Source: Nitrospirota bacterium (GTDB taxonomy: Bacteria > Nitrospirota > Thermodesulfovibrionia > UBA6902). Taken from it: a DNA stretch of 47,512 nt. The stretch lies in the NCBI GenBank assembly GCA_016214845.1, contig JACRMS010000017.1:1-47512 (forward strand), read 5' to 3'. Made by a program: the position numbers and the translations under genes. The notes below the pieces were generated by a model. The model saw nothing but the letters and a program-made list of their open reading frames with translations, did no database searches and was not told where the DNA came from. Numbering within the stretch: position 1 is the stretch's first letter; every line of letters begins with the position of its first letter. This document shows positions 1 to 47,512 of the stretch, one piece after another.

Positions 1-1
1 T

Positions 2-127
2 ACTTTATTACAGATTCTGTCAGTTACTCTTTTCGAAAAAATGCCTTTACAACAAATAGTTCAGTATTCCAATTATGGTTTCAATATAACCGAAAATCAA
101 AACCAGTTGAATCTATTCGATTCTTAA
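2..127 (+). pseudogene. C-terminal tail of an IS4-type DDE transposase (partial, enters from the left edge)
   Basis: An open frame from the window edge encodes 41 residues ending in QLNLFDS. The tail contains LSVTLFEKMPLQQ and QNQLNLFD, which match the usual C-terminal end of IS4-superfamily DDE transposases (the LFEKTPL...QLxLF type), as I know them. The catalytic DDE residues lie outside the window, so whether the element is intact cannot be judged. The bases just after the stop (TTAACCGGACAGTAGTG, 124-140) resemble the terminal repeat of such elements. Recognition is by pattern only. Confidence 0.6.
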
Positions 128-156
128 CCGGACAGTAGTGAAGTTAAATAAAGAAT

Positions 157-262
157 AACCACAGAGACACGGAGGCACTGAGATAAGAAAATAAGCACAA
201 ATCGCAATTTTCAATATTTGTAATTTGGAATTTTTTCTCTGTGTCTCAGTGTCTCCGTGGTT
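157..262. repeat. dispersed inverted repeat, family B copy 1 (ACCACAGAGACAC...TCTCCGTGGT)
   Basis: The left arm reads ACCACAGAGACACGGAGGC and the right arm ends TCAGTGTCTCCGTGGT. They are imperfect inverted repeats of about 24 bases around an AT-rich centre. A second copy with the same arms lies at 18884-18974. The copy fills most of the space between the transposase remnant and pdhA. It contains no gene. Confidence 0.75.
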
Positions 263-318
263 TTTCTTAACTAACGTGCGAATGAAAGATAATTTCTGAA
301 TAAGATTGGACAGACCTT

Positions 319-1380
319 ATGCCGGAAAAGATAATAGAGTCATTTCAAATAAGACGCCTCGATATTCTTAATGAGAAAGGCGAGGCGAATGGACCGCTCA
401 TGCCTGCTTTATCTGACGACCTGATAAAGAAGATGTACGAGCTGTTCATACTTTTGAGGACCTTCGACCGTTATGCCCTGAACCTCCACGCTGAAGGCAG
501 GATAGGGACGTACGCCTCTGTTTTGGGACAAGAGGCGTCGCAGGTCGGAAGCGCGCTGGCAATTGAAAAGTCAGACTGGATATTCCCGTCTTTCAGGGAA
601 TCCGGCGTTTACCTCTCGATGGGATATCCGCCGCGTATGCTTCTTCAATATTGGTCCGGGGATGAAAGAGGCTCAAGGGTCCCCGATGACTTAAACATCT
701 TTCCCGTTTGTGTGCCCGTGGGAACTCAAATCCCTCATGCCGTAGGCGCTGCGGCTGCGGCGAAATACAAAGGAGACAAGATCGCGGTTGTCAGCTATTT
801 CGGCGACGGCGGCACCTCAAAAGGTGATTTCCACGAAGGGCTGAACATGGCAGGCGTTATGAAATTGCCCGTAGTATTTATCTGCCAGAACAACCATTGG
901 GCCATATCCGTTCCGCTGAAACAGCAGACCGCCTCAAAGACCATCGCGCAGAAGGCGTATGCTTACGGCTTTGACGGCATTCAGGTAGACGGCAACGATG
1001 TCTTTGCTGTTTACAAAGCGACGAAAGAGGCCGTTGATAAGGCGAGGCAGGGCGGAGGGCCGACATTCATCGAATGTGTCACGTACAGGATGTCGGACCA
1101 TACCACGGCGGATGACGCCAAAAGGTACCGCTCGCAGGAAGAAGTTGATGCGTGGAAATCGAAAGACCCTCTCCTGCGACTGAAACTGTTCATGGAAAAG
1201 AAAGGCCTCTGGTCGGAACAGTACGGAAAAGAAATCGAAGAGAAGACAAAAGAGATCATAGAAAAAGAGGTCAGGGAAAAAGAATCAACAAAAGACCCGG
1301 ACCCGAAAGATATGTTTACGTACACATATACGAATTTAACATTAAGACAGATGAAGCAGATGAAGGAAGTTGAATCGTAA
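319..1380 (+). CDS. pdhA: pyruvate (2-oxoacid) dehydrogenase E1 component, alpha subunit
   Basis: This is the thiamine-diphosphate-binding half of the E1 heterotetramer, which decarboxylates pyruvate (or a branched-chain 2-oxoacid) and passes the acyl group to lipoylated E2 in the cytoplasm. The 353-residue length is normal for the separate alpha subunit. The TPP motif is visible as GDGG at residues 162-165 with the closing NN at 191-192. The conserved loop YRMSDHTTADD sits near residues 256-266, with the active-site His at about 261. It is followed by the beta subunit after 72 bases and by E2. Upstream is only a repeat, so this is the first gene of the operon. The ribosome site is weak. The substrate (pyruvate or branched-chain) cannot be fixed from sequence alone; the linked acetyl-CoA synthetase favours pyruvate. 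Confidence 0.93.
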   Translation: MPEKIIESFQIRRLDILNEKGEANGPLMPALSDDLIKKMYELFILLRTFDRYALNLHAEGRIGTYASVLGQEASQVGSALAIEKSDWIFPSFRESGVYLSMGYPPRMLLQYWSGDERGSRVPDDLNIFPVCVPVGTQIPHAVGAAAAAKYKGDKIAVVSYFGDGGTSKGDFHEGLNMAGVMKLPVVFICQNNHWAISVPLKQQTASKTIAQKAYAYGFDGIQVDGNDVFAVYKATKEAVDKARQGGGPTFIECVTYRMSDHTTADDAKRYRSQEEVDAWKSKDPLLRLKLFMEKKGLWSEQYGKEIEEKTKEIIEKEVREKESTKDPDPKDMFTYTYTNLTLRQMKQMKEVES

Positions 1381-1452
1381 TGCGTAATGCGTAAAACGTA
1401 ATGGGTGAAAGAACAACTCATAATTTTATATACAGATGAGGGATAAATAAAA

Positions 1453-2415
1453 ATGCCGGTACTCAACATGGTCCAGGCGATAAACCTTGCTCTGAAAGAG
1501 GAGATGCAGAGGGATGACAGCGTCGTCATACTCGGCGAGGACGTGGGAAAGGACGGAGGGGTCTTTCGCGTTACAGAAGGATTGTATGACCGGTTCGGCG
1601 CGCAGAGGATCATTGACACTCCGCTTGCTGAATCCGGGATCGTCGGGGCGGCAATCGGCATGGCGGTTTACGGTTTAAAACCCGTTGCCGAGATACAGTT
1701 CATGGGCTTTATCTATCCCGCGCTGGACCAGATATTGTCGCACGCATCAAGGGTGCGCGCGCGGTCAAGGGGGAGATTTTCCTGCCCCCTTGTCATAAGG
1801 ACGCCGTACGGCATCGGCATAAAGGCGCCTGAACATCATGAAGAAAGCACCGAGGCTTTATTCTGTCACACACCGGGAGTAAAGGTTGTCGTTCCATCAA
1901 CGCCCTATAACGCAAAAGGGCTTCTCATGTCTTCGATCAGAGACCCCGACCCGGTTATATTCCTTGAAGCCGCGAGATTGTATCGCATGATAAAAGAAGA
2001 AGTGCCGGAGGGTGAGTATACAATTCCGCTTGGACAGGCAAGAATTGCGCGGGAAGGAAGCAGCGTAACTATAATCGCATGGGGCAGCATGCTTCACAGG
2101 ACGCTACAGGCAGCGGAAGGTTATGACGCTGAGGTAATAGACATGATGACGCTCAGCCCCTTTGACGAGGAGACAATTTATAATTCCGTTAAAAAGACGG
2201 GGAGGGTGGTCATCGTTCACGAAGCGCCAAAGACCTGCGGGTTCGGCGCGGAGCTGTCGGCGTCAATAGCAGAGGATGCGATGCTCTATCTGAGGGCCCC
2301 GGTAATGAGGGTCACCGCCTATGATGTTGTGATGCCTACGGCAAAGCTTGAAGATTATTATACGCCGGATGTTTCGAGGATCAGGAAGGCTGTTGAGGAG
2401 ATTTTAAAATATTGA
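1453..2415 (+). CDS. pdhB: pyruvate (2-oxoacid) dehydrogenase E1 component, beta subunit
   Basis: The 320-residue protein is the beta partner of the preceding E1 alpha subunit. Visible family motifs are GEDVG at residues 28-32, the TPLAE stretch near 56-60, which carries the Glu that activates thiamine diphosphate, and the EHHEESTEA segment near 127-135 with its conserved His pair. The C-terminal transketolase-like domain includes WGSM and VHEAP. The 72-base gap from pdhA holds a small run of CGTAATG words; 50 bases separate it from pdhC, mostly a perfect inverted repeat. All three genes read the same way and should form one transcript encoding E1 and E2 of one complex. Confidence 0.93.
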   Translation: MPVLNMVQAINLALKEEMQRDDSVVILGEDVGKDGGVFRVTEGLYDRFGAQRIIDTPLAESGIVGAAIGMAVYGLKPVAEIQFMGFIYPALDQILSHASRVRARSRGRFSCPLVIRTPYGIGIKAPEHHEESTEALFCHTPGVKVVVPSTPYNAKGLLMSSIRDPDPVIFLEAARLYRMIKEEVPEGEYTIPLGQARIAREGSSVTIIAWGSMLHRTLQAAEGYDAEVIDMMTLSPFDEETIYNSVKKTGRVVIVHEAPKTCGFGAELSASIAEDAMLYLRAPVMRVTAYDVVMPTAKLEDYYTPDVSRIRKAVEEILKY

Positions 2416-2420
2416 TTTAG

Positions 2421-2441
2421 CTTATAGCTGACAGCTATAAG
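2421..2441. repeat. perfect inverted repeat between pdhB and pdhC
   Basis: CTTATAGCTG and CAGCTATAAG form 10-base perfect arms around a single A. No T-run follows, so it is not a standard terminator. It may act as an RNA hairpin that sets relative expression of E1 and E2, or be one of the quasi-palindromic spacers seen elsewhere in the window. Confidence 0.7.
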
Positions 2442-2465
2442 CCATAAGCTAAAAGAGGAGTGGAT

Positions 2466-3632
2466 ATGCCGTTTGATTTTGTATTGCCGGATTTGGGAGA
2501 GGGAATTACGGAAGGCGAGATCCGCGAGTGGAAGATAAAGGAAGGCGACAGAGTGGAAGAGCATCAGGTGGTGCTTGAGATAGAAACGGACAAGGCGGTA
2601 GTTGAAGTCCCTTCTCCTAAGAAAGGTAGTGTTGTTAAGATCTACAGGAAGGAGGAAGGGGAGATCGTCAAGGTCGGAGAGGTCTTGATGACCATTGCTG
2701 AAGAAAGCGAGGCCTTTTCCGAAGCTCCGAGAAAATCCACGTCAGTTGTCGGGTCGCTTCCTGAGGCCGAGGAAAAAGAGATACTGGCAACTCCCGCGGT
2801 GCGGACACTGGCAAAGGAGCTTAATGTAAATCTGGAAGCTCTCAAAGGTTCCGGCCTTGGCGGGAGCATTACAAAAGACGATGTCATGAAGGTCACGGAG
2901 AAATCCGCCCCGGCAGAGGACCAGTACGGCCCGGTGCAGAGGCTTCCTTTTAAAGGCCTGCGCAGGACCATCGCAAAGAACCTCGCAACAGCGCAGCGCA
3001 CAACCGTTTTTGTAACAGGTATGGAAGAAGCGGACATCACGGGTTTATGGGATATCAGGGAGAGGGAAAAGAAGGCGCTGAATGAAAAGGGTATTCATTT
3101 GACCTTCATGCCATTTTTCATAAAGGCTGTCCAGCACGCCCTCATGGAGCATCCGCTTTTGAATGCCTCAATTGATGAGGAGAGAAACGAGATAGTGGTG
3201 AAAAAATATTTCAACGCCGGCGTTGCAGTCGATACTCCTGACGGGCTTATGGTGCCGGTGATAAAAGAGGTGGATAAAAAGACGATCCTTGAGCTTGCGC
3301 GTGAGATACAGGAGCTGAGCGTGAAGGCGCGGGACAGAAAGATTAAATTAGATGAGATGAAGGGCAGCACCTTCAGCATAACAAACTACGGGCATTTCGG
3401 CGGGACCTTTGCCACGCCTGTAATAAATTATCCCGACGTAGCGATCCTCGGCACCGGCAGGATCTCCGAAAAGCCCTGGGTCTTTCACGGCGAGATTGCT
3501 ATTCGGAAAATACTGCCCCTGTCGCTGACCTTCGATCACAGGGTGACTGACGGAGTAGACGCGTCAAGATTTTTAACAAAGGTGAAATCTTATCTCGAAG
3601 ACCCGGACTTGCTGTTCATCGAGAGTGCTTAA
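2466..3632 (+). CDS. pdhC: dihydrolipoamide acyltransferase (E2) of the 2-oxoacid dehydrogenase complex
   Basis: E2 is the core of the complex; it transfers the acyl group from its lipoyl arm to CoA. There is a single lipoyl domain at residues 1-78 with the lipoylated Lys in ETDKAVVEV (Lys43). A peripheral-subunit-binding domain follows (about 108-145, ATPAVRTLAKEL then GSGLGGSITKDDV), then the catalytic acyltransferase domain ending with the active-site stretch DHRVTDG. I start at ATG 2466, 5 bases after GGAG at 2457-2460; a GTG two codons earlier overlaps that site. The stop overlaps the next reading frame by 8 bases. No E3 (lipoamide dehydrogenase) gene lies nearby, so E3 must come from elsewhere. 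Confidence 0.92.
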   Translation: MPFDFVLPDLGEGITEGEIREWKIKEGDRVEEHQVVLEIETDKAVVEVPSPKKGSVVKIYRKEEGEIVKVGEVLMTIAEESEAFSEAPRKSTSVVGSLPEAEEKEILATPAVRTLAKELNVNLEALKGSGLGGSITKDDVMKVTEKSAPAEDQYGPVQRLPFKGLRRTIAKNLATAQRTTVFVTGMEEADITGLWDIREREKKALNEKGIHLTFMPFFIKAVQHALMEHPLLNASIDEERNEIVVKKYFNAGVAVDTPDGLMVPVIKEVDKKTILELAREIQELSVKARDRKIKLDEMKGSTFSITNYGHFGGTFATPVINYPDVAILGTGRISEKPWVFHGEIAIRKILPLSLTFDHRVTDGVDASRFLTKVKSYLEDPDLLFIESA

Positions 3633-4962
3633 ATTGCTCGACTCACTTTTTAATCCCAAATCCATAGCGTTGATCGGAGCGGCCCATTCTGAAAAGAAGC
3701 TGGGCGGTATAGTTCTGAAGAACCTGCTCCAATACAAGGGGAAGGTCTATCCCGTCAATCCAAAATACTCCGAGCTGATGGGAGTGAAGGCTTACCCGTC
3801 TGTTGAAGAGATAGACAGCACGATCGATCTCGCTATTATAATGAGGCCCGCCTCCGAAGTCGTTGAGCTCCTGAAACAGCTCAGTGGCAGGACAAAGATA
3901 GTCATCGTGGTCACGTCGGGTTTTTCAGAGGTCGGCGCATCTCAACTTCAGAATGAAGTCAAAGAGGCGGGCAGGGAGGCAGGGGTCAGGATACTTGGCC
4001 CTAATTGCATGGGCCTTTACAACCCTTATGCCGGCATCGATACATTTTTCCTCCCGACAGACAGACTACTCAGGCCCGGAAAGGGCAACGTGGCCATGGT
4101 CTCACAAAGCGGCGCGGTGATAAGCTGCCTCATGAGCGCGATGAAGTCAGCGAACGTGGGCGTGTCAAAGGCGGTCACTTACGGCAACGCGGTGGACATA
4201 GACGAATCCGACCTGTTTGAATATCTTGCAAACGACGCGCAGACAGATGTTGTGATCTCATATATAGAGTCTGTAGGCGATGGAAGAAAGTTCATCGACA
4301 GGGCAAAGATGGTGTCGAAGCGAAAACCTCTCATCATACTCAAGGCCGGAAAAAGTCAGACTGGTCAGACCGCAGCCTTCTCGCACACGGGCAGGCTCGC
4401 AGGAAGGTATGAGGTCTTCCGCTCCATCCTGAAGCAGTTTGGCATCAGAGAGGCCGCGAATATGGATGACTTCATTGATTCGGCAAAGGCGGTCTCTTAT
4501 CAAAGGCCATCAAGAGGCAGCCGCGTTTTGATCGTTACCAACGGCGGCGGCTCCGGCGTGTTGGCCACTGATGAGTGCATGAGGCAGGAGTTCGACGTTA
4601 TGAAATTGCCGAAGCAAAAGGCAGCGGAATTGCGAGAGATGTTCCCTCCTTTTTACGGCATCAACAATCCTTTGGACCTTACCGGACAGGTGACGGATGA
4701 GGACTATTTAACCGTCCTGAATAAATTGAGGGATGATTATGACGGCTTTCTTATCATCGCATTGCCGAATGTCCTTGGAATAACAGAAAAGCTCGCGCCG
4801 CTGCTTGCGGAATTTAAAGACAGTTATAAAAAACCCGTAGTCGTGCACGTTGCCGAAAGCGGAATAACCGCAAAGCTCGTTGCGCTCATTGAGCAGACAA
4901 GAGTTCCTGTGTATCCTTCGCCTGAAAGAGCGGTAAGGGCCTTGAAGGCGTTGTTGGATTAG
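3625..4962 (+). CDS. acdA: acetyl-CoA synthetase (ADP-forming), alpha subunit
   Basis: This subunit has the CoA-binding and succinyl-CoA-ligase-like domains of the NDP-forming acyl-CoA synthetases, which convert acetyl-CoA, ADP and phosphate to acetate, CoA and ATP. Evidence is the N-terminal Rossmann start (FNPKSIALIGAA), the conserved GPNCMG near 125-130, SQSGA near 160-164, and AAFSHTGRLAG with the phospho-accepting His at 254. The 445 residues fit the stand-alone alpha subunit; the beta subunit follows 7 bases later. The GTG start overlaps the end of pdhC by 8 bases, implying translational coupling to E2. A TTG at 3634 is an alternative start. Its place after E2 suggests it consumes the acetyl-CoA made by the complex. 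Confidence 0.88.
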   Translation: MLKLLDSLFNPKSIALIGAAHSEKKLGGIVLKNLLQYKGKVYPVNPKYSELMGVKAYPSVEEIDSTIDLAIIMRPASEVVELLKQLSGRTKIVIVVTSGFSEVGASQLQNEVKEAGREAGVRILGPNCMGLYNPYAGIDTFFLPTDRLLRPGKGNVAMVSQSGAVISCLMSAMKSANVGVSKAVTYGNAVDIDESDLFEYLANDAQTDVVISYIESVGDGRKFIDRAKMVSKRKPLIILKAGKSQTGQTAAFSHTGRLAGRYEVFRSILKQFGIREAANMDDFIDSAKAVSYQRPSRGSRVLIVTNGGGSGVLATDECMRQEFDVMKLPKQKAAELREMFPPFYGINNPLDLTGQVTDEDYLTVLNKLRDDYDGFLIIALPNVLGITEKLAPLLAEFKDSYKKPVVVHVAESGITAKLVALIEQTRVPVYPSPERAVRALKALLD

Positions 4963-4969
4963 GTGATAA

Positions 4970-5653
4970 ATGAAAGTTCAACATGACTTACTGAAAGCGC
5001 TGGCTGAAAAAAGGGAAGGCAACGGCGTGCTCCTTGAGCATGAGGTCAAGGGACTTTTGAGAGGACTCGGCATCGCTGTGCCGGAAGGAATATTTGTCAG
5101 CAAAGTGCAGGCAGACCGGCTTTCCAAACTCGTGAATATCCCGTACCCTCTTGTTGCCAAGGTCTCTTCCTCAACGATCATTTCAAAGAGTGAAGTCAAA
5201 GGGGTCCGGCTCGGGATAAAGAATGAAGACGAATTAAAGAAATCCGCAGCAGAACTTTTAGACTTAAATGGCGCTGAGGGTGTGCTCATAGAACAAATGC
5301 AGCCAAAGGGACTTGAGGTTATTACAGGCGGAATTATTGACGAACAGTTTGGCCCTGTTGTGATGTTCGGCCTTGGAGGCGTGTTCGTGGAATTATTCAA
5401 AGACGTTTCATTTGCGCTTGCGCCTCTTAAAAGGGAAGACGCCCTCTGGCTGATAAAACAGATCAAAGGGTACAGGCTTCTTGAAGGATATCGGGGGGAG
5501 CCCCCGGTAGACATTGACAGTCTCGTGAATATTCTTGTAACTGTTTCAGAGTTAATTTCTTCAGGCTTCGTCAAAGAGATAGACTTAAATCCCGTTGCGC
5601 TTTATCCCGGCGGGGCCGTGGTGTTAGATGCGAAGGTTTCCCTTGCTCCCTGA
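4970..5653 (+). CDS. acdB: acetyl-CoA synthetase (ADP-forming), beta (ATP-grasp) subunit
   Basis: The 227-residue protein is an ATP-grasp domain of the type found as the separate beta subunit of ADP-forming acetyl-CoA synthetase. It shows YPLVAKVSS near residues 59-67, GVLIEQM near 103-109, FGPVVMFGLGG near 126-136 and the terminal EIDLNPVAL near 204-212, all typical of this ATP-grasp family. It lies 7 bases after the alpha subunit, so the two form a stoichiometric pair. It closes the five-gene pyruvate-to-acetate operon. Direction in the cell (acetate formation with ATP gain, or acetate activation) cannot be read from sequence. Confidence 0.87.
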   Translation: MKVQHDLLKALAEKREGNGVLLEHEVKGLLRGLGIAVPEGIFVSKVQADRLSKLVNIPYPLVAKVSSSTIISKSEVKGVRLGIKNEDELKKSAAELLDLNGAEGVLIEQMQPKGLEVITGGIIDEQFGPVVMFGLGGVFVELFKDVSFALAPLKREDALWLIKQIKGYRLLEGYRGEPPVDIDSLVNILVTVSELISSGFVKEIDLNPVALYPGGAVVLDAKVSLAP

Positions 5654-5677
5654 GGATTTGTTTTAGAATGTGAGAAT

Positions 5678-5707
5678 TTGACATGGCCGGACTGTTTCAT
5701 TTATGTT
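5678..5707 (+). promoter_or_regulatory. sigma-70-like promoter for the PfkB-family kinase
   Basis: A perfect TTGACA (5678-5683) stands 18 bases upstream of TATGTT (5702-5707). The kinase start codon is 52 bases further on and has GGAGGT at 5747-5752. This marks the start of a new transcript after the acetyl-CoA synthetase genes. Confidence 0.5.
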
Positions 5708-5758
5708 AGAACCCTTATTAGCCGATAAGAATCAGAATAATAACCTGGAGGTAATAAT

Positions 5759-6670
5759 ATGTCCTTACTTGTTGTAGGTTCTGTTGCTTTTGACTCAGTG
5801 AAAACACCTTTTGGAGAAGTGGACGAAGTGTTAGGCGGTTCCGGCACGTATTTCTCCACCGCCGCAAGTTATTTTACTAATGTCTCGCTTGTTGCAGTTG
5901 TCGGCACGGACTTCCCGGAGAAACACCTGATGTTTTTAAAGAGCCGCAAGATCGACATTGAGGGAATAGAGAGAATGGAAGGCAAGACTTTCAGGTGGAA
6001 GGGCGAATACGGGTATGAGTTGAATGAGGCGCGGACGCTTGATACGCAGTTGAATGTTTTCCAGTCATTTAAACCCAAGCTTCCTGAAAGTTATAAGGAC
6101 AAAAAGGTTGTGTTTCTTGCGAACATCGATCCTGATCTGCAGAGAGATGTTTTGTCCCAGGTCAAAAAGCCCGCCCTTGTTGCCTGCGACACGATGAATT
6201 TCTGGATAGGTGGGAAGAGGGAATCGCTGATCAAGACACTCAGGATGGTTGACATACTTCTCATAAATGACGGCGAGGCGAGGGAGCTTTCAGGAGAGCC
6301 CAACCTCGTGAAAGCCGCGAAGGTGATCCTTTCTTACGGGCTAAAAACATTAATTATAAAACGCGGGGAATACGGCGCGCTTATGTTCAATAGCAATAAA
6401 ATATTTGCGGCGCCCGCGTATCCTCTGGAATCTGTTTTCGATCCCACCGGCGCGGGAGACTGTTTCGCGGGCGGGTTCATGGGCTACCTTTCAAACACCA
6501 TGAATTTTGATGAGACCAATATCAGAAAGGCGATAATCTTTGGGAGCGTTATGGCGTCATTCAACGTGGAGGCCTTCAGCCTTGAGAGGATAAAGAGCCT
6601 TGATTATTCGGAGATAGAGAACAGGTTTAAGGAATTTAAGGGACTGACCCATTTTGAAGATTTGACATAA
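5759..6670 (+). CDS. PfkB (ribokinase) family carbohydrate/nucleoside kinase
   Basis: The 303-residue protein has the ribokinase-family fold: the N-terminal start LLVVGSVAFD, a substrate-lid region with GGSGTYFSTAA near 26-36, and the C-terminal anion-hole and catalytic motif DPTGAGDCFAGGF near 228-240, where the GAGD Asp is the catalytic base. The phosphorylated substrate is not evident. Members of this subgroup are usually annotated only as sugar kinase, and a nucleoside is also possible. The ribosome site GGAGGT is strong with a 6-base spacer. It has its own promoter and is followed after 66 bases by the HDOD gene. Confidence 0.82.
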   Translation: MSLLVVGSVAFDSVKTPFGEVDEVLGGSGTYFSTAASYFTNVSLVAVVGTDFPEKHLMFLKSRKIDIEGIERMEGKTFRWKGEYGYELNEARTLDTQLNVFQSFKPKLPESYKDKKVVFLANIDPDLQRDVLSQVKKPALVACDTMNFWIGGKRESLIKTLRMVDILLINDGEARELSGEPNLVKAAKVILSYGLKTLIIKRGEYGALMFNSNKIFAAPAYPLESVFDPTGAGDCFAGGFMGYLSNTMNFDETNIRKAIIFGSVMASFNVEAFSLERIKSLDYSEIENRFKEFKGLTHFEDLT

Positions 6671-6736
6671 CAGGTAATTCTGAATATAATTCACCTTCCC
6701 GTTGAGACTTATCAGTAAAGCAGGGGGCATATAACT

Positions 6737-7561
6737 GTGAATGAATCATTAAGATTGCATGTACAAAAGATCACGAAACTTCCCACTATCCCTGTAATCG
6801 CGCAGGCGATACTGAAGATCGTCAGCAATGACCTTGCCTCCGCTGATGAGCTTGAAGAGATCATCAGGAAAGACCCGCCGATATCCGCAAAGGTCCTGAG
6901 CGTCGCCAACTCGGCGTTCTTCGGCACAGGCACGCCTACGACCGACATTAAAAATGCTGTTGTCAGGATAGGCTTCGATAATGTTAAAAATATCGCGCTT
7001 GGAATATCCCTGATGACAGTCCTTGATGACGGCAAGCGGAACGGGATATTCGACTACATGAGAATTTTTGAGCATTCCACGGTTGTGGGCGCGGCCGCAA
7101 AGGCATTGGCCAGGAAACTTGATTCAGATATTCCCGAGGACGTGTTTATCAACGGCATGCTGCATGACATAGGGTTTTTGATAATGAATAAATATTTCCC
7201 TGAAAGTTATGGCAGGGTGCTGGATATGTTCAAAGAGAAGAAGTCTTTGCTTGAGGCCGAGGAAGCCGTATTCGGTTTTACTCACGCGGACATGGGCACG
7301 TGGCTGGTCGACAAATGGAATCTGCCCGACATTATTTTAGATACCACGCAGTACCATCACGCGCCGTCAAAAGCAAAAAGGAATTTAAATCTCGCGGCGC
7401 TTGCCCATGTGGCGGATTTTATAGCTACCAGGAGTATTTTCAGCGCCACAAAGGAAGACCCGAATTATCCTTTCGACAAAGCTTCACTTGATATTCTCGG
7501 GATTTCAGAGAACGGCCTCAAGGACCTGGAAGCGGAGATCAAGAGTGAAATATTTATCTGA
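6737..7561 (+). CDS. HDOD domain signalling protein
   Basis: The 274-residue protein is a stand-alone HDOD domain, a metal-dependent phosphohydrolase-like fold that in most proteins acts as a signalling or scaffold module. It starts with the usual KLPTIPVIAQAIL segment (residues 12-24), continues with IIRKDPPISAKVLSVANSAF, and keeps the HD pair in NGMLHDIGFL near residue 137. A GTG start is chosen because the in-frame upstream sequence has no ATG and CAGGGGG lies 9 bases before it. The diguanylate cyclase gene follows after 11 bases, so the two probably act in one c-di-GMP-linked signalling route (inference). Confidence 0.85.
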   Translation: MNESLRLHVQKITKLPTIPVIAQAILKIVSNDLASADELEEIIRKDPPISAKVLSVANSAFFGTGTPTTDIKNAVVRIGFDNVKNIALGISLMTVLDDGKRNGIFDYMRIFEHSTVVGAAAKALARKLDSDIPEDVFINGMLHDIGFLIMNKYFPESYGRVLDMFKEKKSLLEAEEAVFGFTHADMGTWLVDKWNLPDIILDTTQYHHAPSKAKRNLNLAALAHVADFIATRSIFSATKEDPNYPFDKASLDILGISENGLKDLEAEIKSEIFI

Positions 7562-7572
7562 GGTACTACGCA

Positions 7573-8838
7573 ATGGATAACCCGTCCTTTATAAAATTAC
7601 TGGAAGACATAGTGAAGGGGTCGCGCATCCCGGATTCCTTTACCGGCCTTTCCGCTGAAGAGGAAATACTTGCAATAAGGATCCATGGAGAGCTTGAGAA
7701 GGCAAAGGCCTATAAAAATTACTCCGGGATATATCTTCAGGCGTTAAGCGGCACGGAAAAATTTTATGACATGTCCATAAGGGCGCTTTCAGCCCTGATC
7801 AAGGTCGGCAAGATCGAAGAGGAAGTAAAGGACGTTTATACGTTATGCAAAAAAACACTTGAGATATTCGCCCAGGAGCTTGAATTTGAAAACTGCTCGA
7901 TCATGCTGAAAGACACCGACAACGAACACCTGATATTAATGGCGGGCAGGGGAAGGGGCGACAAGTATATCTCGAAGAACTGGAAAAAAGGCAGAAGGAT
8001 AAAAATAGGCGAAGGTGTTGCCGGCAAGGTCGCGGAGACGGGAGAATATATTTTTATATCTGATGTTCAGAATGATCCCCGTTTCAAACAATTCAACATG
8101 AGCGTTGAGATAACATCTTTATTGTCCATACCCCTGAAGAGCGATGAAAAAATATTGGGCGTGATTAACTTCAGCCACCCGCTGCTGGAGGCCTTCGACG
8201 AAAACAAGATCAACCTTATGGTCATCCTTTCCAATTTCGTTTCTCAGATGATAATGCTTGCAATGCTTCATAACAAGATAGCCCACTGGAATGATGACCT
8301 GAGAAAACAGATAGAAGACAAAACATCCGAGCTGACGGAAAAGAACAGGAAGCTCGAAAAATTAGCGGTCCAGGACCCGCTTACCGGCCTGTACAACAGG
8401 CGGTTTTTCTTCACAAGGCTTGAAGAGGAATTCTCAAGGTCCGCGAGGTATAACGAACATTTTTCCCTGCTCCTGATAGACCTCGATAATCTGAAGCCTG
8501 TCAACGATACCTACGGGCATCTGGCCGGTGACAAGGTCATCAGATCGTTTGCAAAATCCTTAAAGGGCATAGGGAGAAAAGGCGACGTTATCGCGCGCAT
8601 CGGCGGCGATGAATTCGGATACATCCTGCTTGAGACCGATCAAAAAGGCGCGCACGATTTTGCGGAGCGCATACATGAAAGTTTCGCCAAAGTAAATCAC
8701 GGTCCTGTGAAACCGACACCCACCGTCAGCATCGGCATCGCCCACTCCATCACAAAAAAATTCAAAAAACATCAGGAAGTCTTTAAAGCCGCAGATGATG
8801 ACCTGTACAAATCGAAGAAGAAAAAGAAGATAAAGTAA
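7573..8838 (+). CDS. diguanylate cyclase with N-terminal GAF domain
   Basis: The 421-residue cytoplasmic protein has a helical N-terminus (about 1-70), a GAF sensor domain (about 80-225, with IGEGVAGKVAETGEYIFI), a coiled linker (about 236-262) and a GGDEF domain (about 263-421). The active site GGDEF is intact (ARIGGDEFGY) and an RxxD inhibitory site (RKGD) lies five residues upstream, so it should make c-di-GMP and be feedback-inhibited. There is no transmembrane segment. It is probably co-transcribed with the HDOD gene (11-base gap) and is convergent with coaE, whose stop is only 9 bases away. Confidence 0.92.
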   Translation: MDNPSFIKLLEDIVKGSRIPDSFTGLSAEEEILAIRIHGELEKAKAYKNYSGIYLQALSGTEKFYDMSIRALSALIKVGKIEEEVKDVYTLCKKTLEIFAQELEFENCSIMLKDTDNEHLILMAGRGRGDKYISKNWKKGRRIKIGEGVAGKVAETGEYIFISDVQNDPRFKQFNMSVEITSLLSIPLKSDEKILGVINFSHPLLEAFDENKINLMVILSNFVSQMIMLAMLHNKIAHWNDDLRKQIEDKTSELTEKNRKLEKLAVQDPLTGLYNRRFFFTRLEEEFSRSARYNEHFSLLLIDLDNLKPVNDTYGHLAGDKVIRSFAKSLKGIGRKGDVIARIGGDEFGYILLETDQKGAHDFAERIHESFAKVNHGPVKPTPTVSIGIAHSITKKFKKHQEVFKAADDDLYKSKKKKKIK

Positions 8839-8847
8839 TTTCAAGAC

Positions 8848-9447
8848 CTATAGAGTAAGTTGCTCATAAATCCGCTCTACCTGTTTCTCCGCATCACACA
8901 CGTTCCCGTTATTATTTACAAGGAAGTCCGCGAATTTTCTTTTTCTGCTGATTGCCATCTGGGCGCGGAGCCTTTTGAGCGCCTCGTCTTCTGAAAACCC
9001 TTTGCGGGTCAGCCTGCTTATGGCCAGATCTCTTCTGCAGTAAACGACAACGGTTTTATCAAAGTGTTTTTCATAGCCGGCCTCAAACAGGAGGGGGACT
9101 TCAAAGACGATTAACGCGGAAGGATTTTTCTTCGATATCTTTGACTCTGTCTCTTTCACGGTCTTCAGGACCTGCGGGTGAATTATTTTTTCTATTGCCT
9201 TCCGTTTCTCAGGGTCCGCAAAGATGATCTTTGCCACACGCTGCTTGTTCAATGAAATACCGGAAGACTTTTTTATCAGGACTTCTTCACCAAGGGCGCG
9301 GGCGATCTTTTTTATCGTCTCCTGTTTTTTCAGGATGTCATGGACGAATTTATCAATGTCGAAAGTGTATGCCCCATGTTTCTTGAACAACTGCAGTACA
9401 GTGCTCTTCCCCATTCCGAAATTTCCAGTGAGTCCAATGGTCGGCAT
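8848..9447 (-). CDS. coaE: dephospho-CoA kinase
   Basis: CoaE phosphorylates the 3'-hydroxyl of dephospho-CoA, the last step of CoA synthesis. The 199-residue protein starts MPTIGLTGNFGMGKST, a Walker A P-loop at residues 8-16, and has the lid and adenine-binding pattern FEVPLLFEAGYEK near 110-122, which is typical of CoaE. On its strand an extended -10 element (TGTTATAAT, 9462-9454) ends only six bases before the ATG, and no ribosome site is seen, so the message may be leaderless. coaBC, two steps earlier in the same pathway, lies at 19053-20240. Confidence 0.93.
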   Translation of the reverse strand: MPTIGLTGNFGMGKSTVLQLFKKHGAYTFDIDKFVHDILKKQETIKKIARALGEEVLIKKSSGISLNKQRVAKIIFADPEKRKAIEKIIHPQVLKTVKETESKISKKNPSALIVFEVPLLFEAGYEKHFDKTVVVYCRRDLAISRLTRKGFSEDEALKRLRAQMAISRKRKFADFLVNNNGNVCDAEKQVERIYEQLTL

Positions 9448-9453
9448 ATGTGG

Positions 9454-9462
9454 ATTATAACA
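9454..9462 (-). promoter_or_regulatory. extended -10 element of coaE
   Basis: On the minus strand TGTTATAAT is followed by CCACAT and then the coaE ATG, so transcription would start at or next to the start codon. The -35 region is poor, as is common with extended -10 promoters. The promoter is divergent from the kimA promoter 40 bases away. Confidence 0.5.
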
Positions 9463-9498
9463 AAATACCGCTTCTCAATTCGCCGTATCTCACACCTC

Positions 9499-9527
9499 TT
9501 GACAAACAGTCTTAAGGGGAGTAATTT
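9499..9527 (+). promoter_or_regulatory. promoter of the riboswitch-kimA transcript
   Basis: A perfect TTGACA (9499-9504) lies 17 bases before TAATTT (9522-9527), a weak -10. The predicted start falls immediately before the riboswitch aptamer. Confidence 0.5.
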
Positions 9528-9535
9528 AAAGTCAC

Positions 9536-9667
9536 ATAGCAGCCGAAGTCCTCTCAAAGAGGGGACGCGGGGGACCCAATAAAATTGGGGCGTATTCCAG
9601 AAATGGATAGGGCACTTCCAGGCCCGAGCCCGTCAGCTAACCTCGCAGGCATTTGGAAGGGCATAGG
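9536..9667 (+). ncRNA. cyclic di-AMP riboswitch (ydaO/yuaA type)
   Basis: The leader shows the conserved blocks of the ydaO-type aptamer in order: AGCCGAAG (9541-9548), a short stem, GGGGACCCAAT (9570-9580) with ATTGGGGCGTAT after it, AGGGCACTTCC (9609-9619), then GCCCGTCAGCTAACCTCG (9628-9645) with GCAGGC, and the closing GGAAGG. These match what I recall of the Bacillus and Thermoanaerobacter ydaO RNAs. An intrinsic terminator follows directly, so c-di-AMP binding should stop transcription of the potassium importer downstream. This is the classic target of the class: ydaO itself was renamed kimA. Confidence 0.93.
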
Positions 9668-9676
9668 TCTGAAATG

Positions 9677-9703
9677 AAAACCGCTGCCTGGCGGTTTTTT
9701 TAT
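9677..9703 (+). terminator. riboswitch-controlled intrinsic terminator
   Basis: AAAACCGC (9677-9684) and GCGGTTTT (9691-9698) pair around TGCCTG, and the run of T continues from 9695 to 9701. It sits between the aptamer and the kimA ribosome site, as expected for an OFF switch acting by premature termination. Confidence 0.9.
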
Positions 9704-9732
9704 TTCCCTCCGCTTGCCCCGAAGGAGGAGAA

Positions 9733-11544
9733 ATGTCTCTCAAAAACATTCTCATCGGACAGCCGATCGAGACCATCAGGGAAAAGCACGAGCGCCTGAC
9801 AAAGACGACCGGGCTGGCGGTATTTTCATCAGACGCCATGTCGTCCGTGGCTTATGCGACAGAAGAAATACTCTTTGCCCTCGTACTTGCCGGGACCGCG
9901 ATGCTTCATTATTCGATGCCTGTCGCAGTTGGAATCTCAGCGCTTATCGCAATAGTCGCCATGTCATATTTCCAAACGATCCATGCTTATCCAAACGGCG
10001 GCGGCGCGTATATAGTTGCCAAAGACAACCTCGGCACATATCCCGGTCTTGTCGCAGGCGCTTCTTTGCTTATCGATTATGTGCTGACCGTCACAGTCAG
10101 CGTTTCAGCGGGTATCGCGGCGATAACATCAGCCTTCCCGGCGCTCCAGAATCATAAAATCGCATTATGCATTTTTGCCATCGCCCTCGTAATGATCGGC
10201 AACCTGCGCGGGGTCAGGGAATCAGGAAAGATATTTTCCCTTCCTGCATATATTTTTATAGGTTCGCTGTTTATTCTGATAGGGATGGGCATGTCGAAGT
10301 ATTTCGGTATGCCTCATCCGCCTGCGCCTGAATTCAGAGAAGCGTCTGCAAATATATTGCCGGTCTTTCTTATCCTGAGGGCGTTTGCTTCAGGCTGCGC
10401 TGCGCTTACCGGCATAGAGGCTGTGGCAAACGGCGTTCAGGCGTTTAAGCCGCCGGAGTCAAGGAATGCCGGTGTCACTCTTATCTGGATGGCCTTGATA
10501 CTCGGCTCGCTTTTCATGGGAATAACTTTTCTTGCGGACCACTACGGAATAATGCCGAATGAGAACGAGACCGTGCTGTCACAGGTGGCGAGGGCGGTGT
10601 TCTCGAAGGGCATAATTTATTATGTAATACAGTTTTCAACGTCTTTAATACTTATCCTTGCAGCCAACACTTCATTCGCGGATTTCCCAAGGCTTTCATC
10701 CATCATGGCATCCGACCGTTACATGCCGAGACAGTTAAGCAGCAGGGGAGACAAGTTAGTCTTCTCAAACGGAATACTCATCCTCGGGTTCTTTTCTATC
10801 ATTCTTATCGTGATCTTCAGAGGCGATACACACGCTCTTATACCGCTTTATGCCGTCGGGGTTTTTACGGCATTTACCCTTTCACAGGCCGGGATGGTCA
10901 GGCACTGGATCAAGTTCAAAGGTAAGGGATGGATTAAGAACGTCATAATAAATGGCCTGGGCACGTTTACAACTGCAGTCGTCCTTGTTATCATTGCTTC
11001 AACAAAATTCATGCATGGGGCATGGATCGTGATAATCGCGATACCCGGTCTCGTTTTTTTGACACATAAAATACATCAGCATTATATTTCCGTTGCCGAA
11101 CAGCTTTCTCTTGAAGGCGTTGGCGCAGTAAAGGAATACACCCACCATTCGGTTGTGATCCCCGTGTCGGGAGTTCAGAAGGCAGTGCTGAATGCGATTA
11201 AATATGCCAAGGCGCTGTCAGATGATGTGGTCGCGGTTTATATTTGCCTTGATACCGCGGAGATGGAGAGAGTGCAGCTTAAATGGAAGATTTACGGCAT
11301 GGGAGTCCCGCTTGTGGTCCTGCACTCACCATACCGTTCTGTGATTGAGCCTCTGATGGATTACATAGACGGGATTCGTGAACGATATAAAGACGGCATC
11401 ATTACCGTCATACTGCCGGAGTTTGTGCCGCAGAAGTGGTGGCATCACCTCCTCCATAACCAGACAGCGCTTCTGCTGAAAGGCATTATTCTCTTTAAGA
11501 AAGGAGTGGTGTCTACGAGCGTGCCTCTACACCTGAAGGGGTGA
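9733..11544 (+). CDS. kimA: KimA-type high-affinity potassium importer (APC superfamily)
   Basis: The 603-residue protein is an APC-superfamily transporter with about twelve hydrophobic segments between residues 25 and 440 and a soluble C-terminal domain (about 450-603). Family signs are LTKTTGLAVFSSDAMSSVAY near 22-41, PNGGGAYIVAK near 86-96 and the C-terminal HLLHNQTALLLKG. Bacillus KimA has almost the same length and architecture and imports K+ with protons. The upstream c-di-AMP riboswitch supports potassium rather than amino acids as substrate. The ribosome site AAGGAGGAG is strong. No c-di-AMP synthase is in the window. A generic label would be amino acid permease; I prefer KimA because of length, C-terminal domain and riboswitch. 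Confidence 0.88.
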   Translation: MSLKNILIGQPIETIREKHERLTKTTGLAVFSSDAMSSVAYATEEILFALVLAGTAMLHYSMPVAVGISALIAIVAMSYFQTIHAYPNGGGAYIVAKDNLGTYPGLVAGASLLIDYVLTVTVSVSAGIAAITSAFPALQNHKIALCIFAIALVMIGNLRGVRESGKIFSLPAYIFIGSLFILIGMGMSKYFGMPHPPAPEFREASANILPVFLILRAFASGCAALTGIEAVANGVQAFKPPESRNAGVTLIWMALILGSLFMGITFLADHYGIMPNENETVLSQVARAVFSKGIIYYVIQFSTSLILILAANTSFADFPRLSSIMASDRYMPRQLSSRGDKLVFSNGILILGFFSIILIVIFRGDTHALIPLYAVGVFTAFTLSQAGMVRHWIKFKGKGWIKNVIINGLGTFTTAVVLVIIASTKFMHGAWIVIIAIPGLVFLTHKIHQHYISVAEQLSLEGVGAVKEYTHHSVVIPVSGVQKAVLNAIKYAKALSDDVVAVYICLDTAEMERVQLKWKIYGMGVPLVVLHSPYRSVIEPLMDYIDGIRERYKDGIITVILPEFVPQKWWHHLLHNQTALLLKGIILFKKGVVSTSVPLHLKG

Positions 11545-11565
11545 TTTTCAAAGGCAATCATATCC

Positions 11566-11594
11566 TTGACTTACCTCCATAAGGCTGATAATAT
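11566..11594 (+). promoter_or_regulatory. promoter of rpiB-glyA
   Basis: TTGACT (11566-11571) stands 17 bases before TAATAT (11589-11594), which overlaps a TATAAT at 11592-11597. It lies about 80 bases before rpiB in an AT-rich gap. Confidence 0.5.
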
Positions 11595-11673
11595 AATCTA
11601 CTTTTAGAATATATTTAGCAGCTAAATAGAATCGATAATTCTAATTAACAATTCAATCACTTCTGAGGTATAA

Positions 11674-12123
11674 ATGAAAATAGCAATAGGTTGTGACCAC
11701 GCAGGGGTAGCCATGAAAAATGAGATTACCCCGGTATTAAAAGAGCTTGGCATCGAATGGGAAGACTTCGGCACAAAGACCGAGGAGTCTGTTGATTATC
11801 CCGATTTCGGCGAGCGGGTTTCTGAAGCAGTGTCAAGCGGCAAAATGGAAAGAGGCATTCTTATTTGCGGCACAGGGATCGGGATGTCGATTGTCGCAAA
11901 TAAGTTCCCCGGGGTCAGGGCCGCGTTGTGCAGTGAGGCGTTTTCCGCTACGATGAGCAGGCTGCATAATGACGCTAATATACTGGTGCTGCCCGGCAGG
12001 ATTATAGACGGTCCAACCGCGTCTGAAATAGTTAAGGTATGGTTTACAACTCCTTTTGAAGGCGCGCGCCATCAAAGAAGGCTTGATAAAATAAAGGCGA
12101 TTGAATCGAGGCTGTGCAAATGA
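11674..12123 (+). CDS. rpiB: ribose-5-phosphate isomerase B
   Basis: RpiB interconverts ribose 5-phosphate and ribulose 5-phosphate. The 149-residue length is normal. The start [11 protein letters not shown] contains the Asp-His of the active site, and [14 protein letters not shown] (near 64-77) holds the catalytic Cys and the anion-binding loop. RpiB directly upstream of glyA is a frequent bacterial arrangement. Its TGA overlaps the proposed glyA ATG (ATGA), which suggests coupled translation. Confidence 0.95.
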
Positions 12124-13373
12124 GGATGACTGAATTGAAGAAGAGCGATCCTGAAATTTATAACGCTATCGTGGAAGAAATCAAACGCGAGAGGGAGAAG
12201 ATAGTCCTTATCGCTTCGGAAAATTACGCGAGCAGGGCGGTGCTTGAGGCGCAGGGCTCCGTGTTTACCAATAAATATGCTGAGGGCTATCCGCACAGGC
12301 GCTATTACGGAGGCTGCGAATACGCAGACATAGTTGAATCCCTCGCCATCGAAAGGGCAAAAGAACTGTTCGGCGCAGAGCACGTCAACGTTCAGCTTCA
12401 TTCCGGCACGCAGGCCAATATGGCTGTGTATTTCTCAGTTTTAAAACCGAAAGACAAAATACTCGGCTTGAGCCTCAGCCACGGCGGGCATCTGTCCCAC
12501 GGCGCTCAGGTAAATTTCTCCGGGCTTATCTATAAAACATTTTCGTACGGCGTGGAAAAAGAAACCGGATTGATTGATTACGACAAGGTAAGAAAGCTGG
12601 CCAAGAAACATAAACCTAAAATGCTCCTTGCCGGCGCAAGCGCATACTCAAGGATAATTGATTTCAACACCTTGTCCGAAATAGCAAAAGAGGTTGACGC
12701 GTATTTTCTTGCCGACATAGCCCATATTGCCGGACTCGTTGCAACAGGCAATCACCCTTCACCTGTGCCCTATGCGGACTTTGTCACTACCACCACTCAC
12801 AAGACGCTTAGAGGGCCGAGGGGCGGAATGATAATGTGCAAGGCGGAATATGCAAAGGCGATTGATAAGATGGTCTTCCCCGGATTACAGGGCGGCCCGC
12901 TTATGCACGTCATTGCGGCAAAGGCAGTTGCATTTAAAGAAGCGATGACCGACGAATTCAAGCGCTATCAACTTCAGATCATCAAGAATGCAAAAGAACT
13001 GGCTGAAGCACTTGTAAGCAGAGGATTCAAAATTATATCCGGCGGCACGGACACTCACTTGATGCTCATAGACCTCACTGGAAAAAACATCACCGGTAAA
13101 GATGCAGAGACCGCGCTGGATTCAGCGGGGATCACTGTAAATAAAAATTCGATACCTCATGACGCTATGCCTGCAACGATAACAAGCGGCATAAGGATCG
13201 GCACCCCGATTGTCACAAGCAGAAAGATGAAAGAGCCGGAGATGGTCGTTATTGCCGATCTTATTTCAAAGGTGCTGGAGGCCCCTCAGGACAGTACCGT
13301 TATCAGTCATACAAGGGACAAGGTCAAAGCATTGTGCAGGAAATTTCCCGTTTATGAGGATATGGAAGAATAA
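12120..13373 (+). CDS. glyA: serine hydroxymethyltransferase
   Basis: GlyA is the PLP enzyme that converts serine and tetrahydrofolate to glycine and methylene-tetrahydrofolate. The cofactor-binding Lys is visible in [15 protein letters not shown] (Lys228 from the chosen start), and IASENYAS near 31-38 and [11 protein letters not shown] near 55-65 are family hallmarks. I choose ATG 12120, which overlaps the rpiB stop as ATGA and has GAGG 8 bases before it. GTG 12114 and ATG 12126 are alternatives. At 417 residues the length is normal. nrdR follows after 28 bases. Confidence 0.95.
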
Positions 13374-13401
13374 TTTTCGGAACCCCTCAAAGGTTTAATA
13401 A

Positions 13402-13866
13402 ATGAAGTGCCCCTTTTGCGGACATATAGAAGATAAGGTTATTGACTCAAGGCAGAGTAAAGACGGCGACAGCATAAGGCGCAGACGAGAATGCCTGAAA
13501 TGCGAAGGGCGCTTTACAAGCTACGAAAAGATTGAGAACATCCTTCCCCATGTTATAAAAAAAGACAACAGGAGAGAGTTGTTTGACAGGCAAAAGATAC
13601 TTCAGGGACTTGAAAGGGCCTGTGAAAAAAGGCCTGTCAGCGTGGAAGACCGCGAGACATTAGCGGCAAACATAGAGAAAAATCTCCTTGCATCTGGAGA
13701 AAAAGAGATACCGACCACTCTCATAGGAGAACAGATAATGAACGGTCTTAAAGAAATTGACGAAGTGGCATATGTCAGATTTGCCTCGGTGTACAGGCAG
13801 TTCAAGGACATAAAAGAATTTATGCAGGAAATTAAAGACATTGTCTATAACAGAAAAAAGATTTAA
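13402..13866 (+). CDS. nrdR: ribonucleotide reductase repressor NrdR
   Basis: NrdR senses ATP/dATP and represses ribonucleotide reductase genes. The 154-residue protein has the N-terminal zinc ribbon with C3, C6, C31 and C34 (CPFC and CLKC) and an ATP-cone domain (about 49-139, beginning [16 protein letters not shown]). It follows glyA as in many genomes. No ribonucleotide reductase gene is in the window, so its targets are elsewhere. Confidence 0.95.
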
Positions 13867-13963
13867 GAGCGTCCGCCTTTTTCAATAAATCTCCCCGGAA
13901 AATTTGTATTTAATATTTTGTCTGGTTTGTCCGAATACTATCATAAAGAAGCTTTCCGTTACC

Positions 13964-13992
13964 TTGACAATCACCAAGGGAAAAGCTATATT
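13964..13992 (+). promoter_or_regulatory. strong sigma-70-like promoter of clpC
   Basis: TTGACA (13964-13969), a 17-base spacer and TATATT (13987-13992) match the consensus at 11 of 12 positions. The clpC ATG is only 17 bases downstream of the -10, so the leader would be about ten bases and the AGGAG ribosome site would sit at the transcript's very start. Confidence 0.7.
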
Positions 13993-14009
13993 AATTTCAG
14001 GAGTCCAAA

Positions 14010-16454
14010 ATGTTCGAAAAGTTTACAGAGAGAGGCAGAAAAGTAATAATCTACGCCCGCGAAGAAGCCGAAAAACGGCAAAATGACTACCTCGGAACAG
14101 AACACCTCCTCCTTGGTCTTCTTAGAGAAGAAGAAAGCCTTCCAATGGTCATCATCAAAAAGATGGGACTTTCCGCAGAAGAGTTGCGCATGGAAGTTGA
14201 AAGGAACCTGCCTACGGGTTCAAACATTCTTACCTTCGGCGACATTCCGTTTACTCCACGGGCCAAAAAGGTGCTTGAACTCGCAGTTGAAGAGGCCAGA
14301 CTGCTGGGGCACAGCTATATCGGAAGCGAACACCTCCTTATAGGATTAATCAGGGAGGAGTCGGGCATTGCCGGTAAAATTCTCAGAAGTCTCGGCGCCA
14401 ATCTCCTTGCGGTCAGACAACTTGCAATAAATCTTTCTACACGTAAAACGCAATCCTCCGCAAAGGACAGAAAAACACATACGCCTGCCCTGGATGAATT
14501 CGGAAGGGACATAACACAACTTGCAAAAGAAGGAAAGCTCGATCCCGTCATTGGCAGAGAGAATGAGATAGAAAGGGTATTGCAGATCTTAGGCAGAAGG
14601 GTGAAAAACAATCCGGTCATTATCGGGGAATCTGGCGTCGGCAAAACAGCTATTGTTGAGGGACTTGCGCAGAGGATCGTTGCGGAAGATATACCTGAAA
14701 ATCTGATTGACAAGAGAATCGTCAGTCTGGATCTTGGCGCATTAATCGCCGGCACGAAATACAGAGGACAGTTTGAAGAAAGACTCAAACTTGTGATGAA
14801 AGAGATCTCACAGTGCGACAACGTAATACTTTTTATAGATGAACTCCATACCCTTATTGGCGCAGGCGCAGCTGAAGGCTCAGTTGATGCTTCAAATATG
14901 CTTAAGCCTGCTTTATCAAGAGGCGAAATTCAATGTATCGGCGCAACAACACCTGACGAATACAGAAAATATATTGAGAAAGACGGCGCCTTTGAAAGAC
15001 GTTTCCAGCCGATATATCTGCAGCCCCCATCGATAGAAGAGAGCGTCAGCATACTCAACGGGCTGAAAAACAGATATGAACTGCATCACAAGGTAAAAAT
15101 TGCGCCTGAGGCTGTCAAGGCATGCGTTAACCTTTCGGACAGATACATAGCGGAAAGGTTCCTCCCTGACAAGGCGATCGACGTAATGGATGAAACCGGG
15201 GCGAGGATAAAACTTAAACGTTTTACAATGCCTCCCGAACTCCGCGAACTTGAGAAAGAACTGAAGCGGCTTAATAAAGAAAAGAACCTTTATGTAAAGC
15301 TCCATGATTTTGAAAAAGGCGCCTCTGTAAAAAGCGAAGAGGACAGGATTAAAAAACTGTACGACAACCTCTATAAAAACTGGCGCGACAATCAGCAGAA
15401 AGATACTCCGACCCTTACTGAGGATGACATCTCATTTACCGTATCAAAGATTACGGGCATCCCTCTTGCCAAGCTTGAGGAAAAGGAATCAGAGAAGCTC
15501 CTTCGTATGGAAGATGATTTGCATAAGAGGATTGTTGCGCAGGATGAAGCAGTAAAGGCCATTGCAAAGGCGATCAGGAGGTCGCGCGCGGGATTGAAGG
15601 CGAGGAAGAGACCGATCGGTTCATTTTTCTTCCTCGGCCCGACAGGCGTTGGAAAGACAGAGCTTGCAAAAGCGTTGACGGAATTTCTTTTTAACGACGA
15701 GAACGCCCTTGTCAAAATAGACATGTCGGAATACATGGAGAGATTCAACGTATCACGGTTAACAGGAGCGCCTCCCGGATATGTCGGTTATGAAGAGGGC
15801 GGACAATTAACAGAAACCGTCCGCAGGAGACCGTATTCAGTCGTTCTTTTTGATGAAATAGAAAAGGCGCATCCCGATGTCTTTAACATTTTACTTCAAG
15901 TGCTTGATGAAGGCGTTCTTACCGATAACCTGGGCAGGAAGATTGATTTTAAAAACACTGTAATTATAATGACGTCCAACGTCGGCACCAAATTCATCCA
16001 GAACGCAACACCACTCGGTTTTCAGCAGACAACTTCCAAGAATATGTATAAGAAAATTAAGGACGCGGTACTCGATGAACTGAAAAACAGATTTAATCCT
16101 GAATTCCTGAACAGGATTGACGATATAGTCGTCTTCCATCCGCTTGAGAAGAAGAACCTGGAGAACATTATAAAATTGCTTATAACCGAGCTTAACAAGC
16201 AGCTTATAGACCAGGATATAGCAATTGAACTTAGCCCCGAAGTTTTAGACTGGTTGATTGATAAAAACTACCAGCCTTCTTACGGGGCGAGGCCGATGAG
16301 AAGGGCCATCCAGAGATATATAGAAGATCCTCTGTCCGAAGAAATCCTCAAGGGCAGATTCAAAGATGTAAAAAAGGTCAAGGTCGTTCTTGAGAACGAT
16401 GCCGTCACGTTTGTTGAAAGCGACGTAGAGGCATTGGTTTCCTCTCATAATTAA
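14010..16454 (+). CDS. clpC: ATP-dependent Clp protease ATP-binding subunit ClpC
   Basis: ClpC is an AAA+ unfoldase that feeds proteins to ClpP. The 814-residue protein has two N-terminal Clp repeats (about 1-145, MFEKFTERGRKVI and TPRAKKVLELAVEEA), a first AAA+ domain with Walker A GESGVGKT near 206-213, a middle region with charged coiled sequence (about 410-460), and a second AAA+ domain with GPTGVGKT near 543-550, ending with YGARPMRRAIQRYIEDPLSE. The short middle region identifies ClpC rather than ClpB. No mcsA, mcsB or ctsR genes surround it, unlike in Firmicutes. The strong promoter suggests a separate transcript. Confidence 0.95.
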   Translation: MFEKFTERGRKVIIYAREEAEKRQNDYLGTEHLLLGLLREEESLPMVIIKKMGLSAEELRMEVERNLPTGSNILTFGDIPFTPRAKKVLELAVEEARLLGHSYIGSEHLLIGLIREESGIAGKILRSLGANLLAVRQLAINLSTRKTQSSAKDRKTHTPALDEFGRDITQLAKEGKLDPVIGRENEIERVLQILGRRVKNNPVIIGESGVGKTAIVEGLAQRIVAEDIPENLIDKRIVSLDLGALIAGTKYRGQFEERLKLVMKEISQCDNVILFIDELHTLIGAGAAEGSVDASNMLKPALSRGEIQCIGATTPDEYRKYIEKDGAFERRFQPIYLQPPSIEESVSILNGLKNRYELHHKVKIAPEAVKACVNLSDRYIAERFLPDKAIDVMDETGARIKLKRFTMPPELRELEKELKRLNKEKNLYVKLHDFEKGASVKSEEDRIKKLYDNLYKNWRDNQQKDTPTLTEDDISFTVSKITGIPLAKLEEKESEKLLRMEDDLHKRIVAQDEAVKAIAKAIRRSRAGLKARKRPIGSFFFLGPTGVGKTELAKALTEFLFNDENALVKIDMSEYMERFNVSRLTGAPPGYVGYEEGGQLTETVRRRPYSVVLFDEIEKAHPDVFNILLQVLDEGVLTDNLGRKIDFKNTVIIMTSNVGTKFIQNATPLGFQQTTSKNMYKKIKDAVLDELKNRFNPEFLNRIDDIVVFHPLEKKNLENIIKLLITELNKQLIDQDIAIELSPEVLDWLIDKNYQPSYGARPMRRAIQRYIEDPLSEEILKGRFKDVKKVKVVLENDAVTFVESDVEALVSSHN

Positions 16455-16567
16455 TCAGTCCGGTTAAATTCACCTTCTGTTCATCTTGTTTATTCCGTCC
16501 AGCTTGAGTATTATATACACTTACATTTTTATACTTTAATTTTTGAAACTAATAGTTATAAATCTCT

Positions 16568-17422
16568 ATGCTACCGGAATCAATGACAGGTTATGGAAGA
16601 GGGGTCGTCGGAGCTATCAAAGCTGAGGCCCGTTCGTTCAATCACAAAAATCTTGATATCCAGATCAAGCTGCCATCGTTTTTTTATCAGTATGAAAATG
16701 ATATGCGGAAGATGGTCAAGGAAATGTTTAACCGGGGGCATATTGAAATATACATTACAAAAACAGAAATTGATACGGTCCAGATAAAGATAAACAAGTC
16801 TCTTGCCAAAGGATATTACAACGCGCTTATGTCTTTAAAAGACGAGCTGTCAATAGCGGGAGACATAAATATTAATGTCCTTGCGTCATACAGGGACATC
16901 TTTTGCATGGAAGAGGAAGATGCCGGGACCAATGAGCTTAATGAAGCAGTGAAGCTCGCTTTAGAGGAGCTTAAAAAAATGCGTATTGAGGAAGGCAAAA
17001 ACCTTCTTGAGGATGTTGCTGATAGGGCGCAGCTTTTAAAAAAATATACAAGTCAGATCGAAGACATTAGGAATAAAACTATAGCCGATACAAAGCAAAA
17101 ACTGCATGACAGGCTGAAGGAATTCCTGGCAGACACGGCAATTGACGAGTCGCGGCTGGTGCAGGAAGCCGCTATACTTATTGAGAGGGCAGATATCACG
17201 GAAGAGATCGTAAGGATAAAGAGCCATCTGAGCCATATGGAAGATATGTTGAAGTCCGGCGGTGATACCGTGGGGAAGAAACTGGACTTCCTTGTCCAGG
17301 AATTGAGGAGAGAAGTCAATACAATAAGCTCAAAGACAAACGATGTTGAAGTTACGAATAATACTATTGAAATGAAGCACGAGATTGAAAAGATAAAGGA
17401 ACAGATACAGAACTTGCAGTAG
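16568..17422 (+). CDS. yicC: YicC family endoribonuclease-like protein
   Basis: The 284-residue protein has the YicC N-terminal signature SMTGYGRG (residues 5-12) followed by the usual [17 protein letters not shown], and the C-terminal DUF1732 domain ending with [15 protein letters not shown] and a helical tail. YicC proteins have been linked to RNA turnover and stationary-phase growth. It leads the conserved run yicC-remA-gmk-rpoZ. A 113-base AT-rich gap before it shows no clear promoter. Confidence 0.92.
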
Positions 17423-17451
17423 ATTGTGAATCCTTAAACAGCGTAGAAGTG

Positions 17452-17517
17452 GTCATTCCCGCAGAAACAGGAATCCTTAATAAAAACCGACCCGGCTTCC
17501 TCATCAAGCGGAATGAC
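17452..17517. repeat. dispersed palindromic element, family A copy 1
   Basis: GTCATTCCCGC at the left and GCGGAATGAC at the right are near-perfect inverted ends, with an inner GGAATCC and GGCTTCC pair. Copies 2 and 3 lie at 25212-25281 and 44363-44448. It occupies the gap between yicC and remA and creates a false N-terminal extension in the remA frame. Confidence 0.85.
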
Positions 17518-17538
17518 AGATCAAAGGAGATAAGAGCA

Positions 17539-17787
17539 ATGAAAAAAGGATTACCGCTTATAAGCATCGGCTTGGGCAATGTTGTATCGGCGTCACGGGT
17601 GATAGCAATTGTGGACCCGGCTTCTTCTCCGATGAAGAGGCTGCGTGAAGAGGCAAGCACAAGGGGAAAACTTGTCGATGCAACACAGGGAAGGAAGACA
17701 CGGTCTATAATTGTTACCGACAGCGATCATGTGATCCTGTCAGCCCTTCAGGTAGAAACTATTACGCAGAGATTTACAGAAGAATAA
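17539..17787 (+). CDS. remA: DUF370 (RemA/YlzA-like) regulatory protein
   Basis: The 82-residue protein begins [20 protein letters not shown] and continues with [15 protein letters not shown] and ATQGRKTRS, as in the DUF370/RemA family, a small DNA-binding regulator of biofilm genes in Bacillus. In other phyla the family is conserved next to gmk with unknown targets. I start at ATG 17539, which has AAGGAGA 8 bases upstream. The in-frame sequence upstream is dispersed repeat, not protein. gmk follows with one base between. Confidence 0.9.
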
Positions 17788-17788
17788 A

Positions 17789-18424
17789 GTGGCAAGCGAT
17801 AAAATGGCAGGCAGAAAGCAGAGGCAAGGGACTTTATTTGTCATATCAGCTCCTTCGGGCGCGGGTAAATCAACCCTCTGTCATCAATTGCTCCACAAGG
17901 TTCGCGGGCTTAAGCTCTCTGTCTCCTATACCACTCGCCCTCCGAGAAAGGGAGAGAGAAACGACGTGGATTACACATTTATCAGTCAGAAAAAATTCAA
18001 GAACATGATTAACAGCGGTGAGTTTGCCGAGTGGGCAATGGTTCATGGGAATCTTTACGGGACTTCATTGAAGAGGCTGAAAAAATTGACTAAAGAAGGC
18101 TATGATATAATACTTGATATAGACGTTCAGGGAGCAATGCAGATAAAAAAGAAGTATGACAATGCCGTGTACATTTTTATTTTCCCCCCTTCGATGCGGA
18201 TATTGAAGCAGAGGCTCTTAAATCGCGGAACGGATTCTAAAGATATTATTGACAGGCGTCTTGAAAAGGCAAGGGCGGAGATCACGGGATATAAAAACTA
18301 CGATTATGTTATTATTAACGACAAACTTGAGAAGGCTTATAAAGAGCTTGAGGGCATCATTGTATCAAACAGACTGAAAACTGAAAACATCAGTGATAAG
18401 TGGATAAAAAGTTTAATTAAATAG
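17789..18424 (+). CDS. gmk: guanylate kinase
   Basis: Gmk phosphorylates GMP to GDP. The P-loop is SAPSGAGKST (near 21-30), followed by SVSYTTRPPRKGERNDVDY, the GMP-binding signature, and DIDVQGAMQIKK. At 211 residues it is normal length. The start is uncertain: GTG 17789, almost touching the remA stop, or ATG 17804. Both leave the P-loop intact. It is followed by rpoZ 11 bases later. Confidence 0.95.
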   Translation: MASDKMAGRKQRQGTLFVISAPSGAGKSTLCHQLLHKVRGLKLSVSYTTRPPRKGERNDVDYTFISQKKFKNMINSGEFAEWAMVHGNLYGTSLKRLKKLTKEGYDIILDIDVQGAMQIKKKYDNAVYIFIFPPSMRILKQRLLNRGTDSKDIIDRRLEKARAEITGYKNYDYVIINDKLEKAYKELEGIIVSNRLKTENISDKWIKSLIK

Positions 18425-18435
18425 ACGGAGGTAAC

Positions 18436-18816
18436 ATGGATATAATTTCACTGCCTGTGGAATATGACAAGAAAAAGATTGACGGTAACTACAGACTGGT
18501 AATCGCCGCTGTAAAAAGGGCCAAGGATTTATCACAGGGGGCCTTGCCGAAAAAAGCGTCAAAGGTAAAGAAGATAACAAGCCTGGCTTTGGAAGAGGTC
18601 ACATCAGGCCTTGTAGACATAGTTATCGGTGAAGCCGCGATCAAGGCAAACGAAGAAAAAAAGAAGCTTGTTCATAAACGCATGATCGATGAGGCCCAGC
18701 AGAAAGAGACCATGCCCGAAGACTTGACGGAGCTTGAAAAAGACCTCAAGGTTTACTTGAGCGAAAAAGGCGAAACAGAACAGAAGAGAAGTATTGAGGA
18801 CATCTTCGGAGAGTAG
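18436..18816 (+). CDS. rpoZ: RNA polymerase omega subunit
   Basis: The 126-residue protein matches the omega subunit by its core NYRLVIAAVKRAKDLSQG, followed by SLALEEVTSGLVDI, which helps fold the beta' subunit. Position directly after gmk is the standard one. The C-terminus (about 80-126) is longer than in E. coli and highly charged. The ribosome site CGGAGGTAAC is strong. A perfect intrinsic terminator follows 27 bases after the stop, closing the operon. Confidence 0.9.
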   Translation: MDIISLPVEYDKKKIDGNYRLVIAAVKRAKDLSQGALPKKASKVKKITSLALEEVTSGLVDIVIGEAAIKANEEKKKLVHKRMIDEAQQKETMPEDLTELEKDLKVYLSEKGETEQKRSIEDIFGE

Positions 18817-18843
18817 ATCAGCCTTAAAGTGTTATTCAGATCG

Positions 18844-18877
18844 TAAGGGCGAGGCGTTGACTCGCCCTTATGTTTTT
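18844..18877 (+). terminator. intrinsic terminator of yicC-remA-gmk-rpoZ
   Basis: TAAGGGCGAG (18844-18853) and CTCGCCCTTA (18861-18870) form a perfect 10-base stem with a 7-base loop, followed by TGTTTTT. Confidence 0.9.
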
Positions 18878-18883
18878 AAGAAT

Positions 18884-18974
18884 ACCACTGAGGCACTGAG
18901 ACACAGAGAAAAATAGTAATAAAAACATAAAGATAATATTTTTGCATTTCTCCGTGTCTCTGCGTCTCCGTGGT
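18884..18974. repeat. dispersed inverted repeat, family B copy 2
   Basis: ACCACTGAGGCACTGAGACAC and TCCGTGTCTCTGCGTCTCCGTGGT are imperfect inverted arms around an A/T-rich centre. The arms match those of the copy at 157-262. It lies between rpoZ's terminator and coaBC. Confidence 0.75.
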
Positions 18975-19052
18975 TAGTTATATGTTTGAGACGAATGGAA
19001 CCAAATTAAAGAAGCTTGAATGCTATGAAGGCGTTTTCAACGAGGCATTACA

Positions 19053-20240
19053 GTGTCTGATAAAAAAAACATCATCCTTTGTATTACCGGCAGCATAGCG
19101 GCTTACAAAGCTGTTGATATTGCCCGGCGGCTGATGGAAGAGGGCGCGGTAGTAAGAGTGGTGATGACCGCCTCCGCCTGCAAATTCATAACCCCGCTGA
19201 CCTTTGAATCAATAACCGGCAAACCGGTCCTCATCGATTTGTTCAGCGACCCGTTCAGCCACATCAATCTTTCAATAGAGGCCCGGCTTCTCCTCATTGC
19301 CCCCGCAACCGCGAACACCATAAATAAACTCTCCTGCGGGATCGCGGACGACCTTCTCGGAAATTTATGGCTCACCTATGAAGGCCCGGTAATAATTGCC
19401 CCGGCGATGAATCACAGGATGTATTGTCATCCGTCAGTGCAGAGAAGTATCAGGGAACTTAAAAGATCAGGAGTAAATTTTGTCGGCCCTGTCTCCGGCA
19501 GCCTTGCCTGCGGTGAAGAAGGCGAGGGCAGGATGGTTGCTGTTTCAACAATAGTTGAGGCTGCCATAACGGCGTTGGCCCCAAAAGATCTAAGCAAACA
19601 AAACATCCTTGTTACCGCTGGGCCGACCATAGAACCAATAGACCCAGTGAGATATATCTCAAACCGTTCTTCGGGCAAAATGGGTTTCGCTATCGCAAAG
19701 GCTGCGGCAAGGCGCGGGGCAAAAGTAACATTGATAAGCGGGCCTTCATCGCAGATGCCGCCCGCAAACATTTCATTTGTGCCTGTTGAAAGTGCTTCGG
19801 AAATGGAGGCCGCTGTTTTGAAACATCTCCCGAAAGCAACATCGGTCATCATGGCTGCGGCAGTGGCGGATTTCGCCCCTTCAACGGTGAATAAATCAAA
19901 ATTCAAAAAGACTGAAATCTCCGCTATAAATCTGAAAAAGACTCCCGACATTCTCAAAAAAGTGGGGGAGAAAAAAGGCAAACGAATCGTGATCGGGTTC
20001 GCTGCTGAGACCGGAAAGAACATCGAGAACGCAAAAAATAAATTAAAGAGCAAAAATCTCGATCTCATCGTGCTAAATGATATTTCACAAAAAGGCGCCG
20101 GCTTTGACGTTGATACAAACATCGTTACGATAATCGACAAAAAAGGTATTCTCACCGATTATCCACAGATGAAAAAGATCGAAGTCGCGAATATTGTCCT
20201 TGACAGAATGCTCGAAGTTAAGACTAATAACGAACCTTAA
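19053..20240 (+). CDS. coaBC: bifunctional phosphopantothenoylcysteine decarboxylase / phosphopantothenate-cysteine ligase
   Basis: CoaBC joins cysteine to phosphopantothenate and decarboxylates the product in CoA synthesis. The CoaC half (about 1-180) starts with the flavin-binding CITGSIAAYKAVDIARRL and has PAMNHRMY near 114-121 and SGSLACGEEGEGRM near 148-161 with the catalytic Cys. The CoaB half follows (about 185-395) with TAGPTIEPIDPVRYISNRSS. The GTG start is preceded by CGAGG. At 395 residues it is complete. It usually follows gmk-rpoZ, as here, though a terminator and a repeat now lie between. Confidence 0.95.
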   Translation: MSDKKNIILCITGSIAAYKAVDIARRLMEEGAVVRVVMTASACKFITPLTFESITGKPVLIDLFSDPFSHINLSIEARLLLIAPATANTINKLSCGIADDLLGNLWLTYEGPVIIAPAMNHRMYCHPSVQRSIRELKRSGVNFVGPVSGSLACGEEGEGRMVAVSTIVEAAITALAPKDLSKQNILVTAGPTIEPIDPVRYISNRSSGKMGFAIAKAAARRGAKVTLISGPSSQMPPANISFVPVESASEMEAAVLKHLPKATSVIMAAAVADFAPSTVNKSKFKKTEISAINLKKTPDILKKVGEKKGKRIVIGFAAETGKNIENAKNKLKSKNLDLIVLNDISQKGAGFDVDTNIVTIIDKKGILTDYPQMKKIEVANIVLDRMLEVKTNNEP

Positions 20241-20344
20241 CCTGCGCTTATATTTACCTCTCCACACATTTGTACTTCTGCTCTATTGGGCTTTTGCACT
20301 ATGATGCTATTGAACTTTTTGCTTTCTCTTTTTTTCGCTTTGGG

Positions 20345-20350
20345 TATAAT
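20345..20350 (+). promoter_or_regulatory. candidate -10 of the pentapeptide-repeat gene
   Basis: A perfect TATAAT lies 86 bases before the gene in a T-rich 195-base gap (20241-20435). No convincing -35 box stands 16-18 bases upstream, so support is limited. Confidence 0.35.
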
Positions 20351-20435
20351 AAGGCGACCGTACCGCTCAACTTTGATTTTTTAGGTTGCTTCATTTAAAG
20401 TAGGCTTGAAAAAATAGTGACATCAAGGAGAGAGA

Positions 20436-22310
20436 TTGCCCAATAAATGTTCATATGTTTTTGAAGACAATAACAAAGTAAAAAGTTATTGCGAGCATGA
20501 AGTATTTAATGACAGCAAGTATTGCGTATTCCATGATCAACACATTGACCAGAAAAGCGGAAGCTTCGATAGGGCCTTTGAAAAACTGATTAAACACTGT
20601 GAAAGAGAAAATGTTAGCCAGTTTGACTTTAAAGGTTTTAAATTTCCGAAATTTAACTTCCAGAAAAAGACATTTAGAAAAAATATTGATTTTAGAGCGG
20701 CGGAATTTCTTGGGGATCTGAACTTCGATCACACAAGATTTTTAGGAGAAGTCAATTTTCTCGGGGCAAAATTTCATGGAATATCTAAGTTCCAAGGATC
20801 GACTTTTCATGGTAAAGCCAGATTTATGGGCGTTACTTTTAACAAGAAAACTATTTTTGTTGGTGGTGAATTCAAAAAGGATGCTGTTTTTCACGGCTGT
20901 AAGTTTATGGAAAATGCTGCTTTTCAGGGTAGGCACTTTTCTTATGTCACTGTTTTTCAAATGAACACATTTTATAAAGATGCAGATTTTCAAAATTGTA
21001 ATTTTCAAAAAGGTGTAGATTTCAGCAAGACTCTGTTTAGGCAACGTTCAAACTTTAGCAATGCGATATTCAACGATGAAATAAATTTATCAGGAACAAA
21101 CTTAAAAAAACTAAAGGGATTAAAGGGGGATGGTGTTAATTTTGAGGGCGCAGTATTAGAATCAGCAGAATTCTGGGAATTGCCGAAAATAGAAGAGTGT
21201 TCATTTAAAAATGCTTTTCTTATTTCCTGTAATTTTTCACATAAGGAATTTGTTGACTGTGATTTTACAGGGGCGGTCTTTAAAGAAGTATTTACAAAAG
21301 GATGGATGCCGGATGAGAAAACAAGGAAAAATACTAAATATGTTTTCACTGATTATGAAATATTAGAAACCATAACCGCAGTCGGATACTATGAAAGAAA
21401 ATATCAGGCTATATCTACAAGCCGTGTCCCGCTAAAAGGCGATTTCGGCGATGAGGAAAATGTAGACTTTACAATTTTCGAGTTTGCTAAAGAACCATAC
21501 AAATGGGAATATATATTAGACCTTCCATATGAAATACAAACAGGAATAGTTAACTACATCAATTTCTTCCGGGATTATGTAAGGAGCACTAAAGGGATAG
21601 ATGTCGATATAGCCACAAATCCTGTTGGTAAAAAAATAAAGCTGTCTTTTATTACTGATGAAAAAAATGGAGAAGAAGTTAAACACTCGTTGAGGCAATA
21701 CATTCTGAACTTATTTAGACCGTTCAATCAACAATTGGAAATTGAATTTAATAATCCTACGGTAACGGACTACGACAAACAACTATTACTAATTAATTAT
21801 CAGAATGAACTTCTTAATAACCAAACACGATTAATATTTGCATTGCAAGATTTGAAAGTCCGAGGGAAAACTGCAGAGAGCATTGAGAAGGTAATAACTC
21901 AAAATGATAGCAATGACAATAAATTACTACTACAGATGATGGATAAATTGGTAGATAAAGTTGGAGGGACGCCACCAATTACGATAGAAGCAAATGCAAC
22001 CGCAACTAACACGGCTAATATTTCAGTGAATATTCAAAACAAGAATGAGATAAGGCATTCTCTTGCTGATCTTTACGATGAATTACGTAAGGTTTGTAAT
22101 GAGAAAAGCAGTAAATTGGCTGATACGCTATGTTCGGAGATTGATACCGCCTTAAATGAAAAGGGTGAAGATGGCAGTATTCTGCAAAGAACGAAAAGCA
22201 TTCTTTCTGGCGTTGCTCGCTTCGTAGGTAAAGCAGCTGACTACGGCATTAAAAATGTAGACAACATAAGTAAGATATGTGAACAACTTGGGAAATTGCT
22301 GCAAGGGTAG
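20436..22310 (+). CDS. pentapeptide-repeat protein with N-terminal Cys/His motif and C-terminal helical module
   Basis: I do not know the function. The 624-residue protein has four visible parts. Residues 1-35 hold a likely zinc-binding pattern, C5, C19, H21, C30 and H33. Residues 62-285 are about forty pentapeptide-like units with Phe every five residues (such as AKFHGISKFQGSTFHGKARF), forming a right-handed quadrilateral helix. Residues 300-470 are a mixed alpha/beta region with no repeat. Residues 480-624 hold an Asn/Thr-rich spacer, then a helical module with small residues (SGVARFVGKAADYG) that might associate with a membrane or oligomerise. The TTG start has GGAG 5 bases before it. Base composition is clearly more AT-rich than in the flanking housekeeping genes, which suggests transfer. 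A toxin, defence effector or DNA-mimic role are all possible. Confidence 0.75.
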   Translation: MPNKCSYVFEDNNKVKSYCEHEVFNDSKYCVFHDQHIDQKSGSFDRAFEKLIKHCERENVSQFDFKGFKFPKFNFQKKTFRKNIDFRAAEFLGDLNFDHTRFLGEVNFLGAKFHGISKFQGSTFHGKARFMGVTFNKKTIFVGGEFKKDAVFHGCKFMENAAFQGRHFSYVTVFQMNTFYKDADFQNCNFQKGVDFSKTLFRQRSNFSNAIFNDEINLSGTNLKKLKGLKGDGVNFEGAVLESAEFWELPKIEECSFKNAFLISCNFSHKEFVDCDFTGAVFKEVFTKGWMPDEKTRKNTKYVFTDYEILETITAVGYYERKYQAISTSRVPLKGDFGDEENVDFTIFEFAKEPYKWEYILDLPYEIQTGIVNYINFFRDYVRSTKGIDVDIATNPVGKKIKLSFITDEKNGEEVKHSLRQYILNLFRPFNQQLEIEFNNPTVTDYDKQLLLINYQNELLNNQTRLIFALQDLKVRGKTAESIEKVITQNDSNDNKLLLQMMDKLVDKVGGTPPITIEANATATNTANISVNIQNKNEIRHSLADLYDELRKVCNEKSSKLADTLCSEIDTALNEKGEDGSILQRTKSILSGVARFVGKAADYGIKNVDNISKICEQLGKLLQG

Positions 22311-22314
22311 TCTA

Positions 22315-22407
22315 TTGCTGGCAAGCGATTTATTCAACGCCGATGATCTGCCCAGGGTCCCGGATGTCTACCGTGAAGCGCCGAAGGCTGAAAGACAGTT
22401 GTTTTGA
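22315..22407 (+). pseudogene. possible 3' remnant of an unidentified gene
   Basis: A 30-codon open frame of host-like composition directly after the AT-rich pentapeptide gene reads LLASDLFNADDLPRV, then PDVYREAPKAERQLF, before a TGA. Its 5' part is missing, being replaced by the pentapeptide gene. I do not recognise the family. It may be chance. Confidence 0.25.
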
Positions 22408-22476
22408 TAAAGAAAGAGCAGTGTCTGAATGGAATGACTTTAAGAGACTGAGCTTGTGGAGGGGAAGGGGTAGAAT

Positions 22477-22758
22477 GTGCAGATAAAATATTCAAGGCAT
22501 ATTGAAACAAGAATGGCATTGAGAAATATTGAATATGATCTTCCTAAAGTAATTTATGAAAGCGCGGAAGAAAGATTTTTGGATACTGAATCCGGGCATA
22601 CGATAGCAATTAAAAAGGTGAAAATATATGGCAAAGAACGGGATGTAATGGTAGCATATAGGCATGAGGATGCAGAGGTTAAGCTTTTGACCATACATCC
22701 TCTGAAGGAAGGGCAAAAAGAAAACAGGATTCAATCAGGAAGATGGAGGAAAATATAA
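22477..22758 (+). CDS. DUF4258 family protein (putative toxin of a type II pair)
   Basis: The 93-residue protein opens with the DUF4258 pattern: YSRHIETRMALRNI, then DLPKVIYESAE and a beta-rich core (KKVKIYGKERDVMVAYRHEDAEVKLLTI). The family resembles RelE/ParE folds and is often paired with DUF2283, as here. RNase activity is inferred for some relatives, not shown. The GTG start has GAGGGGAAGGGG just upstream. The stop overlaps the start of the partner (TAATG). Confidence 0.8.
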   Translation: MQIKYSRHIETRMALRNIEYDLPKVIYESAEERFLDTESGHTIAIKKVKIYGKERDVMVAYRHEDAEVKLLTIHPLKEGQKENRIQSGRWRKI

Positions 22759-22967
22759 TGGAAGATTTTAAGGTCTTTTATGATGAAGAAGAAGACATTC
22801 TCTATCTCGCAAAAGAGGGTGAAGAATCAGAGGTAGTTGAAATTTCACCGGGTGTAAATATGGAGCTTGACAGCAATGGCAACCTTATAGGGGTTGAACT
22901 GTTTAAGGCATCCCGCATGTTTAAGGACGTCATTAAATCTATGGAAAAGAAACTTCAGATTGCATAA
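22758..22967 (+). CDS. DUF2283 family protein (putative antitoxin)
   Basis: The 69-residue protein shows the DUF2283 pattern: VFYDEEEDILYLA, then EVVEISPGVNMELDSNGNLIG and VELFKASR. This family commonly accompanies DUF4258 and is thought to be its antitoxin. I start at ATG 22758, which overlaps the upstream stop and has GGAGGA 7 bases before; an ATG at 22743 would lie inside the ribosome site. The two genes should be translationally coupled. Confidence 0.82.
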   Translation: MEDFKVFYDEEEDILYLAKEGEESEVVEISPGVNMELDSNGNLIGVELFKASRMFKDVIKSMEKKLQIA

Positions 22968-22991
22968 GCTTCGCCGCCAAGAGAACAGGAC

Positions 22992-23030
22992 ATGAGAAAG
23001 ATTAGATACAGCGATGTTGATGCGCTTAAC
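22992..23030 (+). pseudogene. 5' stub of a second DUF2283-like gene
   Basis: An ATG is followed by MRKIRYSDVDALN, which is very like the usual start of DUF2283 proteins, but the frame then loses similarity. It is preceded by AGAGAACAGGACATGA, a 16-mer that recurs at 31265-31280. I read it as a decayed duplicate of the preceding antitoxin type. Confidence 0.35.
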
Positions 23031-23062
23031 ACAAAATTTTGTGTCTCTATGGATTCCTGTTC

Positions 23063-23071
23063 TGGTATAAT
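23063..23071 (+). promoter_or_regulatory. extended -10 promoter of aroQ
   Basis: TGGTATAAT, an extended -10 with perfect TATAAT, lies 41 bases before the aroQ ATG. The -35 region (GTCTCT) is poor. The ribosome site AAGGGAG follows. Confidence 0.55.
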
Positions 23072-23112
23072 AATCACAATTTTATTGCTTCATTCTGGAC
23101 AAGGGAGCGCAT

Positions 23113-23559
23113 ATGAAAATACTGATTATCCACGGGCCTAACCTTAATCTCCTCGGAAAGAGGGAAGCGGACATCTACGGAACGATGACGCTTGACGATA
23201 TAAATAATTTACTCAACCTGCTTGCCAAAGATTTGAGTGTTGAGCTTGAGATCAAACAATCCAATCATGAAGGCGAGATAGTGGACATCATACAAAATTC
23301 AAAAGACTATTCTGCCCTTGTCATCAATCCCGCAGCCTACACCCATACGAGTGTCGCGATCAGGGACGCGATAGCCGCTGTTGAGATCCCAACTGTTGAA
23401 GTGCATCTGTCAAACATTCACAAGCGGGAAGAATTCAGGCACAATTCACTTATCGCTCCTGTGGCGTACGGGCAGATCTCAGGCTTCGGGTTTGACAGTT
23501 ACCTGCTCGGTTTGAGGGCAGCGGTGTCAATTGCAAATGCGTGTAACGGCAATTCTTAG
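23113..23559 (+). CDS. aroQ: 3-dehydroquinate dehydratase, type II
   Basis: AroQ dehydrates 3-dehydroquinate in the shikimate pathway. The 148-residue protein starts with [14 protein letters not shown] and has the catalytic Tyr in EADIYG, the loop [19 protein letters not shown] near 76-84, and [16 protein letters not shown] with the catalytic His near 103. The dodecameric type II length is normal. The coding end overlaps pepP by 23 bases. Confidence 0.96.
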
Positions 23560-24598
23560 AAAGAAACTCCAGCAACAAAAAGTTGACGGAATCCTGATCA
23601 CCGACCTTCTCAATGTCAGGTATCTCACGGGATTTACCGGCTCCTCGGGTTACGCGCTCGTCACCCGGAAGCAGGCTATTTTCGTGACAGACTTCCGTTA
23701 TAAGGAACAGTCAAGGCAGGAAGTGAAGGGGTTCAGGACCAGGATAGAGCGCGGGGAGAGGGCAGGGGAGCTTAAAGAGATGGTTGAGTTATTGGGCGTT
23801 AAGAAGCTTGGATTTGAGGACCATCACGTTACCTTCGGATTTTACAAGAGACTGCTGCAGAAGAAATTAAGGCTCAAGCCGTTGACCGGTGCGGTTGAAT
23901 CCCTCAGGATAATAAAATCTCCGGCTGAGCTTGATTGTATCAACAAGGCGATCAGGCGAGCGGAAAGGGCTTTCAGAAAACTTCAGCCTTTTATAAAGGC
24001 CGGGACAACCGAGCGAAAACTCGCGCTGAAACTTGAAGAACTTCTGAAAGAAGAAGGTTGCAAAACAATACCTTTCGGGGTTATAGTAGCATCTGGTTTT
24101 ATGTCGGCGCTTCCTCATGCCAGGCCTACCAACAGGGTGATCAAAAAAGGCGATTTTATAGTCTTTGACTGGGGAGGCGAATATGACGGGTATTATTCCG
24201 ACATGACAAGGACTGTTGCAGTAGGCGGAAAGGACATTGCAAAACAGAGGGAAATTTACTATATTGTCCTTGAAGCTCAGCGGAAGGCCATCGAAGCGGT
24301 CAGGGCCGGAATAAAGGCGACCGTAGTTGACGCCGCGGCGAGAAAGCATATCAAGCAGGAAGGTCACGGCGAGAATTTCGGCCACGGCACAGGCCACGGC
24401 GTAGGGCTTGCAGTCCATGAGAAACCTTACATCTCATGGCGCAGCAAGGACATGATTAATGAGGATATGGTTTTCACGATAGAGCCGGGCATATATCTGC
24501 CTGGTTTCGGCGGGGTCAGGATAGAGGACATGGTAGTTGTGAAAAAAGATCGCGCAGAGGTCCTGACTGGTCTGCCGAAGAATTTTAAAATTATATAA
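23537..24598 (+). CDS. pepP: Xaa-Pro aminopeptidase (M24 family)
   Basis: The 353-residue protein has a creatinase-like N-terminal domain (about 1-130) and an M24 catalytic domain (about 135-353). Metal ligands are visible: Asp in FDWGGEYDG and YYSDMTRT, His in [10 protein letters not shown], Glu in FTIEPGIY and Glu in [10 protein letters not shown]. It removes N-terminal residues before proline. I start at ATG 23537 (a TTG two codons earlier is also possible), overlapping the aroQ end by 23 bases. It is followed by efp, and the pair pepP-efp is a widespread arrangement. Confidence 0.93.
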
Positions 24599-24622
24599 AT
24601 TATTTTTTCAGGAGGCATTACT

Positions 24623-25183
24623 TTGATATCAACAAGCGAATTCAGAAAGGGCGCGAAGCTCAAATACAAGGACGCGCCGCATGAGATCATTGATTTCCAG
24701 CATCACAAAATGGGCCGGGGCGGGGCGATCATCAGGACCAAGCTCAAGAACCTGGTTACCGGCAGCATCTTTGAAGACACCTTTAAAGGCGGGGAAAAAT
24801 TCGAGACCCCGGAACTTGAAGAGAAAGTAGCGCAGTATCTCTACAAGGAGGAAAACTTCTTCTTTTTCATGGACACTGTCAGCTACGAGCAATTCCCTTT
24901 GACAGCGGACCAGTTGGGGGATGCTATAAAGTATATAAAAGAGAACATGGAGGTCAAAATGCTTTTTTACAGCGGGGCGCCTCTCTCTGTGGAGATACCC
25001 ATGTTTGTCGAGCTTGCAATTGTAAAGACCGAACCCGGTTTCAAAGGCGATACCGCAAGCGGCAGCAGCAAACCCGCGACGCTGGAGTCAGGCGTTACCG
25101 TAAAAGTGCCTTTTCACTTAAATGAGGGAGATGTAATCAAGGTAGATACAAGGACCGGAGAGTACATCGAGAGGGTAAGATAA
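24623..25183 (+). CDS. efp: translation elongation factor P
   Basis: EF-P relieves ribosome stalling at polyproline. The 186-residue protein has the three-domain layout: the KOW-like N-terminus (1-62), the OB domain, and the C-terminal GVTVKVPFHLNEGDVIKVDTRTGEYI signature (near 156-181). The loop that reaches the peptidyl-transferase centre reads HHKMGRGGA, so the tip residue is Arg32, not the Lys modified by EpmA/EpmB. In some bacteria Arg32 is rhamnosylated by EarP; in others it is unmodified. Neither enzyme is in the window. The TTG start is supported by AGGAGG 7 bases before. Confidence 0.95.
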   Translation: MISTSEFRKGAKLKYKDAPHEIIDFQHHKMGRGGAIIRTKLKNLVTGSIFEDTFKGGEKFETPELEEKVAQYLYKEENFFFFMDTVSYEQFPLTADQLGDAIKYIKENMEVKMLFYSGAPLSVEIPMFVELAIVKTEPGFKGDTASGSSKPATLESGVTVKVPFHLNEGDVIKVDTRTGEYIERVR

Positions 25184-25211
25184 GTGTTAGTTGTTTGTAA
25201 ATTAGCGGTTC

Positions 25212-25281
25212 GTCATTCCCGTGAAAACGGGAATCCAGAAAATACAAAACTGGATTCCGGCTTAAAGACTGCCGGAATGAC
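25212..25281. repeat. dispersed palindromic element, family A copy 2
   Basis: GTCATTCCCG and CCGGAATGAC are the ends; a nested inverted pair GGGAATCCAG / CTGGATTCC lies inside. It fills most of the gap between efp and accB. Confidence 0.88.
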
Positions 25282-25330
25282 AGACAAACAGAGTTTATAA
25301 ACATACACTAAATAGAATACGAGGAATGAA

Positions 25331-25777
25331 ATGGAACTTGACGAGATAAAAGAGCTGATAGAACTTTTAAAGGACACCGATATCACAGAGCTTCAGATCG
25401 AGAGAGAAGGTTCAAAGCTCAAGATCAAGAGGGAAAAGTTTTTATCTTCTTTTGAAGCTGTTTCATCCTTCAGGCCGTCAGCAGCGCCTGCCGCGTCGGA
25501 AGCAAAGGCGGAAGCCGCCCCGGAAGAGAAAAAACTGTCGACAATTACATCCCCCATTGTCGGCGTATTCCACAGGTCTCCCGCCCCTGAAGCGCCGCCT
25601 TTTGTCGAGGTGGGCAGTACGGTCAAAAAAGGGCAGGTGCTCTGCATTGTCGAGGCAATGAAACTGATGAATGAAATAGAGAGCGATACAGACGGCGTGA
25701 TCGCGAAAATCCTGATAGAAAACGGACAGCCGGTTGAATACGGCGAGCCGCTCTTCCTCATTGAGCCCGGGGCATGA
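25331..25777 (+). CDS. accB: biotin carboxyl carrier protein of acetyl-CoA carboxylase
   Basis: AccB carries biotin between the carboxylase and transferase parts. The 148-residue protein has a helical N-terminus ([20 protein letters not shown]), an Ala/Pro/Lys-rich linker (about 45-75) and a biotinyl domain with the biotinylated Lys in [14 protein letters not shown]. It overlaps accC by four bases (ATGA), which couples the two proteins. Confidence 0.95.
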
Positions 25778-27114
25778 CATTGTTTAAAAAGATCCTCATT
25801 GCCAACAGGGGCGAGATAGCCCTCAGGGTCATCAGGGCCTGCCGCGAGCTCGACATCCCAACCGTTGCTGTTTATTCCGAGGCAGACAAAGATTCCCTTC
25901 ATGTGAGATTAGCGGATGAGGCGATCTGCATTGGCCCTGCTTCATCATCGCAAAGTTATTTAAAGATCCCCGCAATCATCAGCGCCGCGGAGATAACCGA
26001 TTCAGAGGCGATCCATCCTGGCTACGGCTTCCTTTCCGAGAACCCGCATTTCGTAGAGGCCTGCACTGCTTCACGAATTACCTTCATCGGCCCATCAGCG
26101 GAGAACATCCGCACAGGCGGCGACAAGTCACGCGCAAGACAATTGATGAAGAGAAAGGGCATACCGGTTGTGCCCGGAAGCGACGGCCCTGTAAGAGACG
26201 AAGATGAGGCGCTTAAGAACGCAAAAAAGATCGGCTTCCCTGTCATTCTCAAGGCGTCGGCAGGCGGAGGCGGGCGCGGGATGAGGATAGTGCAGGAGGA
26301 AAAAGACCTCTCCTCTCTTTACCACATGGCGCAGAAAGAGGCGTTCGCCGCGTTTGGGAACGGCGACATGTACATTGAAAAATACATCCCGGAGATGCGT
26401 CATATAGAGGTCCAGATCCTTGCCGATAACAAGGGGGGCATGGTCTATCTTGGAGAAAGAGACTGCTCTATCCAGAGGAGGCACCAGAAGCTTATCGAGG
26501 AGGCCCCCTATTTTTTAGCGACTGCGAAATTCAGAAAGAAGGTCGGCGAGGCCGCGATAAAGGCCGCAAGGGCGATGAGGTACAGGAACGCCGGGACCAT
26601 TGAATTTATCCTCGACAAGGACGAACAGATATATTTCATGGAGGTGAACACGAGGATACAGGTAGAGCATCCCGTCACCGAAATGATAACCGGCATTGAC
26701 ATCATCAAAGAACAGATAAAGATAGCGGCAGGCGCGACACTGCCTTTTAAACAGAACGAGATAAAATTTTCAGGGCACAGCATGGAATGCAGGATAAACG
26801 CCGAGGACCCGGAAAAGTTTATTCCCTCGCCGGGAAAGATCACTTTGTTCATCCCGCCCGGAGGACAAGGGGTAAGGGTGGACACCGCCGCTTATTCAGG
26901 ATGGGTTGTTCCCGCGCACTATGATTCACTCATCGCCAAGTTGATAGTTCACGGCAAAGACCGTGCGGAGGCGGTTGTAAAAATGAAAAGGGCATTAAAG
27001 GAATTCATAGTCGAGGGCATCAAGACAACGATCCCGTTTCATCTGAAGATTCTTGATAACCCCGACTTCATCAGCGGCAATTTCAATACCCATTTTCTTG
27101 AGAAGGTCGGTTAG
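25774..27114 (+). CDS. accC: acetyl-CoA carboxylase, biotin carboxylase subunit
   Basis: AccC carboxylates biotin on AccB using bicarbonate and ATP. The 446-residue protein has the N-terminal domain ([20 protein letters not shown]), the ATP-grasp glycine loop [14 protein letters not shown] near 161-174, [18 protein letters not shown] near 228-245 and [14 protein letters not shown] near 287-300 with the catalytic residues. Length is normal. The carboxyltransferase genes accA and accD are not here. Confidence 0.96.
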
Positions 27115-27126
27115 CAGTTCAAAGAT

Positions 27127-27198
27127 TGTCATGCTGAACTTGTTTCAGCATCTGTAAACCCAATGATAAGAGACCCTGAAACCAGTTCAGAGTGGCAG
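27127..27198. repeat. dispersed inverted repeat, family C
   Basis: TGTCATGCTGAACTTGTTTC at the left and CTGAAACCAGTTCAGAGTGG at the right are inverted arms with few mismatches. The type TGCTGAAC...GTTCAG is a repeat I know from many bacterial genomes of this kind. It makes up the leader of thiE, ending 6 bases before the TTG start. Confidence 0.75.
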
Positions 27199-27204
27199 TG
27201 AAAA

Positions 27205-27840
27205 TTGAAAAAGCTCTTCTCCAAAAATAACCCCCTCTATCTTATCACCGACAGAACGTTATCAGGACTCTCCCATACACAAATAGTCAGGCAGGCAATT
27301 GCCGCTGGCATCAGGACAATTCAACTGCGTGAGAAGCAGATGACGAAGAAAGAACTTTATCATGAGGCCCTTTCCCTGCGTGAGCTTACGAGAAAATATA
27401 AAGCTACATTCATCATTAACGATTACATTGACATCGCCCTCGCCGCAGATGCCGACGGCGTCCATCTCGGACAGGATGACATGCCTGTCGAAGAAGCCAG
27501 AAGAATAATGGGCAGGAAAAAGATCATCGGCGTCTCAACACACAGTTTGAAACAGGCGCTCAAGGCGCAGGAGGCAGGCGCGGATTACATCGGCTTCGGC
27601 CCTATGTTTCCTACCTCAACAAAAGACGCCGGTTCTTCCAAAGGGCTGAGGAAGCTGAGTGAAGTCAGAGAACATATCAATATCCCCATCGTCGCCATCG
27701 GCGGAATTAGTCCCAATAATGTTCCTTCCGTATTAGAAGCCGGAGCAGACGCTGTTGCTGTCATGTCGGCAATTTTAAAAGGGGATGTTAGGAAGAATAC
27801 GGAGAAGTTTTTGTCTGCGATTAAAATAAGAAGGGCATAG
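27205..27840 (+). CDS. thiE: thiamine-phosphate synthase
   Basis: ThiE joins the pyrimidine and thiazole halves of thiamine. The 211-residue TIM-barrel protein has YLITDRTLSG near 12-21, IQLREKQMTKKEL near 40-52, the phosphate-binding DADGVHLGQDDMP, GVSTHS near 112-117 and AIGGISPNN near 171-179. The only in-frame start before the conserved part is TTG 27205, because a TGA lies two codons upstream. No good ribosome site is visible; the leader is a palindromic repeat. This thiamine gene is on the same strand as the thiamine-diphosphate enzyme genes earlier in the window but is not linked to them. Confidence 0.93.
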   Translation: MKKLFSKNNPLYLITDRTLSGLSHTQIVRQAIAAGIRTIQLREKQMTKKELYHEALSLRELTRKYKATFIINDYIDIALAADADGVHLGQDDMPVEEARRIMGRKKIIGVSTHSLKQALKAQEAGADYIGFGPMFPTSTKDAGSSKGLRKLSEVREHINIPIVAIGGISPNNVPSVLEAGADAVAVMSAILKGDVRKNTEKFLSAIKIRRA

Positions 27841-27863
27841 CTTTATTCATTCCCGGATTATTT

Positions 27864-27968
27864 TTACAAGTTTTGCCATGCCTCATCCTCTTCTGGCATA
27901 AGCCAGTCTTTTTTGAGAGAGGATTCACTTGCAATTGCTGTATCAAGTTTTTCTTTTCTTATTGCCAT
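27864..27968 (-). pseudogene. truncated antitoxin gene (34 codons)
   Basis: On the minus strand an ATG opens MAIRKEKLDTAIASES, followed by SLKKDWLMPEEDEAWQNL and a stop. The final SLxKDWLxPEEDEAW pattern is typical of the C-terminus of short antitoxins paired with MazF/PemK toxins. A full antitoxin would carry a DNA-binding N-terminus of about 40 further residues, and no toxin follows. I call it a remnant, though a short functional peptide cannot be excluded. Confidence 0.45.
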
Positions 27969-28218
27969 AAGAAAATTATAACAGATATTAAATCATGTAT
28001 ATTTTCCTTGCTTTTCCAAATTGTGCTTTGTATTATTAAACACCAATCCAAAACATCAGGGAGATTCTTTATATTGTGCTCGCACATAAAGAATGCGTTG
28101 TAATAAAAGGCTGTTAGCAAATCAAAAAAATTCAGCAAATTAAAGATAAATATTTTTAAATATTGTGCTATACGAAAGAAATATCCATCTTTAATTTATA
28201 AAGTTTGGAGTAACGATT
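27969..28218. other. AT-rich gap before the DUF262 gene
   Basis: This AT-rich stretch holds no gene that I can support. It contains an ATATTGTGCT word twice (28071-28080 and 28160-28169); the second extends to ATATTGTGCTAT, which recurs before the RAYT element near 45928. The promoter of the DUF262 gene is probably here but I cannot place it with confidence. Confidence 0.4.
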
Positions 28219-30189
28219 GTGCAGGCAAAAGAAACTAAACTACAAGACATCATTGAAGGGACAAAACAGTACGTTATTCCGCTTTTTCAGCGGACGTACA
28301 GTTGGACAAATAAAGAGTGGGAAATTTTATGGAAAGACCTTATTGAACTTTGTGAAGCTGATAACCCACGGACACATTTCATTGGCTCAATTGTAAATAT
28401 GCCGACAGTTTCAGTCCCAGAGGGCGTTGCAAAGTTCTTATTAATTGACGGGCAACAACGGTTGACTACAATCTTTATACTACTGACTCTCTTGAGAAAT
28501 AAAGCCAGAGAGAGCCAACGCCAAGAATTTGCTGAGGAGATCAATAATACTTTGCTTGTCAACCCATACAAAAAGGATAATGACTTTTTTAAGCTAATGC
28601 CTACGCAGGTAGACAGAGAAACATACAAGAACCTTATTAACGGAAAACCAAATGAAGCCGACAATCAACTTACAAGGGCGTATTCATTTTTTGACAAGAA
28701 ACTCAAGCAGCTTCAACTTGAGCACGAGAAGCTAAAGAAAATAATCACGAGTTATTTTTCTGTTGTAAGCATTGTTCTTGATGCAGATGATAACCCATAT
28801 TTGGTTTTTGAAAGCCTGAACGCAAAAGGAAGACCGCTGACACAGGCTGACCTAATACGAAACTACTTCTTTATGCGCATTCACGTAGATAAACAGGAAG
28901 CAGTTTACAATGACTATTGGCAGCCCATGCAGACTGGCCTCAATGATAATCTTACGGAGTACATCAGACACTTTTTAATGAGAGGTGGCAGCATCGTAAA
29001 GCAATCTGACGTTTATTATGCTCTCAAAGAAAATGTGTCAACGACTAATGCAATTGACTACCTAACGGAGTTGCAGCGATTTTCGGTTTATTACCAGCGT
29101 CTGATTTATCCAGAATTTGAACCCGAAGAAGACTTGCAAAAGTATTTCCGCAGATTCAACAGAATTGAAGTAACAACGGCGTATCCGTTTCTTCTGAATT
29201 TGTATGGAATCTATAGTGAGAACAACATCAGCAAGGGTGACTTCATTAATATTCTAAAGATACTGGAGAATTATCTCATTCGTAGGTTTGTCTGCAATAT
29301 ACCAACGAATCAACTCAATAAAATATTCCCGACAGTTTATCCTCAATTGCTTGCCAAGTATCCCGGCAACTTTGTTGAAGGTGTTAAAACAATCTTCCAG
29401 AGCAAGGGCTATCCAAAAGACAATGAATTTTCCTTACGGTTTAAAGAAACAAAGTTTTATGGCGCCGGTGATCGGCAAATAAAAACCAAACTAATTCTTG
29501 AAACCCTTGAAGAAAACTATGCCCATAAAGAAGCTGTGCCGTTTGACAACTTAACCATTGAGCATATAATGCCGCAAACTCTCTCTGAGTGGTGGCAGAA
29601 TCACTTAGGCACAGAGTGGGAAGAAACACATGAGTTGTTTTTACATACGATTGGCAATTTAACTCTGACAGCCTACAATACCGAGCTATCAAACGACGAT
29701 TTCGGAACCAAGAAACAGACATACAACGACAGCCATTTAGAACTTAACAAATATTTCACAAATTTACCCTCATGGACTCGGACAGAAATTGAGAGACGAG
29801 CAGAAGCATTATCAAAACAAGCCCTTGAAATATGGAGCTACTTCGGGCAGGAAGACTCTTCACAATCTGAATTACAGGAAGTTACTGGTACAACTCCAAC
29901 AGGCCTAAGAATATTAGGACAGCAGTTTCGAGTCCAATCGTGGAGGGATGTTTTAGAGCAAACTCTAAACACTGTTGCTGACCTTGAACCAGAGAAGTTT
30001 GATGTGATCGCTCATAATTTCCCTCGCTACTTAGGCAAGGATAAGAATAAATTCAGGGCAATCCGACAGCTACAAAACGATTATTTTGTTGAAGTTAATT
30101 TATCAGCTCAAAGCATACAGAAATTTTGTTATCAGGCAATGGAAACAATAGAACTTACTTCTGAAGAATGGAATGTAACAATAACATAA
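28219..30189 (+). CDS. DUF262/DUF1524 (GmrSD-like) modification-dependent nuclease
   Basis: The 656-residue protein joins a DUF262 domain (about 10-220) to a DUF1524 HNH-like domain (about 430-520) plus a C-terminal domain (about 555-656). DUF262 shows IPLFQRTYSWTNKEW (18-32) and the nucleotide-hydrolysis motif LLIDGQQRLTT (77-87). DUF1524 shows TIEHIMPQTLSEWW and TIGNLTLTAYNTELSN, the His-Asn-type nuclease core. Such fusions are type IV restriction enzymes that cut glucosylated, hydroxymethylated or phosphorothioated phage DNA (GmrSD, BrxU and SspE relatives). No modification methylase or dnd/ssp gene is nearby, so it acts alone. GTG start; GGAG lies 10 bases upstream. The gene is AT-rich and flanked by toxin-antitoxin debris. 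Confidence 0.85.
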   Translation: MQAKETKLQDIIEGTKQYVIPLFQRTYSWTNKEWEILWKDLIELCEADNPRTHFIGSIVNMPTVSVPEGVAKFLLIDGQQRLTTIFILLTLLRNKARESQRQEFAEEINNTLLVNPYKKDNDFFKLMPTQVDRETYKNLINGKPNEADNQLTRAYSFFDKKLKQLQLEHEKLKKIITSYFSVVSIVLDADDNPYLVFESLNAKGRPLTQADLIRNYFFMRIHVDKQEAVYNDYWQPMQTGLNDNLTEYIRHFLMRGGSIVKQSDVYYALKENVSTTNAIDYLTELQRFSVYYQRLIYPEFEPEEDLQKYFRRFNRIEVTTAYPFLLNLYGIYSENNISKGDFINILKILENYLIRRFVCNIPTNQLNKIFPTVYPQLLAKYPGNFVEGVKTIFQSKGYPKDNEFSLRFKETKFYGAGDRQIKTKLILETLEENYAHKEAVPFDNLTIEHIMPQTLSEWWQNHLGTEWEETHELFLHTIGNLTLTAYNTELSNDDFGTKKQTYNDSHLELNKYFTNLPSWTRTEIERRAEALSKQALEIWSYFGQEDSSQSELQEVTGTTPTGLRILGQQFRVQSWRDVLEQTLNTVADLEPEKFDVIAHNFPRYLGKDKNKFRAIRQLQNDYFVEVNLSAQSIQKFCYQAMETIELTSEEWNVTIT

Positions 30190-30322
30190 AAAGTCAATCA
30201 CTTATAATGCCTCCTGTTGTCAAGGGGGCAAGGAAAGCTTGAAGAGCAAAAGTGCGTAAGCGCATTAGTATAGAAAACAATTTATGCAATCCCCGACCTC
30301 TTAGCCGTCAGAGACTTTTATT

Positions 30323-30331
30323 TGTTATAAT
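30323..30331 (+). promoter_or_regulatory. extended -10 promoter of the hicB remnant and addiction pair
   Basis: TGTTATAAT is an extended -10 with perfect TATAAT. The following leader TTCAGTTATCAATGAGAGAG is nearly repeated at 31249-31268. Confidence 0.5.
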
Positions 30332-30358
30332 TCAGTTATCAATGAGAGAGGAGGAAAT

Positions 30359-30487
30359 ATGAATACATACAAATTTTCAGTGGTGATTGAAAAAGACAGT
30401 GATGGGTATTTTGTGCTTTGTTCTGAACTTACTATTGATATGCTAAACTATAAATTATCAAGATATAGAAGAGGATATTATGTCTAA
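30359..30487 (+). pseudogene. truncated hicB antitoxin gene
   Basis: A strong GAGAGGAGGAA site precedes an ATG that opens MNTYKFSVVIEKDSDGYF, then VLCSELT, the exact start of HicB antitoxins (partial RNase-H-like fold). After about 25 residues the similarity ends, and the frame stops at 42 codons, inside the start of the next gene. The rest of hicB and hicA are missing. The remnant still supplies promoter and ribosome site upstream of the addiction pair. Confidence 0.7.
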
Positions 30488-30710
30488 GGTTGGAGAACAG
30501 ATTCTTGCGGAAGCCTTGAAATTGCCACCGGTGGAGCGGGCAGAACTAATTGAAAATCTTTTTTTCAGCTTTGAGTTCCCTTCCCGAAAAATTATTGACG
30601 ATTTGTGGGCACAGGAAGTCGAAAGCCGTATTGATGCATTCGAGCGTGGCGAGATAACGGCAATTCCAGCAGAAGAAGTATTCGAAAAAATAGAAAAACT
30701 TAAAGGATAA
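30480..30710 (+). CDS. putative addiction-module antitoxin (TIGR02574-like)
   Basis: The 76-residue protein has the pattern ILAEALKLPPVERAELIENL (9-28), the charged DDLWAQEVESRIDAFERGE and the terminal IPAEEVFEKIEK. This is the short helical antitoxin family paired with ParE-like toxins. The start overlaps the truncated hicB frame by 8 bases, so it may borrow that gene's promoter. The stop overlaps the toxin start by one base (TAATG), the usual coupling. Confidence 0.85.
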   Translation: MSKVGEQILAEALKLPPVERAELIENLFFSFEFPSRKIIDDLWAQEVESRIDAFERGEITAIPAEEVFEKIEKLKG

Positions 30711-31003
30711 TGAAAATCAGATTTTTTGCTCCCGCAGAAGCTGAATTTCTGGATGCCGTTTCATACTACAATACGCAGAGCGAGGGGCTTGGATATGAAT
30801 TTGCTGCGGAAGTCAATAGAACGATTCAACGAATTATTCAGTATCCCGCAGCCTGGGCCAAACTTTCGGAACGTACCCGTCGTTGCAGAACAAATAAATT
30901 CCCATATGGTGTTATCTATCAGGTTAGAGATGAAACTTTATTCATTGTCGCAGTAATGCATTTGAGTCGAGAACCACAAACATGGAAATCACGCCTCCTA
31001 TGA
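30710..31003 (+). CDS. parE: ParE/RelE family toxin
   Basis: The 97-residue protein shows the ParE/RelE pattern: FFAPAEAEFLDAVSYYNTQSEGLG, then FAAEVNRTIQRIIQYP and the Arg-rich RCRTNKFPYGVIYQV, ending with IVAVMHLSREPQTW. It probably poisons gyrase or cleaves mRNA; which one cannot be told. The gene forms a coupled pair with the antitoxin before it. It looks intact. Confidence 0.86.
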   Translation: MKIRFFAPAEAEFLDAVSYYNTQSEGLGYEFAAEVNRTIQRIIQYPAAWAKLSERTRRCRTNKFPYGVIYQVRDETLFIVAVMHLSREPQTWKSRLL

Positions 31004-31025
31004 TGAATATAAATATGTGGCTGGG

Positions 31026-31127
31026 ATGAACAAATATGTTGATAAAAATCTGATAGAGAAAAAGCTCCGCAGGATTGAAGATTTCCTCAGAGAACTTGAT
31101 ACCGTACAAGTGGAAGAAGTTCAATAA
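31026..31127 (+). pseudogene. N-terminal stub of a HepT-like (DUF86) protein
   Basis: An ATG opens MNKYVDKNLIEKKLRRIED, followed by FLRELDTVQVEEVQ and a stop at 33 codons. The LIEKKLRRIEDFLREL helix resembles the start of HepT toxins, which normally have about 110-140 residues and a RxxxxxH motif that is absent here. The MntA antitoxin is also absent. Recognition is tentative. Confidence 0.4.
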
Positions 31128-31146
31128 TCTAACAAATCTCCCCTGC

Positions 31147-31167
31147 CCCCTCTTTTTCAAAGAGGGG
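31147..31167. repeat. perfect hairpin CCCCTCTTT...AAAGAGGGG
   Basis: Nine-base perfect arms with a TTC loop, preceded by a C-rich stretch and followed by AAAAA. It could end minus-strand or plus-strand transcripts only weakly, because neither side has a T-run in the right place. This C-rich hairpin is of a type often found at island borders. Confidence 0.6.
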
Positions 31168-31242
31168 AAAAATTCATCCAACTCTTTTATACAATTCTCC
31201 GCTTTAATTTGTTACAATTTCTCCGCTATGTTTCTTCAGTAG

Positions 31243-31280
31243 ATACAATCCAGATATCAATGAGAGAGAACAGGACATGA
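31243..31280 (+). repeat. duplicated toxin-antitoxin leader without a gene
   Basis: ATACAATCCAGATATCAATG continues as AGAGAGAACAGGACATGAA. It nearly repeats the leader at 30327-30350 (ATAATTCAGTTATCAATG) that precedes the hicB remnant, and shares the 16-mer AGAGAACAGGACATGA with 22980-22995. No reading frame follows, so this is the stump of a lost module at the gspF border. Confidence 0.5.
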
Positions 31281-31318
31281 AACGGTTTATGCGGTGATGG
31301 AGGGACCTCTGGACAGTC

Positions 31319-32491
31319 CTACTTCATGACCTGGTTCAGTTCAAATATCGGCAGGAGGACTGCCACGACAATAAATCCGACCAGCAGCCCCATTGTCAGG
31401 ATGAGGACCGGCTCTAATAATCCGATAGCGCCCCGGAGTTTTCTGTCAAATTCAGCTTCATAAGATTCCGCCGTCTTCATCAGGACCTCAGGCAGTCTGC
31501 CTGTCTGCTCTCCGGTGGAGATGATCTGCAAAATGGTCGGAGGAAATCCTTCAAGGCTGCTTGAGAGCTTGGCGCCCTGCGATATTACTTCCTGCGCGGA
31601 CATGATTTTATTTTCCAGAACTACATTGCCTGTTGCCTTTGCGGTCAGCTTCATCGCGTTTAATATCGGCAGCCCGCCTGACAGGAGAAACCCCATTGTC
31701 ATGGTGAAGCGAAGCATGTAAAGCCCCATGAGGATGCCTGTCGGTTCTTTAAGGAGCAGGCCGTCGATCAGCTCCTTTTTATTTTTCCTGACCCACCTGT
31801 ATAACATCACGACTCCGGCTGCAAGCAGCAGGAGCAGCCACCAGAAATTTTTAAAGACAGAGCTTATCCAGATGAGCACGACAGTGATGAACGGCAGGGA
31901 GGCTGAGGTGTCCTCGAATATCTTTGTTATCTTCGGTATGACAAACGTGAAAAGGAAGATCAGGATCATTACGCTCACGCACGCCATAAAAATGGGATAT
32001 ATGAGGGCTGTCTGGACTTTGCTTTTTACATTGTTTTCGTTTTCGAGATAGTCGGCGAGCTTCATCAGGACCTCCGTCAACTTCCCGCTGCTTTCTCCAG
32101 CTGTGACCATGCCTGTATAAAAATCAGGAAAGATGTCGGGATGCGCCTGCATGGCCCGCGCGAGCGACGCTCCGCCCGACAGCCGGTCTTTTATGTCAAT
32201 CAAAAGATTTTTCCAGGCGCCTTTTTGCTCTGACGCTAATGAGCCTATAGCATCTATAAGGGTCACGCCTGATGAAAGCAGGGTTGAAAGCCTTCTTGTG
32301 ATGCTCGCGAGTACTGCGGGAGACAATCTTTTAAACAGAAGTTTTTGCCGGGAGACTGATTCGGAAATCTCTTTAGGGAAGATGCCTTTTGTTTTGATCT
32401 TTAATGCGGCGTCTTTTTGACCGTCGGCCTCGATAGCGCCGTCTATCACGGTCCCGTTGGCGTCGTATCCTCTGTATTTAAAAATTGGCAT
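31319..32491 (-). CDS. gspF: type II secretion system inner-membrane platform protein GspF
   Basis: GspF is the inner-membrane platform that links the GspE motor to the pseudopilus. The 390-residue protein starts MPIFKYRGYDANGTVIDGAI and contains two T2SSF repeats, the first about 65-190 with LSTLLSSGVTLIDAI and GESSGKLTEVL, the second about 265-390 with LSGGLPILNAM and GEQTGRLPEVL. Three hydrophobic segments lie near 165-190, 210-232 and 360-384. It is the last gene of the cluster: no gspG follows, although a pseudopilin gene normally does. The next 190 bases are toxin-antitoxin debris. Confidence 0.94.
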   Translation of the reverse strand: MPIFKYRGYDANGTVIDGAIEADGQKDAALKIKTKGIFPKEISESVSRQKLLFKRLSPAVLASITRRLSTLLSSGVTLIDAIGSLASEQKGAWKNLLIDIKDRLSGGASLARAMQAHPDIFPDFYTGMVTAGESSGKLTEVLMKLADYLENENNVKSKVQTALIYPIFMACVSVMILIFLFTFVIPKITKIFEDTSASLPFITVVLIWISSVFKNFWWLLLLLAAGVVMLYRWVRKNKKELIDGLLLKEPTGILMGLYMLRFTMTMGFLLSGGLPILNAMKLTAKATGNVVLENKIMSAQEVISQGAKLSSSLEGFPPTILQIISTGEQTGRLPEVLMKTAESYEAEFDRKLRGAIGLLEPVLILTMGLLVGFIVVAVLLPIFELNQVMK

Positions 32492-32527
32492 GATTTTAAA
32501 AATAGAAGTTAGGAAGTTGGGAAGATT

Positions 32528-32585
32528 TGAAGTTGAGAAAAGGCAAGAAATCTCATCCTCTTATCTTCTTAATCTCTCAACTTCA
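32528..32585. repeat. quasi-palindromic spacer between gspE and gspF
   Basis: TGAAGTTGAGA (32528-32538) and TCTCAACTTCA (32575-32585) are perfect 11-base arms, and the flanks repeat GAAGTTGGGAAG-like words. It has no coding capacity. Confidence 0.65.
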
Positions 32586-32589
32586 TCCA

Positions 32590-34110
32590 TTATGCTTCCG
32601 CATCCTTCTGCGTTACTCTCAGGACTTCCTCTACTGTTGTAACACCTTTTATGATCTTCTCGACTGCGTTTTTCTGTAAGGGTTTAAACCCGGACTTTAC
32701 TGTTGCCGTTCTCCTGATCACCTGAGCGTCTTTTCTTTCCACGATCATTGTTCTTATATCAGGGGTGATCTCAAGCAGCTCGTAAATCCCGGCCCTGCCG
32801 ATGTAACCTTTGCCGAGGCATTTATCACAGCCTTTGCCGCGATAAAGGACCTTAGGCGCAGGCTCGATCTCAAGATAACTTATTTCTTCCTTTGACGGTG
32901 CATAGGATTCTTTGCAGTGAGGGCAGATCACCCTCACCAGCCGCTGTGCCAGCACGCATACAAGCGACGATGCCACGAGGAACGGCTCTATCCCCATGTC
33001 GATGAGTCTCGTTAATGCGCTCGGCGCATCATTTGTATGCAGAGTGCTGAGAACGAGATGGCCCGTCAGCGAGGCGTGCACAGCGATCTCGGCGGTCTCA
33101 AGGTCCCTGATCTCACCAACCATCATGATGTCCGGGTCCTGCCTCAAAATAGACCGCAGTCCAGCGGCAAACGTCAATCCTATTTTTGGATTTACCTGCA
33201 TCTGCCCGATGCCGCTTAACTGGTATTCAACCGGGTCTTCAACCGTGATGATGTTTCTCTCCTCGGTATTGAGCTTTAGAAGTGAGGCATAAAGCGTTGT
33301 GGTCTTGCCTGAGCCTGTGGGGCCGGTCACGAGGATTATTCCGTTCGGCCTGGACAAGGCCTCTTTGAATACACGTAATATCTCGTCCTCCAGTCCAAGC
33401 TTTTCAAGGCTCAATACGCCCGCGTGCCTGTCAAGCAATCTGAGAACGGCCCTTTCACCAAGAGCAGTCGGTATTATTGAAACCCTGATGTCGATATCTT
33501 TACCGCCTACAAGGAGCCTTATCCTTCCATCCTGCGGGAGCCTTTTCTCCGCGATGTCGAGTCCGGCGATTATCTTTATCCTTGATATGAGAGCGTCCTG
33601 GATTATTCTGGGGGGGCTCAGCACTTTGCGCAATATTCCATCCACCCTGAACCTGACATCGAGTCCCTTTTCATACGGCTCTACATGTATATCGCTTGCC
33701 TTTTCCTTGGCAGCCTCCATAAGCATGGCATTGAGCAATCGTATTATCGGGGCCTCTTCAGTTAGCTCAAGCAGGTCCTGCGGCGATTCAAACTCCGTGG
33801 CGACCATGGACAGGTCTTCGCCTTTGATATCTCCCATCACTTCATTTACCCTGCTGGTCTGGCTGTAGATGCGGTTAATGGCGTCGATAATTACCTTCTC
33901 GTCCGCCTGAACGGGATGGGGCTTCAGATTCAGGCCCCTTGCCATGTCCCTGAGCGCGAAGATTCCGCGGTTATCGGCAACAACGCCTAACAGCTCGCCG
34001 TCCTCTTTCCGCATAGGCAGGAACACATTTCCCTTTACAAATGAAAGGGGGAGGTCCTGTAAAAGTGAGAACTCCATTTCATCGTCTTTTATGCTGTCGA
34101 TTGTTTCCAT
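32590..34110 (-). CDS. gspE: type II secretion system ATPase GspE
   Basis: GspE is the cytoplasmic hexameric motor of the secretion system. The 506-residue protein has an N-terminal adaptor domain (about 1-115), then the ATPase with Walker A GPTGSGKTTT near 265-274, the Asp box and the Walker B region MMVGEIRDLETAEI near 326-339, and a tetra-Cys zinc site (CPHC near 398 and CDKC near 429). This zinc domain is typical of GspE and PilB. The gene has no clear ribosome site. Confidence 0.95.
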   Translation of the reverse strand: METIDSIKDDEMEFSLLQDLPLSFVKGNVFLPMRKEDGELLGVVADNRGIFALRDMARGLNLKPHPVQADEKVIIDAINRIYSQTSRVNEVMGDIKGEDLSMVATEFESPQDLLELTEEAPIIRLLNAMLMEAAKEKASDIHVEPYEKGLDVRFRVDGILRKVLSPPRIIQDALISRIKIIAGLDIAEKRLPQDGRIRLLVGGKDIDIRVSIIPTALGERAVLRLLDRHAGVLSLEKLGLEDEILRVFKEALSRPNGIILVTGPTGSGKTTTLYASLLKLNTEERNIITVEDPVEYQLSGIGQMQVNPKIGLTFAAGLRSILRQDPDIMMVGEIRDLETAEIAVHASLTGHLVLSTLHTNDAPSALTRLIDMGIEPFLVASSLVCVLAQRLVRVICPHCKESYAPSKEEISYLEIEPAPKVLYRGKGCDKCLGKGYIGRAGIYELLEITPDIRTMIVERKDAQVIRRTATVKSGFKPLQKNAVEKIIKGVTTVEEVLRVTQKDAEA

Positions 34111-34129
34111 ATTTAAAGAGTGACAGTGT

Positions 34130-34191
34130 CAGTGATTAGTGTCAGTTCACTATTGCTGACTCTGTTAGTGGCACTTACACTGTCTCATATT
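34130..34191. repeat. quasi-palindromic spacer between gspD and gspE
   Basis: GACAGTGTCAGTG and a complementary CACTTACACTGTC enclose repeats of AGTGTCAG-like words, giving a long imperfect hairpin. It extends into the last codons of gspD on the minus strand. Confidence 0.5.
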
Positions 34192-36605
34192 TTCTTTCTT
34201 ACCAGCAGCGGTTTTACGTTCAACTTCTTTTTAATCTCTTTCGCAATGAGCAGGCCCTGTTCTTTACTCATGATGCCGGGGACCCTTACTTTGTTGAAAT
34301 TATTTTCCTCAACGATGAATGCTTCCGGGTAATCGCCTTTTAATTTTTCAAGCACGCCCTGTGCATTTCTAATGTCTTTCCATGAGCCTATCTGGATAAA
34401 ATATTTGCCTGACGGGGTTGTTTCCGGCGCGGGTTTCTCAGTATTTAAAGTTTTTTTTTCCGTTGGCGCGGGTGTATCAGCCGGGGGAACTGCGATTTCC
34501 GTGTTGTTTTCGGTTTGAGACTTGGCAGGCGGAACAGCAGCGTTATCGATAACAGGTTCAATAGTTTGTTCCGGAACAGTTTTTTGTTCCTGGTCTTGCG
34601 GGGCGGCTTTGCTCTCTTGAGGGACAGCGGGTTTCTCTTTCTGCATTGTGTCCGAGTCCAGCGGCGGGTTAGTTATCTTGATCCTGTAATTCGGTTCCGC
34701 GTAGAGGACTTCAGGCATGGAAGAAAATTCTTTTAAGGCGCCTTCCACTTCCTGCCCGGATTTCAACTGGATATGGTAGACATTTATATCTTTTAAATAA
34801 GCTATAACCGACGCCCTCTTTTGCGCAATGATCTCCAGCGCCCTTTCTTTTGAAACATCGTCTTTAAACCGTACCAACAGTTCACCTACATGATAAAATT
34901 TTTCCCTCTCCACAAATGTCTTATGCTTCTCATCCGTTATCTTTATCAGTTGGTCCGAGTCCTTGACAACATGCGGTGACAGGAATACCAGAAGGTTCGT
35001 CTTGTTTTTTGTCACACTTGTTGTCTTGAAAAGCCAGCCCAATACAGGTATGTCGCCAAGCAACGGCATCTTTGTTACGGACTCCTCTTCTTTTTCCTGC
35101 ATCAGGCCGCTGATGACAACCGTGCGTCCGTCCCTGACAACAACGGAAGTCTTTGTTGAGCGCTTGGTGGTTGTGGGGCCCACTGTTGTCAGGACAGCTT
35201 CAGAGGTATCTTTGACCGCCGAGATCTCCTGCTTGATATCAAGCCTGACATAATCCCCCTCTGTTATCTGGGGAGTGATCTTGAGCATTATGCCGACGTC
35301 CTGTCTCTCTATGGAGTTTAAAACCGTATTGGTGGTAGTTACGTCGCGTTCCCTTTTTGAAATAAACGGCACGTTTTCTCCGACTAATATTTCCGCCTCT
35401 TCATTGTCGGATGTCAGTATCTGTGGAGTTGAGAGGACATTTACGGCGTCTTTGAATTCGTTCAGGTTGAAGAGGGCCGCGAAACCGGGGGCTGTAAGGG
35501 TTGTGGATGTAGCGGCCCCGCTTGAATCTATGGAAGAGATGGGGATGTCGATGAAGTTGCCCATTCCGCCGGCAGTAAATCCCGTTAAACCGTTAACGAT
35601 CGAAACTAGGGAGCTTGAACTCAAATTCCCAAAGCCGCCGATAACGATCGGTTCACCGTTATGGCTTACCGTGGCCCTCCATTTTGATCCGAGCTCCTTT
35701 AGCTTGTCGATCGAGGCCTCAACAATCATGGCCTCAACGTACACCTGCTTTCTTCTCCTGTCGAGGGTCTTTATGACCTGCGCGATATTTTCATACTCGG
35801 AAGGGGGCGCGACAACGACAAGTGAGTTGGTCGATTTGTCGGGCGTTACGCTTAATGTCGGGACCGAATCAGGAGACTTCTGTTTGTCCCTCTGTGAAGC
35901 CTTGTAGGCTGTCTGGAGGTTTTTCAATATTCCTTCAAGCACCTTTGCAAGAGTCACCGCGTCCGCGTTTTCGAGAAAGTAGACACTCACCTTTGCGGTT
36001 TCTTCCTGGGCCGAGGGGAGGTCGATCAATTTCAGAATGGACATTACTTTTTCCATATTCAGGGCGGAATCCACAACAAGCAGGAAATTGCCCGGGCCGA
36101 AGGCGGAGATATGACCGTCTCTTGAAACCACCGGACGAAGGAACTGTATAGCGTCATCAGCCTTGATGTTCTGGGTCGGAATGAGTTTTGTGATGTACCC
36201 TTCATTAACGGGGATCTTTTCGTCCGTAGATAGCTGGCCTTCCTCCTTTGCCTGCGAAGCCAGGATGATCTTGTACGTCTTGGGGCCGGACGGGATTATG
36301 GTGTAGCCTTTCAGGCCCAATACGGAAGTAAAGAGCGAGAAGGATTCGTCAATGGAAAGCTTTGCCGGCGCTATGATGGTGATCTTTCCTTTGACCTTGT
36401 CGTCAAAGATGAAGTTGTTGCCTGTTATCTCGCTGATGAATTTTATTATCGTCGGTATGTCGACATCAATGAAATTGAAGGCGATGTTCTCATCTGACTT
36501 CCTGTTTTCGGAAAAGGAGAGTCCGGGTGTGAGCGAAAAGGTAAATACAAGCAGACAGATCAAACACAGGGTCCTGACAACTTTCATTTTACCGGTATCT
36601 TTCAT
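34185..36605 (-). CDS. gspD: type II secretion secretin GspD with C-terminal subtilase-prodomain-like and SPOR domains
   Basis: GspD forms the outer-membrane channel. The 806-residue protein has a signal peptide (to about 31), an N0 domain (40-120, IAFNFIDVDIPTIIKFISEI), N1 and N2 domains (about 135-200 and 203-285), and the secretin domain (about 288-550) with VPFISKRERD and LLGDIPVLGWLFKTTS. Unusually, three further parts follow. Residues 573-643 (GELLVRFKDDVSKERALEII to SSMPEVLYAEPNYR) resemble the prodomain of subtilisin-like proteases. Residues 644-731 are a Pro/Glu/Thr-rich linker. Residues 732-804 are a SPOR domain (GKYFIQIGSWKDIRNAQGVL), which in other proteins binds denuded peptidoglycan. 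ATG at residue 7 is an alternative start. Confidence 0.92.
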   Translation of the reverse strand: MKDTGKMKVVRTLCLICLLVFTFSLTPGLSFSENRKSDENIAFNFIDVDIPTIIKFISEITGNNFIFDDKVKGKITIIAPAKLSIDESFSLFTSVLGLKGYTIIPSGPKTYKIILASQAKEEGQLSTDEKIPVNEGYITKLIPTQNIKADDAIQFLRPVVSRDGHISAFGPGNFLLVVDSALNMEKVMSILKLIDLPSAQEETAKVSVYFLENADAVTLAKVLEGILKNLQTAYKASQRDKQKSPDSVPTLSVTPDKSTNSLVVVAPPSEYENIAQVIKTLDRRRKQVYVEAMIVEASIDKLKELGSKWRATVSHNGEPIVIGGFGNLSSSSLVSIVNGLTGFTAGGMGNFIDIPISSIDSSGAATSTTLTAPGFAALFNLNEFKDAVNVLSTPQILTSDNEEAEILVGENVPFISKRERDVTTTNTVLNSIERQDVGIMLKITPQITEGDYVRLDIKQEISAVKDTSEAVLTTVGPTTTKRSTKTSVVVRDGRTVVISGLMQEKEEESVTKMPLLGDIPVLGWLFKTTSVTKNKTNLLVFLSPHVVKDSDQLIKITDEKHKTFVEREKFYHVGELLVRFKDDVSKERALEIIAQKRASVIAYLKDINVYHIQLKSGQEVEGALKEFSSMPEVLYAEPNYRIKITNPPLDSDTMQKEKPAVPQESKAAPQDQEQKTVPEQTIEPVIDNAAVPPAKSQTENNTEIAVPPADTPAPTEKKTLNTEKPAPETTPSGKYFIQIGSWKDIRNAQGVLEKLKGDYPEAFIVEENNFNKVRVPGIMSKEQGLLIAKEIKKKLNVKPLLVRKKI

Positions 36606-36649
36606 TTTTCACTTTGAATTTTACAATTTATCTTAATGTTAATCAATAA

Positions 36650-37570
36650 CTACCTTATGCGATAAGTCATCGACATGTTTTGATCGTTCCTGATTATGTC
36701 AAGATTAACGCTGTTCATCCCCTTCAATGCCGTCATTGCCTGCATCGCGACTTCGGCGTTTGAGATCTCAAGGCCGTTTATCCTTAACAATATGTCGCCG
36801 TTCCTTAACCCAAGACTTTGATAAATGCCCCCCGGCACTACCTCGCTTATTTTGAATCCCGACTGTTTACCGTCCTTGATATTTGGCAGCAGTCTCGCCT
36901 CGGTCAGTATCTTTTCGGGATTCTCAAGAGATTGCTGAACCCTCCGGCTGTCGAGGATGTATTCCTTCTCGCCGACCTTTTTGGCAAAGGATGGCCGCTG
37001 AGATTCAGTAGACTGCTCCGGAGCTGACGCTGAAGCCGACGGCAAATCCTGCAGCGGGATGGCGCTGATAACAGAGTTTTGTTCTATTTCAATGGACGAC
37101 TTTTCTATTTTTATTAAGGTCCCGTAATTAAAGACCTCAGTGCCGTATCTGAAGACCTCCTGCTTGCCCGGAGATTGCACCTTGTCCTCAAAGATCGCGT
37201 AACTCAGATTTTTGGGGCCGACCACGGTCCCGACGAGGATGAGGTTTGACAAAGGACTGGGCTGGGCCGCATTCTCCTCGGAGACCTCAATTGGGCTGAG
37301 TGTCATGGGCGGGCCAAAAGGGTTTTTTTCAAGGATGGGCGAATAATACATGAGAGGTTTTTTGCTTGCTGCTTTTTGCACGGCCATTTTACTTTCGGAA
37401 GCCGCCGGGCGCGGTTGTTTCTTTGAAAGCGTGGTGCTGACGATACTGCGGACGAGCAGGAGGCTTGCAATTAGAATAAGCGCCCCGAGAAAATAGTTGA
37501 GCAGGTAAAGCTTCTTAAATGAAAATTCAAACATTTTTATTAGCTTAAACTTTTGCCGGTTCGCTGTCAA
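36650..37570 (-). CDS. gspC: type II secretion system protein GspC with PDZ domain
   Basis: GspC links the inner-membrane platform to GspD. The 306-residue protein has one transmembrane segment (about 18-42, LLNYFLGALILIASLLLV), a homology region (about 80-170, with NPFGPP and LILVGTVVG) and a C-terminal PDZ domain (about 205-306, with ISEVVPGGIYQSLGLRNGD). Short linker sequences are Ser/Ala/Pro-rich. It precedes gspD by 44 bases and follows the phosphorylase gene by 33 bases, so all five minus-strand genes may be one transcript. Confidence 0.9.
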   Translation of the reverse strand: MTANRQKFKLIKMFEFSFKKLYLLNYFLGALILIASLLLVRSIVSTTLSKKQPRPAASESKMAVQKAASKKPLMYYSPILEKNPFGPPMTLSPIEVSEENAAQPSPLSNLILVGTVVGPKNLSYAIFEDKVQSPGKQEVFRYGTEVFNYGTLIKIEKSSIEIEQNSVISAIPLQDLPSASASAPEQSTESQRPSFAKKVGEKEYILDSRRVQQSLENPEKILTEARLLPNIKDGKQSGFKISEVVPGGIYQSLGLRNGDILLRINGLEISNAEVAMQAMTALKGMNSVNLDIIRNDQNMSMTYRIR

Positions 37571-37603
37571 TAATAACAGGTGTAGGCTTAATATAGTCGA
37601 CTA

Positions 37604-38392
37604 TTATATCGTCGCTTCTTTCAGCGCCTCTGCGCAGGGACACTTTCTCTGTTCGGGGACAAGCGTGAATGTTTCTTTAAGAAGAAGCTTGAGCTGTTCG
37701 GTCGTCGCCTTCATCGCGTTCATGACCTCGGAGACAGTGAGCTTTTGCCTGCTGATCCCTGCGGCGTAATTCGCTACAACAGAAATGCCGGAGTAGCATA
37801 TCTCCAATTCCCTCGCAAGCGAAGCCTCAGGCATTCCGGTCATGCCGACTACATCTGCGCCGAGCAGGGAGAATGATTTTATTTCAGCGGCCGATTCAAG
37901 ACGCGGCCCCTCTACTGCAACGTATGTTCCACCGCTCCTCACACGGACTTTGACGCGCTTCCCGGCTTTTAACAATGTCCGGCGGAGCTCCGGGCAGTAA
38001 GGCTCTGTGAAGTCGATGTGAACGACGCCTTCTTTGCCGTCATAAAATGTAGATCTTCTGTTCCTCGTCATGTCAATAACCTGATCAAGGACCACGATGT
38101 CTCCGGGTTTCAGTCCCTTTTTGATCCCGCCTACCGCGCTGATTGAAAGAATTCTCTCGACGCCGAGCTTTTTGAATCCGTAGATGTTCGCCCTGTAGTT
38201 GATCATGTGTGGAGGGATGTCGTGGTGTTTGCCGTGGCGCGGAAGGAATACGATTTCGGTATTTCCCATTTTGCCGATGAGATATTGCCCTGAAGGCTTG
38301 CCGAACGGGGTCGTGATATTTTTCCTGCCTTTTAAGACGAGACCTTTGATCTCATATAACCCGCTTCCGCCGATAACGCCGATTTTTGACAT
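37604..38392 (-). CDS. purine nucleoside / methylthio-nucleoside phosphorylase
   Basis: The 262-residue protein belongs to the trimeric MTAP/PNP family: GVIGGSGLYEI at the start, the phosphate-binding PRHGKHHDIPPHMINYRANI (51-70), the VAVEGPRLESAAEI segment (158-171) and VVGMTGMPEASLARELEICY (181-200). The base-recognition stretch reads ANYAAG (207-212). Adenine-specific MTAPs have a DYDxW stretch there; NxAAG is the form of 6-oxopurine enzymes such as PNP and methylthioinosine phosphorylase. It would normally be labelled MTAP, but I favour inosine-type substrates. A CPC Cys pair lies near the C-terminus (251-253). AGGAGG lies 4 bases before the start codon. Confidence 0.85.
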   Translation of the reverse strand: MSKIGVIGGSGLYEIKGLVLKGRKNITTPFGKPSGQYLIGKMGNTEIVFLPRHGKHHDIPPHMINYRANIYGFKKLGVERILSISAVGGIKKGLKPGDIVVLDQVIDMTRNRRSTFYDGKEGVVHIDFTEPYCPELRRTLLKAGKRVKVRVRSGGTYVAVEGPRLESAAEIKSFSLLGADVVGMTGMPEASLARELEICYSGISVVANYAAGISRQKLTVSEVMNAMKATTEQLKLLLKETFTLVPEQRKCPCAEALKEATI

Positions 38393-38415
38393 ATCAACCT
38401 CCTATAATGTTTAAT
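38386..38415 (+). promoter_or_regulatory. promoter of tldD
   Basis: TTGACA (38386-38391), an 18-base spacer and TTTAAT (38410-38415, five of six consensus bases). The -35 box overlaps the start codon region of the divergent phosphorylase gene. Confidence 0.5.
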
Positions 38416-38430
38416 AAAACTGGACTGTTA

Positions 38431-38459
38431 ATAATGTCAGATTAGTAAAAAGGATTCAA
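38431..38459 (-). promoter_or_regulatory. promoter of the phosphorylase-gspCDEF transcript
   Basis: On the minus strand TTGAAT (38459-38454) stands 17 bases before CATTAT (38436-38431). The leader then carries AGGAGG before the start codon at 38392. It interleaves with the tldD promoter in a 72-base divergent gap. Confidence 0.4.
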
Positions 38460-38464
38460 GACCC

Positions 38465-39868
38465 TTGTCAAAACTTATGATTAAGATCCCGGATGAGCTG
38501 TTGCTGAAGATTATCAGGAAGGCGCTGTCAAACGGCGGTGATTACGCGGACATATTTATCGAGCATGAAAGGCCGCTGTCGATACAGCTTGAAGACGACA
38601 AGATAGAGAAAGTTGTCTCAGGAATCGACTCAGGAGCCGGTGTCAGAGTTTTATACGGCGGCAAGTCTGCTTATGCTTACACTAATGATCTGTCCGAGGA
38701 CTCATTGTTAAACATTGCCGGGGCTGTCAGCAGCGCGGTCAAGGAACGCGGTGAAAAGGACAGAGTTGTTGATCTGAGAAGGTCCAGGCCTTTGGTTGAT
38801 TTCAGAATAAAATACAATCCCCGCGATGTTCAGATAGAGAAGAAGATATCGCTTGTGGAAAATGCAAACAGGACCGCAAAGGGCATCAGCCCGAAGATAA
38901 AGCAGGTATCCGTAATCTACAGGGACTCCATTCAAAATGTTTGCATTGCAACTTCAGACGGGACCATTGCGGAGGATGAGCGTATTTATACGCTTGCGCT
39001 TGTTCAGGTGATCGCTTCAGACGGTGACGTCTTGCAGACAGGTTATGAACCTGTGGGCGGGCTTACGGGTTTTGAACTGTTTGAAGAAAATCCATTCGAC
39101 GAGATAGCAGTTAAGGCTGCTGAGAAGGCGGTAAAGATGTTGAGCGCAAGAAAGGCTAGCGGCGGGAGGATGCCCGTAGTAATCTCTGCAGAGGCAGGGG
39201 GCACTATGATACATGAGGCTGTTGGACATGGGTTGGAAGCAGATCTTGCGCAACAGGGGTTGTCTGTTTACACAAACAAGATCGGGCAGCAGATCGCATC
39301 GCCCTTGGTTACGATTGTTGACGATTCAACGCTGCCTAAAAAGAGAGGCTCATTCAGATTTGATGATGAAGGGACTGTTTCTCAGAGGACGGTCTTAGTA
39401 GAGAACGGGGTCCTCAAAAGTTATATGCATGACAGGTTGACGGCGATGAGGGAAGGCACAGGGTCGACAGGAAACGGAAGGCGGCAGTCTTATAAAGACA
39501 GGCCGATACCGAGGATGACCAATACATTTATTGAACGTGGGAATGGGTCCCCTGATGAAATAATAGGATCGGTCGATAAAGGTTTCTTCGTGAAAAAGAT
39601 GGGGGGAGGGCAGGTCAATACGGTTACGGGGGAATTTGTTTTTGAGGTGTCCGAGGGATATCTGATTGAAAAGGGTCAAGTGGGAGAGCCTGTGCGCGGC
39701 GCTACACTCATTGGAAACGGCCCCGAAATTCTTAAATCAATAGATATGGTAGGGAATGATTTGGGTTTTGCAATAGGAACATGCGGTAAAGATGCCCAGG
39801 GTGTGCCGGTTTCTGACGCGATGCCGACCGTAAGGATACCGGAGATCGTGGTCGGAGGGGAAGCCTGA
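38465..39868 (+). CDS. tldD: TldD metalloprotease subunit
   Basis: TldD and TldE form a heterodimeric metalloprotease that degrades unfolded peptides and trims microcin or RiPP precursors. The 467-residue protein has the zinc motif in GGTMIHEAVGHGLEADL (HExxxH), and conserved DDEGTVSQRTVLVENGVLKS and GNGRRQSYKDRP segments. The partner (pmbA/tldE) is not in the window. The start may be TTG 38465, with AAGGA 9 bases upstream, or ATG 38477. Confidence 0.93.
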   Translation: MSKLMIKIPDELLLKIIRKALSNGGDYADIFIEHERPLSIQLEDDKIEKVVSGIDSGAGVRVLYGGKSAYAYTNDLSEDSLLNIAGAVSSAVKERGEKDRVVDLRRSRPLVDFRIKYNPRDVQIEKKISLVENANRTAKGISPKIKQVSVIYRDSIQNVCIATSDGTIAEDERIYTLALVQVIASDGDVLQTGYEPVGGLTGFELFEENPFDEIAVKAAEKAVKMLSARKASGGRMPVVISAEAGGTMIHEAVGHGLEADLAQQGLSVYTNKIGQQIASPLVTIVDDSTLPKKRGSFRFDDEGTVSQRTVLVENGVLKSYMHDRLTAMREGTGSTGNGRRQSYKDRPIPRMTNTFIERGNGSPDEIIGSVDKGFFVKKMGGGQVNTVTGEFVFEVSEGYLIEKGQVGEPVRGATLIGNGPEILKSIDMVGNDLGFAIGTCGKDAQGVPVSDAMPTVRIPEIVVGGEA

Positions 39869-39973
39869 TTTGTGCTAAATAAAGCCACAATAGTTGTATT
39901 TATGATACAGATAATAAGATAAGCCCCTTGTTTTTTAAAGATAATTTATTGGTATCTATTTTGCTTATTACTG

Positions 39974-40048
39974 ATGAAAACTTTAGAAGAAAACCTTAAG
40001 AAAGGGCTGAAAGAATTTAAAAAGGGCTCTTACCTCTTGGTGTTCTAA
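39974..40048 (+). other. short Lys-rich open frame in the tldD-lpxC gap
   Basis: The 263-base gap after tldD (39869-40131) is AT-rich and holds no clear gene or promoter. The only notable frame encodes 24 residues (MKTLEENLKKGLKEFKKGSY then LLVF) that would form an amphipathic helix. It lacks a convincing ribosome site and may be a remnant or chance. Confidence 0.2.
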
Positions 40049-40155
40049 AAAGTGTCTGGGTTGTACGATTGCTTCAATTAGCAGTTGGTTGAGAAAAACG
40101 AAAGGAAAGAAAAAACTAAGCTTTAGAAAATATGGGATTTTTCTTGGGATTTAAG

Positions 40156-41049
40156 ATGAGACTTCAAAATACATTAAAGAATGAGATCATAATTACTGGA
40201 AACGGACTTCACACCGGCCACATTATAAATATGAGGCTCAGACCCGCGCCAAGGGATTCCGGCATAGTATTTATCAGGACCGACAAGAGGGACACCAGAA
40301 TAAAAGCAAATGTAAGCTCTGTTGTTGATACAACTTTTGCCACAACCCTTGCTTCAGAAGGTGTCAGGGTCGGAACGGTTGAACATCTTTTAGCTGCTTT
40401 TGCAGGTCTTGATATAGATAATGTATATGTTGAGATTGATGGCCCCGAGGTGCCGATAATGGATGGAAGCGCCCTGCCGTTTGTTAATAAGATCATGGAG
40501 GCAGGAATTGCAAAACAGGCCAAGACGGTATCCTTTATAAGGATACGGGAACCTATTGTGGTCATGGAAGGCCCAAGCCAGATTGCAATTACACCCTGCG
40601 AAGGGATGAGGATAACGTATCGTCTTTTCTATACGCATCCTGCTTTTGGAGAGCAAAAGCTTGGCATTGATGTTACGACAAGAAAATTTATCAGCGAGAT
40701 CGCGCCTGCGAGGACCTTCGGGTTTCTCAGAGATGTTGAAATGCTGAGAGCGAAAGGCCTTGCAAAGGGCGGTTCATTAGAGAACGCGATTGTACTCGGT
40801 GAAAAGGAAGTGTTGAACGGCAACAAGCTGAGGTTTAAGGATGAATTCGTGCGGCACAAGATTCTTGACGCTATTGGGGATATTTCCTTGATAGGTTTGC
40901 CGGTATACGGACATATCATTGCAAACAAATCAGGACATACCTTACATATAAAACTTCTCAAGAAAATTCTCTCAAGCAGAGATTCATGGGAGATCGCTTC
41001 CGAGCCGGTTATCGCGCCTTCAATGACCGGACTGGCCGCACAGGTTTAA
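40156..41049 (+). CDS. lpxC: UDP-3-O-acyl-N-acetylglucosamine deacetylase
   Basis: LpxC commits UDP-acyl-GlcNAc to lipid A, so the cell has a lipopolysaccharide outer membrane. The sequence shows KNEIIITGNGLHTG, the zinc ligand in TVEHLLAAFAGLDID, the zinc pair in HKILDAIGD (HxxxD) near the C-terminus, and GHIIANKSGHTLH with the catalytic His. I start at ATG 40156, preceded by GGGA 6 bases before it and matching the usual family N-terminus; ATG 40132 would add eight residues and has no ribosome site. Length is about 297 residues, normal. It stands alone, not in the usual cell-division cluster. Confidence 0.94.
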   Translation: MRLQNTLKNEIIITGNGLHTGHIINMRLRPAPRDSGIVFIRTDKRDTRIKANVSSVVDTTFATTLASEGVRVGTVEHLLAAFAGLDIDNVYVEIDGPEVPIMDGSALPFVNKIMEAGIAKQAKTVSFIRIREPIVVMEGPSQIAITPCEGMRITYRLFYTHPAFGEQKLGIDVTTRKFISEIAPARTFGFLRDVEMLRAKGLAKGGSLENAIVLGEKEVLNGNKLRFKDEFVRHKILDAIGDISLIGLPVYGHIIANKSGHTLHIKLLKKILSSRDSWEIASEPVIAPSMTGLAAQV

Positions 41050-41110
41050 GAAACCAACTGGTTTATTTTTACCCTTATCCCTCAAGCTGACTTAAATTCA
41101 AAGATTGATG

Positions 41111-41151
41111 CAAAAAAAAGAGCTGTCCCATCATTGCACGATGGGACAGCT
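41111..41151 (-). terminator. strong intrinsic terminator of the Lys/Ala-rich microprotein gene
   Basis: AGCTGTCCCATC (41121-41132) and GATGGGACAGCT (41140-41151) form a perfect 12-base stem with a 7-base loop. On the minus strand it is followed by CTTTTTTTTG, so it ends minus-strand transcription. It might also slow transcription from lpxC on the other strand, where no T-run is present. Confidence 0.88.
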
Positions 41152-41177
41152 TAATTTCCGTAATGCTGTCGAGATAC

Positions 41178-41267
41178 TTATTTCTTTTTCTTTGCAGGTG
41201 CTTTCTTTGCTGTCTTCTTTGCAGTAGCTTTTTTCTTTGTTGCAGCGGCTTTCTTTGTGGCGGCCAT
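41178..41267 (-). CDS. 29-residue Lys/Ala-rich histone-H1-like protein
   Basis: On the minus strand an ATG opens MAATKKAAATKKKATAKK, then TAKKAPAKKKK and a stop. The composition is only Lys, Ala, Thr and Pro after Met, like the repeated tail of bacterial histone-H1-like proteins (AlgP, HctB). A GGGGGTGA ribosome site lies 8 bases upstream, and a strong terminator lies 27 bases downstream of the stop, so the gene looks real despite its size. It probably binds DNA or RNA non-specifically (inference). It could be co-transcribed with the regulator gene upstream (46 bases); a 7-base hairpin lies in that gap. Confidence 0.7.
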   Translation of the reverse strand: MAATKKAAATKKKATAKKTAKKAPAKKKK

Positions 41268-41289
41268 TAATATTCACCCCCTTTCTTCT

Positions 41290-41307
41290 CTCCCGTTTAT
41301 ACGGGAG
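41290..41307. repeat. hairpin in the leader of the microprotein gene
   Basis: CTCCCGT and ACGGGAG form a 7-base stem with a TTAT loop between the regulator stop and the microprotein start. There is no T-run, so it may be a processing or stability element instead of a terminator. Confidence 0.5.
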
Positions 41308-41313
41308 TAGATT

Positions 41314-41859
41314 TTACAACCTTCCTAAGAGCAAAATTTTTTTTGCGCTTAAAAGTTTCTTTACGGAACGTTCTCCGCTTTTCTTTAAGGTTTTATATTC
41401 AGCCTGACTCATTATTGTATAGCGAATTTCCCTGCCGAACCTTTTTTCAACGTCATCCAGTGTCTTGCCTATATTGTTTGAATCACAGACGACGAATAGA
41501 TCCAGAGAGGGGAGATTCGGGTCATCAACATAGGGGCCGTGGATAAAAGCGGCTTTTGCATCCAGTGCCTTTAAAACGGACTTGAGGGCGCCGGGGACCC
41601 CCAGTGACTTTGCGATCAGACCTTTAAGCTCGGGGAACAGGGAAGAGTTCCTGTTGACTTTGAAATATTTGAGGTTGCCTTCCCTCTCGCTTGTAACGAG
41701 GTCCATCTGTTCGAGTTTGTCGAGTTCTCTTTTTATGCCGGATGCGTTTTTGTTTGTAAGTCTGGCGATCTCTCTGACGTAAAACTTTTCTTCAGGATTG
41801 TTGAATAACAGCGACATGATGTCTGCTCTTATTCCCGATGTGAAAAGTTTTTCTAACAT
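41314..41859 (-). CDS. winged-helix regulator fused to a degenerate nucleotidyltransferase domain
   Basis: The 181-residue protein has an ArsR-like winged helix (about 1-75, KFYVREIARLTNKNASGIKRE and LVTSEREGNLKYFKV) and a C-terminal MNT-type nucleotidyltransferase fold (about 95-181). The catalytic pattern GSxxxxxxxSDxD is damaged: the sequence reads HGPYVDDPNLPSLDLFVV, with Pro in place of the Ser and only one Asp left. It is therefore probably a non-catalytic sensor or pairing domain. A TTGACA on the minus strand (41898-41893) and TACATT (41875-41870) suggest a promoter with a leader of only a few bases. Targets are unknown; the microprotein gene downstream is a candidate partner. Confidence 0.78.
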   Translation of the reverse strand: MLEKLFTSGIRADIMSLLFNNPEEKFYVREIARLTNKNASGIKRELDKLEQMDLVTSEREGNLKYFKVNRNSSLFPELKGLIAKSLGVPGALKSVLKALDAKAAFIHGPYVDDPNLPSLDLFVVCDSNNIGKTLDDVEKRFGREIRYTIMSQAEYKTLKKSGERSVKKLLSAKKILLLGRL

Positions 41860-41869
41860 ATCTGCATAT

Positions 41870-41898
41870 AATGTATAAAATTAAAATAAACTTGTCAA
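41870..41898 (-). promoter_or_regulatory. promoter of the winged-helix/nucleotidyltransferase gene
   Basis: On the minus strand perfect TTGACA (41898-41893), a 17-base spacer and TACATT (41875-41870). The ATG follows 10 bases after the -10, so the leader is very short. Confidence 0.5.
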
Positions 41899-41966
41899 GA
41901 GAAAAATGCAAAAAAGAAACAAAGAGATACTTTTTGTATACAAGTCGATTGTTGCTTATAATGATA

Positions 41967-41982
41967 TTATTGTTGACAATAA
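41967..41982. promoter_or_regulatory. candidate operator palindrome upstream of the DtxR-family gene
   Basis: TTATTGT and ACAATAA are perfect 7-base arms around TG, and the palindrome contains TTGACA. It lies 238 bases before the DtxR gene and 108 bases before the divergent regulator gene. Binding by either regulator is a guess. Confidence 0.35.
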
Positions 41983-42085
41983 ATGAACAATAAAGAAAAC
42001 GAGCATTGACGGCAGGCTGACATGACGGAAAATATATCCGCGTTTTTTCAGGATAGGGAAAGCGATTATTTGTGTTCAGCGGCTG

Positions 42086-42094
42086 TGATATAAT
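42086..42094 (+). promoter_or_regulatory. extended -10 promoter of the DtxR-FeoA gene
   Basis: TGATATAAT, an extended -10 with perfect TATAAT, lies 126 bases before the gene. The leader contains a CGGGA...TCCCG hairpin (42116-42130) and a 24-codon frame with a CxxC pair (42156-42230) that overlaps the gene start. Confidence 0.5.
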
Positions 42095-42219
42095 ATCAGC
42101 GTGAATGAGGTGGTACGGGACAGCATCCCGGCTGCCGCATTGCAATAAACAAAAAATGAAGGAAGGCGAATGCTTTAAATGCGCGAGGCAGTTGAAGCGT
42201 TTGGGGGTGATGAACAGAA

Positions 42220-42873
42220 ATGGACAATAATAAACTGAGGGACGAGATACTGGAGCTTCTCTGGGCGCTGCGGGAGAAGGGTTCAAAAAGTTTTACTGAA
42301 GTTGTCAGGGGCATTAATGACAGCGGGGCTTCCGATGCCTTGAGGAAAATGGAAAAGTCCGGTCTCGTGACGATTTCCGATGACGACGTCGAACTAACCG
42401 ATAAAGGCGATGCCCGCGCGAGGGACCTGATACGGCGTCACCGCCTTGCCGAAAGGCTTTTTCATGACGTGCTTGAGGTCGGGATGGAGGAGAGCGAAGA
42501 GACCGCCTGCGAGATCGAGCATTTCCTGTCCCCTTCCGTCACTGACAGCGTTTGCGCATTCCTCGGACATCCGCCTACATGTCCTCACGGCAAACCCATA
42601 CCTCGCGGCGAATGCTGTTCCAAATACAGGAATGAGGTGAAACCCCTTGTCATGCAATTAAAGGAGCTCGATGTCGGTTCAAAGGGAAGGATCATATTTA
42701 TAGTGCCTTCCGAGAACTCGAGGCTCGAACGCCTTGCGTCGATGGGGATCGTGCCCGGCAGCATTATAAAGCTGAAGCAGAAGAGGCCGTCGTTCGTTCT
42801 GGAGATCGACGAGACCACGCTTGCGATAGACAGCGCGATTGCCGAAGAGATCTATATTAAAGAGCAGAGATAA
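42220..42873 (+). CDS. DtxR-family metal-dependent regulator with C-terminal FeoA domain
   Basis: The 217-residue protein has a winged helix (about 1-70), the DtxR metal-binding and dimerisation domain (about 71-140; HRLAERLFHDVLEVGMEES, then EIEHFLSPSVTDSV and GHPPTCPHGKPIP) and a FeoA/SH3-like domain (about 148-217). His, Glu and Cys ligands of the family are present. It should bind Fe2+ or Mn2+ and repress metal-uptake genes. No feoAB or transporter gene is adjacent, so targets are elsewhere. It converges with the M48 protease gene, 15 bases apart. Confidence 0.9.
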   Translation: MDNNKLRDEILELLWALREKGSKSFTEVVRGINDSGASDALRKMEKSGLVTISDDDVELTDKGDARARDLIRRHRLAERLFHDVLEVGMEESEETACEIEHFLSPSVTDSVCAFLGHPPTCPHGKPIPRGECCSKYRNEVKPLVMQLKELDVGSKGRIIFIVPSENSRLERLASMGIVPGSIIKLKQKRPSFVLEIDETTLAIDSAIAEEIYIKEQR

Positions 42874-42888
42874 AAAAGCGTCAGGGCT

Positions 42889-44313
42889 TTACTTGACGCC
42901 CGGCGCGAGTTCCGTAAGCCGCTGTTTAGCGAATTTTCCCAATTCGGTGTCGGGCGCAACCTGTAATTGATAATCGTATTCTCTGACAGCAGACCTGACA
43001 TTGCTGGTTTTTTCATAGCTGATCCCAAGCAGGCCGTGGACCTCCGGATGCTTCGGGGCCGCCTCTGCGAAGTTTTGCAGATAAGGCGCGGCTTCCGCAT
43101 ATTTCTGTAACTTGAAATAACTCTTTCCCAGGCCGAAATGTGTCTGAGCGTGACCGGGGAACAGCGCGAGGCTCTTTTTAAATTCATCCACTGCCTTTCC
43201 GTGATTCCCCTGATAATAATTTACAAGTCCGAGCCCGTAGAAGGAGGGCTGGTGATTAGCGTCAATCGAGAGGGCCTTCCGGTATGATCTTTCGGCATCG
43301 GGATAATTTTTCTGCTGAAGTTTTATCAGGCCCATCAGATCGTAAAACGGGGCCTGTGAGGCGTCAAGGCCGATCGCCTTATTCAGCCTCTCTTCAGCCG
43401 CGCTGAAATTCTCTTTCTGATAAAGGTCCTCTGCCTCGTCATAAACAAAGTAGGTCTGGTTCACCTCTTTGATCTTTTTGACCGCCTCCTGGAAACGTCC
43501 CTGGTGTCTGCCGTCATCTCTGATAGTGTACGGCGGCAGTCCATTTATCATTGCCTGTATCTCGTTGATCCTTACCTCCGCCCTCGGATGCGTTGAGAGC
43601 ATCTGCGTTATGAAGTTGTTCTCCTGGCGTGTCTTTCCCATCCTCTTTAAATAATCATCCACTGTCTTCTCAAGGACCTTGTGGGCGGATATTGCCTCAC
43701 GGGGATCATAACCAAGTCCTGCCATGTACTTGACGCCGAGCCCGTCCGCCTGAATCTCCTGGTCCCTGTCATAGCTCAGGAACAAAAGGCTGGTCCCGAC
43801 AGCGCCGGCCTTCATCAGTATGTCGCCTCCCTTTTTCTCCCCCAGCGCGGCCGCCCCGATGGTCAGGCCTAATTGCTGAAGGGTAAGCCGCGTCATTTTC
43901 TTAGCAGAGTGCCTTGCCATGACATGACCTATCTCGTGGCCGATTACAGCCGCAAACTCCGCCTCGTTTTCCATGTTGCTGAGCAGCCCCCTTGTGATGG
44001 CGACATTACCCGGAAGGGCAAAGGCATTTGGTATGGAGGTGTTCTGAATATGAAATGCAACCGGGAGCTGTGGCCTTTCAGAGTTTTGCCACAATTGTTT
44101 TACTATCGAATCGAGATAAGATTCAAGGGCGCTGTCGTGGTAGTATCCGCCGAATTCCCATTGCAGTGACGGCGAAGCTTCTTTCCCCATCGCAAGTTCC
44201 TGTTCTTCACTCACAAGCATTAATTCATACTGTCCCGTAACCGGATTAGAGGCGCATGAAATAAAAACAGGCAGAAGAAATAAAACAAGCAATTTTAGAA
44301 ATGCCTTATTCAT
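42889..44313 (-). CDS. M48 family metalloprotease with TPR repeats (BepA/YfgC-like lipoprotein)
   Basis: The 474-residue protein begins with a signal peptide ending in a lipobox (LPVFISC, Cys at 20), so it is a lipoprotein. The M48 domain (about 40-260) has the zinc motif AAVIGHEIGHVMARH (HExxH) and QADGLGVKYM with the third ligand. Five or six TPR repeats (about 285-470; YPDAERSYRKALSIDANHQP) follow. E. coli BepA with the same plan assists outer-membrane assembly (LptD) and degrades misfolded proteins. Fits with lpxC and the secretin as envelope functions. Confidence 0.92.
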   Translation of the reverse strand: MNKAFLKLLVLFLLPVFISCASNPVTGQYELMLVSEEQELAMGKEASPSLQWEFGGYYHDSALESYLDSIVKQLWQNSERPQLPVAFHIQNTSIPNAFALPGNVAITRGLLSNMENEAEFAAVIGHEIGHVMARHSAKKMTRLTLQQLGLTIGAAALGEKKGGDILMKAGAVGTSLLFLSYDRDQEIQADGLGVKYMAGLGYDPREAISAHKVLEKTVDDYLKRMGKTRQENNFITQMLSTHPRAEVRINEIQAMINGLPPYTIRDDGRHQGRFQEAVKKIKEVNQTYFVYDEAEDLYQKENFSAAEERLNKAIGLDASQAPFYDLMGLIKLQQKNYPDAERSYRKALSIDANHQPSFYGLGLVNYYQGNHGKAVDEFKKSLALFPGHAQTHFGLGKSYFKLQKYAEAAPYLQNFAEAAPKHPEVHGLLGISYEKTSNVRSAVREYDYQLQVAPDTELGKFAKQRLTELAPGVK

Positions 44314-44362
44314 AATGTGTAATTTTATCTTATTGCCGTTAAAGCATCAACCGCTTTTTGTT

Positions 44363-44448
44363 GTCATTCCCGCAGTCCTTAAACGGGAATCCAGGAGCGG
44401 TTAAGTGTCAAGGAAAACCGGACTCCCGATAAAGACATCGGGAATGAC
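44363..44448. repeat. dispersed palindromic element, family A copy 3
   Basis: GTCATTCCCG and CGGGAATGAC are perfect 10-base inverted ends, with a nested CGGGAATCC near 44384. It lies just before the kinase-like gene and produces a false upstream extension of its frame. Confidence 0.88.
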
Positions 44449-44530
44449 ATCCAAGGAGTTGGGCTCCTCTCAATGCCATCTGTGTATTAACTCTTTCAAC
44501 AGCCTCCTGAAAACATTGAGGAAAATTCTG

Positions 44531-44539
44531 TGGTATGAT
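44531..44539 (+). promoter_or_regulatory. extended -10 promoter of the PAS kinase-like gene
   Basis: TGGTATGAT is an extended -10, 33 bases before the chosen ATG. The -35 region is poor. It lies between the dispersed repeat and the start codon. Confidence 0.4.
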
Positions 44540-44572
44540 TTAAGAAAATTGGAAGATTGGACCAGAGGAAAC

Positions 44573-45709
44573 ATGGTAGAAGAAAGACTGCGCCTGCTGG
44601 AATCCGCAGTTAAAAACGCAAATGACGCCATCATTATATTAGAGGCGGAACCCGGCGAGGACCGCGGCAGAAAGATACTGTTTGTAAACGAAGCCTTTAC
44701 AAGGATGACCGGCTACACCTACGAGGAGGCCGCGGGCAGGACGCTCAGGATGCTGCGCGGCCCCAACACGAGCCTTAAAGAGGTAAACAAGATACGCGAG
44801 GCATTTGACGCTCGAAAGCCTGTCAGGGTGGAGCTTGTTAATTATCGCAAAGACGGATCAGAGGTATGGGTTGAGTGCAACATAGTCCCCTTTGCTGACG
44901 AGGGCGGCAAATTTCTGCATTGGGTGTCCGTCCAGAGGGACATCACCGAACGGAAACAGGCCGAAGAAGAGAGGGAACAACTGATATATAAAATTAATAC
45001 CATCAACGCGGACCTTACAGAGCTGAATCAGCAATTAGAGACAATAGGCGCGGAAAGGACGATGAGCCTGATGGCGTTGACCGTAGCTGACAGGATAAGG
45101 AACCCCGCCTCGGTGATAGGCGCAAGGTGCAAAAGGATCCTTGCAAAAAAAGAAATATCGGAAGACCTGAAGGAAAATCTCCAGCCCGTCATCGGAGAGG
45201 CGGAAAAGCTGGAAGCCATAGTGAAAGAGTTCGAGGCCTTTCTGAAAAACAGGCAGTCGAAATTCACGCATGAGGACATCAATAAGATAGTTAAAAGCGT
45301 TGTCTCCATACTTGAGAAGGAGGCATTATATAAAAAGATAGAAATGGCCGTTAACCTTTCAAAGGAGCCGCTGAAGATCAATATTCAGAAAGCCCTGTTC
45401 AGCGTCGCGGTCTTCCATCTTATAAAGAACGCGGTTGAGGCGACATCCAAAGGAGGCAGGGTGACGGTGGAGACATCAAAAGACGATGACAGCGCGGTCA
45501 TTATAGTCTCCGACACAGGGCATGGAATACCGCAAGCGGATATTGAAAACGTATTTAAGCCCTTTTTCAGCACGAAGGAACGGGGATTCGGCATGGGACT
45601 GCCGCTGGTCAAACAGATAGTATCGGAACACCTTGGGAACCTAATACTGGAAAGCAAAGAGGGCCAGGGCTCGACCTTTAAAATGTTGTTCCCTTTGAGA
45701 TGGAAGTAA
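44573..45709 (+). CDS. PAS domain histidine-kinase-like protein lacking the phospho-acceptor His
   Basis: The 378-residue cytoplasmic protein has a PAS/PAC domain (about 5-128; AFTRMTGYTYEEAAGRTL and WVSVQRDITERKQAE, a LOV-like signature without the photoactive Cys), a coiled coil (about 129-165), a dimerisation helix region (about 165-250) and an ATP-binding domain (about 260-378) with N box HLIKNAVEA, SDTGHGIP, FFSTKERGFGMGLPL. In kinases of this class the helix reads HExRNP, but here it reads VADRIRNPAS, with Asp173 where the phosphorylated His should be. It may be a pseudokinase that regulates another kinase, or use a different acceptor. I start at ATG 44573, behind AGAGGAA; sequence upstream is repeat. 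No response regulator is adjacent. Confidence 0.85.
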   Translation: MVEERLRLLESAVKNANDAIIILEAEPGEDRGRKILFVNEAFTRMTGYTYEEAAGRTLRMLRGPNTSLKEVNKIREAFDARKPVRVELVNYRKDGSEVWVECNIVPFADEGGKFLHWVSVQRDITERKQAEEEREQLIYKINTINADLTELNQQLETIGAERTMSLMALTVADRIRNPASVIGARCKRILAKKEISEDLKENLQPVIGEAEKLEAIVKEFEAFLKNRQSKFTHEDINKIVKSVVSILEKEALYKKIEMAVNLSKEPLKINIQKALFSVAVFHLIKNAVEATSKGGRVTVETSKDDDSAVIIVSDTGHGIPQADIENVFKPFFSTKERGFGMGLPLVKQIVSEHLGNLILESKEGQGSTFKMLFPLRWK

Positions 45710-46060
45710 AAGAAAGAGTGTCAGCCCTTCTTTCTGGTGATTGAATCACTCTGCAAAAAAAGCCCTCATTTTTTTATAGCCTTTACTTTTTATACTAAGG
45801 TAAGCTTAAATCACGCTCTAATTGATTTTCAGATACTTCGCACAGTGGGGGGGGGTAACACCTGTTCAAGAGCGGGCTTTTTAGCAAAACCAAATTAATC
45901 AATAACTTTTCAATAAATATATTTTAATATTGTGCTATGCAGAAGGAGACATATAAAATATGTCTAATATCGTTATGTCTCATCGCTTCGAGAGTGATGG
46001 AGTGATAAATGATATAGCTTAGTTATGGCGGTGCATTTAATGCAGAAATGGTGGAAATGG
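45710..46060. other. gene-free AT-rich gap with a homopolymer G tract
   Basis: The gap holds a nine-G run (45847-45855), an ATTTTAATATTGTGCTAT-like word near 45921-45938 shared with the DUF262 leader, and a 20-codon frame at 45960-46022 behind AAGGAGA that reads MSNIVMSHRFESDGV then INDIA. The latter resembles the start of KilA-N-type proteins but is too short to be sure. Nothing else is supported. Confidence 0.4.
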
Positions 46061-46088
46061 TGGGGTCAGACTTGTCTATTGACATTTG
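46061..46088 (+). repeat. left terminal inverted repeat of the RAYT element
   Basis: TGGGGTCAGACTTGTC, then TATTGACATTTG. The reverse complement matches 47036-47063 at 27 of 28 positions. Confidence 0.9.
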
Positions 46089-46112
46089 AAGTGTGCCCTG
46101 CTAAAGTGACGC

Positions 46113-47048
46113 ATGGCAAGGAAGCCGAGGATAGAGTTTGAAGGAGCGTTTTACCACGTAATAATCCGAGGAAACCAGAGGCAGAAGATATTCAGGGACG
46201 AAAAAGATTACAGGAAATATCTTGAGATACTTTCCGGCTACAAGAAACAGTATCACTATCGTCTTTTTGCATACGTATTGATGAATAACCATGTGCATTT
46301 GCTGTTGGAGACAAAGGATATCCCGCTTTCAAAAATACAGCAGGGGATTAATCAGCGATACACAATGTATTTCAACCGGAAATATAAAACAGTGGGGCAT
46401 CTCTTCCAGGGGAGGTACAAAGCAATTCTTTGCGATAAGGATAGATATTTACTTTCATTGACAAAGTACATACATTACAATCCGGTGCGGGCGAAGATGA
46501 CGAAATTGCCTGAAGATTATAAGTGGAGCAGTCACCGGAATTATTCTGGAAGAATTAAGGATGACCTGATTGAAGTCGATCAGGTTCTACGCATGTTTTC
46601 GGAAGACAAGACACAGGCGAGGCGTCTCTATCGGGAGTTCATGGGTGAAGGCATAAATATCAAAAAAGAAGATGTCTACAGGACCGTGGACCAAAGGATA
46701 CTTGGGGATGAAAGTTTTGTAGAAAAAATATCAGATAAAACGGAAGAAAGAATTAAAGAAAAGAGAAAGAAACATGAACACACTTTAGAAGGAATAACAA
46801 AAGCGGTAGAGACGGTCCTGGGGATAACAATCAAACAGATGAGGGAAAAAGGCAAAGACCGGGAAATATCTCTTGGAAGAAAGCTGATGAGTCTCGCAGC
46901 AAATGAGTATGGCTACAAGGGCAGAGATGTGTCGAGATATCTCAGGAAAGACCCATCGATTATAACGAGATATTTAAAGGAGAGAAACAATCTGAAAAAG
47001 GCAGCGGAAACGGTGTTTAAGGTGTTATGCAATAACAAATGTCAATAG
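46113..47048 (+). CDS. RAYT / IS200-like Y1 transposase with DnaA-like C-terminal domain
   Basis: The 311-residue protein has the Y1 HUH endonuclease domain (about 1-130): RIEFEGAFYHVIIRGNQRQK, the HUH motif in LMNNHVHLLLE, and the segment KYIHYNPVRA with a candidate nucleophile Tyr. A C-terminal domain (about 225-305; EGITKAVETVLGITIKQMRE and KGRDVSRYLRKDPSIITRYL) resembles the DNA-binding domain of DnaA and is typical of RAYTs. It may mobilise the repeat unit around it. It appears intact. No ribosome site is seen. Confidence 0.9.
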   Translation: MARKPRIEFEGAFYHVIIRGNQRQKIFRDEKDYRKYLEILSGYKKQYHYRLFAYVLMNNHVHLLLETKDIPLSKIQQGINQRYTMYFNRKYKTVGHLFQGRYKAILCDKDRYLLSLTKYIHYNPVRAKMTKLPEDYKWSSHRNYSGRIKDDLIEVDQVLRMFSEDKTQARRLYREFMGEGINIKKEDVYRTVDQRILGDESFVEKISDKTEERIKEKRKKHEHTLEGITKAVETVLGITIKQMREKGKDREISLGRKLMSLAANEYGYKGRDVSRYLRKDPSIITRYLKERNNLKKAAETVFKVLCNNKCQ

Positions 47049-47063
47049 GCAAGTCTGACCCCA
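47036..47063 (-). repeat. right terminal inverted repeat of the RAYT element
   Basis: CAAATGTCAATAGG, then CAAGTCTGACCCCA. It contains the transposase stop TAG at 47046-47048 and matches the left repeat with one mismatch. Confidence 0.9.
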
Positions 47064-47093
47064 GCGTGCCTGACCCCAGCGTGCCCCAGCGTG
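47056..47093 (+). repeat. short tandem repeat TGACCCCAGCGTGCC at the RAYT right end
   Basis: Two exact 15-base copies (47056-47070 and 47071-47085) and a partial third (CCAGCGTG, 47086-47093). The first copy starts inside the right inverted repeat, which suggests slippage at the element end. Confidence 0.85.
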
Positions 47094-47366
47094 AATGAGA
47101 AGAAATTAAACACCGAAGAAGGCAGAAAGATATATGGCAAGAGGAAGATACTTGCAGAACCTGTATTCGGGCAAATCAAGGTTGTAGGCGGCTTGACTCA
47201 ATTTCTTCTGAGGGGATTGGAGAAGGTCAGAACAGAATGGAAGATGAGTGCGGTTGCTCATAATTTATTGAAAATAACCAGGAGAATCATGGAAGGGAAA
47301 GTAAGAGACTGTCTCACTAACTGTGTAAGTTCAATTTTCACTGTATCCTATCCTCAAACAATATAG
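47091..47366 (+). pseudogene. C-terminal fragment of an IS1182-family transposase
   Basis: The frame carries NTEEGRKIYGKRKILAEPVF, GQIKVVGGLTQFLLRGLEKV and MSAVAHNLLKITRR, which is the C-terminal signature of IS1182-family DDE transposases (EPVFGQIK, FLLRGLEKVR, HNLLK). The N-terminal two thirds are absent; the RAYT element lies where they should be. Similarity ends near 47295, before the IS256-type end at about 47305; codons after that are not transposase. Confidence 0.8.
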
Positions 47367-47512
47367 CGATCTGAGAATAGACTTGAGACCATCCTCTGAG
47401 AGGCATGGTCCATTTTTTATCGAGTTCCAGTGCTGCCATATATAGAGACTTCAAGATAGCGTCATCAGTTGGGAATAGCCTTCTGGCACCAGTAGCCTTT
47501 CTGAATTTACTA
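47305..47512 (-). mobile_element. end of an IS256-family insertion sequence (runs out of the window)
   Basis: The sequence GAGACTGTCTCACTAACTGT from 47305 resembles the terminal inverted repeat of IS256-family elements (GAGACTGTC...). The transposase 3' end lies just inside, on the minus strand. Only one end is visible, so target duplication and integrity cannot be checked. Confidence 0.6.
47338..47511 (-). CDS. IS256-family (Mutator-type) transposase, C-terminal part
   Basis: On the minus strand an open frame enters from the right edge and reads KFRKATGARRLFPTDDAILK, then SLYMAALELDKKWTMPLRGW and SQIAILFEDRI before a stop. The pattern FPTDxxxLKxLYLA...KKWTMPxRxW...AILFEDR is the known C-terminus of IS256-family transposases. 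The catalytic DDE residues are outside the window. The gene's end overlaps the tail of the IS1182 frame on the other strand, as expected for an insertion into that gene. Confidence 0.82.
   Translation of the reverse strand, partial: SKFRKATGARRLFPTDDAILKSLYMAALELDKKWTMPLRGWSQVYSQIAILFEDRIQ

Follow-up and report, generated by a model that had tools for sequence, protein, structure and literature searches.

A ydaO-class riboswitch for c-di-AMP precedes the gene for a KimA potassium importer in a Nitrospirota bacterium, and we consider it highly probable (roughly 0.87) that it acts as a transcriptional OFF switch on this importer. The stretch of DNA analyzed (47,512 nucleotides, referred to hereafter as the window) is one contig of a 3.45 Mb draft genome that is 96% complete, and all elements of the riboswitch locus described below lie on its forward strand. 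In the proposed mechanism, high internal K+ would raise the level of c-di-AMP, made by CdaA (and perhaps also by a DacZ-like enzyme); binding of c-di-AMP to the nascent leader RNA would then let the terminator at 9676–9701 form and leave kimA untranscribed, with polymerase reading through into kimA once K+ and c-di-AMP drop. The same messenger would probably also block KimA already in the membrane, since the protein keeps its K+ site and most of its c-di-AMP pocket. We infer ligand binding, the direction of the switch and K+ transport; the OFF direction would follow from validated relatives (PMC6488665), from the logic of K+ supply, and from related leaders whose ribosome binding site lies in the pseudoknot itself.

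Architecture of the kimA leader

The preliminary description had placed a ydaO aptamer in front of kimA, an assignment that the covariance model confirms: positions 9531–9666 match the c-di-AMP (ydaO/yuaA) family RF00379 over the whole model (1–134 of 134; cmscan against Rfam) at 90.8 bits, compared with a gathering threshold of 38 (E 4.2e-20). Across the 47.5 kb window, no other Rfam family passes its gathering threshold, and the aptamer is present as a single copy in the 3.45 Mb genome. Aligned with its relatives (20 aptamers in all), the helices display double changes in 10 of 28 pairs. A pseudoknot between the apical loop and the 3′ tail defines the class; here, the loop strand CUUCCA (9615–9620) pairs with UGGAAG (9654–9659), and this interaction is paired in 90.8% of alignment cells over the 20 sequences, with none of 500 shuffles performing as well (double changes within the pseudoknot come from one sequence, i.e., one cell, per pair).

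Upstream of the aptamer, TTGACA (9499–9504) and TAATTT (9522–9527), separated by a 17-base spacer, form a probable promoter, whose predicted transcription start (~9534) falls at the edge of the aptamer; the left border of the locus as originally drawn, 9499, is the first base of the TTGACA box. A strict promoter scan missed this pair, the −10 box matching at only 3 of 6 positions. Among related leaders (99 collected, 89 of them distinct, with 86 from RF00379 searches and three, L023, L025, and L026, from a KimA search only), however, TTGAC occurs within 60 bases 5′ of the aptamer in 79 of the 89, vs 4.7 in letter shuffles.

The expression platform adjoins the aptamer. An intrinsic terminator at 9676–9701 comprises a stem (9676–9699) of 10 pairs, eight Watson–Crick and two G–U, closed by a loop of four, and a T run (the U tract of the transcript) to 9701. 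The existence of this terminator had been correctly anticipated; the epithet “perfect” was slightly generous, given the two G–U pairs. Between 9300 and 9800 there are three terminator-like sites where shuffles lead one to expect 0.6, in favor of a genuine terminator. Across 33 aligned leaders, pairing of this stem is preserved in 93.6% of cells, although pairs with a double change revealed no covariation beyond that of controls. Terminator-like hairpins were detected in 75 of the 89 leaders by a loose home-made scan run without a shuffle control, several of these hits (e.g., L020, L021, L024, L079, and L116) being doubtful.

Two candidates for an antiterminator strand, the 5′ strand of P1 (GCAGC) and the GGGCA tail (9659–9663, whose complements lie in the terminator loop region and in UGCCC at 9715–9719), outdo shuffled sequences in pairing to the terminator arm in 38 and 40 of 45 leaders, respectively. 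For the tail together with its linker, pairing to the terminator arm and loop reaches −11.95 kcal/mol, compared with −11.40 when tails are swapped between leaders and −9.47 when they are shuffled, the leader's own tail outperforming swapped ones in 31 of 45 cases. A single universal antiterminator found no clear support, neither candidate being found in all leaders and arm pairing hardly shifting with the aptamer held. When aptamer and pseudoknot are held in folding, mean pairing of the terminator arm falls only from 0.59 to 0.56 (lower in 12 of 17 leaders), and for this reason no clear exclusive antiterminator emerges from these 17 leaders.

A different output device is found in four relatives (L009, L070, L105, and L107), in which the Shine–Dalgarno sequence is contained in the pseudoknot strand and the transporter start codon follows 2–9 bases after the purine run; the folded aptamer would hide this site, as fits an OFF switch. 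In three further leaders (L020, L021, and L024), a short ORF of 25–28 codons starts at the pseudoknot strand and overlaps the kimA start by ~11 bases, and in L099 a 27-codon ORF from the same strand reaches kup; these short leader ORFs suggest translational coupling with the transporter.

KimA and the c-di-AMP genes of the host

The 603-residue ORF at 9733–11544 encodes a KimA-type K+/H+ symporter, as the preliminary description had proposed for the gene 3′ of the riboswitch. A phmmer search of the PDB returned one significant match, Bacillus subtilis KimA (6s3k; E 1.1e-169 over residues 2–602), such that the homology is full-length and includes the cytosolic domain, with 280 of 599 aligned residues identical (47%). 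Pfam offers only the general amino acid permease model AA_permease_2 for this protein, and NCBIfam gave no match. Going by the ligand residues named in the KimA–c-di-AMP structure paper (PMC10284832), all four K+ ligands (D36, Y43, T230, and Y377; here D34, Y41, and the equivalents of T230 and Y377) are identical, and six of seven c-di-AMP pocket residues are kept (R337, V457, P479, H579, N580, and Q581), the seventh, S582, being replaced by the Thr that is also found in Staphylococcus aureus KimA. Y118, N237, and F568 are likewise identical to B. subtilis KimA. Changes in or near the pocket comprise F565L (at a pocket-delimiting position), I569V, R587K, and W592F in addition to S582T. RNA-based and protein-based sensing of a single messenger would meet in this one gene.

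The host is predicted to make c-di-AMP. Two proteins of its genome exceed the Pfam cut-off for the DAC domain (PF02457), and both contain DGA and RHR, the catalytic motifs of diadenylate cyclases. The first (257 residues, with a CdaA_N domain) is a CdaA equivalog (TIGR00159, 258.5 bits against a cut-off of 188.8) followed by a YbbR protein and then by a glmM-like ORF recognized by eye. The second, on another contig than the window, is a 296-residue protein with DAC and DacZ_P domains, an architecture best known from archaea; its best NCBIfam match is DacZ, at a score below the model cut-off, and second DAC genes of similar score are found in many relatives. A PgpH-type 7TM-HD protein and one TrkA_C protein are also encoded. 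The window also encodes a type II secretion system with its secretin (31319–37570), in keeping with an outer membrane and so with a diderm cell. With the covariance score far above threshold and two DAC proteins in the genome, neither of the conditions named beforehand as refuting the earlier proposal applies, and c-di-AMP signaling of K+ status in a Gram-negative cell is supported.

That proposal had also pointed to neighboring c-di-GMP enzymes. At 7573–8838 there is indeed a GAF-GGDEF gene, preceded by an HDOD gene, but it is a single gene with no operon link to kimA, from which coaE on the other strand separates it; a functional connection to c-di-GMP, for which one nearby GGDEF gene in its own transcription unit would be the only basis, was set aside. 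Elsewhere in the window are a GmrSD-type restriction endonuclease gene (28219–30189; Pfam GmrSD_N and GmrSD_C) and an IS200-like transposase-family gene (46113–47048; Y1_Tnp).

Distribution of aptamer, cyclase, and KimA pocket

Among 61 related genomes, RF00379 is found in 11, KimA in 7, and a DAC protein in 59. All seven KimA genomes have the aptamer, and all 11 aptamer genomes have a DAC protein; in the remaining four, the aptamer precedes kup (three) or the gene of an APC permease (one). A survey of 395 Nitrospirota genomes returned DAC in 220, KimA (E ≤ 1e-100) in 163, and RF00379 in at least 74, the last figure being a lower bound set by stricter filters and the scoring of at most eight candidates per genome. 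A DAC protein accompanies the aptamer in 67 of the 74, and the seven exceptions possibly reflect gaps in draft genomes. KimA genomes contain the aptamer in 40 of 51 cases where a DAC protein is present, vs 1 of 112 where it is absent; most of these 112 belong to one family and so do not represent 112 independent cases.

The genes that follow the 89 distinct leaders are those of known K+ importers in 80 instances (KimA 44, Kup 28, KdpA 6, and TrkH 2). Seven leaders precede APC-type permeases (six of one kind, exemplified by L064, plus L006), and two have no assigned next gene (L106, at a contig end, and L112). The six kdpA loci divide into four from Nitrospirota (L071, L075, L101, and L104) and two from Actinobacteria (L025 and L026). 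In the four Nitrospirota loci a small ORF (64 to ~108 residues) lies between aptamer and kdpA, with a similar one in L112, and several of these share an ATSPxPEEVKPG-like stretch.

The nearest named KimA loci are themselves from Nitrospirota: one in a Thermodesulfovibrionia MAG is 89% identical, and those of several “Nitrospirae” MAGs are 69–81% identical. A locus from the same genus (L019) presents an unusual pattern in that its flanking DNA is mostly 85–97% identical to the window (one 100-base bin, 77%) and its promoter and aptamer 92–96%, with the kimA reading frame only 55–83% identical to 9733–11544 and sharp borders at the gene ends. Judged from these identities, the riboswitch seems to have stayed in place while the kimA coding sequence beneath it was exchanged. 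The L019 kimA frame meets a stop ~14 codons before the usual end, at about position 4765.

Loss of the cyclase is accompanied by changes in the KimA pocket. We compared 36 KimA genomes (36 of 46 loci, with partial, frameshifted, or otherwise unused loci left out), of which 25 have a DAC protein and 18 have RF00379. Nine KimAs in this set carry Arg at position 582, all of them with His337, and their nine genomes have neither DAC nor RF00379. KimA occurs without the aptamer in 11 DAC genomes, and the eight of these that were aligned display Arg337 (six) or Gln337 (two), each with Thr582. In a wider set of 61 Nitrospirota KimAs (that of the window included; a hand-picked spread of families rather than a random sample), all 29 proteins from DAC genomes have Thr582 (27 with Arg337, two with Gln337), whereas 31 of the 32 from genomes without DAC have Arg582 (29 with His337, two with Arg337), the last combining Lys337 with Thr582. 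Twenty-nine alignment columns separate the two sets, nine of them falling at 335–339 or 568–582. The Arg582 proteins form one clade (support 100/99) in a tree of the 61, and the pocket change thus counts as one event; two other cyclase-less KimAs (L027 and L154) keep Thr582. The cyclase-less, Nitrospira-type lineage so delineated has the pocket changes R337H, S582R, and F568I and no aptamer.

We favor, with some reserve, a broader reading in which the K+ importers of Nitrospirota (KimA, Kup, Kdp, and Trk) form a regulon sharing the c-di-AMP aptamer as sensor but not a single output device: the output would be either a terminator or a Shine–Dalgarno sequence in the pseudoknot strand, sometimes via a short leader ORF overlapping the transporter start. 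In this reading, RNA sensor, protein sensor, and messenger would have been lost or altered together in the cyclase-less lineage. The contrast with these Nitrospira relatives offers a ready natural experiment on the KimA residues that are important for c-di-AMP.

Alternative readings and relation to known systems

The leader could instead act mainly on translation, with a CCUCC–GGAGG hairpin and GGGCA–UGCCC pairing hiding or exposing the ribosome binding site and the terminator serving as a second layer. Its elements are present in the window, where CCUCC (9707–9711), UGCCC (9715–9719), and the Shine–Dalgarno sequence AAGGAGG (9722–9728) could form a possible masking hairpin spanning 9707–9728. 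The order CCUCC, UGCCC, GGAGG between terminator and start is kept in many relatives, GCCC occurs in the spacer between terminator and Shine–Dalgarno in 38 of 45 leaders (vs 16.5 in shuffles), and relatives that have no terminator keep CCUCC and the Shine–Dalgarno sequence or place the latter in the pseudoknot strand. Against this, the Shine–Dalgarno sequence is paired little more than in shuffles over 48 leaders (0.85 vs 0.77), its pairing in the window itself is no better than in shuffles (0.83 vs 0.85), and a leader's own tail pairs with its spacer no better than a swapped one. Most of this pairing is accounted for by base composition alone, and we did not retain the hairpin as a proven part of the switch; mainly translational control appears unlikely.

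Far less probable still is a permease whose substrate is an amino acid or another solute rather than K+, as the Pfam assignment and the APC permeases downstream of some related aptamers might suggest: the match to KimA runs end to end with every K+ ligand conserved, and Kup, Kdp, and Trk genes follow the leaders of sister loci. We give equally little credence to an ON switch or to the sensing of another nucleotide such as ATP. A claim of ATP sensing by ydaO exists, cited in PMC7266159, but the same paper gives picomolar affinity for c-di-AMP in validated members, validated members terminate on binding according to PMC6488665, and the Shine–Dalgarno sequences in the four pseudoknot-strand leaders would be concealed, not exposed, by aptamer folding.

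The preliminary description had implied novelty in an occurrence outside Firmicutes. This does not hold, as PMC6488665 already cites predictions of such riboswitches from five phyla other than Firmicutes, in the leaders of ktr, trk, kdp, and kup, and the Nitrospirota examples share with these their position in the leaders of K+ transporter genes. A search of open-licence papers found none, judged by title, on a c-di-AMP riboswitch circuit in Nitrospirota. PMC6488665 also reports that in Bacillus thuringiensis c-di-AMP promotes termination before kdp, an OFF switch established by experiment. That kdpFABC riboswitch shares with ours the succession of an aptamer and an intrinsic terminator before a K+ importer, and differs in controlling Kdp, the importer in the window being KimA. 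Riboswitch-controlled kdp is described there as seemingly restricted to Bacillales, in contrast to the Nitrospirota and Actinobacteria kdpA loci above.

The closest counterpart is the kimA (ydaO) riboswitch of B. subtilis and its KimA, with which the window shares the aptamer class, the gene controlled, and the K+ and most c-di-AMP pocket residues, and the host shares the cdaA–cdaR–glmM gene order and a PgpH-type protein. What differs is the Gram-negative Nitrospirota host, a KimA of 47% identity, and the DacZ-like second cyclase. The Nitrospirota riboswitch–kimA pair is the same circuit as in Bacillus and no new kind of system; with it, the range of a well-understood K+ circuit comes to include a Gram-negative phylum.

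What the first reader, a model, noticed from the sequence alone, without database searches (positions are those of the whole stretch)
34194..34889. Secretin GspD fused to a subtilase-prodomain-like module, a Pro-rich linker and a SPOR domain
Residues 573-643 of GspD (GELLVRFKDD...MPEVLYAEPNYR) look like the inhibitory prodomain of subtilisin-type proteases (fervidolysin-like), and residues 732-804 look like a peptidoglycan-binding SPOR domain. Known GspD C-termini carry only a short S-domain for pilotin binding. A prodomain fold could bind a secreted subtilase, and SPOR could anchor the channel in the cell wall without GspA/GspB. I know of no described secretin with this arrangement.
Basis: partly seen in the sequence, partly recalled or inferred. 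Interest (0 to 1): 0.72.

Follow-up and report, generated by a model that had tools for sequence, protein, structure and literature searches.

The report
Secretin carrying a subtilisin-inhibitor domain
In one class of Nitrospirota bacteria the outer-membrane gate of the type II protein-export machine ends in a domain copied from the part that keeps subtilisin proteases switched off, and the genes for such proteases often sit in the same operon, which suggests that the gate itself docks or restrains the proteases it exports.

Summary
Confirmed and extended. The 806-aa GspD (window 34185-36605, minus strand, one intact ORF) has a fervidolysin/I9-type prodomain module (568-645; Pfam E=5.7e-12), a disordered Pro-rich linker and a SPOR domain (730-803; E=2.2e-8). 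AlphaFold gives both folds at pLDDT above 90. The best structural matches are subtilisin/furin-type prodomains and RlpA SPOR.

The module is not a curiosity of this genome. It ends GspD in 92 of 98 genomes examined in the class (Thermodesulfovibrionia) and was seen in no GspD outside it. Residues equivalent to the protease-capping Glu69/Asp71 of the BPN' propeptide are among its most conserved. In many relatives GspD stops exactly at the propeptide's P1 position. Subtilase genes lie inside or beside the gsp operon in at least four families. The closest free-standing modules are Nitrospira lipoproteins encoded directly upstream of a subtilase.

Best explanation: a ring of trans-acting prodomains on the secretin that binds (docks and inhibits) exported subtilases. 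This is inferred; no binding was measured. Against it: 14 module-bearing genomes show no subtilase. The SPOR domain is an optional later addition within one family. 'Anchoring without GspA/GspB' is wrong: this genome encodes both.

The parts
34185..36605 (-). gspD, type II secretin, 806 aa, ATG start, one ORF
   Evidence: TIGR02517 479 bits
34962..36476 (-). conventional secretin body: N0 (44-113), N1-N3-type repeats, secretin barrel to about residue 548
   Evidence: PF21305, PF03958, PF00263
34905..34961 (-). linker helix, residues 549-567, where the S-domain of other GspDs begins
   Evidence: predicted helix 7-24 of the tail model
34671..34904 (-). [quoted passage not shown] T645 aligns with P1 Tyr77 of the BPN' prosegment)
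   Evidence: PF22148 E=5.7e-12; model and structural matches
34689..34697 (-). E637-P638-N639: E637 and N639 align with propeptide Glu69 and Asp71 of BPN', which cap helices of the protease
   Evidence: alignment, conservation, role from PMC6993865
34419..34670 (-). Pro-rich, disordered, fast-evolving linker, residues 646-729
   Evidence: pLDDT about 50; pN/pS 0.64
34197..34418 (-). SPOR domain, residues 730-803
   Evidence: PF05036 E=2.2e-8; RlpA SPOR 6i05 Z 11.2
36650..37570 (-). gspC (PDZ type), upstream of gspD
   Evidence: ORF; homologues directly upstream of gspD across the class
32590..34110 (-). gspE
   Evidence: ORF; homologues
31319..32491 (-). gspF
   Evidence: ORF; homologues

Best explanation
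The C-terminal module of this GspD is a subtilisin-type (I9 fold) prodomain that became a permanent part of the T2SS secretin in the ancestor of the class. Fifteen copies would hang in the periplasm around the base of the channel (inferred from known secretin topology). Each would bind the catalytic domain of a subtilase that the T2SS exports: the sheet face and the E-x-N pair against the protease helices, the hydrophobic P4/P2 tail in the active-site cleft. This would dock the enzyme at its exit and keep it inactive there, protecting the machine from its own cargo. In a subclade of one family a later SPOR domain on a disordered linker additionally tethers this assembly to denuded peptidoglycan glycans. 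Shown: homology, fold, conservation, distribution, operon linkage. Inferred: binding, inhibition, docking, peptidoglycan binding.
For: Fold and family: including POIA1, a stand-alone inhibitor solved on subtilisin (1v5i, Z 7.6). Interface: E at the Glu69 position in 88 of 92, N/D/E at the Asp71 position in 89 of 92, among the most conserved columns of the module; in BPN' these residues contact the protease (PMC6993865). Tail: structural alignment puts T645 on P1 Tyr77; of 63 non-redundant GspDs, 12 end exactly at P1 and 30 within five residues of it; P4 is V/I/M/L/F in 58 and P2 I/L/M/V in 56. Operon: a subtilase lies within 12 kb of gspD in 11 of 47 class genomes against 0.78 expected; arrangements S8-C-D-E-F (f8), F-S8-G (f11), C-D-E-F-S8 (f15), S8-C..N-S8 (f18). 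Stand-alone relatives: 22 of 23 are followed directly by an S8 gene; L128 is another such pair. Purifying selection, pN/pS 0.26.
Against: No binding or inhibition data. Fourteen module-bearing genomes have no detectable S8 gene (for example G057 100%, G190 100%, G197 100%, G037 99%, G205 99% complete), and their modules are not measurably more decayed (P=0.75). In the window's own genome and family no S8 gene was found next to gspD. Subtilases already carry their own cis prodomain, so a trans copy could be redundant. E-x-N also occurs at the end of a folded strand and may have a structural role. The operon statistic ignores phylogeny (six of the eleven genomes are one family). The window's genome lacks detectable gspG and gspL, so its own T2SS may be incomplete or incompletely assembled.
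Confidence: 0.55

Rival explanations
1. Structural takeover: the prodomain fold was recruited once as a stable C-terminal cap that replaces the S-domain/pilotin function (targeting, barrel clamping or contact with GspB/GspC), and no longer binds proteases.
For: It sits where the S-domain begins; it is almost universal in the class and kept in 14 genomes without a subtilase with no excess decay; 6 of 98 GspDs lack it and end in short tails.
Against: The residues that contact the protease in BPN' are kept better than most of the module; the tail beyond the last strand keeps hydrophobic P4/P2 and many proteins stop at P1; subtilase genes are enriched at the operon; stand-alone relatives pair with subtilases.
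Confidence: 0.27
2. Foldase: the module acts in trans as a steric chaperone for exported proteases (as lipase foldases do for T2SS lipases) rather than as an inhibitor or docking site.
For: Prodomains are folding catalysts as well as inhibitors (established knowledge); the Nitrospira stand-alone forms are lipoproteins encoded just before the protease.
Against: All operonic subtilases scanned keep their own cis prodomain over the Pfam cut-off, so a second foldase is not needed; the P1-ending tail fits product-like inhibition.
Confidence: 0.1
3. The module recognises a different partner (another protease family, a non-subtilase cargo, or peptidoglycan) and the S8 link reflects shared ancestry and operon history only.
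For: Genomes with the module but without S8; P1 is mostly Gln, not the hydrophobic residue typical of subtilisin prodomains.
Against: As above; no candidate alternative partner was found.
Confidence: 0.08

Closest known systems
Legionella LspD, T2SS secretin with a SPOR domain (PMC9239104)
   Same: A GspD-type secretin with a peptidoglycan-binding SPOR domain of its own
   Different: There SPOR is N-terminal, before N0, and no prodomain is described; here it is C-terminal behind a prodomain module and a Pro-rich linker
GspD with C-terminal S-domain (Klebsiella/Vibrio type)
   Same: Same N0-N3 and barrel order; the C-terminal extension starts at the same place
   Different: The short pilotin-binding S-domain is replaced by one helix plus a folded prodomain
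Stand-alone I9-type inhibitors: POIA1, yeast proteinase B inhibitor, SUB1-ProM (PMC6993865)
   Same: Prodomain fold acting apart from the protease; SUB1-ProM is encoded beside subtilase genes and has Glu/Asn at the capping positions
   Different: Those are eukaryotic soluble proteins; here the module is fused to an outer-membrane channel, or is a bacterial lipoprotein in Nitrospira
Fervidolysin prodomain (PF22148; 1r6v)
   Same: Closest named sequence family and a fold match
   Different: A cis-acting N-terminal part of the protease, removed on maturation; here C-terminal in a secretin and permanent
Periplasmic protease inhibitors in protease-secretion operons (Inh/AprI; from memory)
   Same: Works like: a cell-envelope inhibitor encoded with an exported protease
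   Different: Different fold, different protease family, type I secretion, not part of the channel

Membership tests
T2SS secretin GspD | Full-length GspD profile over its curated cut-off, with N0, N-repeats and barrel | tested here: met
   TIGR02517 479 bits (cut-off 351); PF21305, PF03958, PF00263
T2SS secretin GspD | Encoded with gspC, gspE and gspF | tested here: met
   gspC-D-E-F in the window and across the class
Complete type II secretion system in this genome | Pseudopilus and platform genes (gspG, gspL) present in the same genome | tested here: inconclusive
   No gspG or gspL found in G000 although most relatives tested have them; loss and an assembly gap cannot be told apart in a 96% complete draft
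Subtilisin-type prodomain (I9 fold, PF22148) | Profile score over the curated cut-off | tested here: met
   46.3 bits against 21
[quoted passage not shown]
   pLDDT 93-98; 1spb Z 9.1, 9fic Z 9.5, 1scj Z 9.0
Subtilisin-type prodomain (I9 fold, PF22148) | Protease-capping acidic/Asn pair (Glu69/Asp71 of BPN') | tested here: met
   E637 and N639; 88/92 and 89/92 across the class
Subtilisin-type prodomain (I9 fold, PF22148) | Inhibits or folds a subtilase | not testable with these tools
   needs a binding or activity assay
SPOR domain | Profile over cut-off and SPOR fold | tested here: met
   PF05036 34.7 bits (cut-off 21); RlpA SPOR Z 11.2
SPOR domain | Binds denuded peptidoglycan glycan | not testable with these tools
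   needs a pull-down with sacculi

The most novel reading that the evidence does not exclude
The secretin of a whole bacterial class has a built-in receptor for one cargo family: a ring of trans-acting prodomains that captures and silences exported subtilases at the channel mouth, making GspD a dedicated substrate receptor and safety catch as well as a pore.
Probability: 0.42. Interest if true: 0.85.

Novelty: new variant of a known kind. Interest (0 to 1): 0.7.

Why it matters
How the T2SS recognises its folded cargo, and how a cell exports active proteases without damaging the exporter, are open questions. A secretin with a domain of known binding chemistry, conserved in its protease-contacting residues and encoded with subtilases, makes both directly testable: a defined receptor domain, a defined cargo family, and residues to mutate. 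The stand-alone lipoprotein form encoded directly before Nitrospira subtilases gives a second, simpler system for the same test.

Tried and rejected
Frameshift or chimera: rejected (one ORF; same tail in many genomes). Chance similarity: rejected. SPOR replacing GspA/GspB: rejected. Module lost or decaying where S8 is absent: not seen. L100 as a bridge (stand-alone module, S8, GspC-like gene): dropped; the GspC match is far below its cut-off, no gspD follows, and no secretin-type match was found in that genome. Tree of 169 modules: GspD and Nitrospira stand-alone modules fall mostly on one side and cis prodomains on the other, but the dividing branch is weak (45/72), so no origin is claimed. 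No open-access paper on a secretin with a subtilisin-type prodomain was found; the library lacks most subscription journals. 'No S8' rests on profile searches of draft genomes. I did not model a module-subtilase complex; the tool takes single chains only.

Full report
WHAT IS THERE. gspD occupies window 34185-36605 on the minus strand as a single open frame of 806 aa, between gspC (36650-37570) and gspE/gspF (32590-34110, 31319-32491). Residues up to about 548 are a standard T2SS secretin (TIGR02517 479 bits). After one helix comes a module that scores 46 bits against Pfam's fervidolysin prodomain family (cut-off 21), then a Pro-rich linker, then a SPOR domain (34.7 bits, cut-off 21).

STRUCTURE. 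AlphaFold2, with 21 tails from relatives, gives the prodomain topology at pLDDT 93-98 and a SPOR fold at 96-98, with a disordered linker. Foldseek's best module hits are pro-subtilisin E, the BPN' prosegment and fervidolysin. VIA gives PC1/3 prodomain Z 9.5, BPN' prosegment Z 9.1 and the inhibitor POIA1 Z 7.6, against 11.2 for RlpA SPOR. Unrelated ferredoxin-like folds (RRM, ACT) reach 7 to 8, so the prodomain matches stand only somewhat above them; family membership rests mainly on the sequence profile. The best PDB sequence match is fervidolysin, E=0.004.

HOW WIDE. Orthologues were collected in 61 relatives and 296 genomes of the phylum. Of 98 GspDs from genomes of the class, 92 have the module and 6 do not; every listed match outside the class stops before it. 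A scan of 84,980 species with one conserved peptide pattern, best 80 kept, returned 43 loci with the module on a secretin, 23 stand-alone and 13 on a subtilase. The titled secretin loci are Nitrospirota, mostly Thermodesulfovibrionia; two carry 'Deferribacteres' titles but match genomes of the window's own family. The class name comes from these record titles, not from a formal assignment of the window. The pattern is narrow, so secretins with a divergent module elsewhere are not excluded. SPOR is confined to 15 GspDs of one family; on the secretin tree it needs 7 changes, 5 of them forced by well-supported branches, most simply one gain and repeated loss.

EVIDENCE THAT IT STILL BINDS A SUBTILASE. 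(a) In BPN' the propeptide residues Glu69 and Asp71 cap helices of the protease (PMC6993865). The equivalent E637 and N639 are E in 88 of 92 and N/D/E in 89 of 92. (b) Structural alignment puts T645 on the P1 tyrosine. Beyond the last strand the tail keeps hydrophobic P4 and P2; 12 of 63 non-redundant proteins stop exactly at P1, like an already cleaved prodomain. This set was chosen with an EPN-containing motif, so it leaves out the most divergent tails. (c) Subtilase genes, with cis prodomains of their own where scanned, lie within 12 kb of gspD in 11 of 47 class genomes against 0.78 expected under random placement (not corrected for kinship). Gene order differs between families: before gspC (L171), between gspF and gspG (L208), after gspF (L168, L169), or on both sides of the operon (L170, L172, L173). 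(d) Of 23 stand-alone modules, 22 are followed directly by an S8 gene, most of them in Nitrospira as apparent lipoproteins with a lipobox-like motif (seen by eye, not run through a predictor). In three Nitrospira genomes tested GspD lacks the module and matches end by residue 584. (e) The module evolves under constraint (pN/pS 0.26, against 0.64 for the linker and 0.09 for the barrel).

EVIDENCE AGAINST. Fourteen module-bearing genomes show no S8 gene, several of them nearly complete, and their modules are no worse preserved once barrel divergence is allowed for (P=0.75). Conversely G006 and G007 have subtilases and no GspD orthologue. The window's genome has three subtilases with prodomains, on other contigs than gspD. 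So the module may have a second or a different role.

CARGO CONTEXT. One own subtilase (L007) and operonic ones in L168, L169, L171 and L208 carry a CFI-box-CTERM domain; a Nitrospira one (L101) has JDVT-CTERM with the MrtJ protease encoded next door. The related MYXO-CTERM proteins reach the surface through the T2SS (PMC11980579). That CFI-box proteins do so is inference.

SPOR AND ANCHORING. This genome encodes GspB and GspA with a peptidoglycan-binding domain, so SPOR would add to, not replace, that anchor. Legionella LspD has an N-terminal SPOR (PMC9239104).

VERDICT. The function is a well-supported hypothesis, not a result.

Noticed in passing
window 31319 and below; genome G000: gspG and gspL were not found anywhere in the window's genome (96% complete), although most relatives tested have them; gspF is followed by unrelated genes. 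Loss or an assembly gap.
   Followed up: partly
L169:9031-11826: In G172 the subtilase gene following gspF reads in frame through a CFI-box-CTERM into GspG: S8, CFI-box and T2SSG in one 931-aa frame. A real fusion or a missed stop.
   Followed up: partly
L101:3830-7135: Nitrospira cassette: stand-alone prodomain apparent lipoprotein, S8 subtilase with JDVT-CTERM, and MrtJ intramembrane protease. L116 has the same order of a stand-alone module, subtilase and a similar downstream gene.
   Followed up: partly
L042, L043 (GspD of G043 and G038): The module is split by an insertion of about 30 residues containing two cysteines, between the third strand and the second helix.
   Followed up: no
L128:519-3183: A Pseudomonadota-titled contig has a stand-alone module gene directly before an S8 subtilase, so the pair is not limited to Nitrospira.
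   Followed up: partly
L022 and L040 (GspD of G010 and G030): Two close relatives differ by loss of the SPOR domain; the shorter one ends inside the linker, as after a truncation.
   Followed up: no
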